Shown piece after piece: positions 1 through 64,000 of a DNA stretch of 64,000 bases; position 1 is the stretch's first letter; each line of letters opens with the position of its first letter. The DNA is from Methylobacter sp. S3L5C (GTDB lineage Bacteria > Pseudomonadota > Gammaproteobacteria > Methylococcales > Methylomonadaceae). Both the position numbers and the translations under genes were made by a program. The stretch is taken from positions 1,736,001 through 1,800,000 of the forward strand of contig NZ_CP076024.1 of the NCBI RefSeq assembly GCF_022788635.1. Reading direction: 5' to 3'. A model generated the notes under the pieces. That model searched no databases and was not told the DNA's origin. It saw only the letters and a program-made list of their open reading frames with translations.

Positions 1-2
1 AG

Positions 3-455
3 GGCGGCAAGATATTGTTATGTGGTAATGGCGGTAGTGCGGCTGATTGTCAGCATATCGCAGCAGAATTTGTTGTGCGCTATGAAAAAAAGCGCAAAGC
101 TATGGCTGCCATTGCCTTGACGACAGATAGTTCTATTTTGACAGCTCATGCCAATGATTTTGATTTTGAAACGGTTTTTTCGCGTCAGGTGGAAGCGCTT
201 GGTAACGACAAGGATTGTTTGATCGCAATTTCTACCTCAGGAAAAAGTAAAAATATACTAAGAGCAGTCGAAGCTGCAAAGTTAAAAGGCATGGCGGTTA
301 TTGGCTTAACCGGCGGTGATGGCGGTGAGCTAAGTGGGCTGGCAACGGTTTCGGTTATTGTGCCTTCGACGGTCACGGCAAGAATACAAGAAGCACATAT
401 TTTAATTGGTCATTGGTGGTGTGGTGCGATTGAGGAGGCTTTAAGTGCTGTTTAA
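3..455 (+). CDS. gmhA: Phosphoheptose isomerase GmhA (5' end outside window)
   Basis: Converts sedoheptulose 7-phosphate to D-glycero-D-manno-heptose 7-phosphate, the first step of ADP-heptose synthesis for the LPS inner core, in the cytoplasm. The visible part is a SIS (sugar isomerase) domain: [18 protein letters not shown] near its start, the STSGKSKN phosphate-binding loop in the middle and an [11 protein letters not shown] segment near the C-terminus. The reading frame is open to the left edge, so roughly the first 45 residues of the usual ~190 are missing. It overlaps the start of hldE by 11 bases, indicating one operon with the next two genes. Identity is strong from the motifs and from the context. 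Confidence 0.93.
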
Positions 456-1869
456 AACACCTGATTTTGGATTGGCCCGAATCATTGTTATTGGTGATGT
501 TATGCTGGATCGTTATTGGTCCGGGCAGGCGTTGCGTATATCTCCTGAAGCACCCGTGCCAGTTGTTAAGGTTAAATCGGTTGAAGACCGCATAGGCGGC
601 GCTGGCAATGTCGCGCTTAATATCGCCAAATTAGGCGGCAAAGTGACTTTGCTGGGTGTTGTGGGTGATGATGCCGAAAGTAAAATTTTAAGGGAGTTAC
701 TCGAAGCCGAGGGAGTGGTGTGCGATTTTGTTGTTGAGCCGTTGTTACGTAGCATCTGTAAGCTTCGTGTCATGGCGCAGCATCAACAATTGATCCGGCT
801 GGATTTTGAAGATACGCCGATAAAATTTGATCAAGAGGCTTTAAAGACGGCCTTAATCAGGCATTTTCCACAAAACGATGTGGTAGTTTTTTCCGACTAT
901 GGCAAGGGAACTTTGGCGGATGTTTCAGCTTATATTATTGCCGCCAGACAAGCCGGTGTTAAGGTTTTGGTAGATCCCAAGGGTGTTGATTATCAGCGTT
1001 ATGCGCAAGCTGACTTGATAACGCCGAACCTGGCTGAGTTACAAGCGGTGGTGGGGGCCTGTGAAAATAATCAACATTTAATTGAAAAAGGGCGTGAGCT
1101 TTTAGCTTTGTATCAAATTCCAACACTGTTATTGACTCGTGGCGAAGCGGGTATGACGCTGATAGATCATGATCAGGTGCATTCATTGCCGGCGCAAGCC
1201 AAAGATGTTTTTGATGTAACCGGAGCCGGAGACACGGTTATTGCTGTAATGGCTTTAGGTGTCTCGCTTGGTATGCCGTTGGTTGAAGTTATGTATCTGG
1301 CTAATTTGGCTGGCGGTATTGTGGTCGGTAAATTGGGAACATCAACGGTTTCATTACAAGAATTGGCGCGCGCCATGCACGGCGATAGAGATTCACTGTA
1401 TGGCGTTGTTTCCGAAGAAGAATTGGCCAGGCTTTTTGCACGGGCAAAAGCCCATGATGAAAAAATCATAATGACTAATGGTTGCTTTGATTTGCTGCAT
1501 GCCGGGCATGTCGCTTATTTGGAGCAGGCAAAAGCACTGGGTGATCGTTTGTGTGTGGCAGTTAATTCCGATGCTTCAGTTAAACAACTCAAGGGTGAAT
1601 CACGACCGATTAACGGTTTACATGAACGTATGACAGTACTGGCCGCATTGGCTTGTGTTGACTGGGTGGTGCCGTTTACAGAAGAAACACCTGAGCGTTT
1701 GTATTGTGCATTGTTGCCTGATGTTATTGTTAAGGGTGGTGATTATAGCCCTGAGCAAGTCGTAGGTGGCGATTGCGTTATTAAGGCGGGTGGTGAAGTA
1801 AAAATATTGCAGTTTGTCGATGGTCAATCAACAACAGCGATGATTAACAAGGCGAGGAAGATGGAATGA
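445..1869 (+). CDS. hldE: Bifunctional heptose 7-phosphate kinase / heptose 1-phosphate adenylyltransferase HldE
   Basis: Carries out two steps of ADP-heptose synthesis: phosphorylation of D-glycero-D-manno-heptose 7-phosphate and later adenylylation of the 1-phosphate. The protein is 474 aa, the normal length for the fused enzyme. Residues ~1-315 are a PfkB/ribokinase domain, with GGAGNVALN near the N-terminus and the DVTGAGDT anion-hole/catalytic motif near residue 258. Residues ~340-474 are a nucleotidyltransferase domain with [16 protein letters not shown] carrying the HxGH motif. The start is GTG at 445, preceded at a good distance by AGGAG (433-437) inside gmhA. The stop overlaps the hldD start as ATGA, so the pair is translationally coupled. 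Confidence 0.96.
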
Positions 1870-2819
1870 TTATTGTCACGGGTGGTGCTGGTTTTATAGG
1901 GAGTAATCTGATTCGGGCATTAAATCAGCGCGGTGAAAGTAATATATTGTTGATTGACCACTTGGTCAATGGTCGAAAGATGCACAATATAGCGGATCTT
2001 GATGTGGCTGATTACATGGATAAAACGGAATTTATCGAACAGATTGAAAAGCCGGGTTTTTTAAGTGGTGTACGGGCAATTTTTCATCAGGGTGCTTGTT
2101 CTGCAACCACGGAATGGGATGGACAGTTTGTTATGAAAAATAACTATGACTACTCAAAGCGCTTATTGCATTGTTGTATTGAAAATAACATTGCTTTTAT
2201 TTATGCGTCTTCTGCTTCGGTTTATGGGAACGGAGAGCATGGCTTTCGTGTTGACCGTAGTTGTGAGCAGCCCATTAATATGTATGCTTATTCAAAGTTT
2301 CAATTCGATCAATATGTTCGGCGGGTATTGCCGACAACAACAATTCCGATTGTAGGCTTTCGCTATTTTAATGTTTACGGCCCAAGAGAACAGCACAAAG
2401 GGGCTATGAGTAGTACAACGTTCCATTTTAATCAACAGGTCATAGCGCAAAAAAAGGCAAAATTGTTTGAGGGTTGTGATGGCATGGCTAATGGCGAACA
2501 ACAACGCGATTTTGTTTATGTCGATGATGTGGTCGATGTTAATTTATGGTTTCTTGATCATCCAGAGCAGCGTGGTATTTACAATGTAGGGACGGGTAAG
2601 GCGGAAACGTTTAATGCTGTTGCCAACGCAGTCATTGCTTGGCATAAGGACGGTTGTATTGAATACATTCCTTTTCCGGAGCATCTAAAGGGAGCCTATC
2701 AAAGTTATACGCAGGCAGATATTTCCGGATTAACGCAGGCAGGTTATACCAAAGAGTTTTTATCTGTTAAACAGGGAGTTACAAAATATCTGGATTGGCT
2801 GAATCTAGGTGTGAGGTAA
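1866..2819 (+). CDS. hldD: ADP-L-glycero-D-manno-heptose 6-epimerase HldD
   Basis: Epimerises ADP-D-glycero-D-manno-heptose to the L,D form used to build the LPS inner core. It is a 317-aa extended short-chain dehydrogenase with an N-terminal Rossmann motif GGAGFIGSN, the catalytic YxxxK as YAYSKFQFD near residue 140, and the family signature FRYFNVYGPREQHKG. GAGGAAG at 1854-1860 is a good ribosome binding site for ATG 1866, and the start overlaps the hldE stop by four bases. It is the last gene of the heptose operon; the rRNA promoters begin 16 bases downstream. Confidence 0.95.
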   Translation: MIIVTGGAGFIGSNLIRALNQRGESNILLIDHLVNGRKMHNIADLDVADYMDKTEFIEQIEKPGFLSGVRAIFHQGACSATTEWDGQFVMKNNYDYSKRLLHCCIENNIAFIYASSASVYGNGEHGFRVDRSCEQPINMYAYSKFQFDQYVRRVLPTTTIPIVGFRYFNVYGPREQHKGAMSSTTFHFNQQVIAQKKAKLFEGCDGMANGEQQRDFVYVDDVVDVNLWFLDHPEQRGIYNVGTGKAETFNAVANAVIAWHKDGCIEYIPFPEHLKGAYQSYTQADISGLTQAGYTKEFLSVKQGVTKYLDWLNLGVR

Positions 2820-2835
2820 TTAAACATATAACCGC

Positions 2836-2863
2836 TTGACGGTTTTGATTGTGGCTGTATAAT
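2836..2863 (+). promoter_or_regulatory. rRNA promoter P1
   Basis: TTGACG (2836-2841) and TATAAT (2858-2863) are separated by 16 bases, a near-consensus sigma-70 promoter. It is followed by a GC-containing discriminator (ACGCAG), as is common in stringently controlled rRNA promoters. It lies 16 bases after the hldD stop and about 390 bases before 16S. Confidence 0.8.
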
Positions 2864-2929
2864 ACGCAGTTCTTTCGGGGCAGCGACTTCGGAAGGGCAG
2901 GAGGCTTTAAGTTAAAGTTAACACGGAGG

Positions 2930-2957
2930 TTGACAAGTTGTTCAGGTAGGCTATAAT
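2930..2957 (+). promoter_or_regulatory. rRNA promoter P2
   Basis: Perfect TTGACA (2930-2935) and perfect TATAAT (2952-2957) with a 16-base spacer, the second of three tandem promoters spaced about 95 bases apart. The base run after the -10 (GGCCGG) is a GC-rich discriminator. Confidence 0.85.
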
Positions 2958-3026
2958 GGCCGGCTTCTTCGGGGTAACGTAGTTTGACCCTGAACCAAGA
3001 CAGCAACAGGCAATGTCGACAAGGAG

Positions 3027-3054
3027 TTGACAAACCGAATCCGCTCTGTATAAT
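3027..3054 (+). promoter_or_regulatory. rRNA promoter P3
   Basis: Perfect TTGACA (3027-3032) and TATAAT (3049-3054) with a 16-base spacer, the promoter nearest to 16S. The discriminator is AGGCGG. The identical spacer length in all three promoters suggests they arose by duplication. Confidence 0.85.
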
Positions 3055-3084
3055 AGGCGGACTCAACGGTGCTGCGGCACCAAC

Positions 3085-3095
3085 GCTCTTTAACA
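3085..3095 (+). promoter_or_regulatory. rRNA leader boxA antitermination site
   Basis: GCTCTTTAACA matches the boxA element bound by NusB/NusE in rRNA leaders. A boxC-like GTGTGGG run follows about 20 bases later. The same 11-mer recurs ahead of 23S at 5149-5159. Confidence 0.8.
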
Positions 3096-3098
3096 ACT

Positions 3099-4838
<1,740 letters not shown>

Positions 4839-4855
4839 GTAGCAGTATGAGCCCA

Positions 4856-4932
<77 letters not shown>

Positions 4933-4995
4933 CCTTGCCGCAAGGTAAGCGTGATGAGGCCTGGGGGATGTAAGCAAGAACAAGCAAGACACACT

Positions 4996-5071
4996 GGGGC
5001 TATAGCTCAGCTGGGAGAGCACCTGCCTTGCACGCAGGGGGTCAGCGGTTCGATCCCGCTTAGCTCCACCA
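4996..5071 (+). tRNA. tRNA-Ala (anticodon TGC)
   Basis: A 76-nt cloverleaf starting GGGGCTATAGCTCAGC, with anticodon TGC at 5029-5031 and encoded CCA at 5069-5071. It is nearly identical to the E. coli spacer tRNA-Ala outside the anticodon stem. Confidence 0.97.
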
Positions 5072-5464
5072 ATTCTATAACGTTTCGATTCGCAAAACGA
5101 ATCAGCAGAGACCTTATAGAATTGGTGTATATACTTTATACACGAATAGCTCTTTAACAATTTGGAAATCTGTAACAACGTAATCTTGATCTGTAAAGGT
5201 GACAGGATTACGCAACGAGTTCGAGTACACAGACGAAGTCAGCAAATAGTAGCAAGGCTAGCAACATTAAGCAATTAATCAAGCAAAACCGGCGACTAGA
5301 TAGCGAAACAACAGAAAAGTACGCGAATGAGTTCTCAAAAACAGAAAAAAGCGATTAAGAAAGCTGATCGGTATAACACGTAATGCTGTTAACCGACTGG
5401 CCAGGCAACAGAAAACACCCTGTTGGCTGGTGGGTCGGCGAAAACAGACTTATTGGGGTTATAT
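5072..5464 (+). other. tRNA-Ala to 23S spacer with hairpins and second boxA
   Basis: No gene is present. An inverted repeat begins at the tRNA 3' end: CCAATTCTATAA (5069-5080) pairs with TTATAGAATTGG (5114-5125), enclosing a smaller GATTCG/CGAATC hairpin. A second boxA, GCTCTTTAACA, is at 5149-5159 and would maintain antitermination into 23S. The end of the spacer (from ~5451) forms one strand of the 23S processing stem. Confidence 0.75.
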
Positions 5465-8355
<2,891 letters not shown>

Positions 8356-8583
8356 ATATAACACCCAATCAGTTTGGGCGAGTTATACGCCGGGACGGTT
8401 AGCAATAACTGTTCTGGCCAGCCGATTATCGCTAATCACTGTAAAAAAGAACACAAAAAAAGCAGCAAAAAGTTAGTTGATATGAAGCTAACCAAAAAAG
8501 TGTTACAGATTTCCAGCGTTGTGTTTAACCGCACAGCGAAGACCGTCGACAGGCAAATAAAATAGCCTGCGACGACACCAGTT

Positions 8584-8701
8584 TGCTTGGTGACCATAGC
8601 GAGCGTGAACCACCCGATCCCATCCCGAACTCGGAAGTGAAACCGCTTAGCGCCGATGATAGTGTGGCAGTTTGCCATGCGAAAGTAGGGAATTGCCAAG
8701 C
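8584..8701 (+). rRNA. rrf: 5S ribosomal RNA
   Basis: A gene of about 118 nt with TGCTTGG at the 5' end pairing with CCAAGC at the 3' end, and the conserved ACCCGATCCCATCCCGAACT segment. It is 228 bases after 23S and directly before a strong terminator. Confidence 0.95.
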
Positions 8702-8710
8702 GCTTAAATT

Positions 8711-8742
8711 AAAAACCCAAGATAATCTCTTGGGTTTTTTTT
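8711..8742 (+). terminator. rRNA operon intrinsic terminator
   Basis: CCCAAGA (8716-8722) and TCTTGGG (8728-8734) form the stem with a 5-base loop, extended by flanking A/T pairs and followed by a run of T. It is a textbook Rho-independent terminator just after 5S. Confidence 0.92.
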
Positions 8743-8865
8743 TGCCAAAAATTTATACGTAAACTCAGACATGGTAGTCGTGGAATTTGCTTTATATAGA
8801 AAATACATCACTATGAATAATAAGGTATAATTTAAACTTTTCGTGGTAACTCCAGTAAATAAAGC

Positions 8866-10446
8866 ATGTCAGAAACACATCCAGAATTGCAACGGCGTCG
8901 TACATTCGCCATCATTTCACATCCAGATGCGGGTAAAACCACCATTACTGAAAAACTCTTGTTATTCGGTGGTGCTATTCAGCTTGCCGGTTCGGTAAAA
9001 GGGCGTAAAGCGGCGCGTCACGCGACCTCTGACTGGATGGAGATGGAAAAAGAACGAGGTATTTCTGTTACCACGTCAGTAATGCAGTTTGAACATAATA
9101 ATTGCATTATTAACCTGCTCGACACTCCCGGACATGAAGACTTTTCGGAAGATACTTATCGAACGTTAACTGCGGTAGATTCAGCGCTGATGGTAATAGA
9201 CGTTGCCAAAGGCGTTGAAATGCGCACGATTAAGTTAATGGAAGTGTGTCGGTTACGTACTACGCCCATTCTTACCTTTATTAATAAATTGGATAGGGAA
9301 GGACGTGAACCCATTGAATTAATGGACGAAGTCGAAAATGTATTAAAAATTAAATGTGCACCTATGACATGGCCTATTGGCATGGGTAAACGCTTTAAAG
9401 GGGTTTATCATCTTTATAAAGATGAAATTCATTTGTTTAGCGCACAACATGGCGGAAAAATTGCTGAAGCCCAAGTTATCAAAGGTTTAAATAATCCCAA
9501 ACTGGATGAATTGCTTAAATATCAGGCAGAAGAATTACGGGACGAAATTGAATTGGTTAAAGGTGCCAGTCACGAGTTTGATCTTGAAGACTATCTGGCA
9601 GGAAATTTAACGCCGGTGTTTTTTGGTTCTGCCGTCAATAATTTCGGGATTCTTGAGTTACTGGATGCCTTCTCGGAATATGCGCCATCACCCAGGCCAA
9701 GACAGGCCGAACAGCGAGTCGTTTCCCCTGAAGAGGAAAAATTTACCGGTTTTGTATTTAAAGTTCAGGCCAACATGGATCCATCTCATAGAGACCGGGT
9801 TGCGTTTTTGCGTGTATGTTCCGGTAAATTCGATAAAGGCATGAAGGTTCATCATGTTCGCATTAATAAAACTATTCAGGTTGGTAATGCCATCACCTTT
9901 CAGGCAGACACCCGTAAAAGCGTAGAAGAAGCATATCCCGGTGATATCATTGGTTTACATAACCACGGCACCATTCAGGTTGGTGATACTTTTACTCAAG
10001 GTGAAATACTTAAATATGGCGGTATTCCTTATTTTGCTCCTGAATTATTCCGTCGGGTTATTTTAAAAGATCCGCTGAGAGCCAAAGCCTTACAAAAGGG
10101 ACTTGTGCAACTGACTGAAGAAGGCGCAACGCAGTTATTTAAACCATTAAAAAATAATGACCTTATTCTGGGTGCAGTCGGTATTTTACAATTTGACGTT
10201 ACCGCATTTCGACTGAAAGGCGAATATAATGTTGAATGTGTTTATGATGCTGTGCCCATCTCAACGGTGCGCTGGGTCAGTTCTGACAAGCCCGCTAAAC
10301 TTGAAGATTTCAAGAAAAAAGCATTTGATAATCTGGCTGAAGACGGTGGTGGTTATCTGGTTTATCTTGCCAATAGCCGGGTAAATTTACAGTTGACAGA
10401 GGAACGTTGGCCGGATATTAAATTCAGTGCTACCAGAGAATTATAG
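8866..10446 (+). CDS. prfC: Peptide chain release factor 3
   Basis: RF3 is a translational GTPase that removes RF1/RF2 from the ribosome after termination and assists post-peptidyl-transfer quality control. The 526-aa length is normal. Motifs: P-loop [13 protein letters not shown] near residue 18, G3 [16 protein letters not shown], and G4 NKLDREGR. The C-terminal half carries the RF3-specific domains (for example [18 protein letters not shown]). Start ATG 8866; the ribosome site is weak. A TATAAT at 8826-8831 with no clear -35 is a possible promoter. It is a single-gene unit between the rRNA terminator and a convergent gene. Confidence 0.96.
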
Positions 10447-10467
10447 GTAATAGTTTAACCTTGCAAA

Positions 10468-10502
10468 AATCAATCCCAAAGCCAAGTGCTTGGGGATTGA
10501 TT
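10468..10502 (-). terminator. Intrinsic terminator between prfC and convergent gene
   Basis: AATCAATCCC (10468-10477) pairs with GGGATTGATT (10493-10502), with an inner CCAAG/CTTGG helix. Read on the minus strand the stem is followed by TTTTTGC, so it mainly serves the small gene at 10565-10831; the hairpin may also act on prfC. Confidence 0.75.
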
Positions 10503-10564
10503 AAATAACGAGCAAACCTTGGTACTATAAATATTAAAGACGCGTACGTTATTAGATAGAAGGT

Positions 10565-10831
10565 TTAATCAGTCAGGCGTTTACTGATACGAGCGTAAGC
10601 ATCTTTCAACTCTTCACCCACTATTTTAGCTTTGGCTATAAACTCTTCCGATGTTTCTTTTGATTCATCAGCGATCTCAGCCGCCTTGATTTTTAGGGTA
10701 TCCCAATGTTTATCTGCTTCTTCAAATTCTTCCTTGGCTTCCATAGAAGCGAGATGAAGTTTTAGCGTAATTTCATCACGTTCTGATTTCAACTTTTCCA
10801 ATAAATTATCAAATTCTATTTTGACTGACAT
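10565..10831 (-). CDS. Small charged coiled-coil protein, unknown function
   Basis: An 88-aa protein, almost entirely predicted helical and rich in Glu, Lys and Ala, with heptad-like hydrophobic spacing (FDNLLEKLKSERDEI, then ISKRLTD at the end). No signal peptide or membrane segment is present. The start is supported by GAGGTAA six bases upstream of the ATG, and a terminator follows the gene, so it looks like a real stand-alone gene. I do not recognise a named family. Similar short helical proteins occur in many proteobacteria, and no role can be assigned. Confidence 0.7.
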   Translation of the reverse strand: MSVKIEFDNLLEKLKSERDEITLKLHLASMEAKEEFEEADKHWDTLKIKAAEIADESKETSEEFIAKAKIVGEELKDAYARISKRLTD

Positions 10832-11064
10832 GATTTACCTCATTGTTACTTGATTAAAAATTCGGAGTATCAGGAATAAAAACATTCTATCCTAAAGGTT
10901 TTTATTATTAGAAAGCTATTTAGTGATCCACAACTTGCTCTTTTCAAACTATATCATAGCTTAAAAATTTTGCATGGTCTTTATTCTGGTGCGATTAAAA
11001 ACCATGGTCTATTTTTGTGCAGCGGTTATAAATCGATTTCCGGATAAGGTAATACTCCAGAGAG

Positions 11065-11868
11065 TTATAAAAAACGACAATTTATAGATTCAAAAACAGC
11101 ACAGGTTAATCTTCCTGATGCATAAGCACCGGTGTCTAAACCGATACGATTATGAAGAATTTCCGGCTCATCAGTGATGGTATGTCCATGTACGATGATC
11201 TTGCCGTGAAATAAGTCGCTAGTTAAAAATTCTTCCCGAATCCACAGCATATCTTCAGGGCGTTGAAGATGAAGTTTAATTTTAGGTTTAATGCCGGCAT
11301 GTACAAAAAAATAGTTACCTATTTCATATTTAAGGGCTAAGTGTTCAAAAAAATCTGAATGTCTGGCGGGTAATTTTTTTTTAAATTCAACTTGTAATCG
11401 TGCTAAATCAGTTAAAGTTGGAATGCCATCAATATGCACACCGTAACTTGCCAGTGTTGACAGGCCGCCAAATTTGAACCAGTCGTGAGCAATTAAGGCG
11501 TCTTTACCCAATAAAAATTGTAATAAAACCTGTTCATGATTACCTAATAAAAATACTTTTTTAAAGTCAGGAAAATTATTTCCTAACAAACAATCAACAA
11601 CTTGTCTGGATTGATTTCCTCTATCGATGTAATCACCCAGATAGACCAGTATTTTAACACCCTCAAAATGTGCGGCATCAAAGCTGATTTTCTGGTGAGC
11701 TTCTAACAATAAATCTAAGCGACCATGAATATCGCCAATACAATAAAGCCTGTGGTTTTTTGGTAAGCCAGGGACGGAGGGCTCATTTTTTTTTGAGCAT
11801 AGAATTTTTTTTAAGATAGATTTCAAAACAGTATTAGATTTTTTCCAGTCATCAAGTGAATAAGGCAA
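11065..11868 (-). CDS. PPP-family metallophosphatase (Ser/Thr phosphatase-like)
   Basis: A 267-aa cytoplasmic phosphoesterase of the PPP/ApaH superfamily. All metal-ligand motifs are visible in order: YCIGDIHGR (GDxHG), YLGDYIDRGNQS (GDxxDRG), LLGNHEQ (GNHE), FFVHAGIKP and IIVHGHTI. Known members dephosphorylate proteins or hydrolyse dinucleoside tetraphosphates; the substrate here cannot be told. The start is unusual: no ATG precedes the domain, and the best candidate is TTG at 11868, with AGGA just upstream on the minus strand. That ribosome site falls inside a repeated sequence shared with position ~55830. The ~50 residues before the domain are basic and poorly conserved-looking. Confidence 0.85.
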   Translation of the reverse strand: MPYSLDDWKKSNTVLKSILKKILCSKKNEPSVPGLPKNHRLYCIGDIHGRLDLLLEAHQKISFDAAHFEGVKILVYLGDYIDRGNQSRQVVDCLLGNNFPDFKKVFLLGNHEQVLLQFLLGKDALIAHDWFKFGGLSTLASYGVHIDGIPTLTDLARLQVEFKKKLPARHSDFFEHLALKYEIGNYFFVHAGIKPKIKLHLQRPEDMLWIREEFLTSDLFHGKIIVHGHTITDEPEILHNRIGLDTGAYASGRLTCAVFESINCRFL

Positions 11869-12004
11869 TTTCCTAAGAAGAATATACCCAAGTCGCTGGC
11901 CTTTTTATTCATTGTCTGCGTTGTCAAAATATTTACGTAGCAAGCTACGCGCCTGTTTTTCCGCCTTGAAAATAAAAAAAATTCTGAGCCACTTGGGTAT
12001 ATTC
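11866..12004. repeat. Inverted-repeat-bounded intergenic element (copy 1)
   Basis: A perfect 14-base inverted repeat, GAATATACCCAAGT at 11880-11893 and its complement at 11991-12004, brackets ~125 bases with no gene. A second palindrome, CGTAGC-AA-GCTACG, is at 11936-11949. Bases 11863-11895 recur, with a few changes, at 55818-55850, including the preceding AAGGCAATTTCCT. It has the look of a small non-autonomous mobile or REP-type element, and its left edge supplies the start region of the phosphatase gene. Confidence 0.7.
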
Positions 12005-12427
12005 ATTCTTGGATATCGCCTAAATTAAAGCCTCTTTAAAGAGTCGTTTTTAGTTTTAACAGGTAAGGTAATAAATTAAATTGAAACTCAGCCATAACTA
12101 ACTAACTAACTAACCAACCAACCAACCAACCAACCAACCAACCAACCAACCAACCTGCGTGATTGTTTGGTTATTAGCTTACACGTTTTTTTTTATAATT
12201 TGCATTATAGTTTTTAGTTTTGTAAGTATTTAACGATAGTTATGTTAGTCTGTCCATGATAATCAAGGGATTCATAACAATATGCAAAAACTGTTTTTGT
12301 TACCCATATTATCTAGCGTTAGCCGCTTCCTAATTTTTATAGTCCCGTTATCTTTTATTTGATTTCCATCATGACTACTGAAGTTGTTTGATTGACCACT
12401 CCAAAAACGTAATTTTTGAGAATTTTT
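12005..12427. other. Gene-free region upstream of bphO
   Basis: AT-rich, about 420 bases. It contains the tetranucleotide repeat listed separately (12096-12155) and a run of nine T at about 12186-12194. No convincing sigma-70 promoter was found, although it must contain the promoter of the heme oxygenase/phytochrome operon. No open frame of note. Confidence 0.5.
12096..12155. repeat. Tetranucleotide tandem repeat, (AACT)4(AACC)11
   Basis: Fifteen uninterrupted 4-base units: four AACT then eleven AACC, 60 bases in all. It lies ~270 bases upstream of the heme oxygenase start. Such arrays change length by slipped-strand mispairing, so the region may vary between cells or strains. Confidence 0.97.
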
Positions 12428-13084
12428 ATGACATCATCATTCAAGAGTTCGCAGGATAAAAATAAAGGCTTAACATTACGAACATTACTGCGCGATGCGA
12501 CTCATCACCATCACTTACAGCTCAATCGACATCTGTTACTCGCGGGACTGACGCAGCCAAACTATCCGTTAAGCCATTACCAGACTCTGCTATGCACTTA
12601 TTATCAGCTTTATGCCTTACTGGAAGGGCGTATCAATTTATTTCTTAAAGGTCATTTGGTAGCATTTAATTATAGCGAACGCAGCAAGTTATCCTGGCTG
12701 ATTAAAGATCTGGATTTTTTTCAAATTGATATTCTGGCTCTGCATACTTTGTCACAAACCGCGACCGATTTTTTAAAAATAGAGACTATCGGGCAACTGG
12801 TGGGAGTGCTGTACGTGGTGGAAGGATCTACCTTGGGTGGGCAGATGATTTCTCAAGTGTTGGCAAAAAATTATAGTTTTAGGCATGATGCCGGTAGTTG
12901 TTTTTTTATCGGTTATGGCGAAAAGACAATGACCTTCTGGCAACAATTCATTGCTTTTTCTGATACCCTTTCGGGCGATAAACACGAATGCCAAGCCGCA
13001 GTTGAGGCAGCTGGCCAGACTTTTCAATTATTTAATCAGGTTCTGGATGACGTTGTGCATCAAAACTACATGACGGTATCTTAA
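12428..13084 (+). CDS. bphO: Heme oxygenase BphO
   Basis: Opens heme to biliverdin, the chromophore of bacteriophytochromes, releasing CO and iron. The 218-aa protein has the bacterial heme oxygenase layout: LRDATHHHHLQLN near residue 25, carrying the likely proximal histidine, and the glycine-rich distal helix LYVVEGSTLGGQMI near residue 130. ATG 12428 is preferred; a TTG four codons earlier is possible. The gene ends three bases before the phytochrome gene begins, the classic bphO-bphP operon, which fixes its role as chromophore supplier. Confidence 0.9.
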   Translation: MTSSFKSSQDKNKGLTLRTLLRDATHHHHLQLNRHLLLAGLTQPNYPLSHYQTLLCTYYQLYALLEGRINLFLKGHLVAFNYSERSKLSWLIKDLDFFQIDILALHTLSQTATDFLKIETIGQLVGVLYVVEGSTLGGQMISQVLAKNYSFRHDAGSCFFIGYGEKTMTFWQQFIAFSDTLSGDKHECQAAVEAAGQTFQLFNQVLDDVVHQNYMTVS

Positions 13085-13087
13085 GCG

Positions 13088-13390
13088 ATGAATAAGGTAA
13101 ATCAACAGGCGCTGGAACAAGCTTTACAACTCTGTGCTGCAGAGCCCATTCATCAGATTGGCAATATTCAGCCGCATGGTGCAGTACTGGTTTTAAGTGC
13201 GGACAGTCAGCGCACCATACTTCAGGCTAGTGCCAATATTAACTGTTTTATTGATTTTTCTGGCGATGTTGTACTTGGTAAATCACTGGCAGAATTGATA
13301 GGAACTTCTTCAGCATTACATATTGAGCAGTTGCTTTTCGATACCCCAATCCACCACCAGGCTACCTGTTTAATCAGCGTTTATCAGTAA
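13088..13390 (+). CDS. bphP: Bacteriophytochrome, N-terminal fragment (PAS-like domain, ends at in-frame TAA)
   Basis: A 100-aa fragment with the start of the phytochrome photosensory core: the biliverdin-binding cysteine at residue 16 in LQLCAAEPIHQIGNIQPHG, followed by most of the N-terminal PAS domain. The frame ends at TAA 13388-13390, then continues in the same frame with the rest of the domain (QISVDLDVHIYSAG) into the large open frame downstream. A single C-to-T change (CAA to TAA) would explain the break. Start ATG 13088, three bases after bphO. Alone this fragment could not form the knotted PAS-GAF unit unless it associates with the downstream product. Confidence 0.8.
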   Translation: MNKVNQQALEQALQLCAAEPIHQIGNIQPHGAVLVLSADSQRTILQASANINCFIDFSGDVVLGKSLAELIGTSSALHIEQLLFDTPIHHQATCLISVYQ

Positions 13391-13444
13391 CAAATATCGG
13401 TAGACCTTGATGTACATATTTATAGTGCCGGTGTTTTCTGGGTA

Positions 13445-16189
13445 TTGGAATTATGCAATGACGATGGTTTGCCCAAGCGAGAAAAACTGGGTGAACTGCT
13501 TATGCACATGCAGAATTCACTACTGGCTATCGAATCAGGTACTGAAACTACCGGTTACTTTGAACAAGTGACAGGATTGGTGCAAGCGCTGACCGGCTAT
13601 GATAGTGTTATGGTTTATCGTTTTGAAGCTAATTGGGACGGCGAGGTTATTGCGCAAAGTCGCATTGAAGCTGCCAAAGCCTATTTGGGTTCACGATTTC
13701 CTGCCAGTGATATTCCGCCACAGGCCAGGTACTTGTACACTAAAAATCTGGTACGTATCGTTGCGGATGCCGGCGTTAAACCGGTTCCTGTAGTACCGGT
13801 ATTAAATCCGGTCAATCAACAACCGCTTGATATGACTTATTCAGCACTGCGCAGCCTTTCTCCGATCCATTTAGAATACCTCGGCAATATGGGGGTTCAG
13901 GCATCAATGGTAATTTCACTGCTGCAAAACGGGCGCTTATGGGGTTTGATTTCTTGCCATCACATGACCTCAAAACGGGTGTCGTTTGCCATGCGGGAAG
14001 CGGCCGTATTTATTTCCCGAATGATATCAACAGAACTAACCTCGATTGAGATGAGGAATGAGCGCTTGCTGCTCAACAAAGTCTCGTCTATTAAAACGAC
14101 GTTACTTAAATCCATCCTCATCCATTCTGAAATAGAGGTTCTGGGCAGTTTAAGCGCTGATCTACTTAATTTAGTGGATGCTTCAGGTATGATTGTTGTT
14201 GTCGAAGGTCAGCGTTATTTTCAGGGTCAGGTACCTGAACCTGAAGCTGTTGACGCGCTTCTGAACTGGTTAAGCTTGCAGTCAATAACCGACGTTTTCA
14301 GCTGCGATCATCTGTCAAAACAGTTTCCTCCTGCCAGCGCTTATACAGAAATTGCATCAGGAATCATAACAACGGCACTTTCAAGCGATATGTGTAATTG
14401 CCTTATTTGGTTGCGCAAAGAGAAACAACGCACAGTCAAATGGGCAGGTAGTTACGAGCAAGGTCTCGTACAAACTGCGGCTGGAAATTTCCGTCTTAAT
14501 CCTCGCAGTTCCTTTGAAAGTTGGTCGGAATTATGGCGTGGATACAGTGACCATTGGACTGCAGCTGATATCAATATTGTTAATGCCTTAGGGAAAACCT
14601 TGTCGGAAGGGTTAGCGCAGAAACATAACGATCAATTGGCAAAAAATGAACGTGACAGCTTGCGGAAACTTAACCTTGTGATGGAAGCTGAGCGTGCAGA
14701 GGTCTTGGGTCGCCTGCAGAAAATTGCCGACCAGTTACCGGACATGATTTTTCAACTTCATTTGAGTGTTGACGGAAAAACCTCTTTTCCTTTCGTCAGC
14801 GAAGGCATTCGTGACATATATCGACTAGTCCCTGAGGACGTTAGCGAGAATGCATCAAAACTGTTTGCTTTGGTTCATCCAGACGACTACGACGACTTTA
14901 TTGCCGTCACCCACGAATCGGCTCTAAATTTAACCCCGATTAGCCATGAATTCCGTGTGAAGTATGACGATGGCACGGAGCGCTGGCTGTTTCGAAAGTC
15001 TCAGCCGCAACGAGAAGCTGATGGTTCTACACTTTGGCATGGTTTCACTACAGACATTACCGAACGCAAGCAGTCGGAAGACAAGCTGCGACTTAACAAT
15101 GAAGCTCTGAAAGTAATCACCCAGGGTGTCCTCATCGCCAGTAATGACCAGAGTATCTTGTGGGCTAATGATGCTTTTGCATCAATTACCGGTTATAGTC
15201 AGGCAGAAATTCTGGGCCGGAATTGTCGATTTGTTCAAGGCCCACTTACCGATCTACAAACGTTGAACGAGATTCGTGTGGCGTTAAAAAGTTTGAAGCC
15301 ATACTTCGGCGAAATACTCAATTACCGCAAAGACGGCACTATCTTCTGGAACGAACTGACGATTTCTTTTGTGTTTGATGCGCAAGGTCAACTGACTCAC
15401 TTTATTAGTACGACTCGTGATATCACCGAGCGTAAGTATCAGGAACAGCAGGACCGGGAGCATTTAAGCCAGCTTGCCCATGTCACTCGTCTTGGTTTAA
15501 TGGGTGAAATGGCTTCCGGGATTGCTCATGAAGTCAACCAGCCTCTGACTGCAATCGCTACCTATTCACAAGTTAGCTTAAACCTGATGAAAGCTGAAAA
15601 TCCTGATTTGATCAAGCTTGCCGAGATTTCATACAAAACCCAGCAACAGGCATTAAGAGCGGGGCAAATCATTCGTCGCTTGAGAGACTTTGTTAAAGGC
15701 AATACAAAACAAACCGCGTGCATTGATATTAACGAATTAATAAATGAAGCTGCCAACTTATGTCTATCTGAACTTAAACACGGCAACATCACGCTATCAG
15801 TTGAATTACAGCAAAACTTGCCGTTTGTGATTGTTGATACTATTCAAATTGAACAGGTCATCATAAATCTGCTTCGAAACAGCGCCGATGCCTTGGAAAG
15901 TTGTCTCGAAAACCAGCACCGTAAAATATCCATTCATAGTCTGTTAATGCCCAATGAGACTATAGAAGTCAGGGTAAAAGACAATGGCCCCGGCATTGAT
16001 GACGAGCAGCAACAAAAAATAATAATGCCTTTTTACACTACCAAGTCTGACGGCATGGGCATGGGATTATCAATCAGTCGCTCCATTATTGAGGCTCATG
16101 AAGGTACTTTGCGATTCAACAGCAAAGTGGGAAAGGGCACTACATTTTATTTCAACCTGCCAATAGAGAGCAAAGCGGGTCAGTATTAA
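13445..16189 (+). CDS. bphP: Bacteriophytochrome histidine kinase with LOV-type PAS domain (N-terminally interrupted)
   Basis: The main body of a red/far-red light sensor kinase; with the upstream fragment it would be 1,033 aa. Domains by residue of this frame: GAF ~30-195 (SRFPASDIPPQAR; LRSLSPIHLEYLGNMGV), PHY ~215-395 with tongue motif NPRSSFESWSELW, a PAS domain ~425-540, a LOV-like PAS ~550-665 with GRNCRFVQG (Cys594) and NYRKDGTIFWNEL, then a HisKA domain with phospho-acceptor His695 (IAHEVNQPL) and an HATPase domain (DNGPGID; GMGMGLSIS). The kinase half resembles FixL. No response regulator is adjacent. The frame as given begins with TTG 13445; ATG 13502 is the first methionine. It is in frame with the upstream fragment across one TAA. 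Confidence 0.88.
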   Translation: MELCNDDGLPKREKLGELLMHMQNSLLAIESGTETTGYFEQVTGLVQALTGYDSVMVYRFEANWDGEVIAQSRIEAAKAYLGSRFPASDIPPQARYLYTKNLVRIVADAGVKPVPVVPVLNPVNQQPLDMTYSALRSLSPIHLEYLGNMGVQASMVISLLQNGRLWGLISCHHMTSKRVSFAMREAAVFISRMISTELTSIEMRNERLLLNKVSSIKTTLLKSILIHSEIEVLGSLSADLLNLVDASGMIVVVEGQRYFQGQVPEPEAVDALLNWLSLQSITDVFSCDHLSKQFPPASAYTEIASGIITTALSSDMCNCLIWLRKEKQRTVKWAGSYEQGLVQTAAGNFRLNPRSSFESWSELWRGYSDHWTAADINIVNALGKTLSEGLAQKHNDQLAKNERDSLRKLNLVMEAERAEVLGRLQKIADQLPDMIFQLHLSVDGKTSFPFVSEGIRDIYRLVPEDVSENASKLFALVHPDDYDDFIAVTHESALNLTPISHEFRVKYDDGTERWLFRKSQPQREADGSTLWHGFTTDITERKQSEDKLRLNNEALKVITQGVLIASNDQSILWANDAFASITGYSQAEILGRNCRFVQGPLTDLQTLNEIRVALKSLKPYFGEILNYRKDGTIFWNELTISFVFDAQGQLTHFISTTRDITERKYQEQQDREHLSQLAHVTRLGLMGEMASGIAHEVNQPLTAIATYSQVSLNLMKAENPDLIKLAEISYKTQQQALRAGQIIRRLRDFVKGNTKQTACIDINELINEAANLCLSELKHGNITLSVELQQNLPFVIVDTIQIEQVIINLLRNSADALESCLENQHRKISIHSLLMPNETIEVRVKDNGPGIDDEQQQKIIMPFYTTKSDGMGMGLSISRSIIEAHEGTLRFNSKVGKGTTFYFNLPIESKAGQY

Positions 16190-16211
16190 TCATAGATTAA
16201 CATTGATTCTT

Positions 16212-16736
16212 TCAACCAGCATAACCCAAGGTAAATAGCATTTTGTCGGAATGATTACTACCGGGAGAATCGTCTTCGACGCCTAAAGCGGTAACAATAC
16301 GATTCATACAATTAATAATTGAGCAGATACAAACAGAATCAAAATAAGCGTGTTCATCCCAGCCTGCATCGAATATTTGTTGAGCATCGGCAGGCGTTAT
16401 TTTGTCAGGTGTAAGGGTTAGTTTTTTTATAAAACGGAGGATTGGTTTTAGTTTGTCATCTATTTTGGGACTGTTGATATCCGTTTTTAAGGCGGTAAAT
16501 ACCGATTCATCAAGACCTGAAGCCACCGAAGCGGCTTTATGGAAGTCATAAGATATACTGCATTGATTTAAATCTGACGTGTAAGCAAACAGTAACTCAC
16601 GTATTCCCTTGCTGAAAGGTGAAAGGTTACCCATGATTTCTTCCATGGCCTTGAACATCAACACCCGACGACGCGGATATTTTTCCAGTATATCTGACAA
16701 GGTATTAAGAGCCGGGCTTGACGTTTTATTTAACAT
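16212..16736 (-). CDS. Carboxymuconolactone decarboxylase/AhpD-like family protein
   Basis: A 174-aa all-helical protein resembling the AhpD/CMD superfamily: FSKGIRELLFAYTSDLNQC SISYDFH occupies the place of the usual E...NxCxxC...H active site. The first cysteine and the histidine are present, but the second cysteine of CxxC is replaced (CSIS), so a disulfide relay of the AhpD type is not possible in the normal way. A second Cys pair (CICSIINC) lies near the C-terminus. AGGAG six bases before the ATG supports the start. It is downstream of the EthD-like gene on the same strand, with a repeat-containing gap between them. Confidence 0.65.
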   Translation of the reverse strand: MLNKTSSPALNTLSDILEKYPRRRVLMFKAMEEIMGNLSPFSKGIRELLFAYTSDLNQCSISYDFHKAASVASGLDESVFTALKTDINSPKIDDKLKPILRFIKKLTLTPDKITPADAQQIFDAGWDEHAYFDSVCICSIINCMNRIVTALGVEDDSPGSNHSDKMLFTLGYAG

Positions 16737-16828
16737 GATAGCTCCTGATGATAGCGGTATACACCCGATAATTGATTGCTATATCCGGTTAAACTGCCAG
16801 GAGGTTGCCAGAGAATAGGAATTGTGCG

Positions 16829-16941
16829 AGGGGAAGCCATTTTTAGTCGGATTTTTTGGTCATTTGAGGCGAATAGTTGTGCCATTAAACGAAAATCTGG
16901 CAGAAATGGCTTTTCCGCAGTCGGTTTTCTATACTCGGACA
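16829..16941 (+). repeat. Dispersed intergenic repeat E, copy 1
   Basis: A segment of ~113 bases whose reverse complement recurs at 63238-63357. Shared blocks include GATTTTTTGGTCATT, GAGGCGAATAGTT, GGCAGAAAT and GCTTTTCCGCAGT. It fills the gap between the AhpD-like and EthD-like genes. An 81-codon open frame through it is not considered a gene. Confidence 0.8.
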
Positions 16942-16955
16942 GCCTCTGTAAGATA

Positions 16956-17282
16956 TTAAAAATCGAAACTTTCAACTTCTGCGATTAAAAAAAGTGGTGT
17001 ACCGCCAGTTGAAATAGTAACGGCATGTTGCGCTGTTTCCTGACCGCCAAGTGAGTTTAAACAAGTCTCCAGATCTTGCATTGACGGGAAATAAATTTCG
17101 GCAATACGATGAAAAGGTGTTTGTTCGAGACCTACCGCAACTTTAATAAGAGAGGCAACAAAGCGGGTTTTACCAGCCAGTTTTTCTATGGCCATCGGGA
17201 CATGCTCTTGGGCATAGCGATGTTCAAAAGTATCAATATCGGTAGGCGTTGGGTACATCACAATCAATTTTGCTGCTTTCAT
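16956..17282 (-). CDS. EthD-domain protein
   Basis: A 108-aa ferredoxin-like dimeric alpha/beta-barrel protein. The N-terminal KLIVMYPTPTDIDTFEHRYAQEHVPM matches the EthD pattern (a strand, then a helix ending in H-x-P). Family members are small helper proteins or enzymes of unknown chemistry, often beside oxidoreductases. It is the first gene of a possible two-gene unit with the AhpD-like gene and diverges from the LysR regulator across 115 bases, which suggests the regulator controls it. Confidence 0.7.
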   Translation of the reverse strand: MKAAKLIVMYPTPTDIDTFEHRYAQEHVPMAIEKLAGKTRFVASLIKVAVGLEQTPFHRIAEIYFPSMQDLETCLNSLGGQETAQHAVTISTGGTPLFLIAEVESFDF

Positions 17283-17357
17283 GGTCTGCTCATATTGTTT
17301 TCTTTAATGGAGATCCACTATATATTGAAAGGTAAGCGTTTGTATAATACCGGCTTT

Positions 17358-17371
17358 CTATGGAACAATAG
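17358..17371. promoter_or_regulatory. Candidate LysR operator
   Basis: CTAT-GGAACA-ATAG is a short inverted repeat fitting the T-N11-A pattern of LysR binding sites, between the LysR gene and the divergent EthD gene, just after a TATAAT. It is supported by position only. Confidence 0.35.
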
Positions 17372-17397
17372 GTTTTTTCTATACTAAGAGCGTTATC

Positions 17398-18270
17398 ATG
17401 GAAATACAGCAAATCCGTTATTTTTTGGCAGTCTGTGATCATGGCACCATCACGCATGCGGCGCAACGTAGTTATGTCTCGCAGCCGTCGTTGACTCAGG
17501 CAATAAAAAAGCTGGAAGATGAAATAGGCGGAGTGTTGTTCGCACGAACTCGTTCAGGTTGTCAGTTAACGCCGTTAGGCCGTATGGTTGAACCCAATTT
17601 CAGGCAAATTTATAAAGACCTTCAGGCAACCAAAGCAGAGGCAATTCGTTTTACCCGCTTAAATACCATTCCTTTACGTATTGGCCTAATGAAAACGATA
17701 GGCTCACAACGCCTGAGTCCTTGTTTGGCAGGGTTTCAGCAAGATTTTCCAAATATCGAACTGGAATTAATTGTCGACAGCGAAGTCGCTTTATTAAAGC
17801 AACTGGATTTGGAATTACTGGATATCGTAATCAGTGCGCCTATACATACTTTGGCAGCACCGTATCAATCAAAAGTACTCTACGAAGAACGCTATGTAGT
17901 GGCATTTAGCGCTACGCATCGCTTTAATCAATTGCAAAAAATCGATCTTAAAGCTCTTCAGTCAGAACCTTATTTAGACCGGCTAAACTGTGAGTTAAGG
18001 GAAGGTTTGAAAGAGGTGTGCCACAATCAGGACATTGATCTTTATGCGGCTTATCGCAGTAACAGCGAAGAATGGATTCTGCGTATGGTAGAAGAGGGGA
18101 TCGGTGTTGCATTAATGCCCGAATATACCCTGCCGAAGGAGGCAACCAACATCAGTTATCGTTATCTTGTTGAGCCGGCAATCAGTCGTCAGCTTTATGT
18201 GATTTACATGCAGCAGATATCAGTAAAGTCCGAATTACAGGCATTGATTAGCCATTTAAGCCTTGCATAA
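17398..18270 (+). CDS. LysR-family transcriptional regulator
   Basis: A 290-aa DNA-binding regulator. Residues 1-60 form the winged helix-turn-helix (IRYFLAVCDHGTITHAAQR, then VSQPSLTQAIKKLE), and residues ~90-290 a periplasmic-binding-like effector domain. The ligand cannot be inferred; a cysteine-based OxyR-type switch is not obvious. It diverges from the EthD/AhpD-like genes. The shared 115-base gap contains TATAAT (17343-17348) and CTAT-N6-ATAG (17358-17371), a candidate LysR-type operator of the T-N11-A class. Confidence 0.9.
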   Translation: MEIQQIRYFLAVCDHGTITHAAQRSYVSQPSLTQAIKKLEDEIGGVLFARTRSGCQLTPLGRMVEPNFRQIYKDLQATKAEAIRFTRLNTIPLRIGLMKTIGSQRLSPCLAGFQQDFPNIELELIVDSEVALLKQLDLELLDIVISAPIHTLAAPYQSKVLYEERYVVAFSATHRFNQLQKIDLKALQSEPYLDRLNCELREGLKEVCHNQDIDLYAAYRSNSEEWILRMVEEGIGVALMPEYTLPKEATNISYRYLVEPAISRQLYVIYMQQISVKSELQALISHLSLA

Positions 18271-18309
18271 AATGGGTTGTTGGCTCTGAATGCTGTTAAA
18301 CGGTAAAAA

Positions 18310-19374
18310 CTAGTGAGCTTGCTTTATCGGTGGTGAAGCAAAAGGCCGGGCCAGTGGCTCACCGACAAAAATGCCTTGTCCGGGTTCCGAAACACTCTTC
18401 CAGTAAGCCTCAATCAAAGAATTGCCTCGCAGATAATAATAGAGCAATATACCGGGATGAGAAAATTTGACCGGATAGTTACAAGGCTCGACGACAGCGC
18501 CATAGCTGGCAGTCGCTCCCGCAGTTATCCAGTCAAGAATATTCATTTGATTGCTACCCGTCAAAACGCCACCTGTTGAGGTTAAATGATCGGCGATTGC
18601 CCCCGGTAGATAAGTGTTTTTGTCAATATTGGGTACTTGCATTAAACCGGTAAAATAAAACATAACATCAGTTTTGTTTTCAAGTGAATTTTGTTCCAGA
18701 TAATTAACGGGCCATTGCCCTGCAAATACTTTGGCCACTTCAGGAAAATAAATTGCTCGCGTACTACGTGCCTGATCGCTGGTTTTTAATAAATACGCCG
18801 AACCTTGGGGACGAGTGAAATCAGAGGCAACTCCACGATCAATCAGACGCTTGACGTCTTCAAAAGAGCGTCCAGCCAAAGTCATGGTAGGACGCCAGCG
18901 ATAATCGGTAAACGGTTTTTGACTATCAGATGAAAAATAAGGGCTTTTACGAGTTTCCTCACAAACCTTCGCACAAAAGGCTTTGTCAAAACCCGCTGCA
19001 AAAGCGGTAGTAATCGACATGCAATCAACACGAAAAGGCTTTAGCCACGTCAATACAAATGCTTGTACCTGATTCGGGGTTTGTTTGTCTACCTGGTGTT
19101 TAAGGACGGCAAATTCTTTTTTTGACAAAGCGTTAGCTGATGCATCAAAGCGGATATGAATAATATTTTCCGGTGGAATCTGCCGTATGTCTTGATAATA
19201 ATTGGTAATACGAATACTTAAGGGGTCTTCATCATTTACAATCACAGCCAGTTGTTTAGACGTTAGCGCTGGCAAAGGCCGGTATAGTAAAGGAATTGTT
19301 GCAGCATGCAAGATGTCGGTGAAAAATAATAAAACCAGTGCTAAAGTAATAAAGTTAGGTTTTTTTATCGGCAT
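18310..19374 (-). CDS. TIGR03790-type secreted protein, unknown function
   Basis: A 354-aa protein with an N-terminal signal peptide (hydrophobic FITLALVLLFFTDILHAA, cleavage after LHA). The first domain, AVIVNDEDPLSIRITNYYQ followed by RQIPPENIIHI, matches the TIGR03790 family, which is common in environmental proteobacteria and often found with EPS/PEP-CTERM sorting genes. Eight cysteines in or near CMSIT, FCAKVCEE and PCNYP suggest disulfides. The function of the family is unknown. It has no partner on its strand and converges with the LysR gene. Confidence 0.65.
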   Translation of the reverse strand: MPIKKPNFITLALVLLFFTDILHAATIPLLYRPLPALTSKQLAVIVNDEDPLSIRITNYYQDIRQIPPENIIHIRFDASANALSKKEFAVLKHQVDKQTPNQVQAFVLTWLKPFRVDCMSITTAFAAGFDKAFCAKVCEETRKSPYFSSDSQKPFTDYRWRPTMTLAGRSFEDVKRLIDRGVASDFTRPQGSAYLLKTSDQARSTRAIYFPEVAKVFAGQWPVNYLEQNSLENKTDVMFYFTGLMQVPNIDKNTYLPGAIADHLTSTGGVLTGSNQMNILDWITAGATASYGAVVEPCNYPVKFSHPGILLYYYLRGNSLIEAYWKSVSEPGQGIFVGEPLARPFASPPIKQAH

Positions 19375-19649
19375 TCTTTAAGTCCCTTCATATTAAATTG
19401 TGGCACAGCTTCGTTTTTTGATTCTAGATATATTACTATAAGCGCACGTCAATATTACAAAAATATGTAGATAGTTTTACGAGTGCAGAAAAATCGTCTG
19501 GAGTGTGTGCTTAATTTAACTACTTGATATTTGGTAAAGCATTAAAGATATTTTGCCAGAATAATTTTCATTAAAAAGTCACATTTGCTTTATATTATAA
19601 ACGTTCCGCCACTTATGTTGATAATTCCAGTATCAAACACAAGGAAGCC

Positions 19650-20870
19650 ATGGATGGCAATATTGGCTTACGCAAACCAAATTTTAGCGATTTAACGGGA
19701 TTGACAAATGCTGCCAATGACTTTATTGTCAGACAAGCTTATCGCTTTTCTGCGAGACTGAAGATGACGCAACTGCGAACCCCGTACTATCTTATTGACG
19801 AAGTCAGGCTGCAAAAAAACCTCGAAATCATACAATACCTACGCGATGAATCCGGTGTCAAGTCAGTACTAGCATTGAAATGCTTTTCAACTTGGTGCGT
19901 GTTTGATTTGATGCGTCAGTACATGGATGGAACAACGAGTAGCTCGCTTTTCGAGGCGCGACTTGGGCGCGAGAAATTTGGTAAGGAGGTGCATGCCTAC
20001 AGCGTTGCTTACTCTGCTGAAGAAGTTGAAGCGGTGGTCAAGATTGCCGATAAAGTGATATTTAATTCCGTCTCTCAACTCAATACCTATCACCACTGCT
20101 TAAAAGGCTTGAGAGTCGGACTTCGGGTTAATCCGGGGATTAGTTACTCCCACTTTGAGCTGGCTGATCCGGCGTGCAGATATTCACGGCTGGGAGTTAT
20201 TAATGAACATGAACTTCATGGGGTAGCCAACCTGATCAGCGGGATAATGTTCCATTTTAATTGCGAAAACGACGATATTGACAACATTGCCTCTACTATA
20301 GAGCAGATCGGCATAAAGTACGCTTCGATACTGAAAATGATGACGTGGGTCAGTCTTGGTGGCGGTATACATTTTACGAAAGAGGGATATCCGCTGGAAA
20401 GATTCTGTCAGGTTTTGAAAGATTTCAGTAAAAAATATGGTGTACAGGTCTATCTTGAACCGGGCGAGGCAGCCGTCACCAGTAGTACTGAACTGGTAAC
20501 TACGGTGCTCGATATAGTCCATAATGAAGTTGATATTGCGATCGTTGATGCCGCTGTCGAAGCGCATATGTTGGATCACTTGATATACCGGACTAGTCCG
20601 AGAATTTCATCTCCAGGCCCCGGAAGCAAGCAAATTGTAATCGCTGGTCGGTCATGTCTGGCTGGCGACTTGTTTGGTAGTTACCAACTCGAAACTGCGC
20701 TTAAAGTTGGTGATGAAGTACGCATTGCTGATGCCGCTGGCTATACGATGGTAAAGAAAAACTGGTTTAACGGGGTTGCTATGCCTTCTATTGTGGTTCG
20801 ACGCCTAAATGGCACGGTAGATATTGTGCGTCGTTTTGAATATAAAGATTATTTAGGCAATTTATCATAA
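19650..20870 (+). CDS. nspC: Carboxynorspermidine decarboxylase
   Basis: A PLP-dependent, group IV decarboxylase that turns carboxynorspermidine (or carboxyspermidine) into norspermidine (or spermidine). The 406-aa protein contains TPYYLIDE, the PLP lysine in SVLALKCFSTW, the substrate loop HFNCEN, and LGGGIHFTKEGY. ATG 19650 has AAGGAAG very close upstream. A start at 19764 (MTQLRTPYYLIDE) would give the usual family length, so the first 38 residues are uncertain. The synthase gene follows by 13 bases, confirming the pathway. Confidence 0.93.
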   Translation: MDGNIGLRKPNFSDLTGLTNAANDFIVRQAYRFSARLKMTQLRTPYYLIDEVRLQKNLEIIQYLRDESGVKSVLALKCFSTWCVFDLMRQYMDGTTSSSLFEARLGREKFGKEVHAYSVAYSAEEVEAVVKIADKVIFNSVSQLNTYHHCLKGLRVGLRVNPGISYSHFELADPACRYSRLGVINEHELHGVANLISGIMFHFNCENDDIDNIASTIEQIGIKYASILKMMTWVSLGGGIHFTKEGYPLERFCQVLKDFSKKYGVQVYLEPGEAAVTSSTELVTTVLDIVHNEVDIAIVDAAVEAHMLDHLIYRTSPRISSPGPGSKQIVIAGRSCLAGDLFGSYQLETALKVGDEVRIADAAGYTMVKKNWFNGVAMPSIVVRRLNGTVDIVRRFEYKDYLGNLS

Positions 20871-20883
20871 GGGGATTCATAAC

Positions 20884-22311
20884 ATGAAGAAGAACGTAAT
20901 GATTATAGGAGCTGGCGGAGTCGCCCACGTTGCCGCTCACAAAGCAGCAATGAATAATGATATTCTTGGCGACATTTGCATTGCATCGCGAACTCAAGCT
21001 AAATGTGATGCAATCATTGAAAGCATAACCCGAAAGGAGCATCTTAAAGATCCTGCCGGTCGGCTCTATTCAGCCCAGCTCGATGCCTTGGACATTGCTG
21101 CCACAGTGAAGCTGATAAAAAAGAGCAAAACGAAGATCGTGATCAACCTTGGCTCAGCCTTTATTAATATGTCAGTGCTGGAAGCGTGCATTGAGGCTGG
21201 AGTGGCTTATATAGATACAGCCATTCATGAAGACCCTGACAAGGTCTGTGAAGAGCCACCCTGGTATGCCAATTATGAGTGGAAGCGTAAGGACATCTGT
21301 AAAGAGAAAGGAGTGACGGCAATACTGGGTGCCGGTTTTGATCCGGGTGTTGTTAATGCTTATTGCGCACTGGCTGCCAAACGCTTTTTCGATAAGATTG
21401 ATACGATAGATATTTTGGATGTCAATGCCGGCAGTCACGGTAAATATTTTTCCACCAACTTTGATCCGGAGATCAATTTTCGGGAATTCGTCAAGGTCTG
21501 GACATGGATCGACAAGCAGTGGCAGGAGTATCCTACCCATTCTGTAAAGCGGGAATATGATTTTCCTGTGGTCGGAAAGCAGCCGGTCTACCTGAACGGT
21601 CATGACGAACTGCATTCGCTGTCAAAAAATATTGATGCCAACAGTATCCGTTTCTGGATGGGTTTCGGCGACCATTATATTAACGTATTTACCGTGCTCC
21701 GTACCCTTGGCTTTCTCTCTCATCTGCCGGTGACATTGACTACCGGTCAGGAAGTTGTCCCTCTTAAGGTTGTCAAGGCACTGCTACCTGACCCGATGAC
21801 GCTTGCTCCCGGTTATACTGGGAATACTTGCATCGGCACCTTTGTAAAGGGTTGGAAGGAAGGCCAAAAGCGCGAGATTTTGATCTATCAGGTATCGGAT
21901 CATAAACAATGTTACGAAGAAGTCGAGTCTCAGGGGATAAGTTACACAGCAGGTGTGCCACCCATTGCCGCCGCCATACTGGTTGTAACTGGTGCCTGGG
22001 ATGTGAAGAAGATGGTTAATGTTGAGGAGCTAGATCCTGAGCCGTTTCTCGAAATTCTTGATCGCATCGGTCTGCTTACCGAGATAAAGGAAATCAAGCC
22101 TGACAGCAAGTATTCATTCGATGGAACCGTCGGGGCTCTTGAGAAAGAGCTTTCAAATTCGACAGCCACAGTCACCGTTTCAGCTGCGAATCCGATGATT
22201 GCGCTTTCTCCCGGTAAGTCGGCCAAAGCAAAGCATTCGAAAGATAAAGCAGATTCCGACAAAGTGGATTCAGACAAAGCGAAAAAGTCGCATAAGAAAA
22301 AATCCAAATAG
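20884..22311 (+). CDS. Carboxynorspermidine synthase (saccharopine dehydrogenase family)
   Basis: Condenses aspartate semialdehyde with a diamine (1,3-diaminopropane or putrescine) using NADPH, giving the substrate of the previous gene's product. It has the Rossmann motif VMIIGAGGVAHVAAHKAA at the N-terminus and the saccharopine dehydrogenase fold through residue ~410. The ribosome site is AAGGGG (20869-20874). Odd: the protein is 475 aa, with a C-terminal tail of ~35 residues made of Lys, Ser and Asp (SKDKADSDKVDSDKAKKS then HKKKSK) that the enzyme family does not need. The tail is coded in frame without repeats long enough to suggest an artefact. Confidence 0.92.
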   Translation: MKKNVMIIGAGGVAHVAAHKAAMNNDILGDICIASRTQAKCDAIIESITRKEHLKDPAGRLYSAQLDALDIAATVKLIKKSKTKIVINLGSAFINMSVLEACIEAGVAYIDTAIHEDPDKVCEEPPWYANYEWKRKDICKEKGVTAILGAGFDPGVVNAYCALAAKRFFDKIDTIDILDVNAGSHGKYFSTNFDPEINFREFVKVWTWIDKQWQEYPTHSVKREYDFPVVGKQPVYLNGHDELHSLSKNIDANSIRFWMGFGDHYINVFTVLRTLGFLSHLPVTLTTGQEVVPLKVVKALLPDPMTLAPGYTGNTCIGTFVKGWKEGQKREILIYQVSDHKQCYEEVESQGISYTAGVPPIAAAILVVTGAWDVKKMVNVEELDPEPFLEILDRIGLLTEIKEIKPDSKYSFDGTVGALEKELSNSTATVTVSAANPMIALSPGKSAKAKHSKDKADSDKVDSDKAKKSHKKKSK

Positions 22312-22694
22312 ATGTTTAGGGTAACTCGCAAAAATCAAATGCCACACATTCTGTGATTAGATGTTTTCTAATTATTGAATCTGTGGCAACTTTAGTCGTT
22401 AAAGTATGTATAATTTTTCAGAAATTAAATATCCACTCTATGTCGTTTAAAGTTTTTACAAATACCATCCTTTCAAGCATTAGTTGTCTACACAATTTTT
22501 CCTTATAATAACAATAGTTAGTGTGCGACAAGCTAAGCTTGTCATTTCGTGCAAGGTAAAAATCTTTGTCTGGAACTCAAGGGAATGAGTTCAAAGGCCA
22601 AACCAGCCAGCCCCCAGTGCTATTGGCCAAGCAGGTCAAGGGGCACGAGAAAATTTTTCATTATGTAAGGAGGTATGGGTATTCGGCAAGGCAA
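22312..22694. other. Gene-free region after carboxynorspermidine synthase
   Basis: Contains a possible terminator-like pair TGCCACA/TGTGGCA (22340-22346 and 22382-22388) and copy 1 of dispersed repeat D (listed separately). No gene was recognised. Confidence 0.5.
22414..22505 (+). repeat. Dispersed intergenic repeat D, copy 1
   Basis: Shares CAGAAATTAAAT, TGTCGTTTAAA, AATACCATCC and TTCAAG, in the same order and spacing, with 25894-25995 and more distantly with 41188-41300. All three are on the same strand and between genes. Confidence 0.75.
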
Positions 22695-22974
22695 GCAATT
22701 ATAAGATAGTCTAAAATGTATCCTGACAATGAAGAGAAAATTGTTATCATTACAGGGGCTATCTGGATGAAAGGTTTGACGACGACAGAGTAGATTACTA
22801 TTTCTTGTTATGCCTGTTTCCTGGAAAGTCATCTTAGCTCAATATGTTGGTCGGTTGCACCGATTACATGATGCAAAAACCGAAGTCAGAATTTACGACT
22901 ACGTAGATTGCAACGTACCCATGTTATACATGATGAGCGAGAAACGAAAAATCGGATATAAGAGTTCAGGATAG
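22695..22974 (+). pseudogene. Decayed fragment of a superfamily II DEAD/DEAH helicase
   Basis: The 57 codons from 22804 to the stop at 22974 translate to a clear helicase C-terminal end: VMPVSWKVILAQYVGRLHR, then LHDAKTEVRIYDYVDCNVPML, containing the motif VI QYxGRLHR. The preceding sequence encodes GYLDERFDDDRVDYYF in another frame and EEKIVIITG in a third, so at least two frameshifts separate the parts. The upstream three quarters of the gene are absent. It is a remnant of a mobile-element or defence-type helicase. Confidence 0.75.
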
Positions 22975-23210
22975 ACAATAATTAATTCAAATTCTCAAGC
23001 GGATATGATTATCCTTTCTACCGATACTGAAATGAACATGGATTGTTACCGCAATTTACAAACTTTTTTGAGCGATGCTATGCTCAGTGTGAAATCGATA
23101 GTTGGAAAGGTCTTAAAAAACGGGTAAAGTTTTTGTAAATAACCGGATTATATAACGACCGTCATTCGACATTAATTCTTAGTGCCAAGCGCATAACTCC
23201 TGGTGTATAA

Positions 23211-25115
23211 ATGTCCTTATCAAAACAACTGTTAATATTAATTTCAGCCTTATTTTTAATACTTTTTAGCGTCAATTTTGTATTAAGTGTCAAAAATATC
23301 AAGACTTATCTGGAAGGCGAATCGCAAAGTCATGCCCAAGATACGGCAACTTCTTTAGGTTTGTCGCTAAGTCCCTACATGATGGATACTAGTGATCCAG
23401 TAATAAAAACAATGGTTAGCGCCATTTTCGATATGGGGTATTATCAGGAAATTCGTCTGGTCGATGCCAGTAATAAAGAGCTGATCTCTTTGACTAATGG
23501 TAAAAGCGTTGACGGGGTACCAAGTTGGTTTATCAGTTATTTACCGATGCCTTTAATTATTGCGCAAAGCGAAATCAGTTACAACTGGATGATACGCGGC
23601 GTTGTGTACGTCACCATAAACCCCTCTTTTGCTTATAGTAAACTCTATCAACAGGCTAAAACTTCGTTTTACTATTCGTTAATGATTTTTTCTGTATCGA
23701 TTGTCTTTTTAGTGTTGTTATTGCAAATAACATTATCATCATTAAAAAGAATTAATGACTGTGCGTTACATATTGCTGAAGGCCATTTTGAAACTATAGA
23801 AAACTTGCCATGGACTACTGAAGTAAAAAATATCACCATATCGATCAATAAGATGTCGAAAAAAATAGAGAAAACCATTGTTGCTCTTAACAGCAAATTA
23901 GACAAAATGGGTGCAAGTCTATTGCGTGACGATTTAACCGGGCTTTATAAAAAATCGGTATTCGAAACGGATATTATGAATTTAATGATGGCTTATAGTC
24001 CGGCTTATTTGATATTAATCAGAGTGGATAGTCTGTCTGATCTTGCCAGAGAGAGAGGTAACGATAATATTGACGAACTTCTGCAAGCAGTTGCCGAAAA
24101 ATTGAAAAGTTCGGCAGAACAACACTCAGATAGCCTAATGAAAGTTTACCGTTTTTATGGTGGCGAATTTGCAATGTTGATCAAGAACAGCAATAGTGAC
24201 CAGATTGAATCAATCGCCAGAGTATTAAGCAGCGATTTTACGGAACTTGGCGAAAAATATACCAGGTCTGGCCTGGCGCATATCGGTATAGCACCTGTTA
24301 ATTCAATAGGTACTCCTGAAAGTATACTGGAGTCTGCTCATGAGGCTTATGAACAGGCACGATTAATCGGCCCAAACAGCTATTACATTCGTTCGGATGA
24401 GAGCTTTGCCAGAGACATTTTTGCCTGGAAGGAATTGGTTTATAGCTGTATTGATAATGCCGAATATTCGTTGTCTTATGTTGGTCAAATTACCAGTTTT
24501 CAAACTGAACAACTTGTCATGGAAGAAGCTTTTACTCAAGTGCATGACAAGAACGGCCAATTAGTCGCTATTGGACCTTTTATTTCAATTGCCGAGAAAC
24601 TCGCTAAAATTATCGATCTGGATAAAGGCGTAATTAATAAGGTGCTGGACTATATCTTTAACGCTCAGATTTCGCATGCTGTTGCTGTTAACTTGGCAAC
24701 GGACACCATCAAAAATATCGGTTTTCGCCTTTGGCTGGAAAAGCTTATTAAAAATAATCCATTGGTAACCCGACAACTGATATTCAGTTTTTCAGCGTAT
24801 GCAGTAGCACAAGATTTGGAAACCTATGTTGATTTTATTGATGTGGTACATCAATGGGGCGGCAGGGTGATGATTAAGCGCTTTGAAAGTCAATCAATGC
24901 CACCTGAACTTACAAAAAAACTCAGCCCTGATTTTATTCGGCTTGCAAGAGAAATTGGTAACGGTATCAGTTTGTCCGAGAAAAAATACCAGTTTGTTCA
25001 GGCTATCCAACAAATGGGAGTATTGCTGGATATTACGGTATTGGCTGAAAATGTTCAGGCTGAAAACGACTATCTTTTTTTAAAGACAATAGGAATTGCA
25101 GGTGCCAGCCGTTAA
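23211..25115 (+). CDS. lapD: LapD-like c-di-GMP receptor (degenerate GGDEF-EAL)
   Basis: An inner-membrane protein that binds c-di-GMP in the cytoplasm and sequesters the periplasmic protease LapG, keeping surface adhesins attached. The 634-aa protein has an N-terminal membrane helix (LLILISALFLILFSVNFVLS), a periplasmic LapD/MoxY-type domain (~25-150), a second helix (~152-172), HAMP (~175-225), a degenerate GGDEF (RFYGGEF in place of GGDEF) and a C-terminal EAL-type domain without the EAL motif (MEEAF). Both catalytic signatures are lost, as expected for a receptor rather than an enzyme. It overlaps lapG. The adhesin itself and its type I exporter are not in the window. Confidence 0.88.
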   Translation: MSLSKQLLILISALFLILFSVNFVLSVKNIKTYLEGESQSHAQDTATSLGLSLSPYMMDTSDPVIKTMVSAIFDMGYYQEIRLVDASNKELISLTNGKSVDGVPSWFISYLPMPLIIAQSEISYNWMIRGVVYVTINPSFAYSKLYQQAKTSFYYSLMIFSVSIVFLVLLLQITLSSLKRINDCALHIAEGHFETIENLPWTTEVKNITISINKMSKKIEKTIVALNSKLDKMGASLLRDDLTGLYKKSVFETDIMNLMMAYSPAYLILIRVDSLSDLARERGNDNIDELLQAVAEKLKSSAEQHSDSLMKVYRFYGGEFAMLIKNSNSDQIESIARVLSSDFTELGEKYTRSGLAHIGIAPVNSIGTPESILESAHEAYEQARLIGPNSYYIRSDESFARDIFAWKELVYSCIDNAEYSLSYVGQITSFQTEQLVMEEAFTQVHDKNGQLVAIGPFISIAEKLAKIIDLDKGVINKVLDYIFNAQISHAVAVNLATDTIKNIGFRLWLEKLIKNNPLVTRQLIFSFSAYAVAQDLETYVDFIDVVHQWGGRVMIKRFESQSMPPELTKKLSPDFIRLAREIGNGISLSEKKYQFVQAIQQMGVLLDITVLAENVQAENDYLFLKTIGIAGASR

Positions 25116-25800
25116 ACACCAGATACTTTTTCGTATAATTATTTTTGTTGTCATTTGTATTGCTTGTATCTCAATTATTCGTGAGTTTTTTTCAGAAGCA
25201 AGCAATGTTTATGGTTGGTTGCAACTTCAGCCTGTTATCTTGGAGAAGATTGAGAAAAAATATGGTTTGGCTGCAAGACAACGCTTTGTCGATTGGCAGA
25301 AATTGATGGATGCCGGCAAAATAATGACAGAGCAAGATAAGCTGGAGCAGGTTAATGATTTTTTTAATCGCAACATCAAATTTGTCGACGATTCAGTCTT
25401 ATGGCGAAAGAGCGACTATTGGGCGACACCTGTCGAATTTTTAGCCAAGGGCGCTGGTGATTGCGAGGATTTTTCAATTGCCAAATATTTTACTTTGATA
25501 GAAATTGGCGTTGATGAAAGCAAACTGCGAATTACTTATGTTAAGGCATTGGATTTTAATCTCTCACATATGGTGTTGACTTATTTTGAATCTCCTCAGG
25601 CTGTACCGTTGGTATTGGACAGCCTCAAGCCGAATATCCGTTATGCGACAGATCGTAAGGATTTATTACCGGTTTATAGTTTTAACGGCCGTAGTTTGTG
25701 GTTGGCTAAAATCAAGGGCAGTGGACAATTGGTCGGTAATGCAGATCAACTAAATTTATGGGCCGATCTTAAGCGCCGGATGTTGGAAAAGTTGCTTTAA
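25102..25800 (+). CDS. lapG: LapG-like periplasmic cysteine protease
   Basis: A transglutaminase-like cysteine protease that cleaves large surface adhesins when LapD releases it. There is an N-terminal membrane/signal segment (ILFRIIIFVVICIACISII), and the catalytic triad is visible as Cys in GAGDCEDFSIAKYF, His in LSHMVLTYF and Asp in PLVLDSLKP. The start could be TTG 25096 or GTG 25102; GTG 25102 is preferred because AGGA (25091-25094) is then correctly spaced. It lies inside the 3' end of lapD, so the two are translationally coupled and function as a pair. Confidence 0.9.
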   Translation: MPAVKHQILFRIIIFVVICIACISIIREFFSEASNVYGWLQLQPVILEKIEKKYGLAARQRFVDWQKLMDAGKIMTEQDKLEQVNDFFNRNIKFVDDSVLWRKSDYWATPVEFLAKGAGDCEDFSIAKYFTLIEIGVDESKLRITYVKALDFNLSHMVLTYFESPQAVPLVLDSLKPNIRYATDRKDLLPVYSFNGRSLWLAKIKGSGQLVGNADQLNLWADLKRRMLEKLL

Positions 25801-26245
25801 TCGTAACTGCGCATCCATTAAAAGTAGCAGGCTGAGACTGTTATAGATTCGCCAATTATAAAATAATTTTTTTTGTGTTTGGATAATTCATTGTTTTCCA
25901 GAAATTAAATCTCCATGGTACGTCGTTTAAATCTTATACCAAATACCATCCATTCAAGGGATCTGTTGGCATATAAATTATTTATCTGAAAATATACAGC
26001 TATAGCCATACCTGAGTGAGTCAAGTTTTTTTCAAAAATCGCTTAAGTTAGTTGTAGGGATGAAAAAACGTTCCTACATACGTCCGATAATTAAATTTCC
26101 AACTATACTTACAAGAGATTTTTAAAATCAGTGATGTTCTGGATGCCGCATGAGATTTGTTTGAAAAGATATGCTTACAGACAGGATAAATCTGCGCTTA
26201 AAACATACATTTATAAATTAACGCGACGATTCGGATTACCAACAA
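25801..26245. other. Gene-free region between lapG and export gene
   Basis: 445 bases, AT-rich, with dispersed repeat D copy 2 (25894-25995). A 76-codon frame at 26131-26361 overlaps the next gene and has no coding character. Promoter elements for the export gene could not be identified with confidence. Confidence 0.5.
25894..25995 (+). repeat. Dispersed intergenic repeat D, copy 2
   Basis: CCAGAAATTAAATCTCCAT, TACGTCGTTTAAAT, CAAATACCATCCATTCAAG and TTGGCATATAAA, in the same order as in copies 1 and 3. Confidence 0.75.
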
Positions 26246-26845
26246 ATGACCAGATTCAGCTTAAAGAGTTTGATATTTTCATATTACAGGGGCAATACCG
26301 TGTTGTTTTTTTTCGGTTGCATACTTTGGCTGTCCAGCCAGTCTTTTGCTTTGGCGGCTGATGTTTATCGTCTTAACCCAGGCGACAAGCTGGAAATTAC
26401 TGTTTGGCAGGAGGAGGACTTAAAACAGGAGGTCGTTGTACTGCCGGATGGTACGATCTCTTTCCCTTTGGTTGGTCACGTCGCTGCTGCCGGTAAAACG
26501 ACTGAGGACTTGGTCAGCTTGCTGCGGGAACGGTTAAGTAAATTTATTCCTGATTCACAAATAAATGTTAGGCTGCTTGCTGCAGAGGGTAACATGATTT
26601 ATATTGCCGGCGAGGTCGCCCATCCGGGTGCATTCGTCATGAAAAGGCCCACAAATATTATACAAGCATTGAGTATGGCGGGTGGCTTGACGACATTTGC
26701 AAAAAAAAATGACATCATCGTTTTAAGGAGTGAAACAGACGGACGTAATAAATCTTTGCCCTTCGAGTATGGCGATATTGAGGATGGAAAAAACATAGAA
26801 TCGAATATCCTGTTGCAAAGCGGCGATACTATCGTTGTACCTTGA
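26246..26845 (+). CDS. Polysaccharide export protein (Wza/OPX family)
   Basis: An outer-membrane polysaccharide export protein. After an N-terminal signal region (FFFGCILWLSSQSFALA), residues ~40-115 are the poly-export domain (YRLNPGDKLEITVWQEEDL; LPDGTISFPLVGHV) and ~115-199 an SLBB domain (IYIAGEVAHPGAFVM). At 199 aa it is short, lacking the C-terminal helix that forms the outer-membrane pore in Wza, as in small OPX proteins paired with a separate barrel. ATG 26246 is used; GTG 26300, preceded by AGGGGC, is an alternative start. The barrel gene directly follows, supporting a paired export channel. Confidence 0.88.
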   Translation: MTRFSLKSLIFSYYRGNTVLFFFGCILWLSSQSFALAADVYRLNPGDKLEITVWQEEDLKQEVVVLPDGTISFPLVGHVAAAGKTTEDLVSLLRERLSKFIPDSQINVRLLAAEGNMIYIAGEVAHPGAFVMKRPTNIIQALSMAGGLTTFAKKNDIIVLRSETDGRNKSLPFEYGDIEDGKNIESNILLQSGDTIVVP

Positions 26846-26861
26846 TTTGTTTCAGAAAAGT

Positions 26862-28097
26862 ATGCGCTGGAACCGAAAAATGGCATTGCTTGTTATCTGC
26901 TGTATTGGCTGTGGGAGAGATATAAGCGCAGCCGAATGGACGTTGAAAGGATCCTTGGGGCAACAATTACAGTATAACGATAATATTGCCATGAGTCCTG
27001 TTAGTAAAGAATCAGTGGTTGGATATCTTTTGGCACCGGGCTTCCAAGCAACCCGAAAGTCGGGAGCCTTGGATATTGGCTTTCAAGGGCAGGGTGATAT
27101 TCGTCGTTACGATGATTCGCGTTGGAACTGTGATAATTATAATCTGGGCCTCAACAACGATTATCGAGTCAGACGCAGTATTTTTAGTTTAAATGGTGGG
27201 TATACCGTTAGTTGTTCATATGCCCAACAACTTGCCCAGACAGGGATTTTGGTACCTAATAGTCAGTCTACAAATTACCGATTGGCACCCTCGTGGACTT
27301 GGCAGTGGACAGATCGTGATCAAATGATCCTGGCTTCTTCATATTCCAAAACAAGCTACAGCAACTCTTTAGGTGGCATCGCTTCAAATACTGACATAGG
27401 TTTCAGTGGTAATGATACTTACGCTGTTAATCTGAGTGCTAATCATCTATGGAGTCGACGCCTTTCTTTAAATGGAAAGCTTGTTTTTTCCAATATCCAA
27501 TACACAGGGTCAGACTCATCGACTCAAAATCTGTTTGGCTTTCAACTGGGAACCAATTACACCATTAACCATTATTGGGCAGTCAGTGCGAGCGGTGGCC
27601 CAGTCTGGGTTGATACCAAACAAAGTTCGTCTGGACAGGCTTCTTCGTTGTCTTTAGGGAGTATTGCCAATATCAGTTTAAATTTTAATGGCCAGTTGGC
27701 CAAATTTTCTGGCGGATATTCTAACTCGGTTAATCCGAGTGCCATTGGGCAAACACTGCAAACCCGATCCATATTTGCCAATTATTCGTACCGATTATCC
27801 CGGCATGTTGTGCTGGATCTTGTCAGTAGTTATTCACGTAGCGAATCAATCGGCGGGCAGTCGACTGATAATATAACCAGCCAATTTAACCGTAGTTACT
27901 TTACTGCATCTCCAGGCATTGTCTGGGAGCTTGAAAAAAACTGGAGACTGAGAGGCAGTTATAGTTATAGTTGGCAGGATTATCAGCAAGACAACAATGT
28001 AGCAAATATAAATACGGGGGTGAGCGATTCTAATTTGGTGATGCTTTCTCTAAACTATTCTTGGGATGGAATACATGGCTTTCCCATAAAAAATTAA
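26862..28097 (+). CDS. Outer-membrane beta-barrel protein of EPS export
   Basis: A 411-aa exported protein with a short signal peptide (MRWNRKMALLVICCIG... to SAAEW) and alternating-pattern strands through to an aromatic C-terminus (SYSWDGIHGF). The repeated pattern of short beta strands with Tyr/Asn/Ser (SLNGGYTVSCSY; LRGSYSYSWQDYQ) fits a large barrel like those following OPX genes in PEP-CTERM/EPS loci. The start is set at ATG 26862; a TTG nine codons earlier overlaps the export gene. It likely forms the outer-membrane conduit with the preceding protein. Confidence 0.75.
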   Translation: MRWNRKMALLVICCIGCGRDISAAEWTLKGSLGQQLQYNDNIAMSPVSKESVVGYLLAPGFQATRKSGALDIGFQGQGDIRRYDDSRWNCDNYNLGLNNDYRVRRSIFSLNGGYTVSCSYAQQLAQTGILVPNSQSTNYRLAPSWTWQWTDRDQMILASSYSKTSYSNSLGGIASNTDIGFSGNDTYAVNLSANHLWSRRLSLNGKLVFSNIQYTGSDSSTQNLFGFQLGTNYTINHYWAVSASGGPVWVDTKQSSSGQASSLSLGSIANISLNFNGQLAKFSGGYSNSVNPSAIGQTLQTRSIFANYSYRLSRHVVLDLVSSYSRSESIGGQSTDNITSQFNRSYFTASPGIVWELEKNWRLRGSYSYSWQDYQQDNNVANINTGVSDSNLVMLSLNYSWDGIHGFPIKN

Positions 28098-28103
28098 CTT
28101 GCT

Positions 28104-28129
28104 CAAGCAGTATTAATGCTTGGTTTTTT
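28104..28129 (+). terminator. Intrinsic terminator after the barrel gene
   Basis: CAAGCA (28104-28109) pairs with TGCTTG (28117-28122) across a 7-base loop, followed by GTTTTTT. It is seven bases after the barrel stop codon. Confidence 0.75.
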
Positions 28130-29382
28130 CTTAAACTGCTCAACAGTTTCTTAAGTGAGCGCTTGGAATAGCAAAGTAATTTGATTTTTTAGTTAGTATC
28201 TGTAGGTATTTGTACGTATTGTTTATTGATGATTGAAGTGTTACGATCCTGCTCAAGTACCCGATTTATGAGCGTTTTATACATTACTGTTAACAATAAT
28301 CGGTTGTTAGCTTCTAATTGCAATTTATGGAACGTGCATAAATTCAGCAGAAGGGTGTTCATTTATAGGCAGATGAATTAAGTGTGTGATTTAAATTGCT
28401 AAACTTATTTCATGGGGACTCCGATGCCATCTTTTTTCCCAAGATTACTCGCAATAATTTGCTTCCCTTCTTTGAAACAGACTATTTGTGTGGACAGATA
28501 TTTAATCTTGTAAACCTTGCTTCATGCATCCCTGCAGATTAGGCGTTTTAGGCCATGCATGTAGTGGTTGGTGAAGGTGTTTAACAATGCAAGTTTGTTT
28601 TTTTACGATCTGTCCAGTACTTGCGCGTATGTTTTAACGTTAGAGATAAAAATTCATTTTTATCAAGATACAGTCAGTCTTTTTAAAAATTTAGAAGGTA
28701 TGATTGTATTATTTAAAATGATATGTACTGAAATCAATTTGTTGTGTGTTTTTAATATAAATAATTTGTAGTTAGTCATTTAAAATACTTGGTCAAGTAT
28801 ATATTTCAAACGGTGAGTCGCCGTAAAAATAAGTAATTTTCCTTAAGATATGTTGTTGTTTATTTAAATAATATCCTTGGGGGAAGCAATACCTTGTTCC
28901 GCTAAGCACGACTCTTAAAGTGAATGGTGTCAGTGTCTTGCGGTTAATATATTGTTTTAAAGTTGCCTGCAGAATTGGTTATAATTTATAATAACCATAA
29001 TATTTAAAGGTAATATAAATAGTCCAATAGGGTTGTCTTTACCGAATATCCTGAAAAATAAAGAGCGAAAATACAGAAGCCTTTTGTTCAATTACTTATG
29101 CTGTTAACTAAACGATTGGATTCAGCGATATAAAAGTTAATACTTGACGCATAAATAAAATTACAATAAATATTAATCACTTAGAATGTATTATCCTTTT
29201 GAAGCATAGGTGTCCATACAACTTTTCTGCACAATTAGAACAATAGGTTGTAAAGATATCACATTTCCTGTTCTGTTGGAGAGGCAGTAGAACTTGTGTA
29301 GATGTTTATATTTTCAAGGGACTATGTAAAATAGCCATTTCGTAGTTGAATCAATAAGTTAAACTTAGGTGAGGGTGCGGTT
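28130..29382. other. Long AT-rich gene-free region
   Basis: About 1.25 kb with no credible gene; the best open frame (28568-28771, 67 codons) has no ribosome site and unusual Phe/Leu-rich composition. An inverted repeat GGTTAT-N8-ATAACC lies at 28977-28996. Low GC compared with the flanking genes suggests an acquired or decayed stretch, or a long regulatory leader for the surface-protein gene at 29383. Confidence 0.5.
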
Positions 29383-31416
29383 ATGAATATTAAAATCGAT
29401 TTACGCAGCTCGTTTATTAGCGCGGGCTTTTCAATGATATTTGGTTTCCTGTTGTGGCAAACAGCCTCAGCGAGTAATGGAGAAGGCATTCCCAATTGGC
29501 TGTTTTGGTTTTATGGTCGACCGGAATGGATTTTAGCGCTGGTACTGGCCATCATCTTTGCCGGATTAGCATTGCTTGCCTTGGTTGCATACCCTCGCTG
29601 GCGAGAACTTAATGGTTCGAAGCCCAAGGTACTTTATTCGGCAACTTTGAGTGGCGCAGTGTTGGGAGTCGTCATTGCCCTGTTAATCGCTGGCTCATGG
29701 AAGGCCTATATGTTTAACTATCAGCCACCAACCTCGGTGGTAGGGGCAAGCACAAATTTGGCATGGGATGCCAGTACGTCATCCAATGTGGGTGGTTACA
29801 TATTGTTTTACGGCCAAAATAGCGGCAATTATACGGCAAACGTTGATGTAGGTAAGACGACCAGTTATACCGTTCAAGGCTTACAAGAGGGGGCTACCTA
29901 CTATTTCAGGTTGAAGGCCTATGATACAACACGCACTATCCAGAGTGCTTATTCCAATGAAGCTACGTTGACGGTGCCTGTTACACCTATAGTAACAGCA
30001 GATTTCACACCAAGCGTAACCAGTGGTGTCGAGAACTTGATGGTGAATTTTACGCCCAAGACAACGGGGACAGTTACCAGCTGGGTATGGGCTTTTCCAG
30101 GATCATCGACACCTTCCGTCACCAACTCAACAGCTCAAGTTGTCAGCGTAACCTATCCAACCGCCGGGACGTATTCAGTGAGCCTGACGGCAGTTTCGCT
30201 CAGCGGAAGTATTTCCAAGACTTATCCGAATCTAATTACCGTCACGGCACCACTGCCACCGCCTCCACCAATTGTGCTGCCTCCTCCTCCCCCACCAGTT
30301 TCAGTCTCCAGCTTGGTTGGCTTGGTAGCGGCCTATGGCTTTGAGGAAATCAGCGGTACGACTGTTGCTGATGCTTCAGGCAATGGTAATCATGGCACAA
30401 TTAAAGAAGCTGTCAGTATCCCTAACGGGCATAGCGGGAAAGCGTTAAAATTTGACGGTGTAAATGACTGGATCACTATCAATGACAGTCCTTCACTGGA
30501 TATTTCAGCAGGTATGACTCTCGAGGCATGGGTATATCCAACCGTATCGATGAACCGTACGATGACTGTAATCATGAAGGAGCAACCGGGCCAACAAGTA
30601 TATACACTTTATGCGAACACTGATTCGAATCAACCTGCCGTGGATCCTTGGATTAACGGTGGTGAACGGTTACTTGCCGGTGGAACCCTATTGCCGGCTA
30701 ATCAGTGGCGGCATTTAGTGGGAACTTATGACGGACAGAACGAGATTTTGTATGTTAATGGCCAGCAGGTCGCAATAAAACCCCAGTCCGGCCCCATTCT
30801 GACTTCAACGGGAGCTTTACGCATCGGTGGAGATAGTATTTGGAGTGGCGAGTTTTTTCAAGGCTATATTGACGAGGTACGCATATACAATCGAGCCTTG
30901 ACCCCGGCGGAAGTTAACTACAACCAGGCGACCGCAATCAGTGTTTCAAATCCACCGAAGTTTATCATGGGCAATCAAACCCTGGAGCCTTGGGTTGGCT
31001 ATAATGTTCAGGGTAAGGCACAAGCATTTCAGACAGTACCTCAAAAGTCAGGAATAGTAACTGCTGTACAGGTATATCTGGATCCCAGTTCAACGGCTAC
31101 GGCGCTGGTTGCTGGTGTCTATAAGGACAATAAAGGTCATCCAGGAGCTCTTGTCGCTCAAGGTTCATTGAGTACACTTAAGTCAGGAGCCTGGAACTCG
31201 GTACCGATTCCGGTAGCCTCGGTTACTGCTGCACAACCCTATTGGATTGCAATACTGGGATCGAAAGGCCAAATCGGATACCTTAACCGAATAGGCTCTG
31301 CAACAGGCAGGATGGAATCAAGTTCTTCCAATAGACTAACTACATTACCTGCTACCTGGACGGGAACGGCATACCAAACCAATTCGGCTATGTCTGTGTT
31401 TGGGCTTGGGTATTGA
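29383..31416 (+). CDS. Membrane-anchored FN3-PKD-LamG surface protein
   Basis: A 677-aa modular protein. The N-terminus has a hydrophobic segment (SMIFGFLLWQTASA) and two more membrane helices (ILALVLAIIFAGLALLALVA; GAVLGVVIALLIAGSW). Then come a fibronectin type III domain (~115-198), a PKD domain (~200-290, with SWVWAFPGSS), a proline-rich linker (LPPPPPIVLPPPPPPV), a LamG/concanavalin-like domain (~310-520: YGFEEISGTTVADASG, WRHLVGTYDG, IDEVRIYNRAL) and a C-terminal jelly-roll-like domain. It is likely to bind polysaccharide at the cell surface. No enzymatic motif was seen. Start ATG 29383 follows a GGTGAGGGTG ribosome site. Confidence 0.75.
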   Translation: MNIKIDLRSSFISAGFSMIFGFLLWQTASASNGEGIPNWLFWFYGRPEWILALVLAIIFAGLALLALVAYPRWRELNGSKPKVLYSATLSGAVLGVVIALLIAGSWKAYMFNYQPPTSVVGASTNLAWDASTSSNVGGYILFYGQNSGNYTANVDVGKTTSYTVQGLQEGATYYFRLKAYDTTRTIQSAYSNEATLTVPVTPIVTADFTPSVTSGVENLMVNFTPKTTGTVTSWVWAFPGSSTPSVTNSTAQVVSVTYPTAGTYSVSLTAVSLSGSISKTYPNLITVTAPLPPPPPIVLPPPPPPVSVSSLVGLVAAYGFEEISGTTVADASGNGNHGTIKEAVSIPNGHSGKALKFDGVNDWITINDSPSLDISAGMTLEAWVYPTVSMNRTMTVIMKEQPGQQVYTLYANTDSNQPAVDPWINGGERLLAGGTLLPANQWRHLVGTYDGQNEILYVNGQQVAIKPQSGPILTSTGALRIGGDSIWSGEFFQGYIDEVRIYNRALTPAEVNYNQATAISVSNPPKFIMGNQTLEPWVGYNVQGKAQAFQTVPQKSGIVTAVQVYLDPSSTATALVAGVYKDNKGHPGALVAQGSLSTLKSGAWNSVPIPVASVTAAQPYWIAILGSKGQIGYLNRIGSATGRMESSSSNRLTTLPATWTGTAYQTNSAMSVFGLGY

Positions 31417-31450
31417 TTATTTTACCGGCTACTTAAACTAGTAGATTGGC

Positions 31451-31488
31451 GGAACTGACCTCGCCTCGCTTGGTACGAAGTCAGTTCC
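31451..31488 (+). terminator. Hairpin after the LamG gene
   Basis: GGAACTGAC (31451-31459) and GTCAGTTCC (31480-31488) form a 9-bp stem with a 20-base loop and no strong T run. It is a possible terminator or RNA-stability element between the two surface-protein genes. Confidence 0.45.
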
Positions 31489-31578
31489 TATTAGTAGTTA
31501 ACGGCTGTATAAAAACCAAAACCTTAATGTTTTGAATAATTTTGTAATCAAGAATTTCATTATTACCGGAGATTCATC

Positions 31579-33117
31579 ATGAAAATGAATACTATTAATG
31601 ATGCCATAGATAGAACTAATCGCTCTGATATGGTATGTGGTTTTATATTAAAAATCTGTTTTATAACGATGGTTATTGGCTTTATATTTGCTTCACGGCC
31701 CGCCTTTTCAGATTGCACGGGCACAAGCCCAACATGGATATCTACTGTAGATTACAGCTCGCTTAATACCTGTGTTTCCAGGGCTGCTTCTGGAGATACT
31801 ATTAATGTATCAGCAGGAACTGCCACATGGACTGGCGGTATTACCATGACTAAAGCCGTTAATATTATTGGTGCAGGACCGACTTCAAGTATTATAAACG
31901 CCAGTAATGTCGTCGCTTTTAAAGTCCGTGCATCTAGCGGAGTTTTCCGCGTTTCAGGTTTTGGTTTTACTGGAACAGGTGGGAATACGGGTTTGCATAC
32001 GGGCATGCTACAGGCATCTGGGATTCAGAATGTGGGAATGTTTAGTTCGGTACGTTTTGACCATCTTCAATTTAACAGTGTTCAAAATTGGTCAATTGTT
32101 GTTGGTGAATGGTGGGATAATAATATGGCACAGCCAAAAGTATTGGTAGATCATATTGTGGGAATTAATCTTTCAGGGGGGTTTCTACAAATTGAAGGTT
32201 TCCCGGGAACATGGAAACTTCCGGATAATTATGGCACTGATAATGCAGTGTATCTTGAAGATTCCAACTTATCCTTCGGTTCATCAGGCGGTACTGTTAC
32301 TGATACTGAATATGGCGTAAGAATGGTGATTCGGTATAATACTTTTCTTAATGGTACTGTCCAGATGCACGATACAGGCTCTACCCAAGGCGCTAGAGGC
32401 AATCGTCTCGCGGAAATATACAATAATACCATTAATTGCACGGGTTCTGGCTGTGGTAATATGCCCGCAATGGGACTGAGGGGAGGGGGCTATATTGTCC
32501 ATAATAATATTATTAGCGGTGGGTATTTTGCGGCTGCATGGCCCCAAATATGGCGGGGCATATCCGGTTACACTGGTTTTTTGGGTAAATCGTGTGGAGT
32601 GAATGCCGTTAAAACCTGTGATACCCCTAATTTTTATCATTGTAGTGGCGGTGATCACAGGGCTTGTGGTTATCCAGGTGACAGTGTTTGTAGTTCGGGC
32701 GGCGGTTCTGGTACTTGCCAAGTTGCTGCAGCAAGTCAAAGTGATTGTCCTGTCGGATCTACATTTCTTTCAACGGTAGACAATGTAAATGGTGGCAGTG
32801 ATTCATCAGGCTGGCCATGCAGAAATCAGACCGGGTGGGGAATGGAAAGTGCCGACGGCAAAACAGAAGAGCCATCGCCCGTTTATTGGTACAACAATCT
32901 TTTTAGCGGCCAATTAGTTACTGCAGCTAATTCTCAACCCACCTATTTCGCACAAAATAGAGATTGGTGTAACCATGATCCTTCAACGGCTTGCGGAACT
33001 AAAGCGGGATGGATATATACTCCCTACCCCTACCCACATCCTTTGCAGACGAGTTCAGTTTTACCTCCTCCTCCACCGAGCCTTCTAAGCCCAACTAATC
33101 TTCGGATAACTTTATAG
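31579..33117 (+). CDS. Secreted parallel beta-helix protein
   Basis: A 512-aa secreted protein with a signal segment (ICFITMVIGFIFASRPAFS, mature end near DCTG). The repeating short strands and the sequence TCVSRAASGDTINVSAGT followed by VNIIGAGPTSSIINAS are typical of right-handed beta-helix, pectate-lyase-like proteins. Many cysteines in the second half (CGGDHRACGYPGDSVC-type) suggest disulfides. It ends abruptly in PPPPPSLLSPTNLRITL, a linker that in similar proteins leads into another domain, so the C-terminus may be truncated. GGAG upstream supports ATG 31579. Possible polysaccharide lyase or binding protein. Confidence 0.65.
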   Translation: MKMNTINDAIDRTNRSDMVCGFILKICFITMVIGFIFASRPAFSDCTGTSPTWISTVDYSSLNTCVSRAASGDTINVSAGTATWTGGITMTKAVNIIGAGPTSSIINASNVVAFKVRASSGVFRVSGFGFTGTGGNTGLHTGMLQASGIQNVGMFSSVRFDHLQFNSVQNWSIVVGEWWDNNMAQPKVLVDHIVGINLSGGFLQIEGFPGTWKLPDNYGTDNAVYLEDSNLSFGSSGGTVTDTEYGVRMVIRYNTFLNGTVQMHDTGSTQGARGNRLAEIYNNTINCTGSGCGNMPAMGLRGGGYIVHNNIISGGYFAAAWPQIWRGISGYTGFLGKSCGVNAVKTCDTPNFYHCSGGDHRACGYPGDSVCSSGGGSGTCQVAAASQSDCPVGSTFLSTVDNVNGGSDSSGWPCRNQTGWGMESADGKTEEPSPVYWYNNLFSGQLVTAANSQPTYFAQNRDWCNHDPSTACGTKAGWIYTPYPYPHPLQTSSVLPPPPPSLLSPTNLRITL

Positions 33118-33138
33118 TATTGCATTCAGATAAAGAGT

Positions 33139-33174
33139 CTGTAGCGAGAAGTGACAATTGCTATCTCGCTACAG
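33139..33174. terminator. Bidirectional hairpin between convergent genes
   Basis: CTGTAGCGAGA (33139-33149) is a perfect complement of TCTCGCTACAG (33164-33174), an 11-bp stem with a 14-base loop, between the convergent beta-helix gene and the glycosyltransferase gene at 33225. T runs are weak. Confidence 0.6.
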
Positions 33175-33224
33175 TCATCCGTAAATTGTGAAAAACACAT
33201 TTATTATTGGAAGAAACGTGGAGG

Positions 33225-34124
33225 TTAATAGTTTCCTTCTTTAAGTTCGATTATAGTATCCAACTTATCGACCACATCCAAATTTTCATCAGAAAATTTT
33301 CTTGCAAAAATCATCTCCCCCGAACCCCATAGGTCGGACTGGATCACCTGATCACTATCCTCAAATAATTTAATATGCTTTTCAGTGATCATGGCAGGAT
33401 GGCCTCCGCGACATGACCAATCCTCATAAATCAAATTTCTGTGGATTTGTGATTTAAAGTGTGAATTACCTAAAATCGTATGAAAGAACATTTCCTCAGG
33501 TGCAAAAGTATCTTCAAAATATTTACAAGTCGACGGGTTCTCCTGCACGAATTCCAATATGAAATCACTAGCTTCTCTTGTTAGAGCCCACCACGTATTC
33601 CCTGCATAAGCTTCTAAATTACCGAGGTATTTTTTATAGTCACGCTGAGCCAGCCCAAGTTTTGCCATAACTCTACTAATAAATCGATAAATTGGTTTAT
33701 TAGATTGTATTCTCAAAGTATTTATTCGGGACAGCGGTTTACCGGCATCTTCATTAGGAACTTTTATTATATTTATAAATTCTTTGCCGCAGTTTTTTAA
33801 AAAAAAATCATCAATGTATTTCTTACTTCTTATTGGATAATCACTACCACTTAGTAATACATAATAATCATAATCTTGTGGCATGGCACGAGCTTGCTTA
33901 ATTAAAGTAAGTATGGCTTGGACACCTGAATATTCTCCCCAATAAACAGAGACCCGTTCTGCAGTAAAAAAAATATTGCTACCCTGGATTTCTGTAAAAT
34001 CCTGTATTTCCTTTTTCTTATCTATATGGATAAAAAATGCAGTATCCTCAGAGGAAAGATATTGTATGGCTTTTTTCATAAGCTTAGGGTTTTTGTAAGC
34101 AAAAAAAAGGTAAGCAATTTTCAT
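33225..34124 (-). CDS. Core-2/I-branching-type glycosyltransferase (GT14-like)
   Basis: A 299-aa cytoplasmic glycosyltransferase of the Branch family (beta-1,6-N-acetylglucosaminyl- or xylosyltransferase-like). Motifs: FIHIDKK near residue 33, VSVYWGEYSGVQA, LLSGSDYPIR near residue 95, TWWALTREASDFIL, and APEEMFFHTIL with acidic catalytic residues. GAGAGG upstream supports the ATG. Last gene of the EPS island in the direction of transcription; probably adds side-chain or branch sugars. Confidence 0.85.
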   Translation of the reverse strand: MKIAYLFFAYKNPKLMKKAIQYLSSEDTAFFIHIDKKKEIQDFTEIQGSNIFFTAERVSVYWGEYSGVQAILTLIKQARAMPQDYDYYVLLSGSDYPIRSKKYIDDFFLKNCGKEFINIIKVPNEDAGKPLSRINTLRIQSNKPIYRFISRVMAKLGLAQRDYKKYLGNLEAYAGNTWWALTREASDFILEFVQENPSTCKYFEDTFAPEEMFFHTILGNSHFKSQIHRNLIYEDWSCRGGHPAMITEKHIKLFEDSDQVIQSDLWGSGEMIFARKFSDENLDVVDKLDTIIELKEGNY

Positions 34125-34262
34125 ATAATCCTCTCTCTATCAATATTGTAATATTTGATTTTCAGATTTTTGATCTGTCCGGCTTTTACGGATATTTTAG
34201 TTAAATTTCAGTCAAGATAGTTGTCGCCAAACATAGCGATTTGAGTAATTTGAATTGTCACC

Positions 34263-35042
34263 TTATTTTTGGTGGCAAATCGAATCATCCATAATGGAGT
34301 CCAGCGCTTCAGCTACCGGCAATATTCTTGCTCCGGAATCAGAACAATATTTTACAATCTGTTCAAAGAAGGCTGGGGTGCACTGATAGGGAGAAGGGAC
34401 TTCGCTTATGCCATGGGCGGCAAATATCAGCCATCCGTTAGCCCGAGAGTTTTGATCGATAACGTATTTGATAGCATCCAAATTATTTCGACTATGTTCA
34501 ATAAAATACGACTTTAGAAGGTTCAGGTCGACTGTATCAGTATTAAATGTCTGCCCACCGCTTCTGCAGCAATCAAAGTATTTTCTAGTTCTACGCTTTA
34601 TACCAGGTCGTGGACCTACGTTAGGGTAAGAGAACGATCTAAAATTGGCACCAGGAAAAAGTGCAGTCAGGGTTTGTTTGTTCTTGATTATAGAATCTTC
34701 AAATACTTGTGGACTGGTTGTGGCCGAATGACAGTGATCGAACGTATGGCATCCCAGCTCATGTCCCTGTGTGAAAAACTCTTTAAGATCTTTAATCGAG
34801 AAAATCATGCCGGTTGGGCCTTCAGTACCCATCAGCCCTAAAGAGGCATAATAAGTTCCTTTAAGACCAAACTTCAACAGAATATCGCCACCTGTATCCA
34901 ACGCTGAACGTGGAAAATCGTCAAAGGTAAACGAAATATAGGGTGCGCTGTTATGCATTGTGATGGACCGCTTAAAAAAAAGGTCGCTGATAGTTCGTTG
35001 GTAACGGCTTTGGATTCGTGAATAAATCGGTGGAGTGCTCAT
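34263..35042 (-). CDS. Polysaccharide deacetylase (NodB domain, CE4)
   Basis: A 259-aa CE4-type deacetylase acting on N-acetyl sugars of a polysaccharide or its precursor. The metal-binding motifs are SFTFDDFPRS (catalytic and metal Asp) and GCHTFDHCH (H-x3-H), with the later FSYPNVGPR and FAAHGISE segments. There is no signal peptide, so it is probably cytoplasmic. Its ATG overlaps the stop of the Wzy-like gene as ATGA, so it is coupled to polymer synthesis. Confidence 0.85.
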   Translation of the reverse strand: MSTPPIYSRIQSRYQRTISDLFFKRSITMHNSAPYISFTFDDFPRSALDTGGDILLKFGLKGTYYASLGLMGTEGPTGMIFSIKDLKEFFTQGHELGCHTFDHCHSATTSPQVFEDSIIKNKQTLTALFPGANFRSFSYPNVGPRPGIKRRTRKYFDCCRSGGQTFNTDTVDLNLLKSYFIEHSRNNLDAIKYVIDQNSRANGWLIFAAHGISEVPSPYQCTPAFFEQIVKYCSDSGARILPVAEALDSIMDDSICHQK

Positions 35043-36634
35043 TGGATATTAACCTTCATTTTATTATTTAATTTGGATTTAGGGTTAACACCATACTTAA
35101 CAGGTGTCTTGGCTTCGTAATTAGATCCAGTTCTTATAAAATCATTATTTCTACTTCGTGCTATGTTAATTGGTATGTAATCATTCAAGGATGAATAGTT
35201 CAAGGAGGAGAGAATTAGGATAACCCATTGAATGCTAAGTCTATTAAACGTAGCTTCTGTCCAATTAGAGAATACTAAAATGACAAGAAAAGAAAAGCAG
35301 AGCGTTCCAAAGCTATTACCTAGTAACATCTCCTTCTTTAGCTTGCTGCCAGTTGAGATGATGACAGCAATGAGCAAGCAAAGTCCTATTAACCCACCAT
35401 TCAAATATGTTTCCAGGTAACCGTTGTGAGCTTGATTCGGATGAAAATAATATTTCTCCCAAAGACTTGTCGCCTCTGATCCTAGCCAGAAGCTTTGATA
35501 TCCGCTCCCCAGAAAAGGGTTAATAGTTGATTGCAGCAAGTCCGCCCAGAGATCGGTACGCCCTGTCAGGGTCATATCTTCACCCAGTAATTCAAATAAT
35601 GATTGAAGGATATCCGGAAAGCTGTACAGCAGAAGCAGTAATAAGATCAATATTAGACAGCATGTTCCTAAATATCGTGTAAGGAACTGTTTTTTTGCGA
35701 ATGAGCGGCGTATAAAGAAAAAAATGCACATCCCAATAAATAAACTTACCAGTGAGGTCGAGCTGTCTGCTTTGGCTATCAGGTAAAACACCATCAATAG
35801 CAGCAAGACGTGGCTTGCCAAGTCCAAACTGGTCATCATTATAGTGTCAGCAGTGCTTTTGGCTACGAAGGGCCGGCGATGATTAGTTCCTTTAACGTAG
35901 ATTATTTTTTTCTGTTGTAATGATGACGATTGCTTTGCAAAAAAAGGCTTATTTACTTCATTTTTCTCTATAGAGTGCTTTGTTCGTATTTCGATGAAAT
36001 CCCACATTAGAAACAACCCCGAGATTAACGCCAGACATCCCAGAGCATTCTTGTCCTCAGTGACGCCAATATATGAATATTCCCACGTCCATTGATTAAT
36101 ATTTCTCCCGAACTCCGGCAAATAATTAATGAAAAAAACAGAAAGTGGAACCGTTAAGTATGAATAACGAAGAAATACGGCTTTTATTGCCTGTACATGA
36201 TCTTTTTCAGATAAAACGATCAATACCATAATTACATTACCAAAATCTTTAATCCATCTCTTGGAAGCAACAATTGGATAATCTGACCAAATGATACTTA
36301 TAAAACAATACAAAAAGAAAGCAAAGAGCCAAGGGTTCGATGCCAAGAGCATGCCCCACCTTAACCTGCGTCTTATCAAAACACTGAATCCAATAATAAT
36401 CAAAAGGAAATACACGAATGCATCTACTGGACTCCCCTGAATATAACCTTGAGGTGTTTCAGGTTGTAGTCGCCCAATGCCAAACCAAGCTGAAACAGGC
36501 CTCGATCCGATAATAATGATCCACCATAAAGGCACCCATAAGCCCCATGATGTCATAGGCTTCAACTTGCGATCTCTGGCGAAGAGCCATACAATTAACA
36601 GAATATAAATAAAAATTGCTAATTTGGGCGACAT
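35039..36634 (-). CDS. O-antigen ligase/polymerase-like membrane protein (Wzy/WaaL family)
   Basis: A 531-aa protein with about a dozen membrane helices. The conserved periplasmic Wzy_C signature is seen as GSGYQSFWLG followed by HPNQAHNGYLETYLNGG. Members polymerise repeat units or ligate them. In this island it is the best candidate EPS polymerase, working with the flippase and the GumC-type protein. A long Lys/Arg-rich cytoplasmic loop lies near residue 225-260. Confidence 0.85.
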   Translation of the reverse strand: MSPKLAIFIYILLIVWLFARDRKLKPMTSWGLWVPLWWIIIIGSRPVSAWFGIGRLQPETPQGYIQGSPVDAFVYFLLIIIGFSVLIRRRLRWGMLLASNPWLFAFFLYCFISIIWSDYPIVASKRWIKDFGNVIMVLIVLSEKDHVQAIKAVFLRYSYLTVPLSVFFINYLPEFGRNINQWTWEYSYIGVTEDKNALGCLALISGLFLMWDFIEIRTKHSIEKNEVNKPFFAKQSSSLQQKKIIYVKGTNHRRPFVAKSTADTIMMTSLDLASHVLLLLMVFYLIAKADSSTSLVSLFIGMCIFFFIRRSFAKKQFLTRYLGTCCLILILLLLLLYSFPDILQSLFELLGEDMTLTGRTDLWADLLQSTINPFLGSGYQSFWLGSEATSLWEKYYFHPNQAHNGYLETYLNGGLIGLCLLIAVIISTGSKLKKEMLLGNSFGTLCFSFLVILVFSNWTEATFNRLSIQWVILILSSLNYSSLNDYIPINIARSRNNDFIRTGSNYEAKTPVKYGVNPKSKLNNKMKVNIQ

Positions 36635-36905
36635 GAAAAACCTAATCTTAAATTAAATACAGTAACCCTTAGGCTAGTTAAAAGCAGAGCGGGCAGAAAA
36701 GAGATTATGCTTGTTCCGCCCGCCACGCTGAATTCCAACATTAAAAAATTGTAGCCACAGTATAGTTTCTTGTGAACACCGGACGATGACTTTAAAGTCT
36801 TGGTAAATGAAGGCAGGTAGTCTGGTGGTTATTTGTTGTAATATCTATAGCGCGGTCATCAGATGAAGACGGAAATGAATAATATCAATTTAGTGTCATT
36901 GCTGT

Positions 36906-37550
36906 CTAAATCAAAGTTTCCAGCTTCCTTATCGCTTTGCCTTCCCCTGTCTTCCAGCAAGCAATTTGCCACGAATTACCTGATCTATTGGTTACAGTCG
37001 TTGAATCTTCGATATGGCAAGTTCTTTCGAGAATTTTCCAGATCTTTTTTGTTCTATCAGCAAGGTACATTGATACTATTATGAGGCCATCGTCCTTTAA
37101 AAAACCTTCATATCTTCGTACAAAACTTAATGGATCCTTAAAGTAGTACAAACACTCGTTAATAATTACTATGTCGAATCGCTCGTCGGGTACATATAGC
37201 TGAGCGTCAGAACAAATAAAAAAAGTCTTGTGATCTCTATTTTTGCTTGCTCTAGTTATTGCCTCAGACGAGATGTCTATGCCAGTGTAGCTACTATAGG
37301 TTTGCGAGCCCAGTCTGTTTTGAAGAATGCCCTCTCCGCAACCTATGTCAAGAACAGATCCTAACCCTTTAAAATAATTACAATAGCTTACGATCAAGGT
37401 GTAACGAGCAAGTTCACCGATATGACTTAGGTGGCTCCAATTTTCGTTTTTATACTGTATTTCCCAATTGTCCAAGGTAACTTCAATGGGTTTATAAGGC
37501 AACACTTTGGTACACAAGCTTCTAACTGCTCGTTTAAATAAGTTTTTCAT
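36906..37550 (-). CDS. Class I SAM-dependent methyltransferase
   Basis: A 214-aa methyltransferase with motif I VLDIGCGEGIL near residue 68, TGIDISSEAI (motif II region), and FDIVIINECLYYFKDPL (motif IV). It probably methylates an EPS sugar or a lipid-linked intermediate, judged only from context. It lies alone between gene-free stretches (36635-36905 and 37551-38056). Confidence 0.8.
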   Translation of the reverse strand: MKNLFKRAVRSLCTKVLPYKPIEVTLDNWEIQYKNENWSHLSHIGELARYTLIVSYCNYFKGLGSVLDIGCGEGILQNRLGSQTYSSYTGIDISSEAITRASKNRDHKTFFICSDAQLYVPDERFDIVIINECLYYFKDPLSFVRRYEGFLKDDGLIIVSMYLADRTKKIWKILERTCHIEDSTTVTNRSGNSWQIACWKTGEGKAIRKLETLI

Positions 37551-38056
37551 ATTTAGTCCCTCTTCAATTTAGTTGTGGTCACGGTTTTTCTGGACAGAAA
37601 TCTATTCTCCATAACTTGATTTAGTGTATTGCTCTGCTCATTGAAGGAACAGACTTCAGCTGAGATGCCAAATTTGGCAAGCTGCCTGTCTGGAACATTA
37701 CAAAGTAAGCACGAAAAAAAACCTAGTATCGCGATTAATTTCTATGGCGTCCAACAAGCAACAGCCTGACGAGCCCAACACCAAAACTCCACTTTAAATT
37801 TGCAAGGGTTCGTGTAAAACTATCTCACAACTTAATATCCAGTGCCATGGATAACAAGGTTAACACCATCCTTGATGTCTGGATTCCGACAGTCCAAGGT
37901 GGAATGACAATCTTGGAAAATAGTCATAATAAAGTCTGATAAAGTAAAATTACTAAAATGCCTTTCTTGCTGTTTGTAAGGATTGTATTGAAATATTTTT
38001 TACCGTCCCAATAAATCGCAATTGATCAGGTTTAATGTATTAACAATATGTACTGC
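37551..38056. other. Gene-free region
   Basis: 506 bases with no credible open frame. A REP-like pair ATTCC (37883-37887)/GGAAT (37901-37905) is the only structure noticed. It may be the scar of a lost gene in the island. Confidence 0.45.
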
Positions 38057-39145
38057 TTAAACGGAATCAACATTTTTTTTTAGTTGGGCAAAAATTTCGT
38101 CCATGATTCTTGATGTTAATAATATCTCCTTATAAGAAATTGGTAAGCTTGTATCATCAGTGATTGATTTGTAAAACGATTCAATCAGATATTTCATACC
38201 GCCTTTCATATGAAAGTCACGGCGCAAAAAATGACCAATATTGGTTAAATTATTTGCCGCATATTGAGCCGAGAATAAAATAGGAGGAACAAATTTTTCA
38301 AGATAGCTTTTATATTTTCGACCAGTAATTTTAATGCAAGTTTGTTGATCATGATCAACATCCAAGGAATTATTATTTCCGTACACCCTGAAATGATGCA
38401 GGGTAGGTCTGATTTGTGTTGAAAAAGTAAAATAAGCTGATCGGCAGTCGTTTTCAATAATGATAACCCTGACCTCATCGATTATGTCATTTTCTCCAAG
38501 GTCTTTGAGAAACTGGCTGGTATAACCTTTGGCAATGACTACAGGATTATCTTCAGTTAGAAATTCAGTAATACTGGCTATTCCATGGCTTATATTGTTA
38601 TGCATCAAGGTGCCTGGCAACATCCTTACCCAATGCTTTTTATCCCCTAAAATAGCCCTTGCATAAGTTTCCGAGCCGAGTTCATAGCAATGATAGCTTT
38701 CCATATGCAATGGCAGGCCACCCAGGTAACCAGAGCTAATAAGCTCACGCATCCGCCGTTTTGCGTGTGTAAATTGATAATCGTGACCGACTGTAATCTT
38801 TTTGTCTAGTTTATTGGCTAGATCAATTAGTGCGGCAGCTTCAACTGCATCAACAGTAAAAGGTTTTTCCATGTAGACATGGGCACCTGCTTCCAAGCAC
38901 AGTTTACCAAGTTCAAAATGGCTTTGTGGCGGTGTTGTGATGTGAACAACATCTGGGCGTGACTTTTCTAAAAAGTCCTTAGCATCGTTAAAATACGATG
39001 GTATATTATAACGCTCAGAAAGTTGCTTCGCCATTAACTCTTCAGTGTCACAGGTTGCAACGATTTCCGCCCCTTTTATTCTGATTATCTGTTCTACATG
39101 AGAATCTGCTATTTTACCGCAGCCAATTATGCCAACCCTTATCAT
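38057..39145 (-). CDS. Gfo/Idh/MocA-family oxidoreductase
   Basis: A 362-aa NAD(P)-dependent sugar oxidoreductase. The Rossmann motif is VGIIGCGKIADSHVEQI, followed by VHITTPPQSH and the family lysine in VYMEKPFTVDA. It probably dehydrogenates a nucleotide-sugar for the EPS. Its ATG overlaps the upstream epimerase stop by four bases, so the two likely act on the same sugar. Confidence 0.85.
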   Translation of the reverse strand: MIRVGIIGCGKIADSHVEQIIRIKGAEIVATCDTEELMAKQLSERYNIPSYFNDAKDFLEKSRPDVVHITTPPQSHFELGKLCLEAGAHVYMEKPFTVDAVEAAALIDLANKLDKKITVGHDYQFTHAKRRMRELISSGYLGGLPLHMESYHCYELGSETYARAILGDKKHWVRMLPGTLMHNNISHGIASITEFLTEDNPVVIAKGYTSQFLKDLGENDIIDEVRVIIIENDCRSAYFTFSTQIRPTLHHFRVYGNNNSLDVDHDQQTCIKITGRKYKSYLEKFVPPILFSAQYAANNLTNIGHFLRRDFHMKGGMKYLIESFYKSITDDTSLPISYKEILLTSRIMDEIFAQLKKNVDSV

Positions 39146-40212
39146 CTGTTTGCCTCTTTTTGCTTTTGGTATTCAAAATAACGTGAGAAGGCATCATTGG
39201 TATCCACTCTGGGTTTCCAATCTAACATATCCTTTATTTTATCATTTGAATAAGTATTGCCCTTCCAGTAACTTGACCATCTCTTGCAATTAAAAGTAGG
39301 GGGAAGTTGTCGCTCTGACCAGTCAGAGTATTTTTCCCATAGGTACGACAGGAAATAACTTGTAAAATGTGGTAGGTATACCGATGGAAACCACCCTACG
39401 CTTTTTTTATAAGCTTTCAAGAACTTCCTGCTCGTCGGAAGATTGTCGTCAACAATGTTGAATACTTCACTTGCCACTCCATTTGTGATGCCTGCCAAGA
39501 CAATGGCTTCAGCACAATTGTCAACATAAGATAAGGGGATTTGGTTGCTACCACCCAGATGAAGGAATATCCCGAATGTTCCTATCCCGACTCTTCCGGT
39601 CAGACCTTTGTTTCCCGGGCCATATACAACGCCTGGTCTGGCAATTACATAGGGTAAGTCGTATTTCTTTCCATATTCAACCACTAACTCATCTTGTCTC
39701 ACTTTTGCGTAGCAGTAAGCTTCGCCGGTAAGGTGCGGTTGATTTTCGATCTCACAAGACTCGTTTAGTAATCCACCCGGAAGTATTTTTAAAGTTGAAT
39801 AAACTGCGAATGAGCTAATATTAACAAATCTTTCAAATTTGGAGTCTTTGACGGCGTCAAGAATATTACGTGTTGTAACAACCGAATTCATATAGGCGTC
39901 AGCGTAAGATTTTTCGCCCCTTCCGGCAGCTAAATGATATATAACCGAGATGCCCTCTGCGCATCTTGCGCAATCTGCACGAGATTGCAAATTACCTTTA
40001 ATAATTTCAATTTGAACGTCTTTTTTATGATTAATAATTTTTTCCAGCGCAGCAAGGTTGCTTGATGGCCTTACTAGACACCTAAGATTTGTAAATCCAT
40101 AATCTATTAAAATCTCGACCACTTTTGAACCGATAAATCCACTGGCTCCAGTAATAAGAATCGGATCAGAATAATTTATTATAAAAGCATTATCATTCAT
40201 TGTTTGTTCCAT
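39142..40212 (-). CDS. NAD-dependent sugar epimerase/dehydratase
   Basis: A 356-aa extended short-chain dehydrogenase with ILITGASGFIGSKVVE at the N-terminus, SSFAVYS, and the catalytic YCYAKVRQDE (YxxxK). PGVVYGPGNKGLTGR matches 3-beta-HSD/epimerase relatives. Likely sugar-nucleotide epimerase or reductase. Two in-frame ATGs (residues 1 and 5) make the exact start uncertain. Confidence 0.85.
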   Translation of the reverse strand: MEQTMNDNAFIINYSDPILITGASGFIGSKVVEILIDYGFTNLRCLVRPSSNLAALEKIINHKKDVQIEIIKGNLQSRADCARCAEGISVIYHLAAGRGEKSYADAYMNSVVTTRNILDAVKDSKFERFVNISSFAVYSTLKILPGGLLNESCEIENQPHLTGEAYCYAKVRQDELVVEYGKKYDLPYVIARPGVVYGPGNKGLTGRVGIGTFGIFLHLGGSNQIPLSYVDNCAEAIVLAGITNGVASEVFNIVDDNLPTSRKFLKAYKKSVGWFPSVYLPHFTSYFLSYLWEKYSDWSERQLPPTFNCKRWSSYWKGNTYSNDKIKDMLDWKPRVDTNDAFSRYFEYQKQKEANR

Positions 40213-40242
40213 TCGTTAGCCCATCGATATTTTTAGTTACAA

Positions 40243-41148
40243 TCACTTTGTTATATATTTATCTTTAATGACATCCAGTCCAAAAAAAGAAATGACCCTG
40301 CCAATATGATCAAAATAACTGACTAAATATTTCATGAATAAATGATGTTGTATTAATAGTAAAAATGGGAGGAGCAGAGTATAAAGTGGAATGGCAATAA
40401 GAGACTTTGCGTATGAAGCATAGTTCTGATTGTAAGGAGTTTTTCCTCTCAACAATGCACGTCTTAACATAAACCATCTTTTATGTCGTTCTGGTGGCAC
40501 TACCTCATAAACCGGTGCCTTGGCACACCATACAAATTTATGGCCTTGGTTTATCATGCGTCGAAAAAAATCCCTATCTTCTCCGCCGCTACCAAACTCG
40601 GCTTTGAACATGTTTCCGCTAATATCAAAAATATCCCTTCTAAGCATTACATTTCCGGTTCTTGTTTGTGTCCATGACAAAACTGTTCCTGTTTCATGTA
40701 GCGGTCTTTCATGGAACCGACCTTTCACCACCCATTTGGGAGGTTGTTGCTCATAAAAAGGCAAAACAGGACCAAGAACGCCATCAGCATCAAACTTTAA
40801 ATAAGCTTTAAAAAGTTCTAATAGCCAATTTTCTGGCGGGAATTCGTCATCATCAATAAAAGCTATTAGCGAACTGTTGGCATTAGCTACAGCCCGGTTT
40901 CTCGCAAGAGCAATATTTTGTTCGGGTTCTACATCGTAGCGTACGTTAATTTGAGAGTTTTGCTGGAATGTTTGAACAACTTCACGGGCGGTTTCGCTAG
41001 AATCATTGTCAATTACCACAAGTGAATATTCGAAGAGTTTTTCAGTAAGCTGGCACTGTAACTTTTTCAATAAACGCTTAAGCAATTCAGGTCTCTTAAA
41101 TGTACATATACATATGGTTATTTGAATAGTAGTTGAAATTTTAGTCAT
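40243..41148 (-). CDS. Family 2 glycosyltransferase
   Basis: A 301-aa GT-A enzyme: TICICTFKRPELLKRLL at the start, VVIDNDSSE, the DXD-type IAFIDDDEFPPENW near residue 95, and the acceptor-side GEDRDFFRR. A hydrophobic C-terminal stretch (IAIPLYTLLLPFLLLI) may attach it to the inner membrane. Adds one sugar to the lipid-linked repeat unit; the sugar is unknown. Confidence 0.88.
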   Translation of the reverse strand: MTKISTTIQITICICTFKRPELLKRLLKKLQCQLTEKLFEYSLVVIDNDSSETAREVVQTFQQNSQINVRYDVEPEQNIALARNRAVANANSSLIAFIDDDEFPPENWLLELFKAYLKFDADGVLGPVLPFYEQQPPKWVVKGRFHERPLHETGTVLSWTQTRTGNVMLRRDIFDISGNMFKAEFGSGGEDRDFFRRMINQGHKFVWCAKAPVYEVVPPERHKRWFMLRRALLRGKTPYNQNYASYAKSLIAIPLYTLLLPFLLLIQHHLFMKYLVSYFDHIGRVISFFGLDVIKDKYITK

Positions 41149-41187
41149 CAGCCGACCTTATTTAACAAAAGAGTCATTTTTGTATGG

Positions 41188-41300
41188 ATTTGCAGAAATT
41201 AAATTTTCATTACGCAGGACTTTAGGTTAAACAGATACCATCCCGTCGAAGAATAGTATCTGCTGGTATATAAAATATTTTTCTGATAATACATCGGGGT
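41188..41300 (+). repeat. Dispersed intergenic repeat D, copy 3 (diverged)
   Basis: GCAGAAATTAAATTTTCAT, GATACCATCC, TCTGCTGGTATATAAA and TTTTTCTGATAATACA match copies 1 and 2 (22414, 25894) in order, with more changes. It lies between two minus-strand EPS genes. Confidence 0.65.
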
Positions 41301-41310
41301 CAAACAGCGA

Positions 41311-41337
41311 AAACCTTTTATTTTGTATAAAAGGTTT
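41311..41337. terminator. Hairpin downstream of the asparagine-synthase-like gene
   Basis: AAACCTTTTAT (41311-41321) and ATAAAAGGTTT (41327-41337) form a perfect 11-bp stem with a 5-base loop. T runs are weak on both strands, so its strength as a terminator is uncertain. Confidence 0.5.
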
Positions 41338-41427
41338 ATTCAATAACCACATGACGGTTTATTTTCTATTTAATAGAATATAAGTGTATTTAACTTCGAT
41401 ACCGAAAACTTAATAGAAAGAGCTGTA

Positions 41428-43257
41428 TTATTTATCAAACATCTGTCTCTGCAGCAACTCGATAGTGAGTAGTTTGGTTATTTCATTGGTGTAGTTTCTA
41501 CGCCCCGAAGTATGATCCTCGACTATTTTCCTGACAAATTGTTTATTTACATAGGACCGGTTAAGGCTTTTATCATCCAGCAATATTTCTTTAACATAGC
41601 TAGATAATTCGTCTCGAAACCAGATACGAAAGTGATGAAATTTGTGTCTGCCTAAAAAGATTTTTTCAACTTGTAGTGGAGCTAAAATCAAATGATCGAT
41701 TGCAGCAAGCCACTGGGGCATACCATAATTGAAGGCATAGTCAGCCTTGAACAGTACTTCGCGATAAAGATGTATATATTTGGAATATATATCAGACTGT
41801 TCGCTACCCCGCAAACCTCTGTCAGTCATAATATTACCGAGTTGAGGATTGCCGTCATTAATCAGTCGAAACGAGAGGTCACTGTTTCGTAGAAGCTCTT
41901 TTGGAGCCCGAAACATCAGACTGACCAATTCGTTATCCAGATATGGAGATCGAATAGCCAATTGAGATTGCTCTAAACTTAGTCGATTATAATGATGCCA
42001 AGGTGCCTGTTTAAAAGCCGCCAAAGATACCGGATGCCCTTGCCATGCTTTATTTAAGGTGTCTCCTGCAAGGCTTATTTCTCTTTCAAAGCCAGGTTCA
42101 AAGAGACCTTTACAAGGTGGTATCGCTTTTAAGTGCCTTGCTCCTCTTAGAATTTCACTACCGTAATTGCCTGTCAAGCGAACTGATGCAATGTCTCTTG
42201 CCAGTTTGTTTACATAAAGATCAGCGGAACCTGTTACATCAAGTCCACCATCAGAAATATAGACCGTTTTTTCGGCCAAGCCAGAGAACTCAGAAAGAAA
42301 GTTCTTACCTACTTCAAAGACTTGATGTTTTTGATTGGTAATTTTCGAGATTTCACGTGAAATTTTTACGTCATAACATTCATTATGCATGCCGCCGAAG
42401 CTATAACCTGGCAGCATGTCTGGCAAAATATCAAGGTTCGCCAATATCATTCTGGTGTCTAATCCACCTGTTAGTGATATGGCAACATCATTATCAGGTT
42501 GCAAATATTTCGGTAAAATCTTAATAAATGTTTGCCTGAAGGTGCTATAAAACTCTTCTGTTTCAAGGGGAGGTTGGCTTTCCCAAGTTTCCGGATTGAA
42601 ATAACAACTCTTATTGATACAACCTCTTTGATTAAATTGCCAAAGCGATCCTGGAGGTAATAGTGAAACCTGTTCGAAAAGGCTTCTGTTTTCCAACACG
42701 CAACCAAAACTAAAAGACTCGCCCAAGCTTTTAAAATCAAACTGCCTTAATTCCGGGCAGACTGCCAGTAGAGCCTTAGCTTCAGAGGCGAAATAAAGAC
42801 GATCATTGCATTCATAATAATATATTCTTTGCATTCCATAGCGGTCGTTGAATAGCATCACTAATTTATTTCGAAGATCAATTACCAGGCCACTAAACCA
42901 TCCATTTAAAAGTGGTAAGGCATCAGTGCCAAGTTCTTCAAAAAGATCGATCAAGTAGACAGCTTGAGAATATTCGGATTGTTGACCACGAGGGTCTGGT
43001 TTTTCAGAATATCGTTGATTAGAGAAATCTTCTCCCGAAAATATCAGGCATAGATCGCGGTTCTTGTTCCACAAAGGCATACAGTCTGCAAAAGAACCCG
43101 CTCGATTGACCCATCCAACGCACAAATTAAGACTCTCATTAACATAGCTATCAGAGGTATAAAATGATTCATGCATCATATGCTTTATCATCTGGTGAAC
43201 CATTGTCGCATTTTCAACGGAAGAACCGGATCCAATTATTCCTACAATTCCTGGCAT
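41428..43257 (-). CDS. Asparagine-synthase-like protein lacking the glutaminase cysteine
   Basis: A 609-aa protein with the two-domain asparagine synthase B layout: an N-terminal Ntn-hydrolase domain (~1-200) and a C-terminal ATP-pyrophosphatase domain (~225-600) with the PP-loop variant SLTGGLDTRMI. The N-terminus reads MPGIVGIIG, so the catalytic Cys2 of the glutamine amidotransferase is replaced by Pro. The family in EPS clusters is thought to amidate sugar acids. Without Cys2 it would need ammonia or another amine donor. Length is normal for the family. Confidence 0.85.
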   Translation of the reverse strand: MPGIVGIIGSGSSVENATMVHQMIKHMMHESFYTSDSYVNESLNLCVGWVNRAGSFADCMPLWNKNRDLCLIFSGEDFSNQRYSEKPDPRGQQSEYSQAVYLIDLFEELGTDALPLLNGWFSGLVIDLRNKLVMLFNDRYGMQRIYYYECNDRLYFASEAKALLAVCPELRQFDFKSLGESFSFGCVLENRSLFEQVSLLPPGSLWQFNQRGCINKSCYFNPETWESQPPLETEEFYSTFRQTFIKILPKYLQPDNDVAISLTGGLDTRMILANLDILPDMLPGYSFGGMHNECYDVKISREISKITNQKHQVFEVGKNFLSEFSGLAEKTVYISDGGLDVTGSADLYVNKLARDIASVRLTGNYGSEILRGARHLKAIPPCKGLFEPGFEREISLAGDTLNKAWQGHPVSLAAFKQAPWHHYNRLSLEQSQLAIRSPYLDNELVSLMFRAPKELLRNSDLSFRLINDGNPQLGNIMTDRGLRGSEQSDIYSKYIHLYREVLFKADYAFNYGMPQWLAAIDHLILAPLQVEKIFLGRHKFHHFRIWFRDELSSYVKEILLDDKSLNRSYVNKQFVRKIVEDHTSGRRNYTNEITKLLTIELLQRQMFDK

Positions 43258-43298
43258 GTGAATCCTTTTTCGTATTTCTTGAATAGGTAGATATAGAC

Positions 43299-43443
43299 GT
43301 TACGCATTGACAATAAAAATTAATAGGTTGACCGTTTATTTATCTCTAATATAGAGGATTTACAGGTATTTTCTTTAATAAAGAAACCACTAATTTAAAC
43401 TAAGCATTTTATTTGATGATAAATATTATTATCAATGCGTAAC
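43299..43443. mobile_element. MITE-like element with 18-base terminal inverted repeats
   Basis: GTTACGCATTGACAATAA (43299-43316) and TTATTATCAATGCGTAAC (43426-43443) are complementary at 17 of 18 positions and enclose ~110 AT-rich bases with no gene. It lies between the asparagine-synthase-like start and the first tRNA-like sequence. No target-site duplication could be assigned with confidence. Confidence 0.6.
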
Positions 43444-43465
43444 TTCTATTATAAAGAAGGTTTGG

Positions 43466-43540
43466 TGGAGCCGGCGGGAGGATTTGAACACTCCATCAAC
43501 TGATTACATTTCAGCCACTCTAACATTGAGCTACACCGGC
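43466..43540 (-). tRNA. tRNA-Thr-like sequence, atypical (TGT), copy 1
   Basis: A 75-nt cloverleaf-shaped sequence with GCCGGTG/CGCCGGC acceptor arms, encoded CCA, and anticodon loop AATGTAA (anticodon TGT). It departs from working tRNAs at several places: U33 is A, the D-loop is AATGTTA (no G18G19 pair), the D-stem last pair is G-T, and the T-stem has two mismatched and one wobble pair (GAGTG with CCTCC). Either a tRNA pseudogene or a specialised non-translational tRNA. It differs from copy 2 at only 3 of 75 positions. Confidence 0.6.
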
Positions 43541-43740
43541 ATACGCAAAAGCATTTTAACTACACACTAGCGGCAAAATTGATTCAATAAACAATTTTTT
43601 ACTCTACTTACTCCTCAAACTACATGCAATATTAATAACACTATATATTGTCAAGTGCTTTAGTTCTGGATGACGCCTTAATGTCAGCGCTATCTTGCCT
43701 TTATAGGTCATTTGAATAAAAAAACCTTTAACATAAATAG
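43466..43740 (-). repeat. Tandem duplication unit 1 (tRNA-like + decayed gene 3' end)
   Basis: Aligns with 43745-44020. After the tRNA-like part it holds a diverged, frameshifted copy of the end of the FemAB-like gene: on the minus strand a stretch still reads MTYKGKIALTL, as in the intact gene. Short insertions and deletions and many substitutions mark the middle part. Confidence 0.8.
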
Positions 43741-43744
43741 CGGG

Positions 43745-43819
43745 TGGAGCCGGGGGGAGGATTTGAACACTCCATCAACTGATTACATTTCAGCCGCTCT
43801 ATCATTGAGCTACACCGGC
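43745..43819 (-). tRNA. tRNA-Thr-like sequence, atypical (TGT), copy 2
   Basis: 75 nt, as copy 1, but with a perfect D-stem (GCTC/GAGC), D-loop AATGATA, and an acceptor arm GCCGGTG/CCCCGGC with one mismatch. The anticodon loop AATGTAA (A33) and the mismatched T-stem are identical to copy 1. It starts 44 bases downstream of the FemAB-like stop codon on the same strand, so it would be in the same transcript. Confidence 0.6.
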
Positions 43820-43863
43820 AATACGCAAAATCATTTTAACTAAACACTAGCGGCAAAGATCAT

Positions 43864-44838
43864 TCAATAAGAAATTTGCTTTAAAAACTTTTTTTTACTC
43901 CACGTACTCCTTAAGTTACGAGCAATGTTTAGTAGGCTTTCTGGTAGCAGCGGCTTTAGTCCTAGATGAAGCTTTAATGTGAGCGCTATTTTGCCTTTGT
44001 AGGTCATTGGAATAAAGTACCTTGGTACAAAATGTTGCTCAAAGCCGTTACGTCGTTTGAACTCTGTAAGCGAACTTTTACTGTTCTTGCCGTAGATAAA
44101 CTTCCCGTAAGTTAAATATTTTAAGCCTTTATCGGAAGAAACTTTAACCGCTCTGGCTAATAAAGCATTAGCAGGCCGTTTATCATAATGCTCATTCATA
44201 CATAAGATTTGTAATATCGAGCAAATTTGTCCCATATAAACCATTTTGATAAAACCTATTAGGACATCATCGTAATAAGCACCGATAAATTCGCTTCTGT
44301 CTAAAAATGACGAATATTCTGCTTTTACAACATCAATGCTTTTTCCATAATGCCAAAAAGGCCTACCTTGCCGTACTGGCGTTTCATTATTAATCCCTAC
44401 AATTCCTTGTAACAACTCATCATTGAATTCAACTTCCCGAATGACCAGTCCACGTCGTTCTGCTCTTCTGGCATTTTTTCTCGCTTCTTGCGGGAGACTA
44501 TCCCACCAAAACTTGTAGTCTGAAGTAGGTATCGCAGCAACATTATCCCACTCCATTGGGAAATTAAACTTTGGTGTAATATTTGGCAGTTGTTGTGCGA
44601 AGGTGAAAATGTCAGCATTTAGATGTTCTTGTTTTAATTTGGCTATGCATTTCATTGGGTCATTAATGGCCCCATCTTCCAGCCAGGCTTCATCTTTAAC
44701 CCTGCCAATCTTAAGCCAGTTACCAGAAACAAATATTTCCCTTCCGTCCATTTCAATAGAAGGGACATTGACAACTCGACCTTTGACACTAATTTCCACT
44801 TTACCAAGCTCCCGATCATTGTAGGTTATTTGCAGCAA
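43864..44838 (-). CDS. FemAB/GNAT-like acyltransferase
   Basis: A 324-aa cytoplasmic protein with the GNAT-type double fold of FemAB-like enzymes: WWDSLPQEARKNARRAERR at residue ~112 (the Arg/Lys-rich helix typical of this group), FIGAYYDDVLIGFIKMVY and ILQILCMNEHY strands, and a C-terminal KRRNGFEQHFVPRYF. FemAB proteins transfer amino acids from aminoacyl-tRNA, while other GNAT relatives use acyl-CoA; the donor here is not known. It sits among glycosyltransferases, so it probably acylates or aminoacylates an EPS building block. Its 3' end plus a tRNA-like sequence has been duplicated downstream. Confidence 0.65.
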   Translation of the reverse strand: MLQITYNDRELGKVEISVKGRVVNVPSIEMDGREIFVSGNWLKIGRVKDEAWLEDGAINDPMKCIAKLKQEHLNADIFTFAQQLPNITPKFNFPMEWDNVAAIPTSDYKFWWDSLPQEARKNARRAERRGLVIREVEFNDELLQGIVGINNETPVRQGRPFWHYGKSIDVVKAEYSSFLDRSEFIGAYYDDVLIGFIKMVYMGQICSILQILCMNEHYDKRPANALLARAVKVSSDKGLKYLTYGKFIYGKNSKSSLTEFKRRNGFEQHFVPRYFIPMTYKGKIALTLKLHLGLKPLLPESLLNIARNLRSTWSKKKFLKQISY

Positions 44839-44869
44839 TAACTTCTTACCAAAAACAGAATTTAAGTAG

Positions 44870-45823
44870 TTAAAAAAATACTCTATTAAAATTATTCAAC
44901 AACATTGATTTAAATATTTTCTTTAAACGGTGTTTTTGTTCACTTCTGCGAAAATCGACAAGCTCTTGAGATATAGGCCTTTGCAACTGGTTTATAAATC
45001 CCCAAAGATAGCCGCAATACAAAAATAAACCACTTACTATGTAGGGTTTATTTTTCATCTGATATATCGCTCGAAATAGCTCCCATACTGGATGCCCGCC
45101 CAGATAATAGTCCTGTTTACCGAATTTAAATCGTGATCTGAGAACTGTGCTTGTCCCGGTACCCATCTTTCTATGGTGAACAAAAGACTTTTCAGTAAAT
45201 GTTCTGGTATCCCATCCTCTCATGCGTGCTGTAGTTACAGCTGTCCAATCAATTCCACCTCCTTTGATTGGAAGGTACCCGCCAATTTCATCAAAACAAT
45301 CGCTTCTAAAAAGCTGGCATTGACCAGAAACATGTTCGATATTAACAATGTCGTAGTTATATGCGATGGTTGAATCTTCAATAAATGCTGTTCCGGCAAC
45401 ACCCAGCTGAGAATTATTTCTAAACTTATCGAGAAGAAACTCAAAATGGTCCGGGCCAAATGAAATGTCAGCATCTACATTACCAATAATTTCATGTTCT
45501 AGGTTCTGGGCAATCTTATAACCAGCATTGAAACAATGCACTTTTCCGGCAAAATTACGCTCTGCGCGGTCAGGCATTTTTATAAGTTCTATCCAGTGAT
45601 ACTTGGTCGTATATTTTTCTATAATCTCATCAGTACCGTCAGTTGATCCGTCACTTACGATTATCCATTTAATGGGTAGAACCGTCTGTAATATCATTGA
45701 CTTTAATGTCAACTCGATGAAAGCAGCCTCATTTCTGGCTGGTGTAATTATCACGTAGGCAGGAAGTTGCTTTGTTTCAGGCTTGTTGTCTGCAGATGTT
45801 GGTTTTTGTATATAATTTGTCAT
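44870..45823 (-). CDS. Family 2 glycosyltransferase
   Basis: A 317-aa GT-A enzyme: AYVIITPARNEAAFIELTLK near residue 22, the nucleotide-binding IIVSDGSTDGTDEI, the DXD as GNVDADISFG near residue 113, and GGIDWTAVTTARMRGW in the acceptor region. About 20 residues precede the domain. One of a run of sugar transferases for the repeat unit. It is separated from the FemAB-like gene by 31 bases. Confidence 0.88.
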   Translation of the reverse strand: MTNYIQKPTSADNKPETKQLPAYVIITPARNEAAFIELTLKSMILQTVLPIKWIIVSDGSTDGTDEIIEKYTTKYHWIELIKMPDRAERNFAGKVHCFNAGYKIAQNLEHEIIGNVDADISFGPDHFEFLLDKFRNNSQLGVAGTAFIEDSTIAYNYDIVNIEHVSGQCQLFRSDCFDEIGGYLPIKGGGIDWTAVTTARMRGWDTRTFTEKSFVHHRKMGTGTSTVLRSRFKFGKQDYYLGGHPVWELFRAIYQMKNKPYIVSGLFLYCGYLWGFINQLQRPISQELVDFRRSEQKHRLKKIFKSMLLNNFNRVFF

Positions 45824-45855
45824 GTAGATATCTCACACTAAAAATTGTTTTTTAA

Positions 45856-47028
45856 TTAACCAATGCTGCTTTGCTTTGACTCTTCTATGAGATGGGTAAG
45901 TGCCAAGAGCATCCAGGCCTGTGACCATCTAATATAAGAAATCTTGTTTTTACCAATTGGTAACACCTGATAGTAAAAGTAACCTCGTTCATCCCACATG
46001 TGTTTCAAACTCCAGTTAAATATAGTGTAGACCAAGTTGAGATTATTACTATCAAGATCCTTAAAATTTAGTAGTGTAATAATACTTTGTGCAATGCTAT
46101 GTATGTCAATTGGGAAAGTGTGATTATGAAAATATTTAGGGGCGCCATCAATCCTGAAAAAGTGATCTCGATAAAACTCAAATCCACGACGAATATTAGT
46201 ATCAAACTCTGACGTTTCTACGTATTGCGAAATAGATCGCAAAGCACACAAGTTGTAACCTGTATGAAAATTGTCTACCCAACGTTGTTTGGGTGACTCG
46301 CCGTAATCCCATGATCCGTCATCATGCTGCTTTTTTGCGGAGTATCGAGCGACAGTCAATGCCGGCTCAAGGAATTTTTTCTCGTCAGTGAGTTTGTAGA
46401 CTCTACAAAGAAGTGCTGCGCCCAGAAAATTTGCGTTATGTACTGGAGTTTGTGATGCTGGAAGCGGATAGGCGAAACTACCGGTAGTATCATCCTTTGT
46501 CCAGAAAAGCTCGTTCAGAATATATTCTGCAGCACTGACCGCCATTTTTAGGCAGTTGTCCTCGCGGTTTAATTCGTATACATCTAAAAGTGCATTGGCT
46601 ACGAAAACCGTACAAACAAGATTTGGCGAGCCTCTGGGTACCAATATAGTCCGCGTCTGCCATGGAAAGCTATAACCCCAACACCAGTAAGAGCTCTCTT
46701 GTGATCGATGGGCTATTAGCTTATTAACCATTGTCGGAATAAGATCTTTTTGGTCCAGAAGTCCAAGCTTTAAAAGTTTAATGAACGCCATCAGAAATAA
46801 TGCCATCGCCTTAGGATTATTTGTTTTGGGGACTAGTAACAATGACCTGATATTAATCGGACTTCTTTTCAATACTTGAGTTAATACAAGCCGAGGAATC
46901 CTGGTATTGAGGACAGGCAACAAGTTGAATATCTTGCTATTAATTGCATCATAAGGATCATAACCTACCCAGTCATTTTTACTGCAATAATCAAACAGCT
47001 TTTGTGTTACAGCTATTGGGTCTTCCAA
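45856..47028 (-). CDS. Alpha/alpha-toroid protein, six-hairpin glycosidase-like
   Basis: A 390-aa protein of repeating helix pairs (for example GYNLCALRSISQYVE, HNANFLGAALLCRVY), the pattern of the six-hairpin (alpha/alpha) barrel fold, with aromatic-rich loops (SSYWCWGYSFPWQT; DDGSWDYGESPKQRWVDNFHTG). Such proteins in EPS loci are unsaturated-uronyl hydrolase or C5-epimerase relatives, or are uncharacterised. No signal peptide, so cytoplasmic. The function cannot be fixed. Confidence 0.65.
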   Translation of the reverse strand: MEDPIAVTQKLFDYCSKNDWVGYDPYDAINSKIFNLLPVLNTRIPRLVLTQVLKRSPINIRSLLLVPKTNNPKAMALFLMAFIKLLKLGLLDQKDLIPTMVNKLIAHRSQESSYWCWGYSFPWQTRTILVPRGSPNLVCTVFVANALLDVYELNREDNCLKMAVSAAEYILNELFWTKDDTTGSFAYPLPASQTPVHNANFLGAALLCRVYKLTDEKKFLEPALTVARYSAKKQHDDGSWDYGESPKQRWVDNFHTGYNLCALRSISQYVETSEFDTNIRRGFEFYRDHFFRIDGAPKYFHNHTFPIDIHSIAQSIITLLNFKDLDSNNLNLVYTIFNWSLKHMWDERGYFYYQVLPIGKNKISYIRWSQAWMLLALTHLIEESKQSSIG

Positions 47029-47177
47029 GGTAAATTCTCCAGTGATACAAAAAAGATTATTTGAAAAAATCGGATTTTTTAAATTAAATTGAGATAATTT
47101 TATGGATAACGCTACTTCAGCCGGTTTAGCGTTATCTGCTTTAATTTAAGTTGTTTGAATGCCTGTTAAAGTGCCCA

Positions 47178-48188
47178 TTACTGGTTACCATTTTTTGCTA
47201 TAAACAGCATTTCATCCCACTTGACAACAGTGGAAAATTTTATTTTTCGTAGCGAGTCTATAGTCACTTCGGCTGCTTTTTGTCCCAATAAACGTCCTAG
47301 AAGACTGGATTTCCACTTAAGAATAGGGGGGGTAAATTGGCCACCCAATTCAAAAGCCAGTACATTAATTTCTTCAAGTAGTTCGGGATTTTCGGTAAGG
47401 AAAAACTGCGAATACATCTGCAAAAGTGCCACGCTAAGTTTTCTCGTTCTTTCATTGTCTTCAAAAGATCTTAGGTGTTGAATGGAAAGTTTTAATGACA
47501 AGAGTAAAGACTGAATACCTTTTTCAGAAGTATCCCTGCTTAATTGTGTAAAGCCTGTACTGCGGTAATATGATTTTGCCGTGCTGACAAACTTCACCGC
47601 TTCACTCGATAATACAACTCGGCAAATATACTCACCATCATCATTTAAAGACAGTCTTTCATCCCAAAAGCCAGCCTCATCAGTGAGCTTTCGACTTATA
47701 AGCCACGCCGCCGGAACCATATAAGCCTTACCATCAGTAAAGTTTTCTGTGATCCAATCAATAGGTGATAAATCTCGCCATATTCCATTTGGGGTAAATC
47801 TTGCTTTGTTGATACGATAATGAAACACTCCATAAGCTGATGAAAGTAGCTGTAAGTTCTTATGCCCCGTTTCGGCCACTTTCATTTGTTTGGATATCTT
47901 GTCTGGTGCCAATAGATCGTCTGCATCAAGCCATTGAATATAATCTCCTTGCGCAAATGACAATGCTTTATTCCTGGCAGAACTTGCTCCGCTGTTCTCT
48001 TGCGTTACGACTTTGACGTATTTCGATTCAAAGCTTTTTGCTACTGATAAGGTATCGTCAGTTGATCCGTCATTGACTATTATAATTTCCTTATTCGGCC
48101 AGGTTTGCGAAAGGGCAGAGGTTATTGTTTCCGCAACCCACTTTTCAGCATTATATGCTGGTATTAAAATAGAAACTAAATGTGACAT
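47178..48188 (-). CDS. Family 2 glycosyltransferase
   Basis: A 336-aa GT-A enzyme beginning VSILIPAYNAEKWVAETI, with IIIVNDGSTDDTL, the family signature ENSGASSARNKAL, and the DXD YIQWLDADDLL near residue 88. The C-terminal third is helical with no membrane segment. Part of the glycosyltransferase run. A gap of ~150 bases separates it from its neighbours on either side. Confidence 0.9.
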   Translation of the reverse strand: MSHLVSILIPAYNAEKWVAETITSALSQTWPNKEIIIVNDGSTDDTLSVAKSFESKYVKVVTQENSGASSARNKALSFAQGDYIQWLDADDLLAPDKISKQMKVAETGHKNLQLLSSAYGVFHYRINKARFTPNGIWRDLSPIDWITENFTDGKAYMVPAAWLISRKLTDEAGFWDERLSLNDDGEYICRVVLSSEAVKFVSTAKSYYRSTGFTQLSRDTSEKGIQSLLLSLKLSIQHLRSFEDNERTRKLSVALLQMYSQFFLTENPELLEEINVLAFELGGQFTPPILKWKSSLLGRLLGQKAAEVTIDSLRKIKFSTVVKWDEMLFIAKNGNQ

Positions 48189-48336
48189 TGCAGTAAGTCC
48201 TTATTATTTATTTTAAAGACAGAGATATTCTGCATCATAATGAAACAACCTGTTTTAAGCAGCATAGCCCCTGAAAAATTCATAATTAACAGTCTGGATT
48301 AATCAAACTTAACAAGGTGCGACTCGATTTATTTTG

Positions 48337-49407
48337 TTAGTTGCTATATCGAAACCAATGCAGTAATGACCTAAAGGGTCGCCCTAAAATGATCGGTCGG
48401 GTAATGGCTGCGTGGACAGCAATTAGTATGCTTTTTACAAATCTCCTTTGCTTCCAGTGTAGCTGCGCCGCCAAGATGCGGAGATCAGTAATTACACGTT
48501 TCTCAGCCTGTTTCCAGTCACAAGTCTGCAACATTTCAGTAAGCACATTAAAGGCGTCCGAGTATTCACCATTATTGTATAGAATACCAATACTCCAAAG
48601 GTATCTCCTGGCCAAAGCTGATTGTTGTATTCTCTCATTTACACCAAGGTCGACTAGCACCGCTGAGGTAATATCCACAATTGAATCCAATGGGTCGGGC
48701 TTTCCATCTCTTCTGAGCGTTGCAGCTGCGCGGGCTGCAAGGGTACTAAAAATTAGCTGTTTACCTTTGCTCACTGTTATCTGATGAGGATGATGCCGGT
48801 AATGCAGCAGTACTGCTCCAAGGTTGGCGAGTTGGTAATGGTCTGCGACTCTCAACCATAGGTCGTAGTCTTCAGAGCCGAAAACAACTTTCCTGTAACC
48901 TCCAACTGAGACAAAAACGTCTTTCCGCATAAGAACAGTGGGGTGCCAAATCGGACAGTCGTCAAGGAGGGCAATTCTAATGTCGTGGTCTTCAATTGGA
49001 TTGGCACAAGTTCTTAATGACATACCCATTATATCGATTATCTCAGCGGCACCACCAAGGACGCCAACCTCCGGATGTTGCTCCATGAACTCGACCTGCC
49101 ACCCTAGGCGGTTTATAACAGAAATATCATCGGCATCCATTCGTGCAATGTACTTGCCCTGTGCGCGACCACAACCGCGATTAAGGGATTCAACCAAGCC
49201 CCTGTTCTCTTGGTGGTAAACGTGCATGCGTGAATCTTTCTCTTGGTAAGAATCAAGAATCTGACCAGTAAAGTCGGTTGAGCCGTCATTAATGACGATA
49301 AACTCAAAATCACGAAAATTTTGATCAAGAATGCTTTCAACTGCTTCACGTAAGAAGCGCTCGCCGTTGTAAACACTCATCACAACGGAGACTATTGGAC
49401 TAACCAT
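48337..49407 (-). CDS. Family 2 glycosyltransferase
   Basis: A 356-aa GT-A enzyme: VSVVMSVYNGERFLREAVES, FIVINDGSTDFTG, ENRGLVESLNRG, and DXD IARMDADDIS near residue 95; GSEDYDLWLRVADHY is the acceptor/catalytic motif (ED). Adds a sugar to the repeat unit. Confidence 0.9.
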   Translation of the reverse strand: MVSPIVSVVMSVYNGERFLREAVESILDQNFRDFEFIVINDGSTDFTGQILDSYQEKDSRMHVYHQENRGLVESLNRGCGRAQGKYIARMDADDISVINRLGWQVEFMEQHPEVGVLGGAAEIIDIMGMSLRTCANPIEDHDIRIALLDDCPIWHPTVLMRKDVFVSVGGYRKVVFGSEDYDLWLRVADHYQLANLGAVLLHYRHHPHQITVSKGKQLIFSTLAARAAATLRRDGKPDPLDSIVDITSAVLVDLGVNERIQQSALARRYLWSIGILYNNGEYSDAFNVLTEMLQTCDWKQAEKRVITDLRILAAQLHWKQRRFVKSILIAVHAAITRPIILGRPFRSLLHWFRYSN

Positions 49408-49495
49408 ATTATTTTCCTTGGGTATTTTTCTCTTACTTACTAGATAGATAAGTCATGGCTCTAAATGGACTAATAATCTTGGTGGATTCTGGATT

Positions 49496-50467
49496 CTACG
49501 ATTTTCCACCTTTATTTATTATCAACAGGTTTATGTTTATCGGAAGGAACGAGAGAAAATACTTTCCTATTGAGCGTATTGATGGGTCCATGAAGAGTGC
49601 ATATCTGTAAGACTCCCTGGCACCTGCAAGGTCACCATTTTTTATCAAAAGATTACCTATTGCGCGTCTATTGGTACTTAAAAGCTCCTTCAATGCTTTT
49701 CGTTCCATACTTTTTAGGGTCTTGATTTTTTGCAGTTTTTGGTAAATTTTCTCATCTGACTTTTTAGCTTCGATTGGATATTTCTTTAGTTGATTGGTCA
49801 GGCACTCGGTTGATTCATCTCTCCTGTACATGACAACCAATACTTCCCTGATTAATCCAAAAGCCCCCTGGAGGGCAGCACGAGCCATAAGATCGAAGTC
49901 TTCATTAAGATTAAGGCTTGTATCAAATAACCCTGCCTTCGTTATGGCATCACGCCGAAATATCGTTGCCCCAACTTGCCATGGTCCATGCGTGACGACA
50001 AAATGAAATGGATCGGTAAGTAACAAATAATCCTTTCCTTTAAACTCGACTTTTACCTGATTCATTTCAAAGTAAGTGCGCTCGTTGTCATGCCATACAG
50101 ATTTATGACAGTCCGTTGTTTGCATACATATTTCGGGAAACTGACCAACTTGTTCCATTTGGGTAGAAAGATACGCAGGCATCCATTTGTCATCAGAATC
50201 CAAAAAGGCCAACCAAGAGCCAGTTGAATTTTTTATACCCGTATTTCTGGCTGCGCTAACGCCGGAATTGTCTTGATATATATATCTGATTTTATCCCCA
50301 TATCTTTCAAGGATTTTTTTTGAATTATCTGTAGATCCATCATCCACGACAATGATTTCATAATCAGTAAATTTTTGATTTAAAACACTATCAATAGCTT
50401 CTGTTACAAAGCATTCCCGATTGTAGGTTGGAATGATAACTGATATTAAAGGTGATTTTTCGGGCAC
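49496..50467 (-). CDS. Family 2 glycosyltransferase
   Basis: A 323-aa GT-A enzyme: ISVIIPTYNRECFVTEAIDS, IIVVDDGSTDNSK, NSGVSAARNTGI and LAFLDSDDKW (DXD) near residue 88, with LNEDFDLMARAALQ as the catalytic ED region. One of the four contiguous GT2 genes of the island. Confidence 0.9.
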   Translation of the reverse strand: MPEKSPLISVIIPTYNRECFVTEAIDSVLNQKFTDYEIIVVDDGSTDNSKKILERYGDKIRYIYQDNSGVSAARNTGIKNSTGSWLAFLDSDDKWMPAYLSTQMEQVGQFPEICMQTTDCHKSVWHDNERTYFEMNQVKVEFKGKDYLLLTDPFHFVVTHGPWQVGATIFRRDAITKAGLFDTSLNLNEDFDLMARAALQGAFGLIREVLVVMYRRDESTECLTNQLKKYPIEAKKSDEKIYQKLQKIKTLKSMERKALKELLSTNRRAIGNLLIKNGDLAGARESYRYALFMDPSIRSIGKYFLSFLPININLLIINKGGKS

Positions 50468-50827
50468 TAATCTTCTCCATCTTAATCTCGAAAGCTTTGT
50501 GTACTGGAAAGTTAGGTTTTTTCAGTCATCGCCGAATACGGCTCTTTTAGAATCTACCAGCGTTTAGGGTAAAATTAAAAAATGCAGTAAAGCGTTATTT
50601 ATTAAAAAATAAATCATTACCGGTACAAATTATGTTGATGTTTTGTTTAAAAAATTAATCTACAATTTTTAATTAGATAACTTAAATCACTGTTTTTTAA
50701 TTGCCATCCGGTATGGATTAGCGCTCATGAATGGTATCGCATAATCTGGATACCACACTTTATTAACTACATCGCAATACCCATTGATTTGTACATTTTG
50801 TAACGCTAAAAGAACCTGGTAAAAAAT
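50468..50827. other. Gene-free region
   Basis: 360 AT-rich bases between two glycosyltransferase genes. No open frame, promoter or repeat was recognised. Confidence 0.5.
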
Positions 50828-51760
50828 CTATTTTACAAACGCGATTTGTAATTTAAAAAGGTGCTTCCATCGGGCTATTAAATAGTACTTTTTTGATTCC
50901 GCCTGCCACTTTGCAAGCTTCTTTTCATAGCTATTTGAATTTGATTTATTTGTATTTATTTCCTGCATAATCGATGTTCCATAATCAAGTAGTGACCGCG
51001 CTACCCTTAGTAATTGCCAACATATACCGCGTTGAGGCTCTATCAAATCCTTAGTCTTTCCCTGACCGACTGCAAGTTTTAAGAAGTAATCCCATTCCAG
51101 TCTCTCTGCTCCGATGATATGTCCGACTATTGCTTTTGGTTCATAAAAAATCAGTTTCTTTTGAATAGCAAGCCTTTCAATTACGACTGACTCTTCTGCG
51201 CAAATTAGTTGTGTACCGACGCGTCCCAACTTTGCATCAAATCCGCCAGCATCACTCAGGGCCGATCGACGAAAAGATAAGTTCAGCCCCCACAGACCAA
51301 TGCCTGTATCAAGTAGTTGACGATTATCACCAAAATCAACTTCTGATAAAAGAATCTTAAAATATGGCCCTAGCCATTCCGGAGGATCATTTTCCATTAT
51401 TAAATATGCCCTGCCTCCCACTACATCGGCATTAGTCTCCTGATAGCATTCATTCAGGCTCTTGAGCCAATATTTATCAACAATTACATCATCATCCAAA
51501 AAGGCTACAATTTCTCCCGTAGTATCAAAAACTCCTCGGTTACGCGCTAAACTTAAGCCTTGTTTAGACTCAAAAACATATCGACATTCACGTTTCTGCA
51601 AATATTCTTCGACGATTGATTTTGTTTCATCTTGAGAGTTGTTATCGACAATCAGAATCTCATAATCGATATAATCCAAATATTCTTGCTTGAAAAAGCT
51701 TTCCAGCATTCTCTGTAAAACAGGCGCTCTATTATATGTGCATACAATTACCGATATCAC
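50828..51760 (-). CDS. Family 2 glycosyltransferase
   Basis: A 310-aa GT-A enzyme: ISVIVCTYNRAPVLQRMLES, ILIVDNNSQDETKS, SKQGLSLARNRGV and AFLDDDVIVDKYW (DXD) near residue 91; EESVVIERL is the ED-type acceptor motif. It resembles the enzyme at 40243 in its IVDNNS signature. The C-terminus is Lys- and Trp-rich. Confidence 0.9.
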   Translation of the reverse strand: MISVIVCTYNRAPVLQRMLESFFKQEYLDYIDYEILIVDNNSQDETKSIVEEYLQKRECRYVFESKQGLSLARNRGVFDTTGEIVAFLDDDVIVDKYWLKSLNECYQETNADVVGGRAYLIMENDPPEWLGPYFKILLSEVDFGDNRQLLDTGIGLWGLNLSFRRSALSDAGGFDAKLGRVGTQLICAEESVVIERLAIQKKLIFYEPKAIVGHIIGAERLEWDYFLKLAVGQGKTKDLIEPQRGICWQLLRVARSLLDYGTSIMQEINTNKSNSNSYEKKLAKWQAESKKYYLIARWKHLFKLQIAFVK

Positions 51761-52052
51761 AAATGCTCTCCATTAACTATATTCCTATAAGCAGTACGTT
51801 AGTCTTTTTCGCGTCCCTTAGAGCCAGTCGGCTAGCTACATCCAAGCTTAATAGTATAGACATTAAACGATTTATAAATACCTGTTGTGATAAATTAATG
51901 TTCACTAAATACAATATTTTTATCGATTTTCCTCTATAGGGGAAAAGAAGATTTTATCTATTTAAAGTGAGGCATTTGTAACTGGATATTTCTAACTCTA
52001 TTAGCTTATTGTGCCATTAAGTTGGACGGTTAACTCTTGAAAGACTTGTATA

Positions 52053-53123
52053 TTAATAACTGGAACAACGCTCTTTCATTATTATCCCGTCAATATGCGA
52101 AATTATGCTGTTGAGGGTTTTTCCAAGCTTTAAATCCGTAGGGTTAAATTCTTTACTTCGATGCTGAAGCAGAATTTTGTTGTTAACCTCATTAATGTTT
52201 TCGATCAGCACTAATCTCCCTTCCTTTTGTAGTTGGCGATCGACCGCGCCACTTTTACCGCGAAAGATGCTGTAAACCGGAACGCCCAGCGCTGCTGCCT
52301 CACGATTCATGGTTCCTCCACCGCTTACGACAAGATCGGAATGCCAAAGCAGATTAAGACCGTTAACGGCCTGCTTGGGTATAATCACTTTGTCGTCTTT
52401 AAACCACTGAGGCCAGTTTTTTCGTATTTGCGTTTCCTGAAGCTTGTTTCTTGGCAGAAGTATTACTGTAATTGCTGATATAGCACATACCCGTTGCATG
52501 AATGCAGTGAAAAGTTCATCACTTTCCGGATTATGATAGTGTGCCTCGTTTGCCGGGGGGCGAACGGTCACGATAATGTTATCGGCGTTAAGATTTAGCA
52601 GGGCGGCGATACTTGAGTCAGGCTTGAACTCGGGCGCATAAACATCTTCCTTGATGCCCTCGTAGCTTAAAATCCTGTCTTTTGTTTTACATTGCAAGCT
52701 TTCATCAGCGAGCGCTTCCGGAATAATTTCCCAACGTGGCTGTAATAATAATGGAGTTTGTGCATGTTCATAATCCATAATCATCACGGTCGGAATTCGT
52801 AGCAAGTTGCATAACAGAATTTGCGATCGAGAACCGTGAGACAGACCTATCGCGGGTTTTTCACGAATGATAAATGGTAATAGTTGTAAGCTGCGCCAGC
52901 AAAGCCCCAGCACTTTAAAAATTGGGTTTTTACCGTAATGCTTGCCTACCTTTTTATGGGATAAGCCGTAAAGAGTCGCTAATTCGCAAACCTGAAAAGC
53001 ATCACGAGCAGTAGTTACCACACTATACCCCTTGATTTCCAATTCCCGTATTATAGGTTTGAAAAAAGGGACATGCGGCGTATTATCGAGATCAATCCAA
53101 ATTTTCATCGTGGTATTAGTCAT
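52053..53123 (-). CDS. DUF354-family protein (GT-B-like)
   Basis: A 356-aa protein starting IWIDLDNTPHVPFFKPII, the hallmark of DUF354, and ending with a GT-B-like half (VVSGGGTMNREAAALGVPVYS resembles the UDP-sugar binding loop). Members occur in polysaccharide clusters of bacteria and archaea and resemble UDP-GlcNAc 2-epimerase and glycosyltransferases; the reaction is not established. It precedes the glycosyltransferase run. Confidence 0.8.
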   Translation of the reverse strand: MTNTTMKIWIDLDNTPHVPFFKPIIRELEIKGYSVVTTARDAFQVCELATLYGLSHKKVGKHYGKNPIFKVLGLCWRSLQLLPFIIREKPAIGLSHGSRSQILLCNLLRIPTVMIMDYEHAQTPLLLQPRWEIIPEALADESLQCKTKDRILSYEGIKEDVYAPEFKPDSSIAALLNLNADNIIVTVRPPANEAHYHNPESDELFTAFMQRVCAISAITVILLPRNKLQETQIRKNWPQWFKDDKVIIPKQAVNGLNLLWHSDLVVSGGGTMNREAAALGVPVYSIFRGKSGAVDRQLQKEGRLVLIENINEVNNKILLQHRSKEFNPTDLKLGKTLNSIISHIDGIIMKERCSSY

Positions 53124-53161
53124 ATTTTAAAAAATAAAAGTATAGCTATCAAAATCAGCAC

Positions 53162-53923
53162 TCAAGTAAGAACAGGCTCGTTTGCATATCCATACTGATA
53201 AGTTGGAATTGGCTGTCTTGACTTGTTGACAACCAAACCAAGCAGGTTTGTTTGCTCCAGAATGTACATGGAATGTTGCAGTTCATTGGTAGTGTTTTTA
53301 CCATCCTCGACAACAAGTAAAGCAGCATCAATATGTGGCATAAATAACAAAGCGTCATCCGCTGCAAAAAGTGGAGGAATATCGAAAATAATTATCCGTG
53401 ATTCATAACGTGATTTAATCTCCTTAATGAGATTGACCATTTTTCGTGATGAAATAAATTCTGAAGCATTATTGTTGGAGCTAGTCCCAGGTAAAATAAC
53501 GAGGCGCTCAATGCCTGGATTGATTAAGATGTCTTCTAAAGATATCTCTCCTTTCAGATAATCGGCAAGCCCCAATTCCTCTTGGAGACCCAGATATTTG
53601 TGTAGACTTGGGCGTCTGAGATCAGCATCAACAAGCAGAACACTTTGATTTCCCTCCATTGCTATGGCAATCGCAAGATTTACTGAGACAAATGTTTTTC
53701 CTGCACCTAACGTTGCGCTTGTTATGGCAAAGCTGTTCCAGTTATTCTCCCGAAGCTGTCTGAGGATATTGGTTCGAAGCACACGAAATATATCTGCTCT
53801 TGGATCGTTGTAGAGGCCCATAATAACGCGATTATTTCGCAGCATTTCCGGATCAAGAATAGTCGTTTTGGTTGTTGTATAGCGGATCGATTCGAGCGGG
53901 TGTTCATCAGTAAGATTCATCAT
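53162..53923 (-). CDS. Tyrosine-kinase-type EPS regulator (CpsD/CapB family)
   Basis: A 253-aa cytoplasmic BY-kinase partner of the chain-length protein. Walker A is SATLGAGKTFVS, Walker A' VLLVDADLRRPSLHKYL, and Walker B-like IIIFDIPPLF. The C-terminal tail has only three tyrosines (PTYQYGYANE), a short version of the autophosphorylated cluster. It controls polymer length and export with the GumC-type protein. ATG 53923 overlaps the previous stop by one base (TAATG) and has AGGAG at the right distance. Confidence 0.88.
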   Translation of the reverse strand: MMNLTDEHPLESIRYTTTKTTILDPEMLRNNRVIMGLYNDPRADIFRVLRTNILRQLRENNWNSFAITSATLGAGKTFVSVNLAIAIAMEGNQSVLLVDADLRRPSLHKYLGLQEELGLADYLKGEISLEDILINPGIERLVILPGTSSNNNASEFISSRKMVNLIKEIKSRYESRIIIFDIPPLFAADDALLFMPHIDAALLVVEDGKNTTNELQHSMYILEQTNLLGLVVNKSRQPIPTYQYGYANEPVLT

Positions 53924-55680
53924 TAATTGCTCCTCAGAAAGGTTTCCGCTAACGGAATGGAGTAGATGCATATGACAACTGTAGTCAGCAGAATTAAGGT
54001 TACGCCCGTCCAGACCATGATTTTTTTCATTTTAGCTTGCTTAACGAGTCGCTCTGCCAGCTCGAATGGGGCTTCTATGTAAGGAATTACGACTAACGGC
54101 ATTAGACCGGTGATTTCGCTTATTGCCCTATAGCCTCTTATACCAGGCGTTATAAACTCGACAAGAAAAGCAACGCCAAAACCTGCGATGAGACCGATAA
54201 AAATACCGCCGATGGCCACTTTTCTTCTGATCGCTTTTTCCGGGTGCGTAGGAAGGGTAGGTTGCTCGATGATGGTAAGCGTTTGTCCCTGTTGTTGCTG
54301 TTCCAGTGTTTGAACCAGTTTGGCATCCAGCCATTTTTCTTTTAGCTGGGTATATTTTTTTATGGCATTATCCCGATCCCTGATTAAATCGGTATAGCCC
54401 ATCTCAACTTGAGGAGCCTCTAAGAGCATGGCTTGCATTTTTTCAACTTTCGCTTTTAAATAATCCTGCTTTTCCTTTAGTAGGTTAAGTTCTAATTGAC
54501 TGCTTTTATATTGTTGCTCCACACCATAATAAGCCGGATTTGTAGTATGTATTAGCATCGACTCCAGCTCCTGTTTTGAGGGCTGCGATGTATTTTTTAA
54601 TTGTTGTTGCAATTTATCGATTTGCTTTCTGCGCAGGTTTATATCCGGATGATTGTCGGCATACGTTTTTTCCAGTACTTTAAGTTCGCGTTTCGCCTCT
54701 GTTAATTGATTCACCAGATCTTCTGTGGTTGATTGACCTTCAAAGGCAGGATCTAATGCTTTTATTTCACGTTTAAGACGAAGTACAGACGGGTGTGACG
54801 GTGAATAAATACTCGAAAATTTAAGGTATTGCGCTCGCATAATTCTTAGTGCGTCATCCCTGCTTTGTGGCGCTTTGCTATCGAGACTGCCGGGTAAATT
54901 TTGTTGCGCTCTTGCCAACTCCGCTGATAAAAAAGCAATTCTTTCCTTGGTACTGCGGATTTGGTTGTCAGTGTCTCTCAGTTCGTTTTCGGCTCGGTCT
55001 ATCGCTGCCAGATTCCCTTGTACTTGCTCCGGTAAACTGAAGTTGTTTTGTTGCTTGTATTGGGCAATTTTTCTGTCAATTTCCTGAAGCTCTCGGCTTA
55101 GCTTTTCTGATTCCTCCATGAGGAAATCAGTCGCTTTAACAGCACGCTGAGTTCGAGCCTTGTCATTTTGTTCAATAAATAAAGTGGTCAGCTTGCTTGC
55201 TATTTCTTGTGCCTTGATGGCTTCTATATCACTAAATGAAATATCAAAAGCAATTTCAGCCATTCCCGAATGAGTTTGAGGTGCCAAGGACGAAGTGGTT
55301 AACTTAACTTCCGTATTTTTCCTGAACAGTTCCGCCAGCTCATATTGGGCAGAATCATTTTTGATATTCGTAAAGTCCTTGTCGGTATTCTTATAAAGGC
55401 CATTCGAGTCGATAATCGACAGCACATTATCAGTGGTCATGACCCTTTGATAAATTGATTGAATCTGTTCGTCTGCAAACTGCGATACCGTCGATTCGAA
55501 CAGTTTTGTTGGAATGGGCGCTTCGATTAGTATCGTTGCCGTTGAGCGATAAACCTTGGGCAAGTTATAGGCAATCATTAATGACGTTAAACTGACAACC
55601 AGCCAGGTAACTACAAGATAATATTTGCGTCGATATACAAGGTCAAGGCAATCGGCTAATGATTTAGTGTTTTGTTCCAT
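53923..55680 (-). CDS. Polysaccharide co-polymerase, GumC/Wzz family
   Basis: A 585-aa inner-membrane protein with two membrane helices (YYLVVTWLVVSLTSLMIAY near residue 20; VAIGGIFIGLIAGFGVAFL near residue 460), followed by a third hydrophobic segment at the C-terminus (TLILLTTVVICIYSIPLA). Between them is a long periplasmic coiled coil (~180-430) with Lys/Gln/Glu heptads. It sets chain length and forms the export conduit with the OPX protein. Linked to the kinase gene, as in known Wzc-split systems. Confidence 0.9.
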   Translation of the reverse strand: MEQNTKSLADCLDLVYRRKYYLVVTWLVVSLTSLMIAYNLPKVYRSTATILIEAPIPTKLFESTVSQFADEQIQSIYQRVMTTDNVLSIIDSNGLYKNTDKDFTNIKNDSAQYELAELFRKNTEVKLTTSSLAPQTHSGMAEIAFDISFSDIEAIKAQEIASKLTTLFIEQNDKARTQRAVKATDFLMEESEKLSRELQEIDRKIAQYKQQNNFSLPEQVQGNLAAIDRAENELRDTDNQIRSTKERIAFLSAELARAQQNLPGSLDSKAPQSRDDALRIMRAQYLKFSSIYSPSHPSVLRLKREIKALDPAFEGQSTTEDLVNQLTEAKRELKVLEKTYADNHPDINLRRKQIDKLQQQLKNTSQPSKQELESMLIHTTNPAYYGVEQQYKSSQLELNLLKEKQDYLKAKVEKMQAMLLEAPQVEMGYTDLIRDRDNAIKKYTQLKEKWLDAKLVQTLEQQQQGQTLTIIEQPTLPTHPEKAIRRKVAIGGIFIGLIAGFGVAFLVEFITPGIRGYRAISEITGLMPLVVIPYIEAPFELAERLVKQAKMKKIMVWTGVTLILLTTVVICIYSIPLAETFLRSN

Positions 55681-55817
55681 AAGTGACGTGTTTACAACTC
55701 ATTCTATTGTATATAAGTATAGTCAATTATTTCGATACTATCAGGATCTAATAAAACAATGACAAAATAGATGCTTTCCTGCTTTCCGGTCATACTAAGA
55801 CAGCCAAAGGCTATGAA

Positions 55818-55850
55818 GGCAATTTCCTGCGAAGGATATACCCAAGTCGC
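55818..55850 (+). repeat. Partial second copy of the 11866 intergenic element
   Basis: AAGGCAATTTCCT followed by GGATATACCCAAGTCGC matches 11863-11895 with few changes. The rest of the element (the 14-base right inverted repeat) is not present, so this is a truncated copy between the flippase and GumC genes. Confidence 0.7.
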
Positions 55851-55888
55851 CGGGCAGACTACCTGGTACGTGAAAAGAAAATTGAGTT

Positions 55889-57502
55889 TTAAACCATTTT
55901 CACAGAATGTTCCGTTGAGTACTTTTGCATCATAAAGACCTTTTTTACAACGCCAAATATTGGTACTGAGCTACCCATTATAATAACGCCGTTCAGAAAG
56001 TATAAGAATCCAGTTGTATTGCCAAGAGTACTTAAGAAACTCATAGAATAGCTTATAGATCCTAGTGTTATAGTTGTCCCTTTGAGGAAGTCCAGCGGAG
56101 AATCTATTCTGTTTAAGATGCATATTGAGCCCAGTGTAACAAAAGATAAAATAATCAGTTTTAAGCGTCCTGAATCAATTGATGGAGTAAGCATTTTTTC
56201 TACATAAATCATCTGACAGATTGAGTGCACAAAATAAGCCGTAAAATAGGCTAAAGCAAGACCCATGCTGCCATATTCCGGAACGAGAAGCCGGGTCACT
56301 GCAATTAATATCGAGGCCCATAACAGGTTGAACAGAATACCAACCCATTGGCGTCCTGAACCGGCCATTGCCGTTCCTATAACCGTATTAACAATGTTCA
56401 AAAATGCTGCGATCATCAGTACATCAATAATAGGCAATGCCGCATTATATTGAGTCCCAAATAGAGATACCAAAGGACCGCGAAAAGCAATGACAAAAAC
56501 GGTAACCGGCAGTGCCAAAACCCAAGTTAATTCAAGGTTAATCCAAACGACTTTACGAAACTCATTAGGATCTTTTTGTCCATGTGCTTCCGCGAAGATA
56601 GGGAGCATGACCGACCCCAAGACTTGTGGAATAAAGATAATAAACTGTCGCCATTGGTTTGCTGCGTTAAATATCCCCAGTTCTGCGTATCCGTTGGGCT
56701 GGTTTATAAGCATAGAGTTTGTTAACCAGGTAACAGGAATAACAAGGAGTGCTGATAGCACCGTAGGTAGAGCATAAGTCCAGATAATACTGATTTCCGA
56801 TAAGGACGACAGGTTAAAATAATCGCGTTGAATACCGTATCTGGCGCATTCCGTGCGGACTGCAAGGGAGGCAGCTATAAACCCTATTGTTGATACAACA
56901 ACTGAGGCTATTATTGCTCCCATCACTCCATAAAAATAGACCAATGGTATTGCCATTACTGGGATAGCAATTCCCTGCACAAGGCTGATACGAGCGACTT
57001 TTCTGAATGCTTCAAAGCCGGCTAAAGTTCCCGTTTGAATACCTGTGATCGTCGAAACAAAAAGGAGTAATGAACCAACGCGCAACAAAGGTGCAATTTC
57101 TGGACGGTTTAATGTTTCTTGAGCAAGCCAGGGAGCATATATAGCTACACCAGCTGCTACCAAAGCTGCTGTAAGGAAAGATAGACTGGTAGTAAGACTA
57201 AGAATCCTTCCTGCCTTCGCGGGATCCTTGCTCCTGTATTCAGCCAGATACTTGGTCATGGTGCTACCCATAGCGAAACCGGCAAAAAGTCCGAACATGC
57301 TGATAGTGCTGTCTACCATTCCATAAACACCATACTGATCGCGACCCAGAAAGCGCGCGATGAAGATAGTCGATATCATGGAGAATATCCGTATTGCGAT
57401 CATTCCCGCTAAAGACCAAACGGCCCCAGAGAAAAGCCGCGCATACATAGGAGAGGTTACCTTCAGAGACATTGCTTTCTTTTTTAATGTCAATATATTC
57501 AT
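55889..57502 (-). CDS. Lipid-linked oligosaccharide flippase (Wzx family)
   Basis: A 537-aa protein with 12-14 membrane helices of the MATE/Wzx (polysaccharide biosynthesis) superfamily. The N-terminal GAVWSLAGMIAIRIFSMI, the flanking IFIARFLGRDQYGVYGM, and the helix pair near residue 320 carrying WVLALPVTVFVIAFRG are typical. It moves completed repeat units across the inner membrane for polymerisation. An alternative start (ATG of MSLKVTSPM, residue 11) is equally possible. Confidence 0.88.
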   Translation of the reverse strand: MNILTLKKKAMSLKVTSPMYARLFSGAVWSLAGMIAIRIFSMISTIFIARFLGRDQYGVYGMVDSTISMFGLFAGFAMGSTMTKYLAEYRSKDPAKAGRILSLTTSLSFLTAALVAAGVAIYAPWLAQETLNRPEIAPLLRVGSLLLFVSTITGIQTGTLAGFEAFRKVARISLVQGIAIPVMAIPLVYFYGVMGAIIASVVVSTIGFIAASLAVRTECARYGIQRDYFNLSSLSEISIIWTYALPTVLSALLVIPVTWLTNSMLINQPNGYAELGIFNAANQWRQFIIFIPQVLGSVMLPIFAEAHGQKDPNEFRKVVWINLELTWVLALPVTVFVIAFRGPLVSLFGTQYNAALPIIDVLMIAAFLNIVNTVIGTAMAGSGRQWVGILFNLLWASILIAVTRLLVPEYGSMGLALAYFTAYFVHSICQMIYVEKMLTPSIDSGRLKLIILSFVTLGSICILNRIDSPLDFLKGTTITLGSISYSMSFLSTLGNTTGFLYFLNGVIIMGSSVPIFGVVKKVFMMQKYSTEHSVKMV

Positions 57503-57568
57503 CTTGGGCCAAAGCCTAACTTAAAATAATGATGAAGTACTCTAACTTCTTTGTCGGCAGACATACCA

Positions 57569-57916
57569 TCACCATGCGGATTGTGAGCGCCGTGCAATAT
57601 CAGATAGATAATCTGGTTTGTCAGCTTCTGTTGGCGCAAAGTGAAGTATCGTGAGGAGTGAGGATGCCAAGCGTTTGTCTTTCAAAGGCCACGAAGACTG
57701 AACTTGCAATACACGTAATCCGTCCTCAACGAGGTCGACCGATATTTTTTGAAAAACATGGCCCCAAGATTGCTTGGATTTTTTTAGATTTAAATCCATA
57801 TCTGGATCAATCCCAAAAATACTTGACATTTGGTTGACGATATCCTGAATCTGACTAGTAAGGCGTATATGACAACTCATAGTTGACTCTTTTCTATGCA
57901 TTAACTCATTTTTCAT
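57569..57916 (-). CDS. Unrecognised 115-aa protein, coupled to a glycosyltransferase
   Basis: A soluble, mixed-charge protein with no signal or membrane segment; it contains PDMDLNLKKSKQSWGHVFQ and VDLVEDGLRVLQVQSSW. Its ATG overlaps the stop of the upstream glycosyltransferase gene as ATGA, so it is translated in tandem with it, which argues for a real gene. No family recognised. It could be an accessory or regulatory subunit of the transferase. Confidence 0.6.
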   Translation of the reverse strand: MKNELMHRKESTMSCHIRLTSQIQDIVNQMSSIFGIDPDMDLNLKKSKQSWGHVFQKISVDLVEDGLRVLQVQSSWPLKDKRLASSLLTILHFAPTEADKPDYLSDIARRSQSAW

Positions 57917-58722
57917 CGGTTTAAAATTCCGTTTCGAATTTTAAATTTCAACATTTTGCATATATCGATAAATGAAAGCTGTTTGGTTATTTCATACATA
58001 TCTTGGTATGAAATTTTTCCTTGGCTTTGAAACTCTGAACGGTAATAGCTGGCATGTATGCTTTTTTTGTAAGGTCTATTTTCATCTTGCAACCAAGATC
58101 CGGCAAAATGATGAGAGGTATAATTTTTTGGCAAGTCAAGGCAGAAACAGGTGGACGGGAAAACAGCAAGCTCATAGCCTTGATCATCAATGCCAATCTG
58201 CATTGAATCCAGATTCTTGTCTATTCCGTATTTTTCAATAATTAATTCGGAAACCCAATCAGTATTTGGCGGCTCGTTAATACCCCCAAATGGCCGACTT
58301 TCATAACGATTCAGAACGGCACCAGCAAGCCCATGTCCGGCAGTGCTTCCCCAAACAGCAGTAAAAGGTTTTTCTAAAATTTCGAAGCCGGTAAATGCAC
58401 CGTATTTTAGAAAACTATCCAGTGGGTCTTTAACTTCCACATCGGTATCAAGATAAACACCTCCATGATTATAAAGAGCCCATGCACGGACGTAGTCTGA
58501 TACAAATGCGTACTTCTTTTCTTGGTATGCCTGTTTTACAAAATTATTCATACCAATATCAAAGTTATCTTCATTCCAAACTATTATCTTCCAGTTTTTT
58601 AAATGGACTCGCCAAGAATCCATACAGCTTTTGGCAAGCGTTGGCATCTCTTTACCACCAAACCAGCAACAGTGAATTACTTGAGGAATATTGTTTTCCT
58701 CATTAGAAATAATTAATGTCAT
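57913..58722 (-). CDS. GT32-type (OCH1-like) glycosyltransferase with DXD
   Basis: A 269-aa cytoplasmic enzyme: IPQVIHCCWFGGKEMP at the N-terminus and GGVYLDTDVEVKDPL near residue 90 with the DXD. This is the pattern of capsular polysaccharide and OCH1-like sugar transferases. It starts the Wzx-side cluster and overlaps the 115-aa gene. Confidence 0.85.
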   Translation of the reverse strand: MTLIISNEENNIPQVIHCCWFGGKEMPTLAKSCMDSWRVHLKNWKIIVWNEDNFDIGMNNFVKQAYQEKKYAFVSDYVRAWALYNHGGVYLDTDVEVKDPLDSFLKYGAFTGFEILEKPFTAVWGSTAGHGLAGAVLNRYESRPFGGINEPPNTDWVSELIIEKYGIDKNLDSMQIGIDDQGYELAVFPSTCFCLDLPKNYTSHHFAGSWLQDENRPYKKSIHASYYRSEFQSQGKISYQDMYEITKQLSFIDICKMLKFKIRNGILNR

Positions 58723-58892
58723 TTCACTTGCTCATCAGAATTTATCATTGTCGTTTTACTCCTTTAGTCGATCAGTTCTCAAGTAACGCTACCTTGAATA
58801 ATAGAATTGGAAACATTAAAACAAGGTTTCCTTTGCCTTTAAGTTAACAGGCTTTTCGACACTATTTTTCATTTAAGATATCAATCTTAGGT

Positions 58893-61800
58893 TTAAGGCG
58901 TGACAGTCGTAGTAGGTTCCACACTGGCATACTTGCGCACCAGCACGTTGTTGAACTGAGCCACCGTATTTTGTTCCCCGTATAGCGCTATTGCACCCGC
59001 AATGTAACGGGAAGACGAGGTCTGAAGCATCAAAACATCATCCTTGTAAACATCAATGGCACTGCCATGTACTCTCACGCCGAGTTTGTACCAGGCGTTG
59101 ATATTAACTACTCCAACCGCTGCATTGTTGAGTGTCGAGGCATTCCCGCTAACCCAGTCATAGGCATACAGGTTGTTGGTTCCATCAAGATCCTCATAAA
59201 GATTTATGGAATACAGGTTATTTTGATCAGTGCTACGTACACCAAGACCCATTACCCGTCCGCTGACTTGTTTACCATAGGCTTCCAAGACATAATCGCT
59301 ACCTGTGTAGGTGGAACGTAGTGCCTGCCTGAGACTATTGCCAATAGTGCCCTGTAGCACACCACCGGTTGTGCCGTTCTGTTGGGTAGTTGTATTGGCG
59401 ATAGCCCATGTGCCGGCAGTCGCAGCCCATTTACCTGTATCGAAGTTTGTAGATCCGGAATCAAAGTCGTCAAAGAACTCGAAGGTCGCCGTTCCGTTTG
59501 AAGCACTGGTAGTGACAAAATTGCCATAGTACATATATAAAGTAGTTCCTGCTGTTGGAACCGTTGGTGCCTTCACCCACACACTTGCCTTGTGATTGAC
59601 AGCATCCCAAGTCTCCACCCAGAATGGAACCAGAGTAAAGCCATCACTAGTTGTGAAGCGGACATCACTGCCATCATTATTTGCTTTGGTGAAGTCAAAA
59701 GTATTATCAAGTATCACATGAACCTGAAAATTACTCAGATCAGTGCCGCTTGGGTTGACAACCGTAACTGCACTGCGGCTATTCCACGCCGGATCAAGCC
59801 AGCCTTCAACAGGCTGGGCATTGATCGTTATGGTAGCTGTTTGGGAGCTTCCACCGTAACCGCTGGAAATTGTCACCAAAGCAGGGCTTGATACCACGGA
59901 TGTATTCATTGTGAAGCTGGCACTGGATGCACCGCTTGGCACTGCCACGGTTGCCGGGACATTCACCGCCAATGGGTTGCTGCTGTTTAGCGCTATCACT
60001 ACTCCGCCGCTTGGAGCAACTCCGCTCAAAACCACTGTTCCTTGGGATACTCCTCCACCTACCAGATTAGCAGGGTTCAGCTGGAGTGAATTTACTGTCA
60101 ATGGTGAGCCCATTACCGTTACCGTAGGTTCCACACTGGCATATTTGCGCACCAGTACATTGTTAAACTGAGCCACTGTATTCTGTTCACCGTAAAGCGC
60201 TACGGCACCCGCAGCGAAATCAGGTGATGAGGTCTGGAGCGTTAAAACACCATCTTTGTATACCTCTATGGCATTGCCATGAGCTTTTACTGCAAGCTTG
60301 TACCAGGCATTAGGATTAATAACGCCAACTGCTGATTTATTAAGTACCGAGGCACTTCCGTTTACCCAGTCATAGGCATACAAATTGTTTGCTCCATCGA
60401 TATCTTCATACAGATTAATGGAGTACAGATTATTCTGATCAGCGCTTTGTACTCCAAGACCCCATAATCGTCCGCTCAGTTGCTTGCCGTAGGCCTCCAG
60501 GACATAATCAGTTCCTGTGTACGTGGAACGAAGTGCTTGCCTGACACTGCTGCCAATGCTGCCCTGCATTACAGCGCCAATCGTGCCATCCTGTTGGACA
60601 GCTGCAGCGGCAACAGTCCATGTGCCACCAGTCGCAGTCCATTTGCCGGGATCGAAGTTCGTAGATCCGGAATCAAAATTGTCAAAAAATTCAAAGGTGG
60701 CTGTTCCGTTTGAAGCACTGGCCACGACGGAATTACCGTAGTACATATATAAAGTGGTACCTGCTGTTGGGATCGTTGAGGCCTTCACCCACATACTTGC
60801 TTTGTGATTGGCAGGATCCCAAGTTTCCAGCCAGAATGGAATCAACGTAAAACCATCACCAGTCGTGAAACGCACATCACTGCCATCGGCCTTTGCCTTG
60901 GCAAAGTCAAAAGTACCATCGAGTGTTACATGAACCTGAAAATTACTCAGAGCAGTTTCGCTTGAGTTGACAATCGCGATCTCACTACGGTTAGTCCATG
61001 CAACGTCCAGCCAGTTTACGCCAAGTGGCGGTGTAACCGTCAGTACCGATGTTTGAGAGCTAGCCCCATAAGTTGCTGTAATGTTTAAAAGATTCGTGCT
61101 CAACGTCGGATTGGTATTTATCGTGAACGTTGCGCTCGTCTCACCACCCAGTACCAACACGGTTGCAGGTACGCTCGCCATTAAAGGGTCGCTGCTGCTT
61201 AGAGATACTAACGTCCCACCGACAGGAGCCGGGCTGCTCAAAATTACTATTCCTTGAGATACTCCACCGCCGACCAGACTGCCCGGGCTAAATTGGGGTG
61301 CACTTACTGTTAACGGAGTGCCTATATTTACAATGGCAATGGGTTCCACATCGGTATACTTTCGGACCAGTAAATTGTTAAACTGGGCCACCGTGTTCTG
61401 TTCTCCGTAAAGTGCTATGGCGCCTGTAGCGTATTCGGATGATGAAGTCTGGAGCGTTAAAATATCATTCTTGTAAACATTGATGGCATTGCCATGTGTT
61501 TTCACCGTAAGCTTGTGCCAAGCTTTTGGGGTTATTACTCCAACAGCTGTTTTATTAAGCACCGAGGCACTTCCATTTACCCAGTCATACAGATACAAGT
61601 TGTTTGTTCCATTGAGATCATCGTACAGATTGACGGAGTACAGGTTGTTCTGATCCTTAGCCCTGATTCCAACCCCCCACAACCGTCCGCTAACTTGTTT
61701 GCCATAAACTTCCATTACATAATCATTGCCATTATAAATGGAGTGTAGTGTCTCTCGGGCTGACAAGCCAATTGTGCCCTGCATCACGCCACCGACCGTA

Positions 61801-63182
61801 CCATTCTGTTGGGTCGTACCGGTAGAGATAGTCCAAGAGCCTCCAGTGGGCAACCATTTAATTGGGTCAAAGCTGTTTTGTCCCGGGACTATTGTCTGTC
61901 CGGCAGTCATGTCCGCAACGCGGTGATCCAGCGTCCAGATACCAGTTGTCGTGTTTTGTTTGCAGAAGTACTCATGGAGTTCAGTGCCAAAGATGTGCTG
62001 AAACATGCAGGCACTTCCATCCACTAAAGTTGGACTACCCGGCAAAATAAAAAAACCGCTGGTGGGTGCTGTACTTCCATAAACCAGTGTTGTCCAATTC
62101 CCGTTGCTATCCTGGCTTTCCGTAGACAGGAAGTATGTTCCATCGTGGAACATCATATTGGGAGCCGCCAAAATATTAGTCGGTGCCATAATAAGGCTAT
62201 TTTGTAGAACAATGGTCTCTGAAGTTGGATCGTCCAGGTTTTCTATTGTAGTTGCGCTACGTGCACGGATGTAATTACTTGATGCTACGCCATTAAACCA
62301 GTAAATATAATAATTGCCGTCGTTTGTATTGTAGAAAAGATTGGGGTTTTGATTAGTCGTATCAACCTCAGATTCTACAATAGTCTTCACATCAATAAAG
62401 TTGATGCCATCGCTGCTCTCCGCAAGAACAATATAACTTGTGGCGCAGAAGTCCTTGGTATAGAGCATGTAGAATATATCGCCGACTTTTAAGACAGAAG
62501 GCCATCTGCCGTTCAGGAATAAAGGGGAAGTTTGTTTAGTCCAGGTTTTCAGGTCATTACTTAAGGCCAGACCAACACCGCCGCAGTCAGCCTGAAGACC
62601 ATAGTAACCGGAGTAGGCATAACCGCCACTATTGTTCTGCACCACGCTCATAGTATGTGGTGCTGCTGTCTCCCAAGGTTGATCCTGGACCATTACCGTG
62701 TCGGGAGCACCAAGGTTGTAATAGCCAAATGCCGGTGTGTCTACTTCAAAATCATCAAAAAACTCGAAAGTAGTTTCACCGCTTGAGGTACTTGCAGCGT
62801 TAGCATTACCATAGTACATGTAAAGATTAATACCACCGACTGGAACCATTGGTGCTTTTAACCACAAACTTGCAGTATGATTGACGGCGTCCCAAGTTTC
62901 TATCCAGAATGAAATCTCGGTAACGCCATCGTCAGTAGTGAAACGTATATCGCTGCCATCACTGTTTGTCTTGGTAAAGTCGAAGGTACTGCCCAACGTA
63001 ACATGAACCTGAAAATTACTGAGTTGTGTATTTCCTGAGTTGATAACTGTAACGATATTGCGATCGCTCCATTGCGTATCAAGCCAGCCCTGATTGGACT
63101 GTACTGGCATGGATGACATTAGCAGCATTGTCAGAGCCACTTTGAAAACAAATGGTAATTTGCAAAAGTACGAAATTAGCAT
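58893..63182 (-). CDS. Giant secreted protein with three DUF2341-LamG-like modules
   Basis: About 1,429 aa. The N-terminal signal region (PFVFKVALTMLLMSSMPVQS) is followed by three modules, each with a DUF2341 domain (WLDTQWSDRNIVTVIN; SNFQVHVTL; DIRFTTDDG; FWIETWD; LYMYYGN), a linker GSTNFDPGKW-type, and a concanavalin-like domain ending FNNLLVRKY. The repeat blocks recur every ~1.21 kb (~404 aa). Module 1 also has a ~300-aa insertion resembling a five-bladed beta-propeller glycosidase (GH43/GH32-like; WPSVLKVGDIFYMLYT). Ig-like spacers lie between modules. ATG 63182 has AGGTG upstream; a GTG at 63194 is an alternative. Probably a surface polysaccharide-binding protein. Confidence 0.75.
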   Translation of the reverse strand: MLISYFCKLPFVFKVALTMLLMSSMPVQSNQGWLDTQWSDRNIVTVINSGNTQLSNFQVHVTLGSTFDFTKTNSDGSDIRFTTDDGVTEISFWIETWDAVNHTASLWLKAPMVPVGGINLYMYYGNANAASTSSGETTFEFFDDFEVDTPAFGYYNLGAPDTVMVQDQPWETAAPHTMSVVQNNSGGYAYSGYYGLQADCGGVGLALSNDLKTWTKQTSPLFLNGRWPSVLKVGDIFYMLYTKDFCATSYIVLAESSDGINFIDVKTIVESEVDTTNQNPNLFYNTNDGNYYIYWFNGVASSNYIRARSATTIENLDDPTSETIVLQNSLIMAPTNILAAPNMMFHDGTYFLSTESQDSNGNWTTLVYGSTAPTSGFFILPGSPTLVDGSACMFQHIFGTELHEYFCKQNTTTGIWTLDHRVADMTAGQTIVPGQNSFDPIKWLPTGGSWTISTGTTQQNGTVGGVMQGTIGLSARETLHSIYNGNDYVMEVYGKQVSGRLWGVGIRAKDQNNLYSVNLYDDLNGTNNLYLYDWVNGSASVLNKTAVGVITPKAWHKLTVKTHGNAINVYKNDILTLQTSSSEYATGAIALYGEQNTVAQFNNLLVRKYTDVEPIAIVNIGTPLTVSAPQFSPGSLVGGGVSQGIVILSSPAPVGGTLVSLSSSDPLMASVPATVLVLGGETSATFTINTNPTLSTNLLNITATYGASSQTSVLTVTPPLGVNWLDVAWTNRSEIAIVNSSETALSNFQVHVTLDGTFDFAKAKADGSDVRFTTGDGFTLIPFWLETWDPANHKASMWVKASTIPTAGTTLYMYYGNSVVASASNGTATFEFFDNFDSGSTNFDPGKWTATGGTWTVAAAAVQQDGTIGAVMQGSIGSSVRQALRSTYTGTDYVLEAYGKQLSGRLWGLGVQSADQNNLYSINLYEDIDGANNLYAYDWVNGSASVLNKSAVGVINPNAWYKLAVKAHGNAIEVYKDGVLTLQTSSPDFAAGAVALYGEQNTVAQFNNVLVRKYASVEPTVTVMGSPLTVNSLQLNPANLVGGGVSQGTVVLSGVAPSGGVVIALNSSNPLAVNVPATVAVPSGASSASFTMNTSVVSSPALVTISSGYGGSSQTATITINAQPVEGWLDPAWNSRSAVTVVNPSGTDLSNFQVHVILDNTFDFTKANNDGSDVRFTTSDGFTLVPFWVETWDAVNHKASVWVKAPTVPTAGTTLYMYYGNFVTTSASNGTATFEFFDDFDSGSTNFDTGKWAATAGTWAIANTTTQQNGTTGGVLQGTIGNSLRQALRSTYTGSDYVLEAYGKQVSGRVMGLGVRSTDQNNLYSINLYEDLDGTNNLYAYDWVSGNASTLNNAAVGVVNINAWYKLGVRVHGSAIDVYKDDVLMLQTSSSRYIAGAIALYGEQNTVAQFNNVLVRKYASVEPTTTVTP

Positions 63183-63237
63183 GATACGAAACACCTATAG
63201 TTTTTCAGAAAGTACACTTCCAGATTCGCTAGGGGGG

Positions 63238-63357
63238 TCCGAGAATAGAAAAACTACTGCGGAAAAGCTATTTCTGCCATACTCCGCTCATTTTTGTTAA
63301 ATAGCATAACTATTCGCCTCGAATGACCAAAAAATCTGACTAAAAAAAGCTTCTCCC
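63238..63357 (-). repeat. Dispersed intergenic repeat E, copy 2 (inverted)
   Basis: Its reverse complement aligns over ~120 bases with 16829-16941 (AGTCAGATTTTTTGGTCATTC, GAGGCGAATAGTT, GGCAGAAATAGCTTTTCCGCAGT). It sits between the aminotransferase gene and the giant-protein gene, in a position to affect the latter's promoter. Confidence 0.8.
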
Positions 63358-63412
63358 GGCTACGTTTCCCATTCTCGGATAACCCTCGTGAGTTTTAAAT
63401 TCTGAATTAAAT

Positions 63413-64000
63413 TTAAACAGATTCTGTTTTTCTTGAAAGTATTGAAATGGCATCACTCACTTCTTCACATTGCGCTCTGCTTAAATTGGCGTGCATAGGC
63501 AACGAAAGAACTTCATTTGCTGCCTGTTCGGAATGGGGGAAATCGCCTTTGGTATAGCCCAAGTCCGCATAGGCAGGCAAAAGATGCACGGGAATTGGAT
63601 AATGGATGCCGGTCTGAATACCTTTGGCTTCTAATGTTTGCTGCCATTTGCTTCTTTGTCGAGTGCGGATCGCATAGATATGATACACGTGCCGGGCATA
63701 TGACATTGCCTCTGGTGTCTGTACGTCGCTATCGGCCAAGAGTTCGTTGTAATGCGCTGCTGTTGCTCGCCGTGCTTCGGTCCATTTTTCCAGGTGACGT
63801 AGTTTGACTCTTAGCACCGCACCCTGAATACCTTCCATGCGATAGTTATAGCCTTTGAGCACATGCTGATATTTCTGCTCTGCACCCCAGTCACGCAGCA
63901 TACGGATGGTGCGGGTATATTCGGCATTGTTGGTTACCACCATGCCGCCTTCTCCATAAGCACCCAGGTTTTTGCCGGGATAAAAACTAAAACAGCCCAT
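63413..64000 (-). CDS. DegT/DnrJ/EryC1/StrS-family sugar aminotransferase (5' end outside window)
   Basis: A PLP-dependent aminotransferase that makes amino sugars as nucleotide-linked precursors for EPS or O-antigen. The visible 195 C-terminal residues include the PLP lysine in FYPGKNLGAYGEGG, GYNYRMEGIQGAVL and HYPIPVHLLPAYADLGY. The frame is open to the right edge, so about 170-190 residues are missing. It is the most upstream visible gene of the minus-strand island. Confidence 0.92.
   Translation of the reverse strand: MGCFSFYPGKNLGAYGEGGMVVTNNAEYTRTIRMLRDWGAEQKYQHVLKGYNYRMEGIQGAVLRVKLRHLEKWTEARRATAAHYNELLADSDVQTPEAMSYARHVYHIYAIRTRQRSKWQQTLEAKGIQTGIHYPIPVHLLPAYADLGYTKGDFPHSEQAANEVLSLPMHANLSRAQCEEVSDAISILSRKTESV

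What the first reader, a model, noticed from the sequence alone, without database searches (positions are those of the whole stretch)
43466..44838. FemAB-like acyltransferase followed by two non-canonical tRNA-Thr-like sequences: a possible non-translational tRNA for EPS modification
Seen: two 75-nt cloverleaf sequences (43466-43540, 43745-43819) with encoded CCA, anticodon TGT, but A at position 33, altered D-loop (no G18G19) and a T-stem with mismatches in both. They lie directly downstream of, and on the same strand as, a FemAB/GNAT-like gene. The two tRNA-like copies differ at 3 of 75 positions, while the protein-coding sequence duplicated with them has decayed. Known: FemAB enzymes of Gram-positive bacteria take amino acids from aminoacyl-tRNA, and staphylococci have special tRNA-Gly genes with altered T-arms, used for cell-wall bridges and avoiding translation. 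Inference: a locus-encoded threonyl (or other) tRNA could feed aminoacylation of an exopolysaccharide. The null is two tRNA pseudogenes.
Basis: partly seen in the sequence, partly recalled or inferred. Interest (0 to 1): 0.78.

Follow-up and report, generated by a model that had tools for sequence, protein, structure and literature searches.

The report
Polysaccharide enzyme with its own tRNA
In some environmental bacteria an enzyme gene in a sugar-coat cluster carries its own altered threonine tRNA, which looks unfit for making proteins and probably serves only to hand an amino acid to the sugar coat.

Summary
Two 75-nt tRNA(Thr)-like genes pass Rfam's tRNA threshold; A33, lost G19 and a T-stem bulge are real, while 38 of 38 distinct ordinary host tRNAs read here keep U33 and GG. 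The pseudogene null fails: since duplication the tRNA kept 72/75 identity against 99/131 in the adjoining coding copy (p=8e-5), and the same RNA sits beside FemAB homologues in another phylum. FemAB genes with it form one clade (Methylobacter, Nitrosomonadaceae, Acidobacteriota; 17 of 21 rows). In 574 genomes an exact signature occurs 14 times, each time beside FemAB. Across 18 copies U33 is lost in 9 and GG in 14; the bulge, the threonine acceptor-stem determinants and G35-U36 are constant. In two loci the tRNA-Thr has decayed and a tRNA-Cys stands upstream. The enzyme model matches aminoacyl-tRNA-dependent transferases. Best reading: a cluster-encoded non-translational tRNA donates threonine, via FemAB, to a polysaccharide. 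Charging, transfer and acceptor are inferred. Most FemAB relatives lack the tRNA. Closest known: staphylococcal cell-wall tRNA-Gly; my searches listed no such linked tRNA.

The parts
43745..43819 (-). tRNA(Thr)-like gene, copy B (nearer to FemAB): anticodon TGT, A33, no G19, bulged U in T-stem, encoded CCA; 3 differences from copy A, one of which makes a U6-C67 mismatch in the acceptor stem
   Evidence: Rfam RF00005 42.9 bits
43466..43540 (-). tRNA(Thr)-like gene, copy A (distal): same features, fully paired acceptor stem (one U-G pair)
   Evidence: Rfam RF00005 45.7 bits; 90.7% identical to the copy in L057
43864..44838 (-). FemAB-like double-GNAT transferase gene (324 aa, TTG start as listed; true start not established)
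   Evidence: no Pfam or NCBIfam hit for the window protein alone
43820..43855 (-). 36 nt before tRNA copy B, conserved between the copies (33 of 35 ungapped columns); possible leader or promoter, role inferred
   Evidence: the consensus scan found no sigma-70-like site here
43541..43575 (-). matching conserved stretch before tRNA copy A
43577..43735 (-). decayed copy of the FemAB 3' end (residues 270-322, 57% identity, one TAG) duplicated together with the tRNA
41428..43257 (-). asparagine-synthase-like amidotransferase (GATase_7 + Asn_synthase), neighbour of FemAB in most related loci
38057..41148 (-). Gfo/Idh/MocA oxidoreductase, NAD-dependent epimerase/dehydratase and glycosyltransferase: neighbours that recur in related FemAB loci
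34263..36634 (-). polysaccharide deacetylase (HfsH-like, below that model's cut-off) and Wzy_C/O-antigen-ligase-like protein of the same cluster
44870..45823 (-). family-2 glycosyltransferase upstream of FemAB, recurrent neighbour

Best explanation
The locus encodes a dedicated, non-translational tRNA(Thr) paired with a FemAB-type aminoacyltransferase in a polysaccharide cluster. Steps: (1) the tRNA is transcribed beside or together with femAB and processed (inferred; in the acidobacterial loci the FemAB frame runs into or through the tRNA gene, so the two share sequence); (2) the cell's ThrRS charges it, because acceptor pairs G1-C72, C2-G71, G4-C69, G5-C68 and anticodon G35-U36 are invariant (determinants shown, charging inferred); (3) the T-stem bulge, missing G18 or G19 and lost U33 keep it away from EF-Tu and the ribosome (features shown, effect inferred from staphylococcal tRNA-Gly); (4) FemAB transfers the threonine to an amino group of a sugar in the exopolysaccharide repeat unit (inferred from fold and gene context); (5) the neighbouring AsnB-like enzyme probably makes another amide on the same glycan (inferred).
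For: Structure and identity: 18 of 18 copies share the bulged T-stem and the five outer acceptor pairs. The bulged model pairs 100% of T-stem cells against 66.7% for the ordinary register; for the whole bulged structure 4 of 5 pairing measures beat at least 499 of 500 shuffles and one (further pair types) does not. U33 is lost in 9 of 18 and GG in 14 of 18; 11 of 11 comparison tRNA-Thr (10 from FemAB-bearing genomes, 6 of which carry the locus tRNA; 1 host) keep both. One copy (L242) has an 8-nt anticodon loop. Linkage: exact signature 13 times in 399 genomes of the class of G433 (an Acidobacteriaceae bacterium) and once in 175 of the family of G432 (Nitrosospira), 14 of 14 beside FemAB on its strand; the 18 other hits had exactly 3 mismatches. 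The signature was written from the 17 copies then known, and 12 of the 14 hits were among those, so recall is partly built in; the absence of orphan copies is not. Selection: duplicate 72/75 against 99/131, p=8e-5; tRNA 70-91% identical where FemAB DNA is 48-55%, 14 loci. Co-inheritance: Thr loci fall in one FemAB clade. Donor change: L159 and L160 keep a decayed tRNA-Thr after FemAB and have a tRNA-Cys upstream, with C2-G71, where the 3 other tRNA-Cys that could be read to their 5' end in those genomes have G2-C71. Enzyme: AlphaFold model pLDDT 87; best PDB matches are aminoacyl-tRNA-dependent peptide synthases, FemX and MprF. Context: glycosyltransferases, Wzx-like, Wzz-like, tyrosine kinase, deacetylase. 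Chemistry: an N-acetyl-L-threonyl amino sugar occurs in an O-polysaccharide (PMC3210612, passages).
Against: No transcript, charging or transfer data. The one relative of the host with FemAB-AsnB has no tRNA, and 52 of 76 FemAB rows in the tree were given no tRNA label, so the enzyme family as a whole does not need one. Of 13 Nitrosomonadaceae genomes with FemAB only G924 (Thr-like) and G432 (ordinary Asn) showed a nearby tRNA. Two rows inside the Thr clade lack it (L047, L059; L059 has undetermined bases near its FemAB end). Half the copies still have U33, and 4 of 18 keep GG. Fold matches also include acetyl-CoA GNATs such as VipF at weaker scores, and the PDB sequence search found mainly acetyltransferase-type GNAT stretches. 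The acceptor substrate is unknown. Copy B has one acceptor mismatch and may be failing. Local gene conversion could explain the similarity of the two window copies.
Confidence: 0.77

Rival explanations
1. The tRNA-like element is a cis-acting RNA in the operon mRNA: a processing site cut by RNase P, or a sensor of charged tRNA or ThrRS that tunes femAB and asnB expression, not an amino acid donor.
For: It overlaps or directly follows FemAB on the same strand; the FemAB stop lies inside or beyond the tRNA in 14 of 14 acidobacterial loci compared, so processing would affect the FemAB message. E. coli thrS mRNA has a tRNA-Thr mimic (PMC9976931, passages).
Against: A processing site would not need an invariant anticodon GU, acceptor determinants and CCA; in the window and L242 the tRNA lies outside FemAB; the upstream tRNA-Cys beside a decayed tRNA-Thr in L159/L160 fits a donor better than a 3' element.
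Confidence: 0.11
2. Extra translational tRNA-Thr genes that happen to sit in a horizontally moving polysaccharide cluster.
For: Rfam and, in the seven first acidobacterial loci, ARAGORN call them tRNA-Thr; half keep U33.
Against: An ordinary tRNA-Thr is present in the host and was found in 6 of the 7 locus-tRNA genomes searched (not in G435); T-stem bulge in 18 of 18, U33 lost in 9 of 18, an 8-nt anticodon loop in L242; no exact signature copy away from FemAB in 574 genomes.
Confidence: 0.05
3. tRNA pseudogenes left by integration of a mobile element or by duplication.
For: Tandem duplication with a FemAB fragment is real; low Rfam scores; copy B has an acceptor mismatch.
Against: 72/75 identity against 99/131 in the adjoining duplicate, p=8e-5; 70-91% identity to acidobacterial copies; covariation. 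What decay looks like is seen in L159 and L160, whose remnants are at best 77% and 48% identical to a living copy (the L160 figure counts its missing 3' end as gaps).
Confidence: 0.02
4. The sequence is conserved because it encodes the FemAB C-terminus, and its tRNA shape is a relic.
For: In 9 of 14 acidobacterial loci the FemAB stop codon ends at the same place, 8 nt past CCA, and the frame through the tRNA is shared.
Against: In 5 of 14 the stop is elsewhere, in 4 of them inside the tRNA; in the window and L242 FemAB ends before the tRNA; changes follow the cloverleaf.
Confidence: 0.03

Closest known systems
Non-proteinogenic tRNA-Gly isoacceptors of Staphylococcus with FemXAB
   Same: FemAB-type transferase; special tRNA with altered T-stem and GG18-19 replaced, thought to escape EF-Tu (PMC4052509 and PMC9976931, passages; also PMC4810233, passages)
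   Different: There the amino acid is glycine and the target peptidoglycan in Gram-positives; here Thr, a polysaccharide cluster in Pseudomonadota and Acidobacteriota, U33 lost in half the copies, a T-stem bulge in place of weak pairs, and the tRNA gene is beside or overlapping its transferase gene
FemX-like aminoacyl-tRNA-dependent transferases of natural product clusters (VlmA, DhpH-C, DhpK, PacB, Orf11; structures Sbb17, Sba18)
   Same: Double-GNAT fold, cluster-encoded, best structural matches (PMC12945691, passages)
   Different: The term 'tRNA gene' does not occur in the text of PMC12945691, so no linked tRNA gene is described there under that name; one search found none of these by sequence
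XrtA/PEP-CTERM polysaccharide loci with an asparagine-synthase-like amidotransferase (TIGR03108)
   Same: AsnB-like gene, XrtA-type chain-length and tyrosine-kinase genes
   Different: AsnB and the two XrtA-type proteins score below the curated cut-offs; no dedicated tRNA is part of that description as I recall it
E. coli thrS operator, a tRNA-Thr mimic in mRNA
   Same: tRNA-Thr-like RNA in an mRNA (PMC9976931, passages)
   Different: The mimic lacks an equivalent of the acceptor arm; here a full cloverleaf with CCA

Membership tests
tRNA (Rfam RF00005) | covariance-model score above gathering | tested here: met
   45.7 and 42.9 bits against 29
tRNA(Thr), bacterial identity set | G1-C72, C2-G71, G4-C69, G5-C68 and G35, U36 | tested here: met
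   acceptor pairs 18 of 18; anticodon NGT in 17 of 17 and CGT in L242's 8-nt loop; set from PMC9976931 Table 1 (passage). That set also lists G34; here position 34 is C in 10, U in 6, A in 2, and ordinary CGU and UGU isoacceptors lack G34 too
Translational elongator tRNA | U33, G18G19, regular T-stem | tested here: not met
   window copies lack U33 and G19 and have the bulge; 38 of 38 distinct ordinary host tRNAs have U33 and GG
Non-proteinogenic tRNA (Staphylococcus tRNA-Gly kind) | altered D-loop GG and T-stem in a tRNA that keeps charging identity | tested here: met
   window copies and 14 of 18 copies for GG, 18 of 18 for the T-stem; comparison text
Non-proteinogenic tRNA (Staphylococcus tRNA-Gly kind) | weak EF-Tu binding, charged, used by a Fem enzyme | not testable with these tools
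   needs biochemistry
FemABX aminoacyltransferase | double-GNAT fold like FemX | tested here: met
   Foldseek E 4e-12 to Sbb17, 3e-11 to FemX, TM about 0.55
FemABX aminoacyltransferase | Pfam FemAB (PF02388) profile match | tested here: inconclusive
   none for the window protein; 1 of 16 aligned members at E 0.0017, Acetyltransf_6 in 7 of 16
FemABX aminoacyltransferase | aminoacyl transfer from aa-tRNA | not testable with these tools
   needs enzyme assay
XrtA/PEP-CTERM amidotransferase TIGR03108 | score above curated cut-off | tested here: not met
   109 bits against 816.9

The most novel reading that the evidence does not exclude
Polysaccharide clusters of more than one phylum carry a two-part amino acid decoration cassette, a FemAB transferase plus its own non-translational tRNA, in which the identity of the tRNA sets which amino acid is attached; swapping the tRNA gene (Thr to Cys, perhaps Asn or Gly) rewrites the glycan. 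This would be a small genetic code for sugars, separate from translation.
Probability: 0.4. Interest if true: 0.95.

Novelty: new variant of a known kind. Interest (0 to 1): 0.86.

Why it matters
Few tRNAs are known to be devoted to something other than translation, and how a transferase gets charged tRNA past EF-Tu remains unclear in most cases (PMC4052509, passage). Here the tRNA is genetically tied to one enzyme, has lost ribosomal features in several lineages while keeping its charging determinants, and shows a natural donor replacement. That makes specificity, escape from EF-Tu and tRNA-directed glycan modification directly testable in environmental bacteria or in vitro, and suggests that annotation overlooks such tRNAs (default ARAGORN missed the window copies).

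Tried and rejected
Pfam and NCBIfam gave no family for the window FemAB; the PDB sequence search found only short matches, mostly GNATs. The promoter and terminator scan gave nothing convincing before the tRNAs. A FemAB search in 369 genomes of the host's class found the host and three weak matches only. 'FemAB always has a tRNA' was rejected: the M. psychrophilus locus and most FemAB rows have none in the stretches fetched. ARAGORN at a loosened threshold was too noisy and its tRNA list was not used for claims beyond positions of tRNAs confirmed by Rfam. The tRNA-Asn near L051 and L052 are ordinary in form and the only tRNA-Asn found in those two assemblies, so they may be coincidence; the tRNA-Asn overlapping FemAB in L124 is a second copy in its genome and more suggestive; one tRNA-Gly (L144) looks ordinary and may be chance. 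Rows dropped: L063 and L158 (split FemAB frames) from the 76-row tree; L152 (assembly gap in the tRNA) from the tRNA alignment; L101 is the same place as L135; L241 repeats L052. Literature: 10 searches (one search was about glycan chemistry) in open-licence PMC papers only, seen as titles and beginnings of abstracts; none listed a FemAB-linked tRNA gene in a polysaccharide cluster. Subscription papers and preprints were not seen, so novelty is provisional. Statements taken from papers rest on passages, not whole papers.

Full report
WHAT IS THERE. On the minus strand the order is FemAB-like gene (43864-44838), tRNA copy B (43745-43819), a decayed FemAB C-terminal fragment (about 43577-43735), tRNA copy A (43466-43540), then an asparagine-synthase-like gene (41428-43257). 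Both tRNAs reach Rfam's tRNA threshold and are the two weakest of 50 matches listed in the 4.8-Mb genome. The host is in the same genus as genome G034, whose contig of 32317 bases is, by length and FemAB match, that of Methylobacter psychrophilus Z-0021. The cluster has glycosyltransferases, a Wzx-like flippase, XrtA-type chain-length and tyrosine-kinase proteins, an HfsH-like deacetylase and a Wzy_C protein; most NCBIfam names here are below their cut-offs and serve as type only.

THE tRNA IS ODD IN A CONSISTENT WAY. A33, no G19, and GGAG-U-G against CCUCC in the T-stem, where Rfam places an inserted U. 38 of 38 distinct ordinary host tRNAs keep U33 and GG. The host's ordinary tRNA-Thr(TGT) is 72% identical to copy A.

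SELECTION AFTER DUPLICATION. Aligning the two units, the coding stretch is identical at 99 of 131 ungapped columns, the tRNA at 72 of 75, the 36 columns before it at 33 of 35 ungapped. Fisher p is 8e-5 for the tRNA alone and 1e-5 with those 36 columns. Local gene conversion could also do this, but the comparison between phyla does not depend on it.

RELATIVES. Among 60 relatives of the host none showed the tRNA (the 7 best fetched are ordinary tRNA-Thr(CGT)) and one has FemAB. One scan of genome contigs with a two-row FemAB profile gave 17 loci: 14 Acidobacteriota by title, 1 Omnitrophota, 1 Nitrosospira, 1 Methylobacter. ARAGORN found a tRNA-Thr straight after FemAB on the same strand in 7 of 17, and a tRNA-Asn upstream in 2. 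A FemAB profile over 399 genomes of the class of G433 (an Acidobacteriaceae bacterium) hit 57; over 175 of the family of G432 (Nitrosospira) it hit 13. Rfam scans of 58 loci of the former and 14 of 16 loci of the latter found 13 tRNAs, all 13 on the FemAB strand and within about 250 nt of it: 9 Thr-type, 2 Cys, 1 Asn, 1 Gly (positions). L152 has a further Thr copy broken by an assembly gap, seen by pattern only.

RECIPROCAL TEST. The signature GGRGYGTTCRANTCCYCCMGCCGGCTCCA, up to 3 mismatches, gave in the 399 genomes 13 exact hits and 16 with exactly 3 mismatches, none with 1 or 2; the 13 exact hits lie beside the FemAB coordinates, same strand. In the 175 it gave 1 exact hit, beside FemAB (L242), and 2 with 3 mismatches. 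So 14 of 14 exact hits in 574 genomes are FemAB-linked. The pattern was written from the 17 copies then known; 12 of the 14 hits are among those, G688 and G924 are not. This inflates recall but not linkage.

EIGHTEEN COPIES COMPARED. Against 11 ordinary tRNA-Thr (10 from FemAB-bearing genomes, 1 host): position 33 is U in 9, C in 6, A in 3 of 18, against U in 11 of 11; the GG dinucleotide is present in 4 of 18, against 11 of 11; the pyrimidine bulge is present in 18 of 18, against 0 of 11. The bulged model pairs every T-stem cell, the usual register 66.7%. Acceptor pairs 1 to 5 never vary; together with G35-U36 they cover the bacterial threonine determinants of PMC9976931 Table 1 (passage) except G34, which ordinary CGU and UGU isoacceptors lack as well. 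L242 has an 8-nt anticodon loop.

TREES. In a 76-row FemAB tree a clade of 20 (100/96) holds all 16 Thr rows, with the window outermost, both Cys rows and two without tRNA. With Nitrosomonadaceae added (53 rows), L242 joins next to it: 21 rows, 17 Thr, 2 Cys, 2 none, support 89/90. Of the 76 rows 52 carry no tRNA label and 2 more are second FemAB copies. Window FemAB DNA is 48-55% identical to 14 acidobacterial ones, the tRNA 70-91%.

REPLACEMENT. L159 and L160 (sister genes nested in the Thr clade) hold a recognisable but decayed tRNA-Thr right after FemAB and a tRNA-Cys upstream. Three other tRNA-Cys of those genomes start GGCGCGG (a fourth is cut by a contig end); the locus ones start GCCGCGG, so pair 2-71 is C-G as in the locus tRNA-Thr. 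FemX of Weissella reads pair 2-71 (PMC4052509, passage). I infer that FemAB reads the outer acceptor stem and that these loci changed donor. These two loci show no AsnB within the fetched flanks.

ENZYME. The AlphaFold model (16 sequences, pLDDT 87, pTM 0.82) matches aminoacyl-tRNA-dependent peptide synthases Sbb17 and Sba18, then FemX, MprF and others. TM-scores are about 0.55 and weaker matches include acetyl-CoA enzymes, so donor chemistry is inferred from fold plus the linked tRNA.

OVERLAP. In 14 of 14 acidobacterial loci compared, the FemAB stop lies inside or past the tRNA; in 9 it ends at the same point, 8 nt past CCA. One transcript may therefore yield either full-length FemAB or the tRNA. 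In the window and L242 they are separate.

HOW IT MOST LIKELY WORKS. Charged by ThrRS, kept from EF-Tu and ribosome, used by FemAB to acylate an amino sugar with threonine before polymerisation. A threonyl amino sugar is known in an O-polysaccharide of Pseudoalteromonas agarivorans, and a partly amidated uronic acid in an Aeromonas polysaccharide (PMC3210612, passages), so both a FemAB-type and an AsnB-type product have chemical precedent. The deacetylase could free the amine. Steps shown: sequence, linkage, selection, fold. Steps inferred: transcription, charging, EF-Tu escape, transfer, acceptor.

NOVELTY. Non-translational tRNAs serving Fem enzymes are known in Staphylococcus, so the kind is known. 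New, as far as my searches go, are the genetic linkage, the Gram-negative and acidobacterial setting, the polysaccharide context, the loss of U33 and the donor replacement. The full-text searches (listed in Tried and rejected) showed no report of it, within an open-licence library and seen as listings.

Noticed in passing
L048, L053, L055-L057, L097, L103, L108, L111: The FemAB reading frame runs straight through the tRNA gene to a stop that ends 8 nt past CCA, at the same place in 9 of 14 loci compared: a tRNA inside a protein-coding 3' end.
   Followed up: partly
L159 and L160, after FemAB: Decayed remnant of the tRNA-Thr-like gene beside an intact upstream tRNA-Cys that has C2-G71 where three other tRNA-Cys of those genomes have G2-C71.
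   Followed up: partly
L124:1870-1945 (minus): A second tRNA-Asn of its genome overlaps the FemAB stop codon, the arrangement seen for tRNA-Thr, in another FemAB clade.
   Followed up: partly
L135 (G484) and L129 (G525): Two FemAB genes in tandem; only the copy of the Thr clade is directly followed by the tRNA.
   Followed up: no
L242:1267-1342 (minus): Signature tRNA with an 8-nt anticodon loop in the Nitrosospira family; AsnB lies upstream of FemAB there.
   Followed up: partly
window 43299-43445: AT-rich stretch between tRNA copy A and AsnB, with GTTACGCATTGA at one end and its inverted copy at the other (seen by eye).
   Followed up: no
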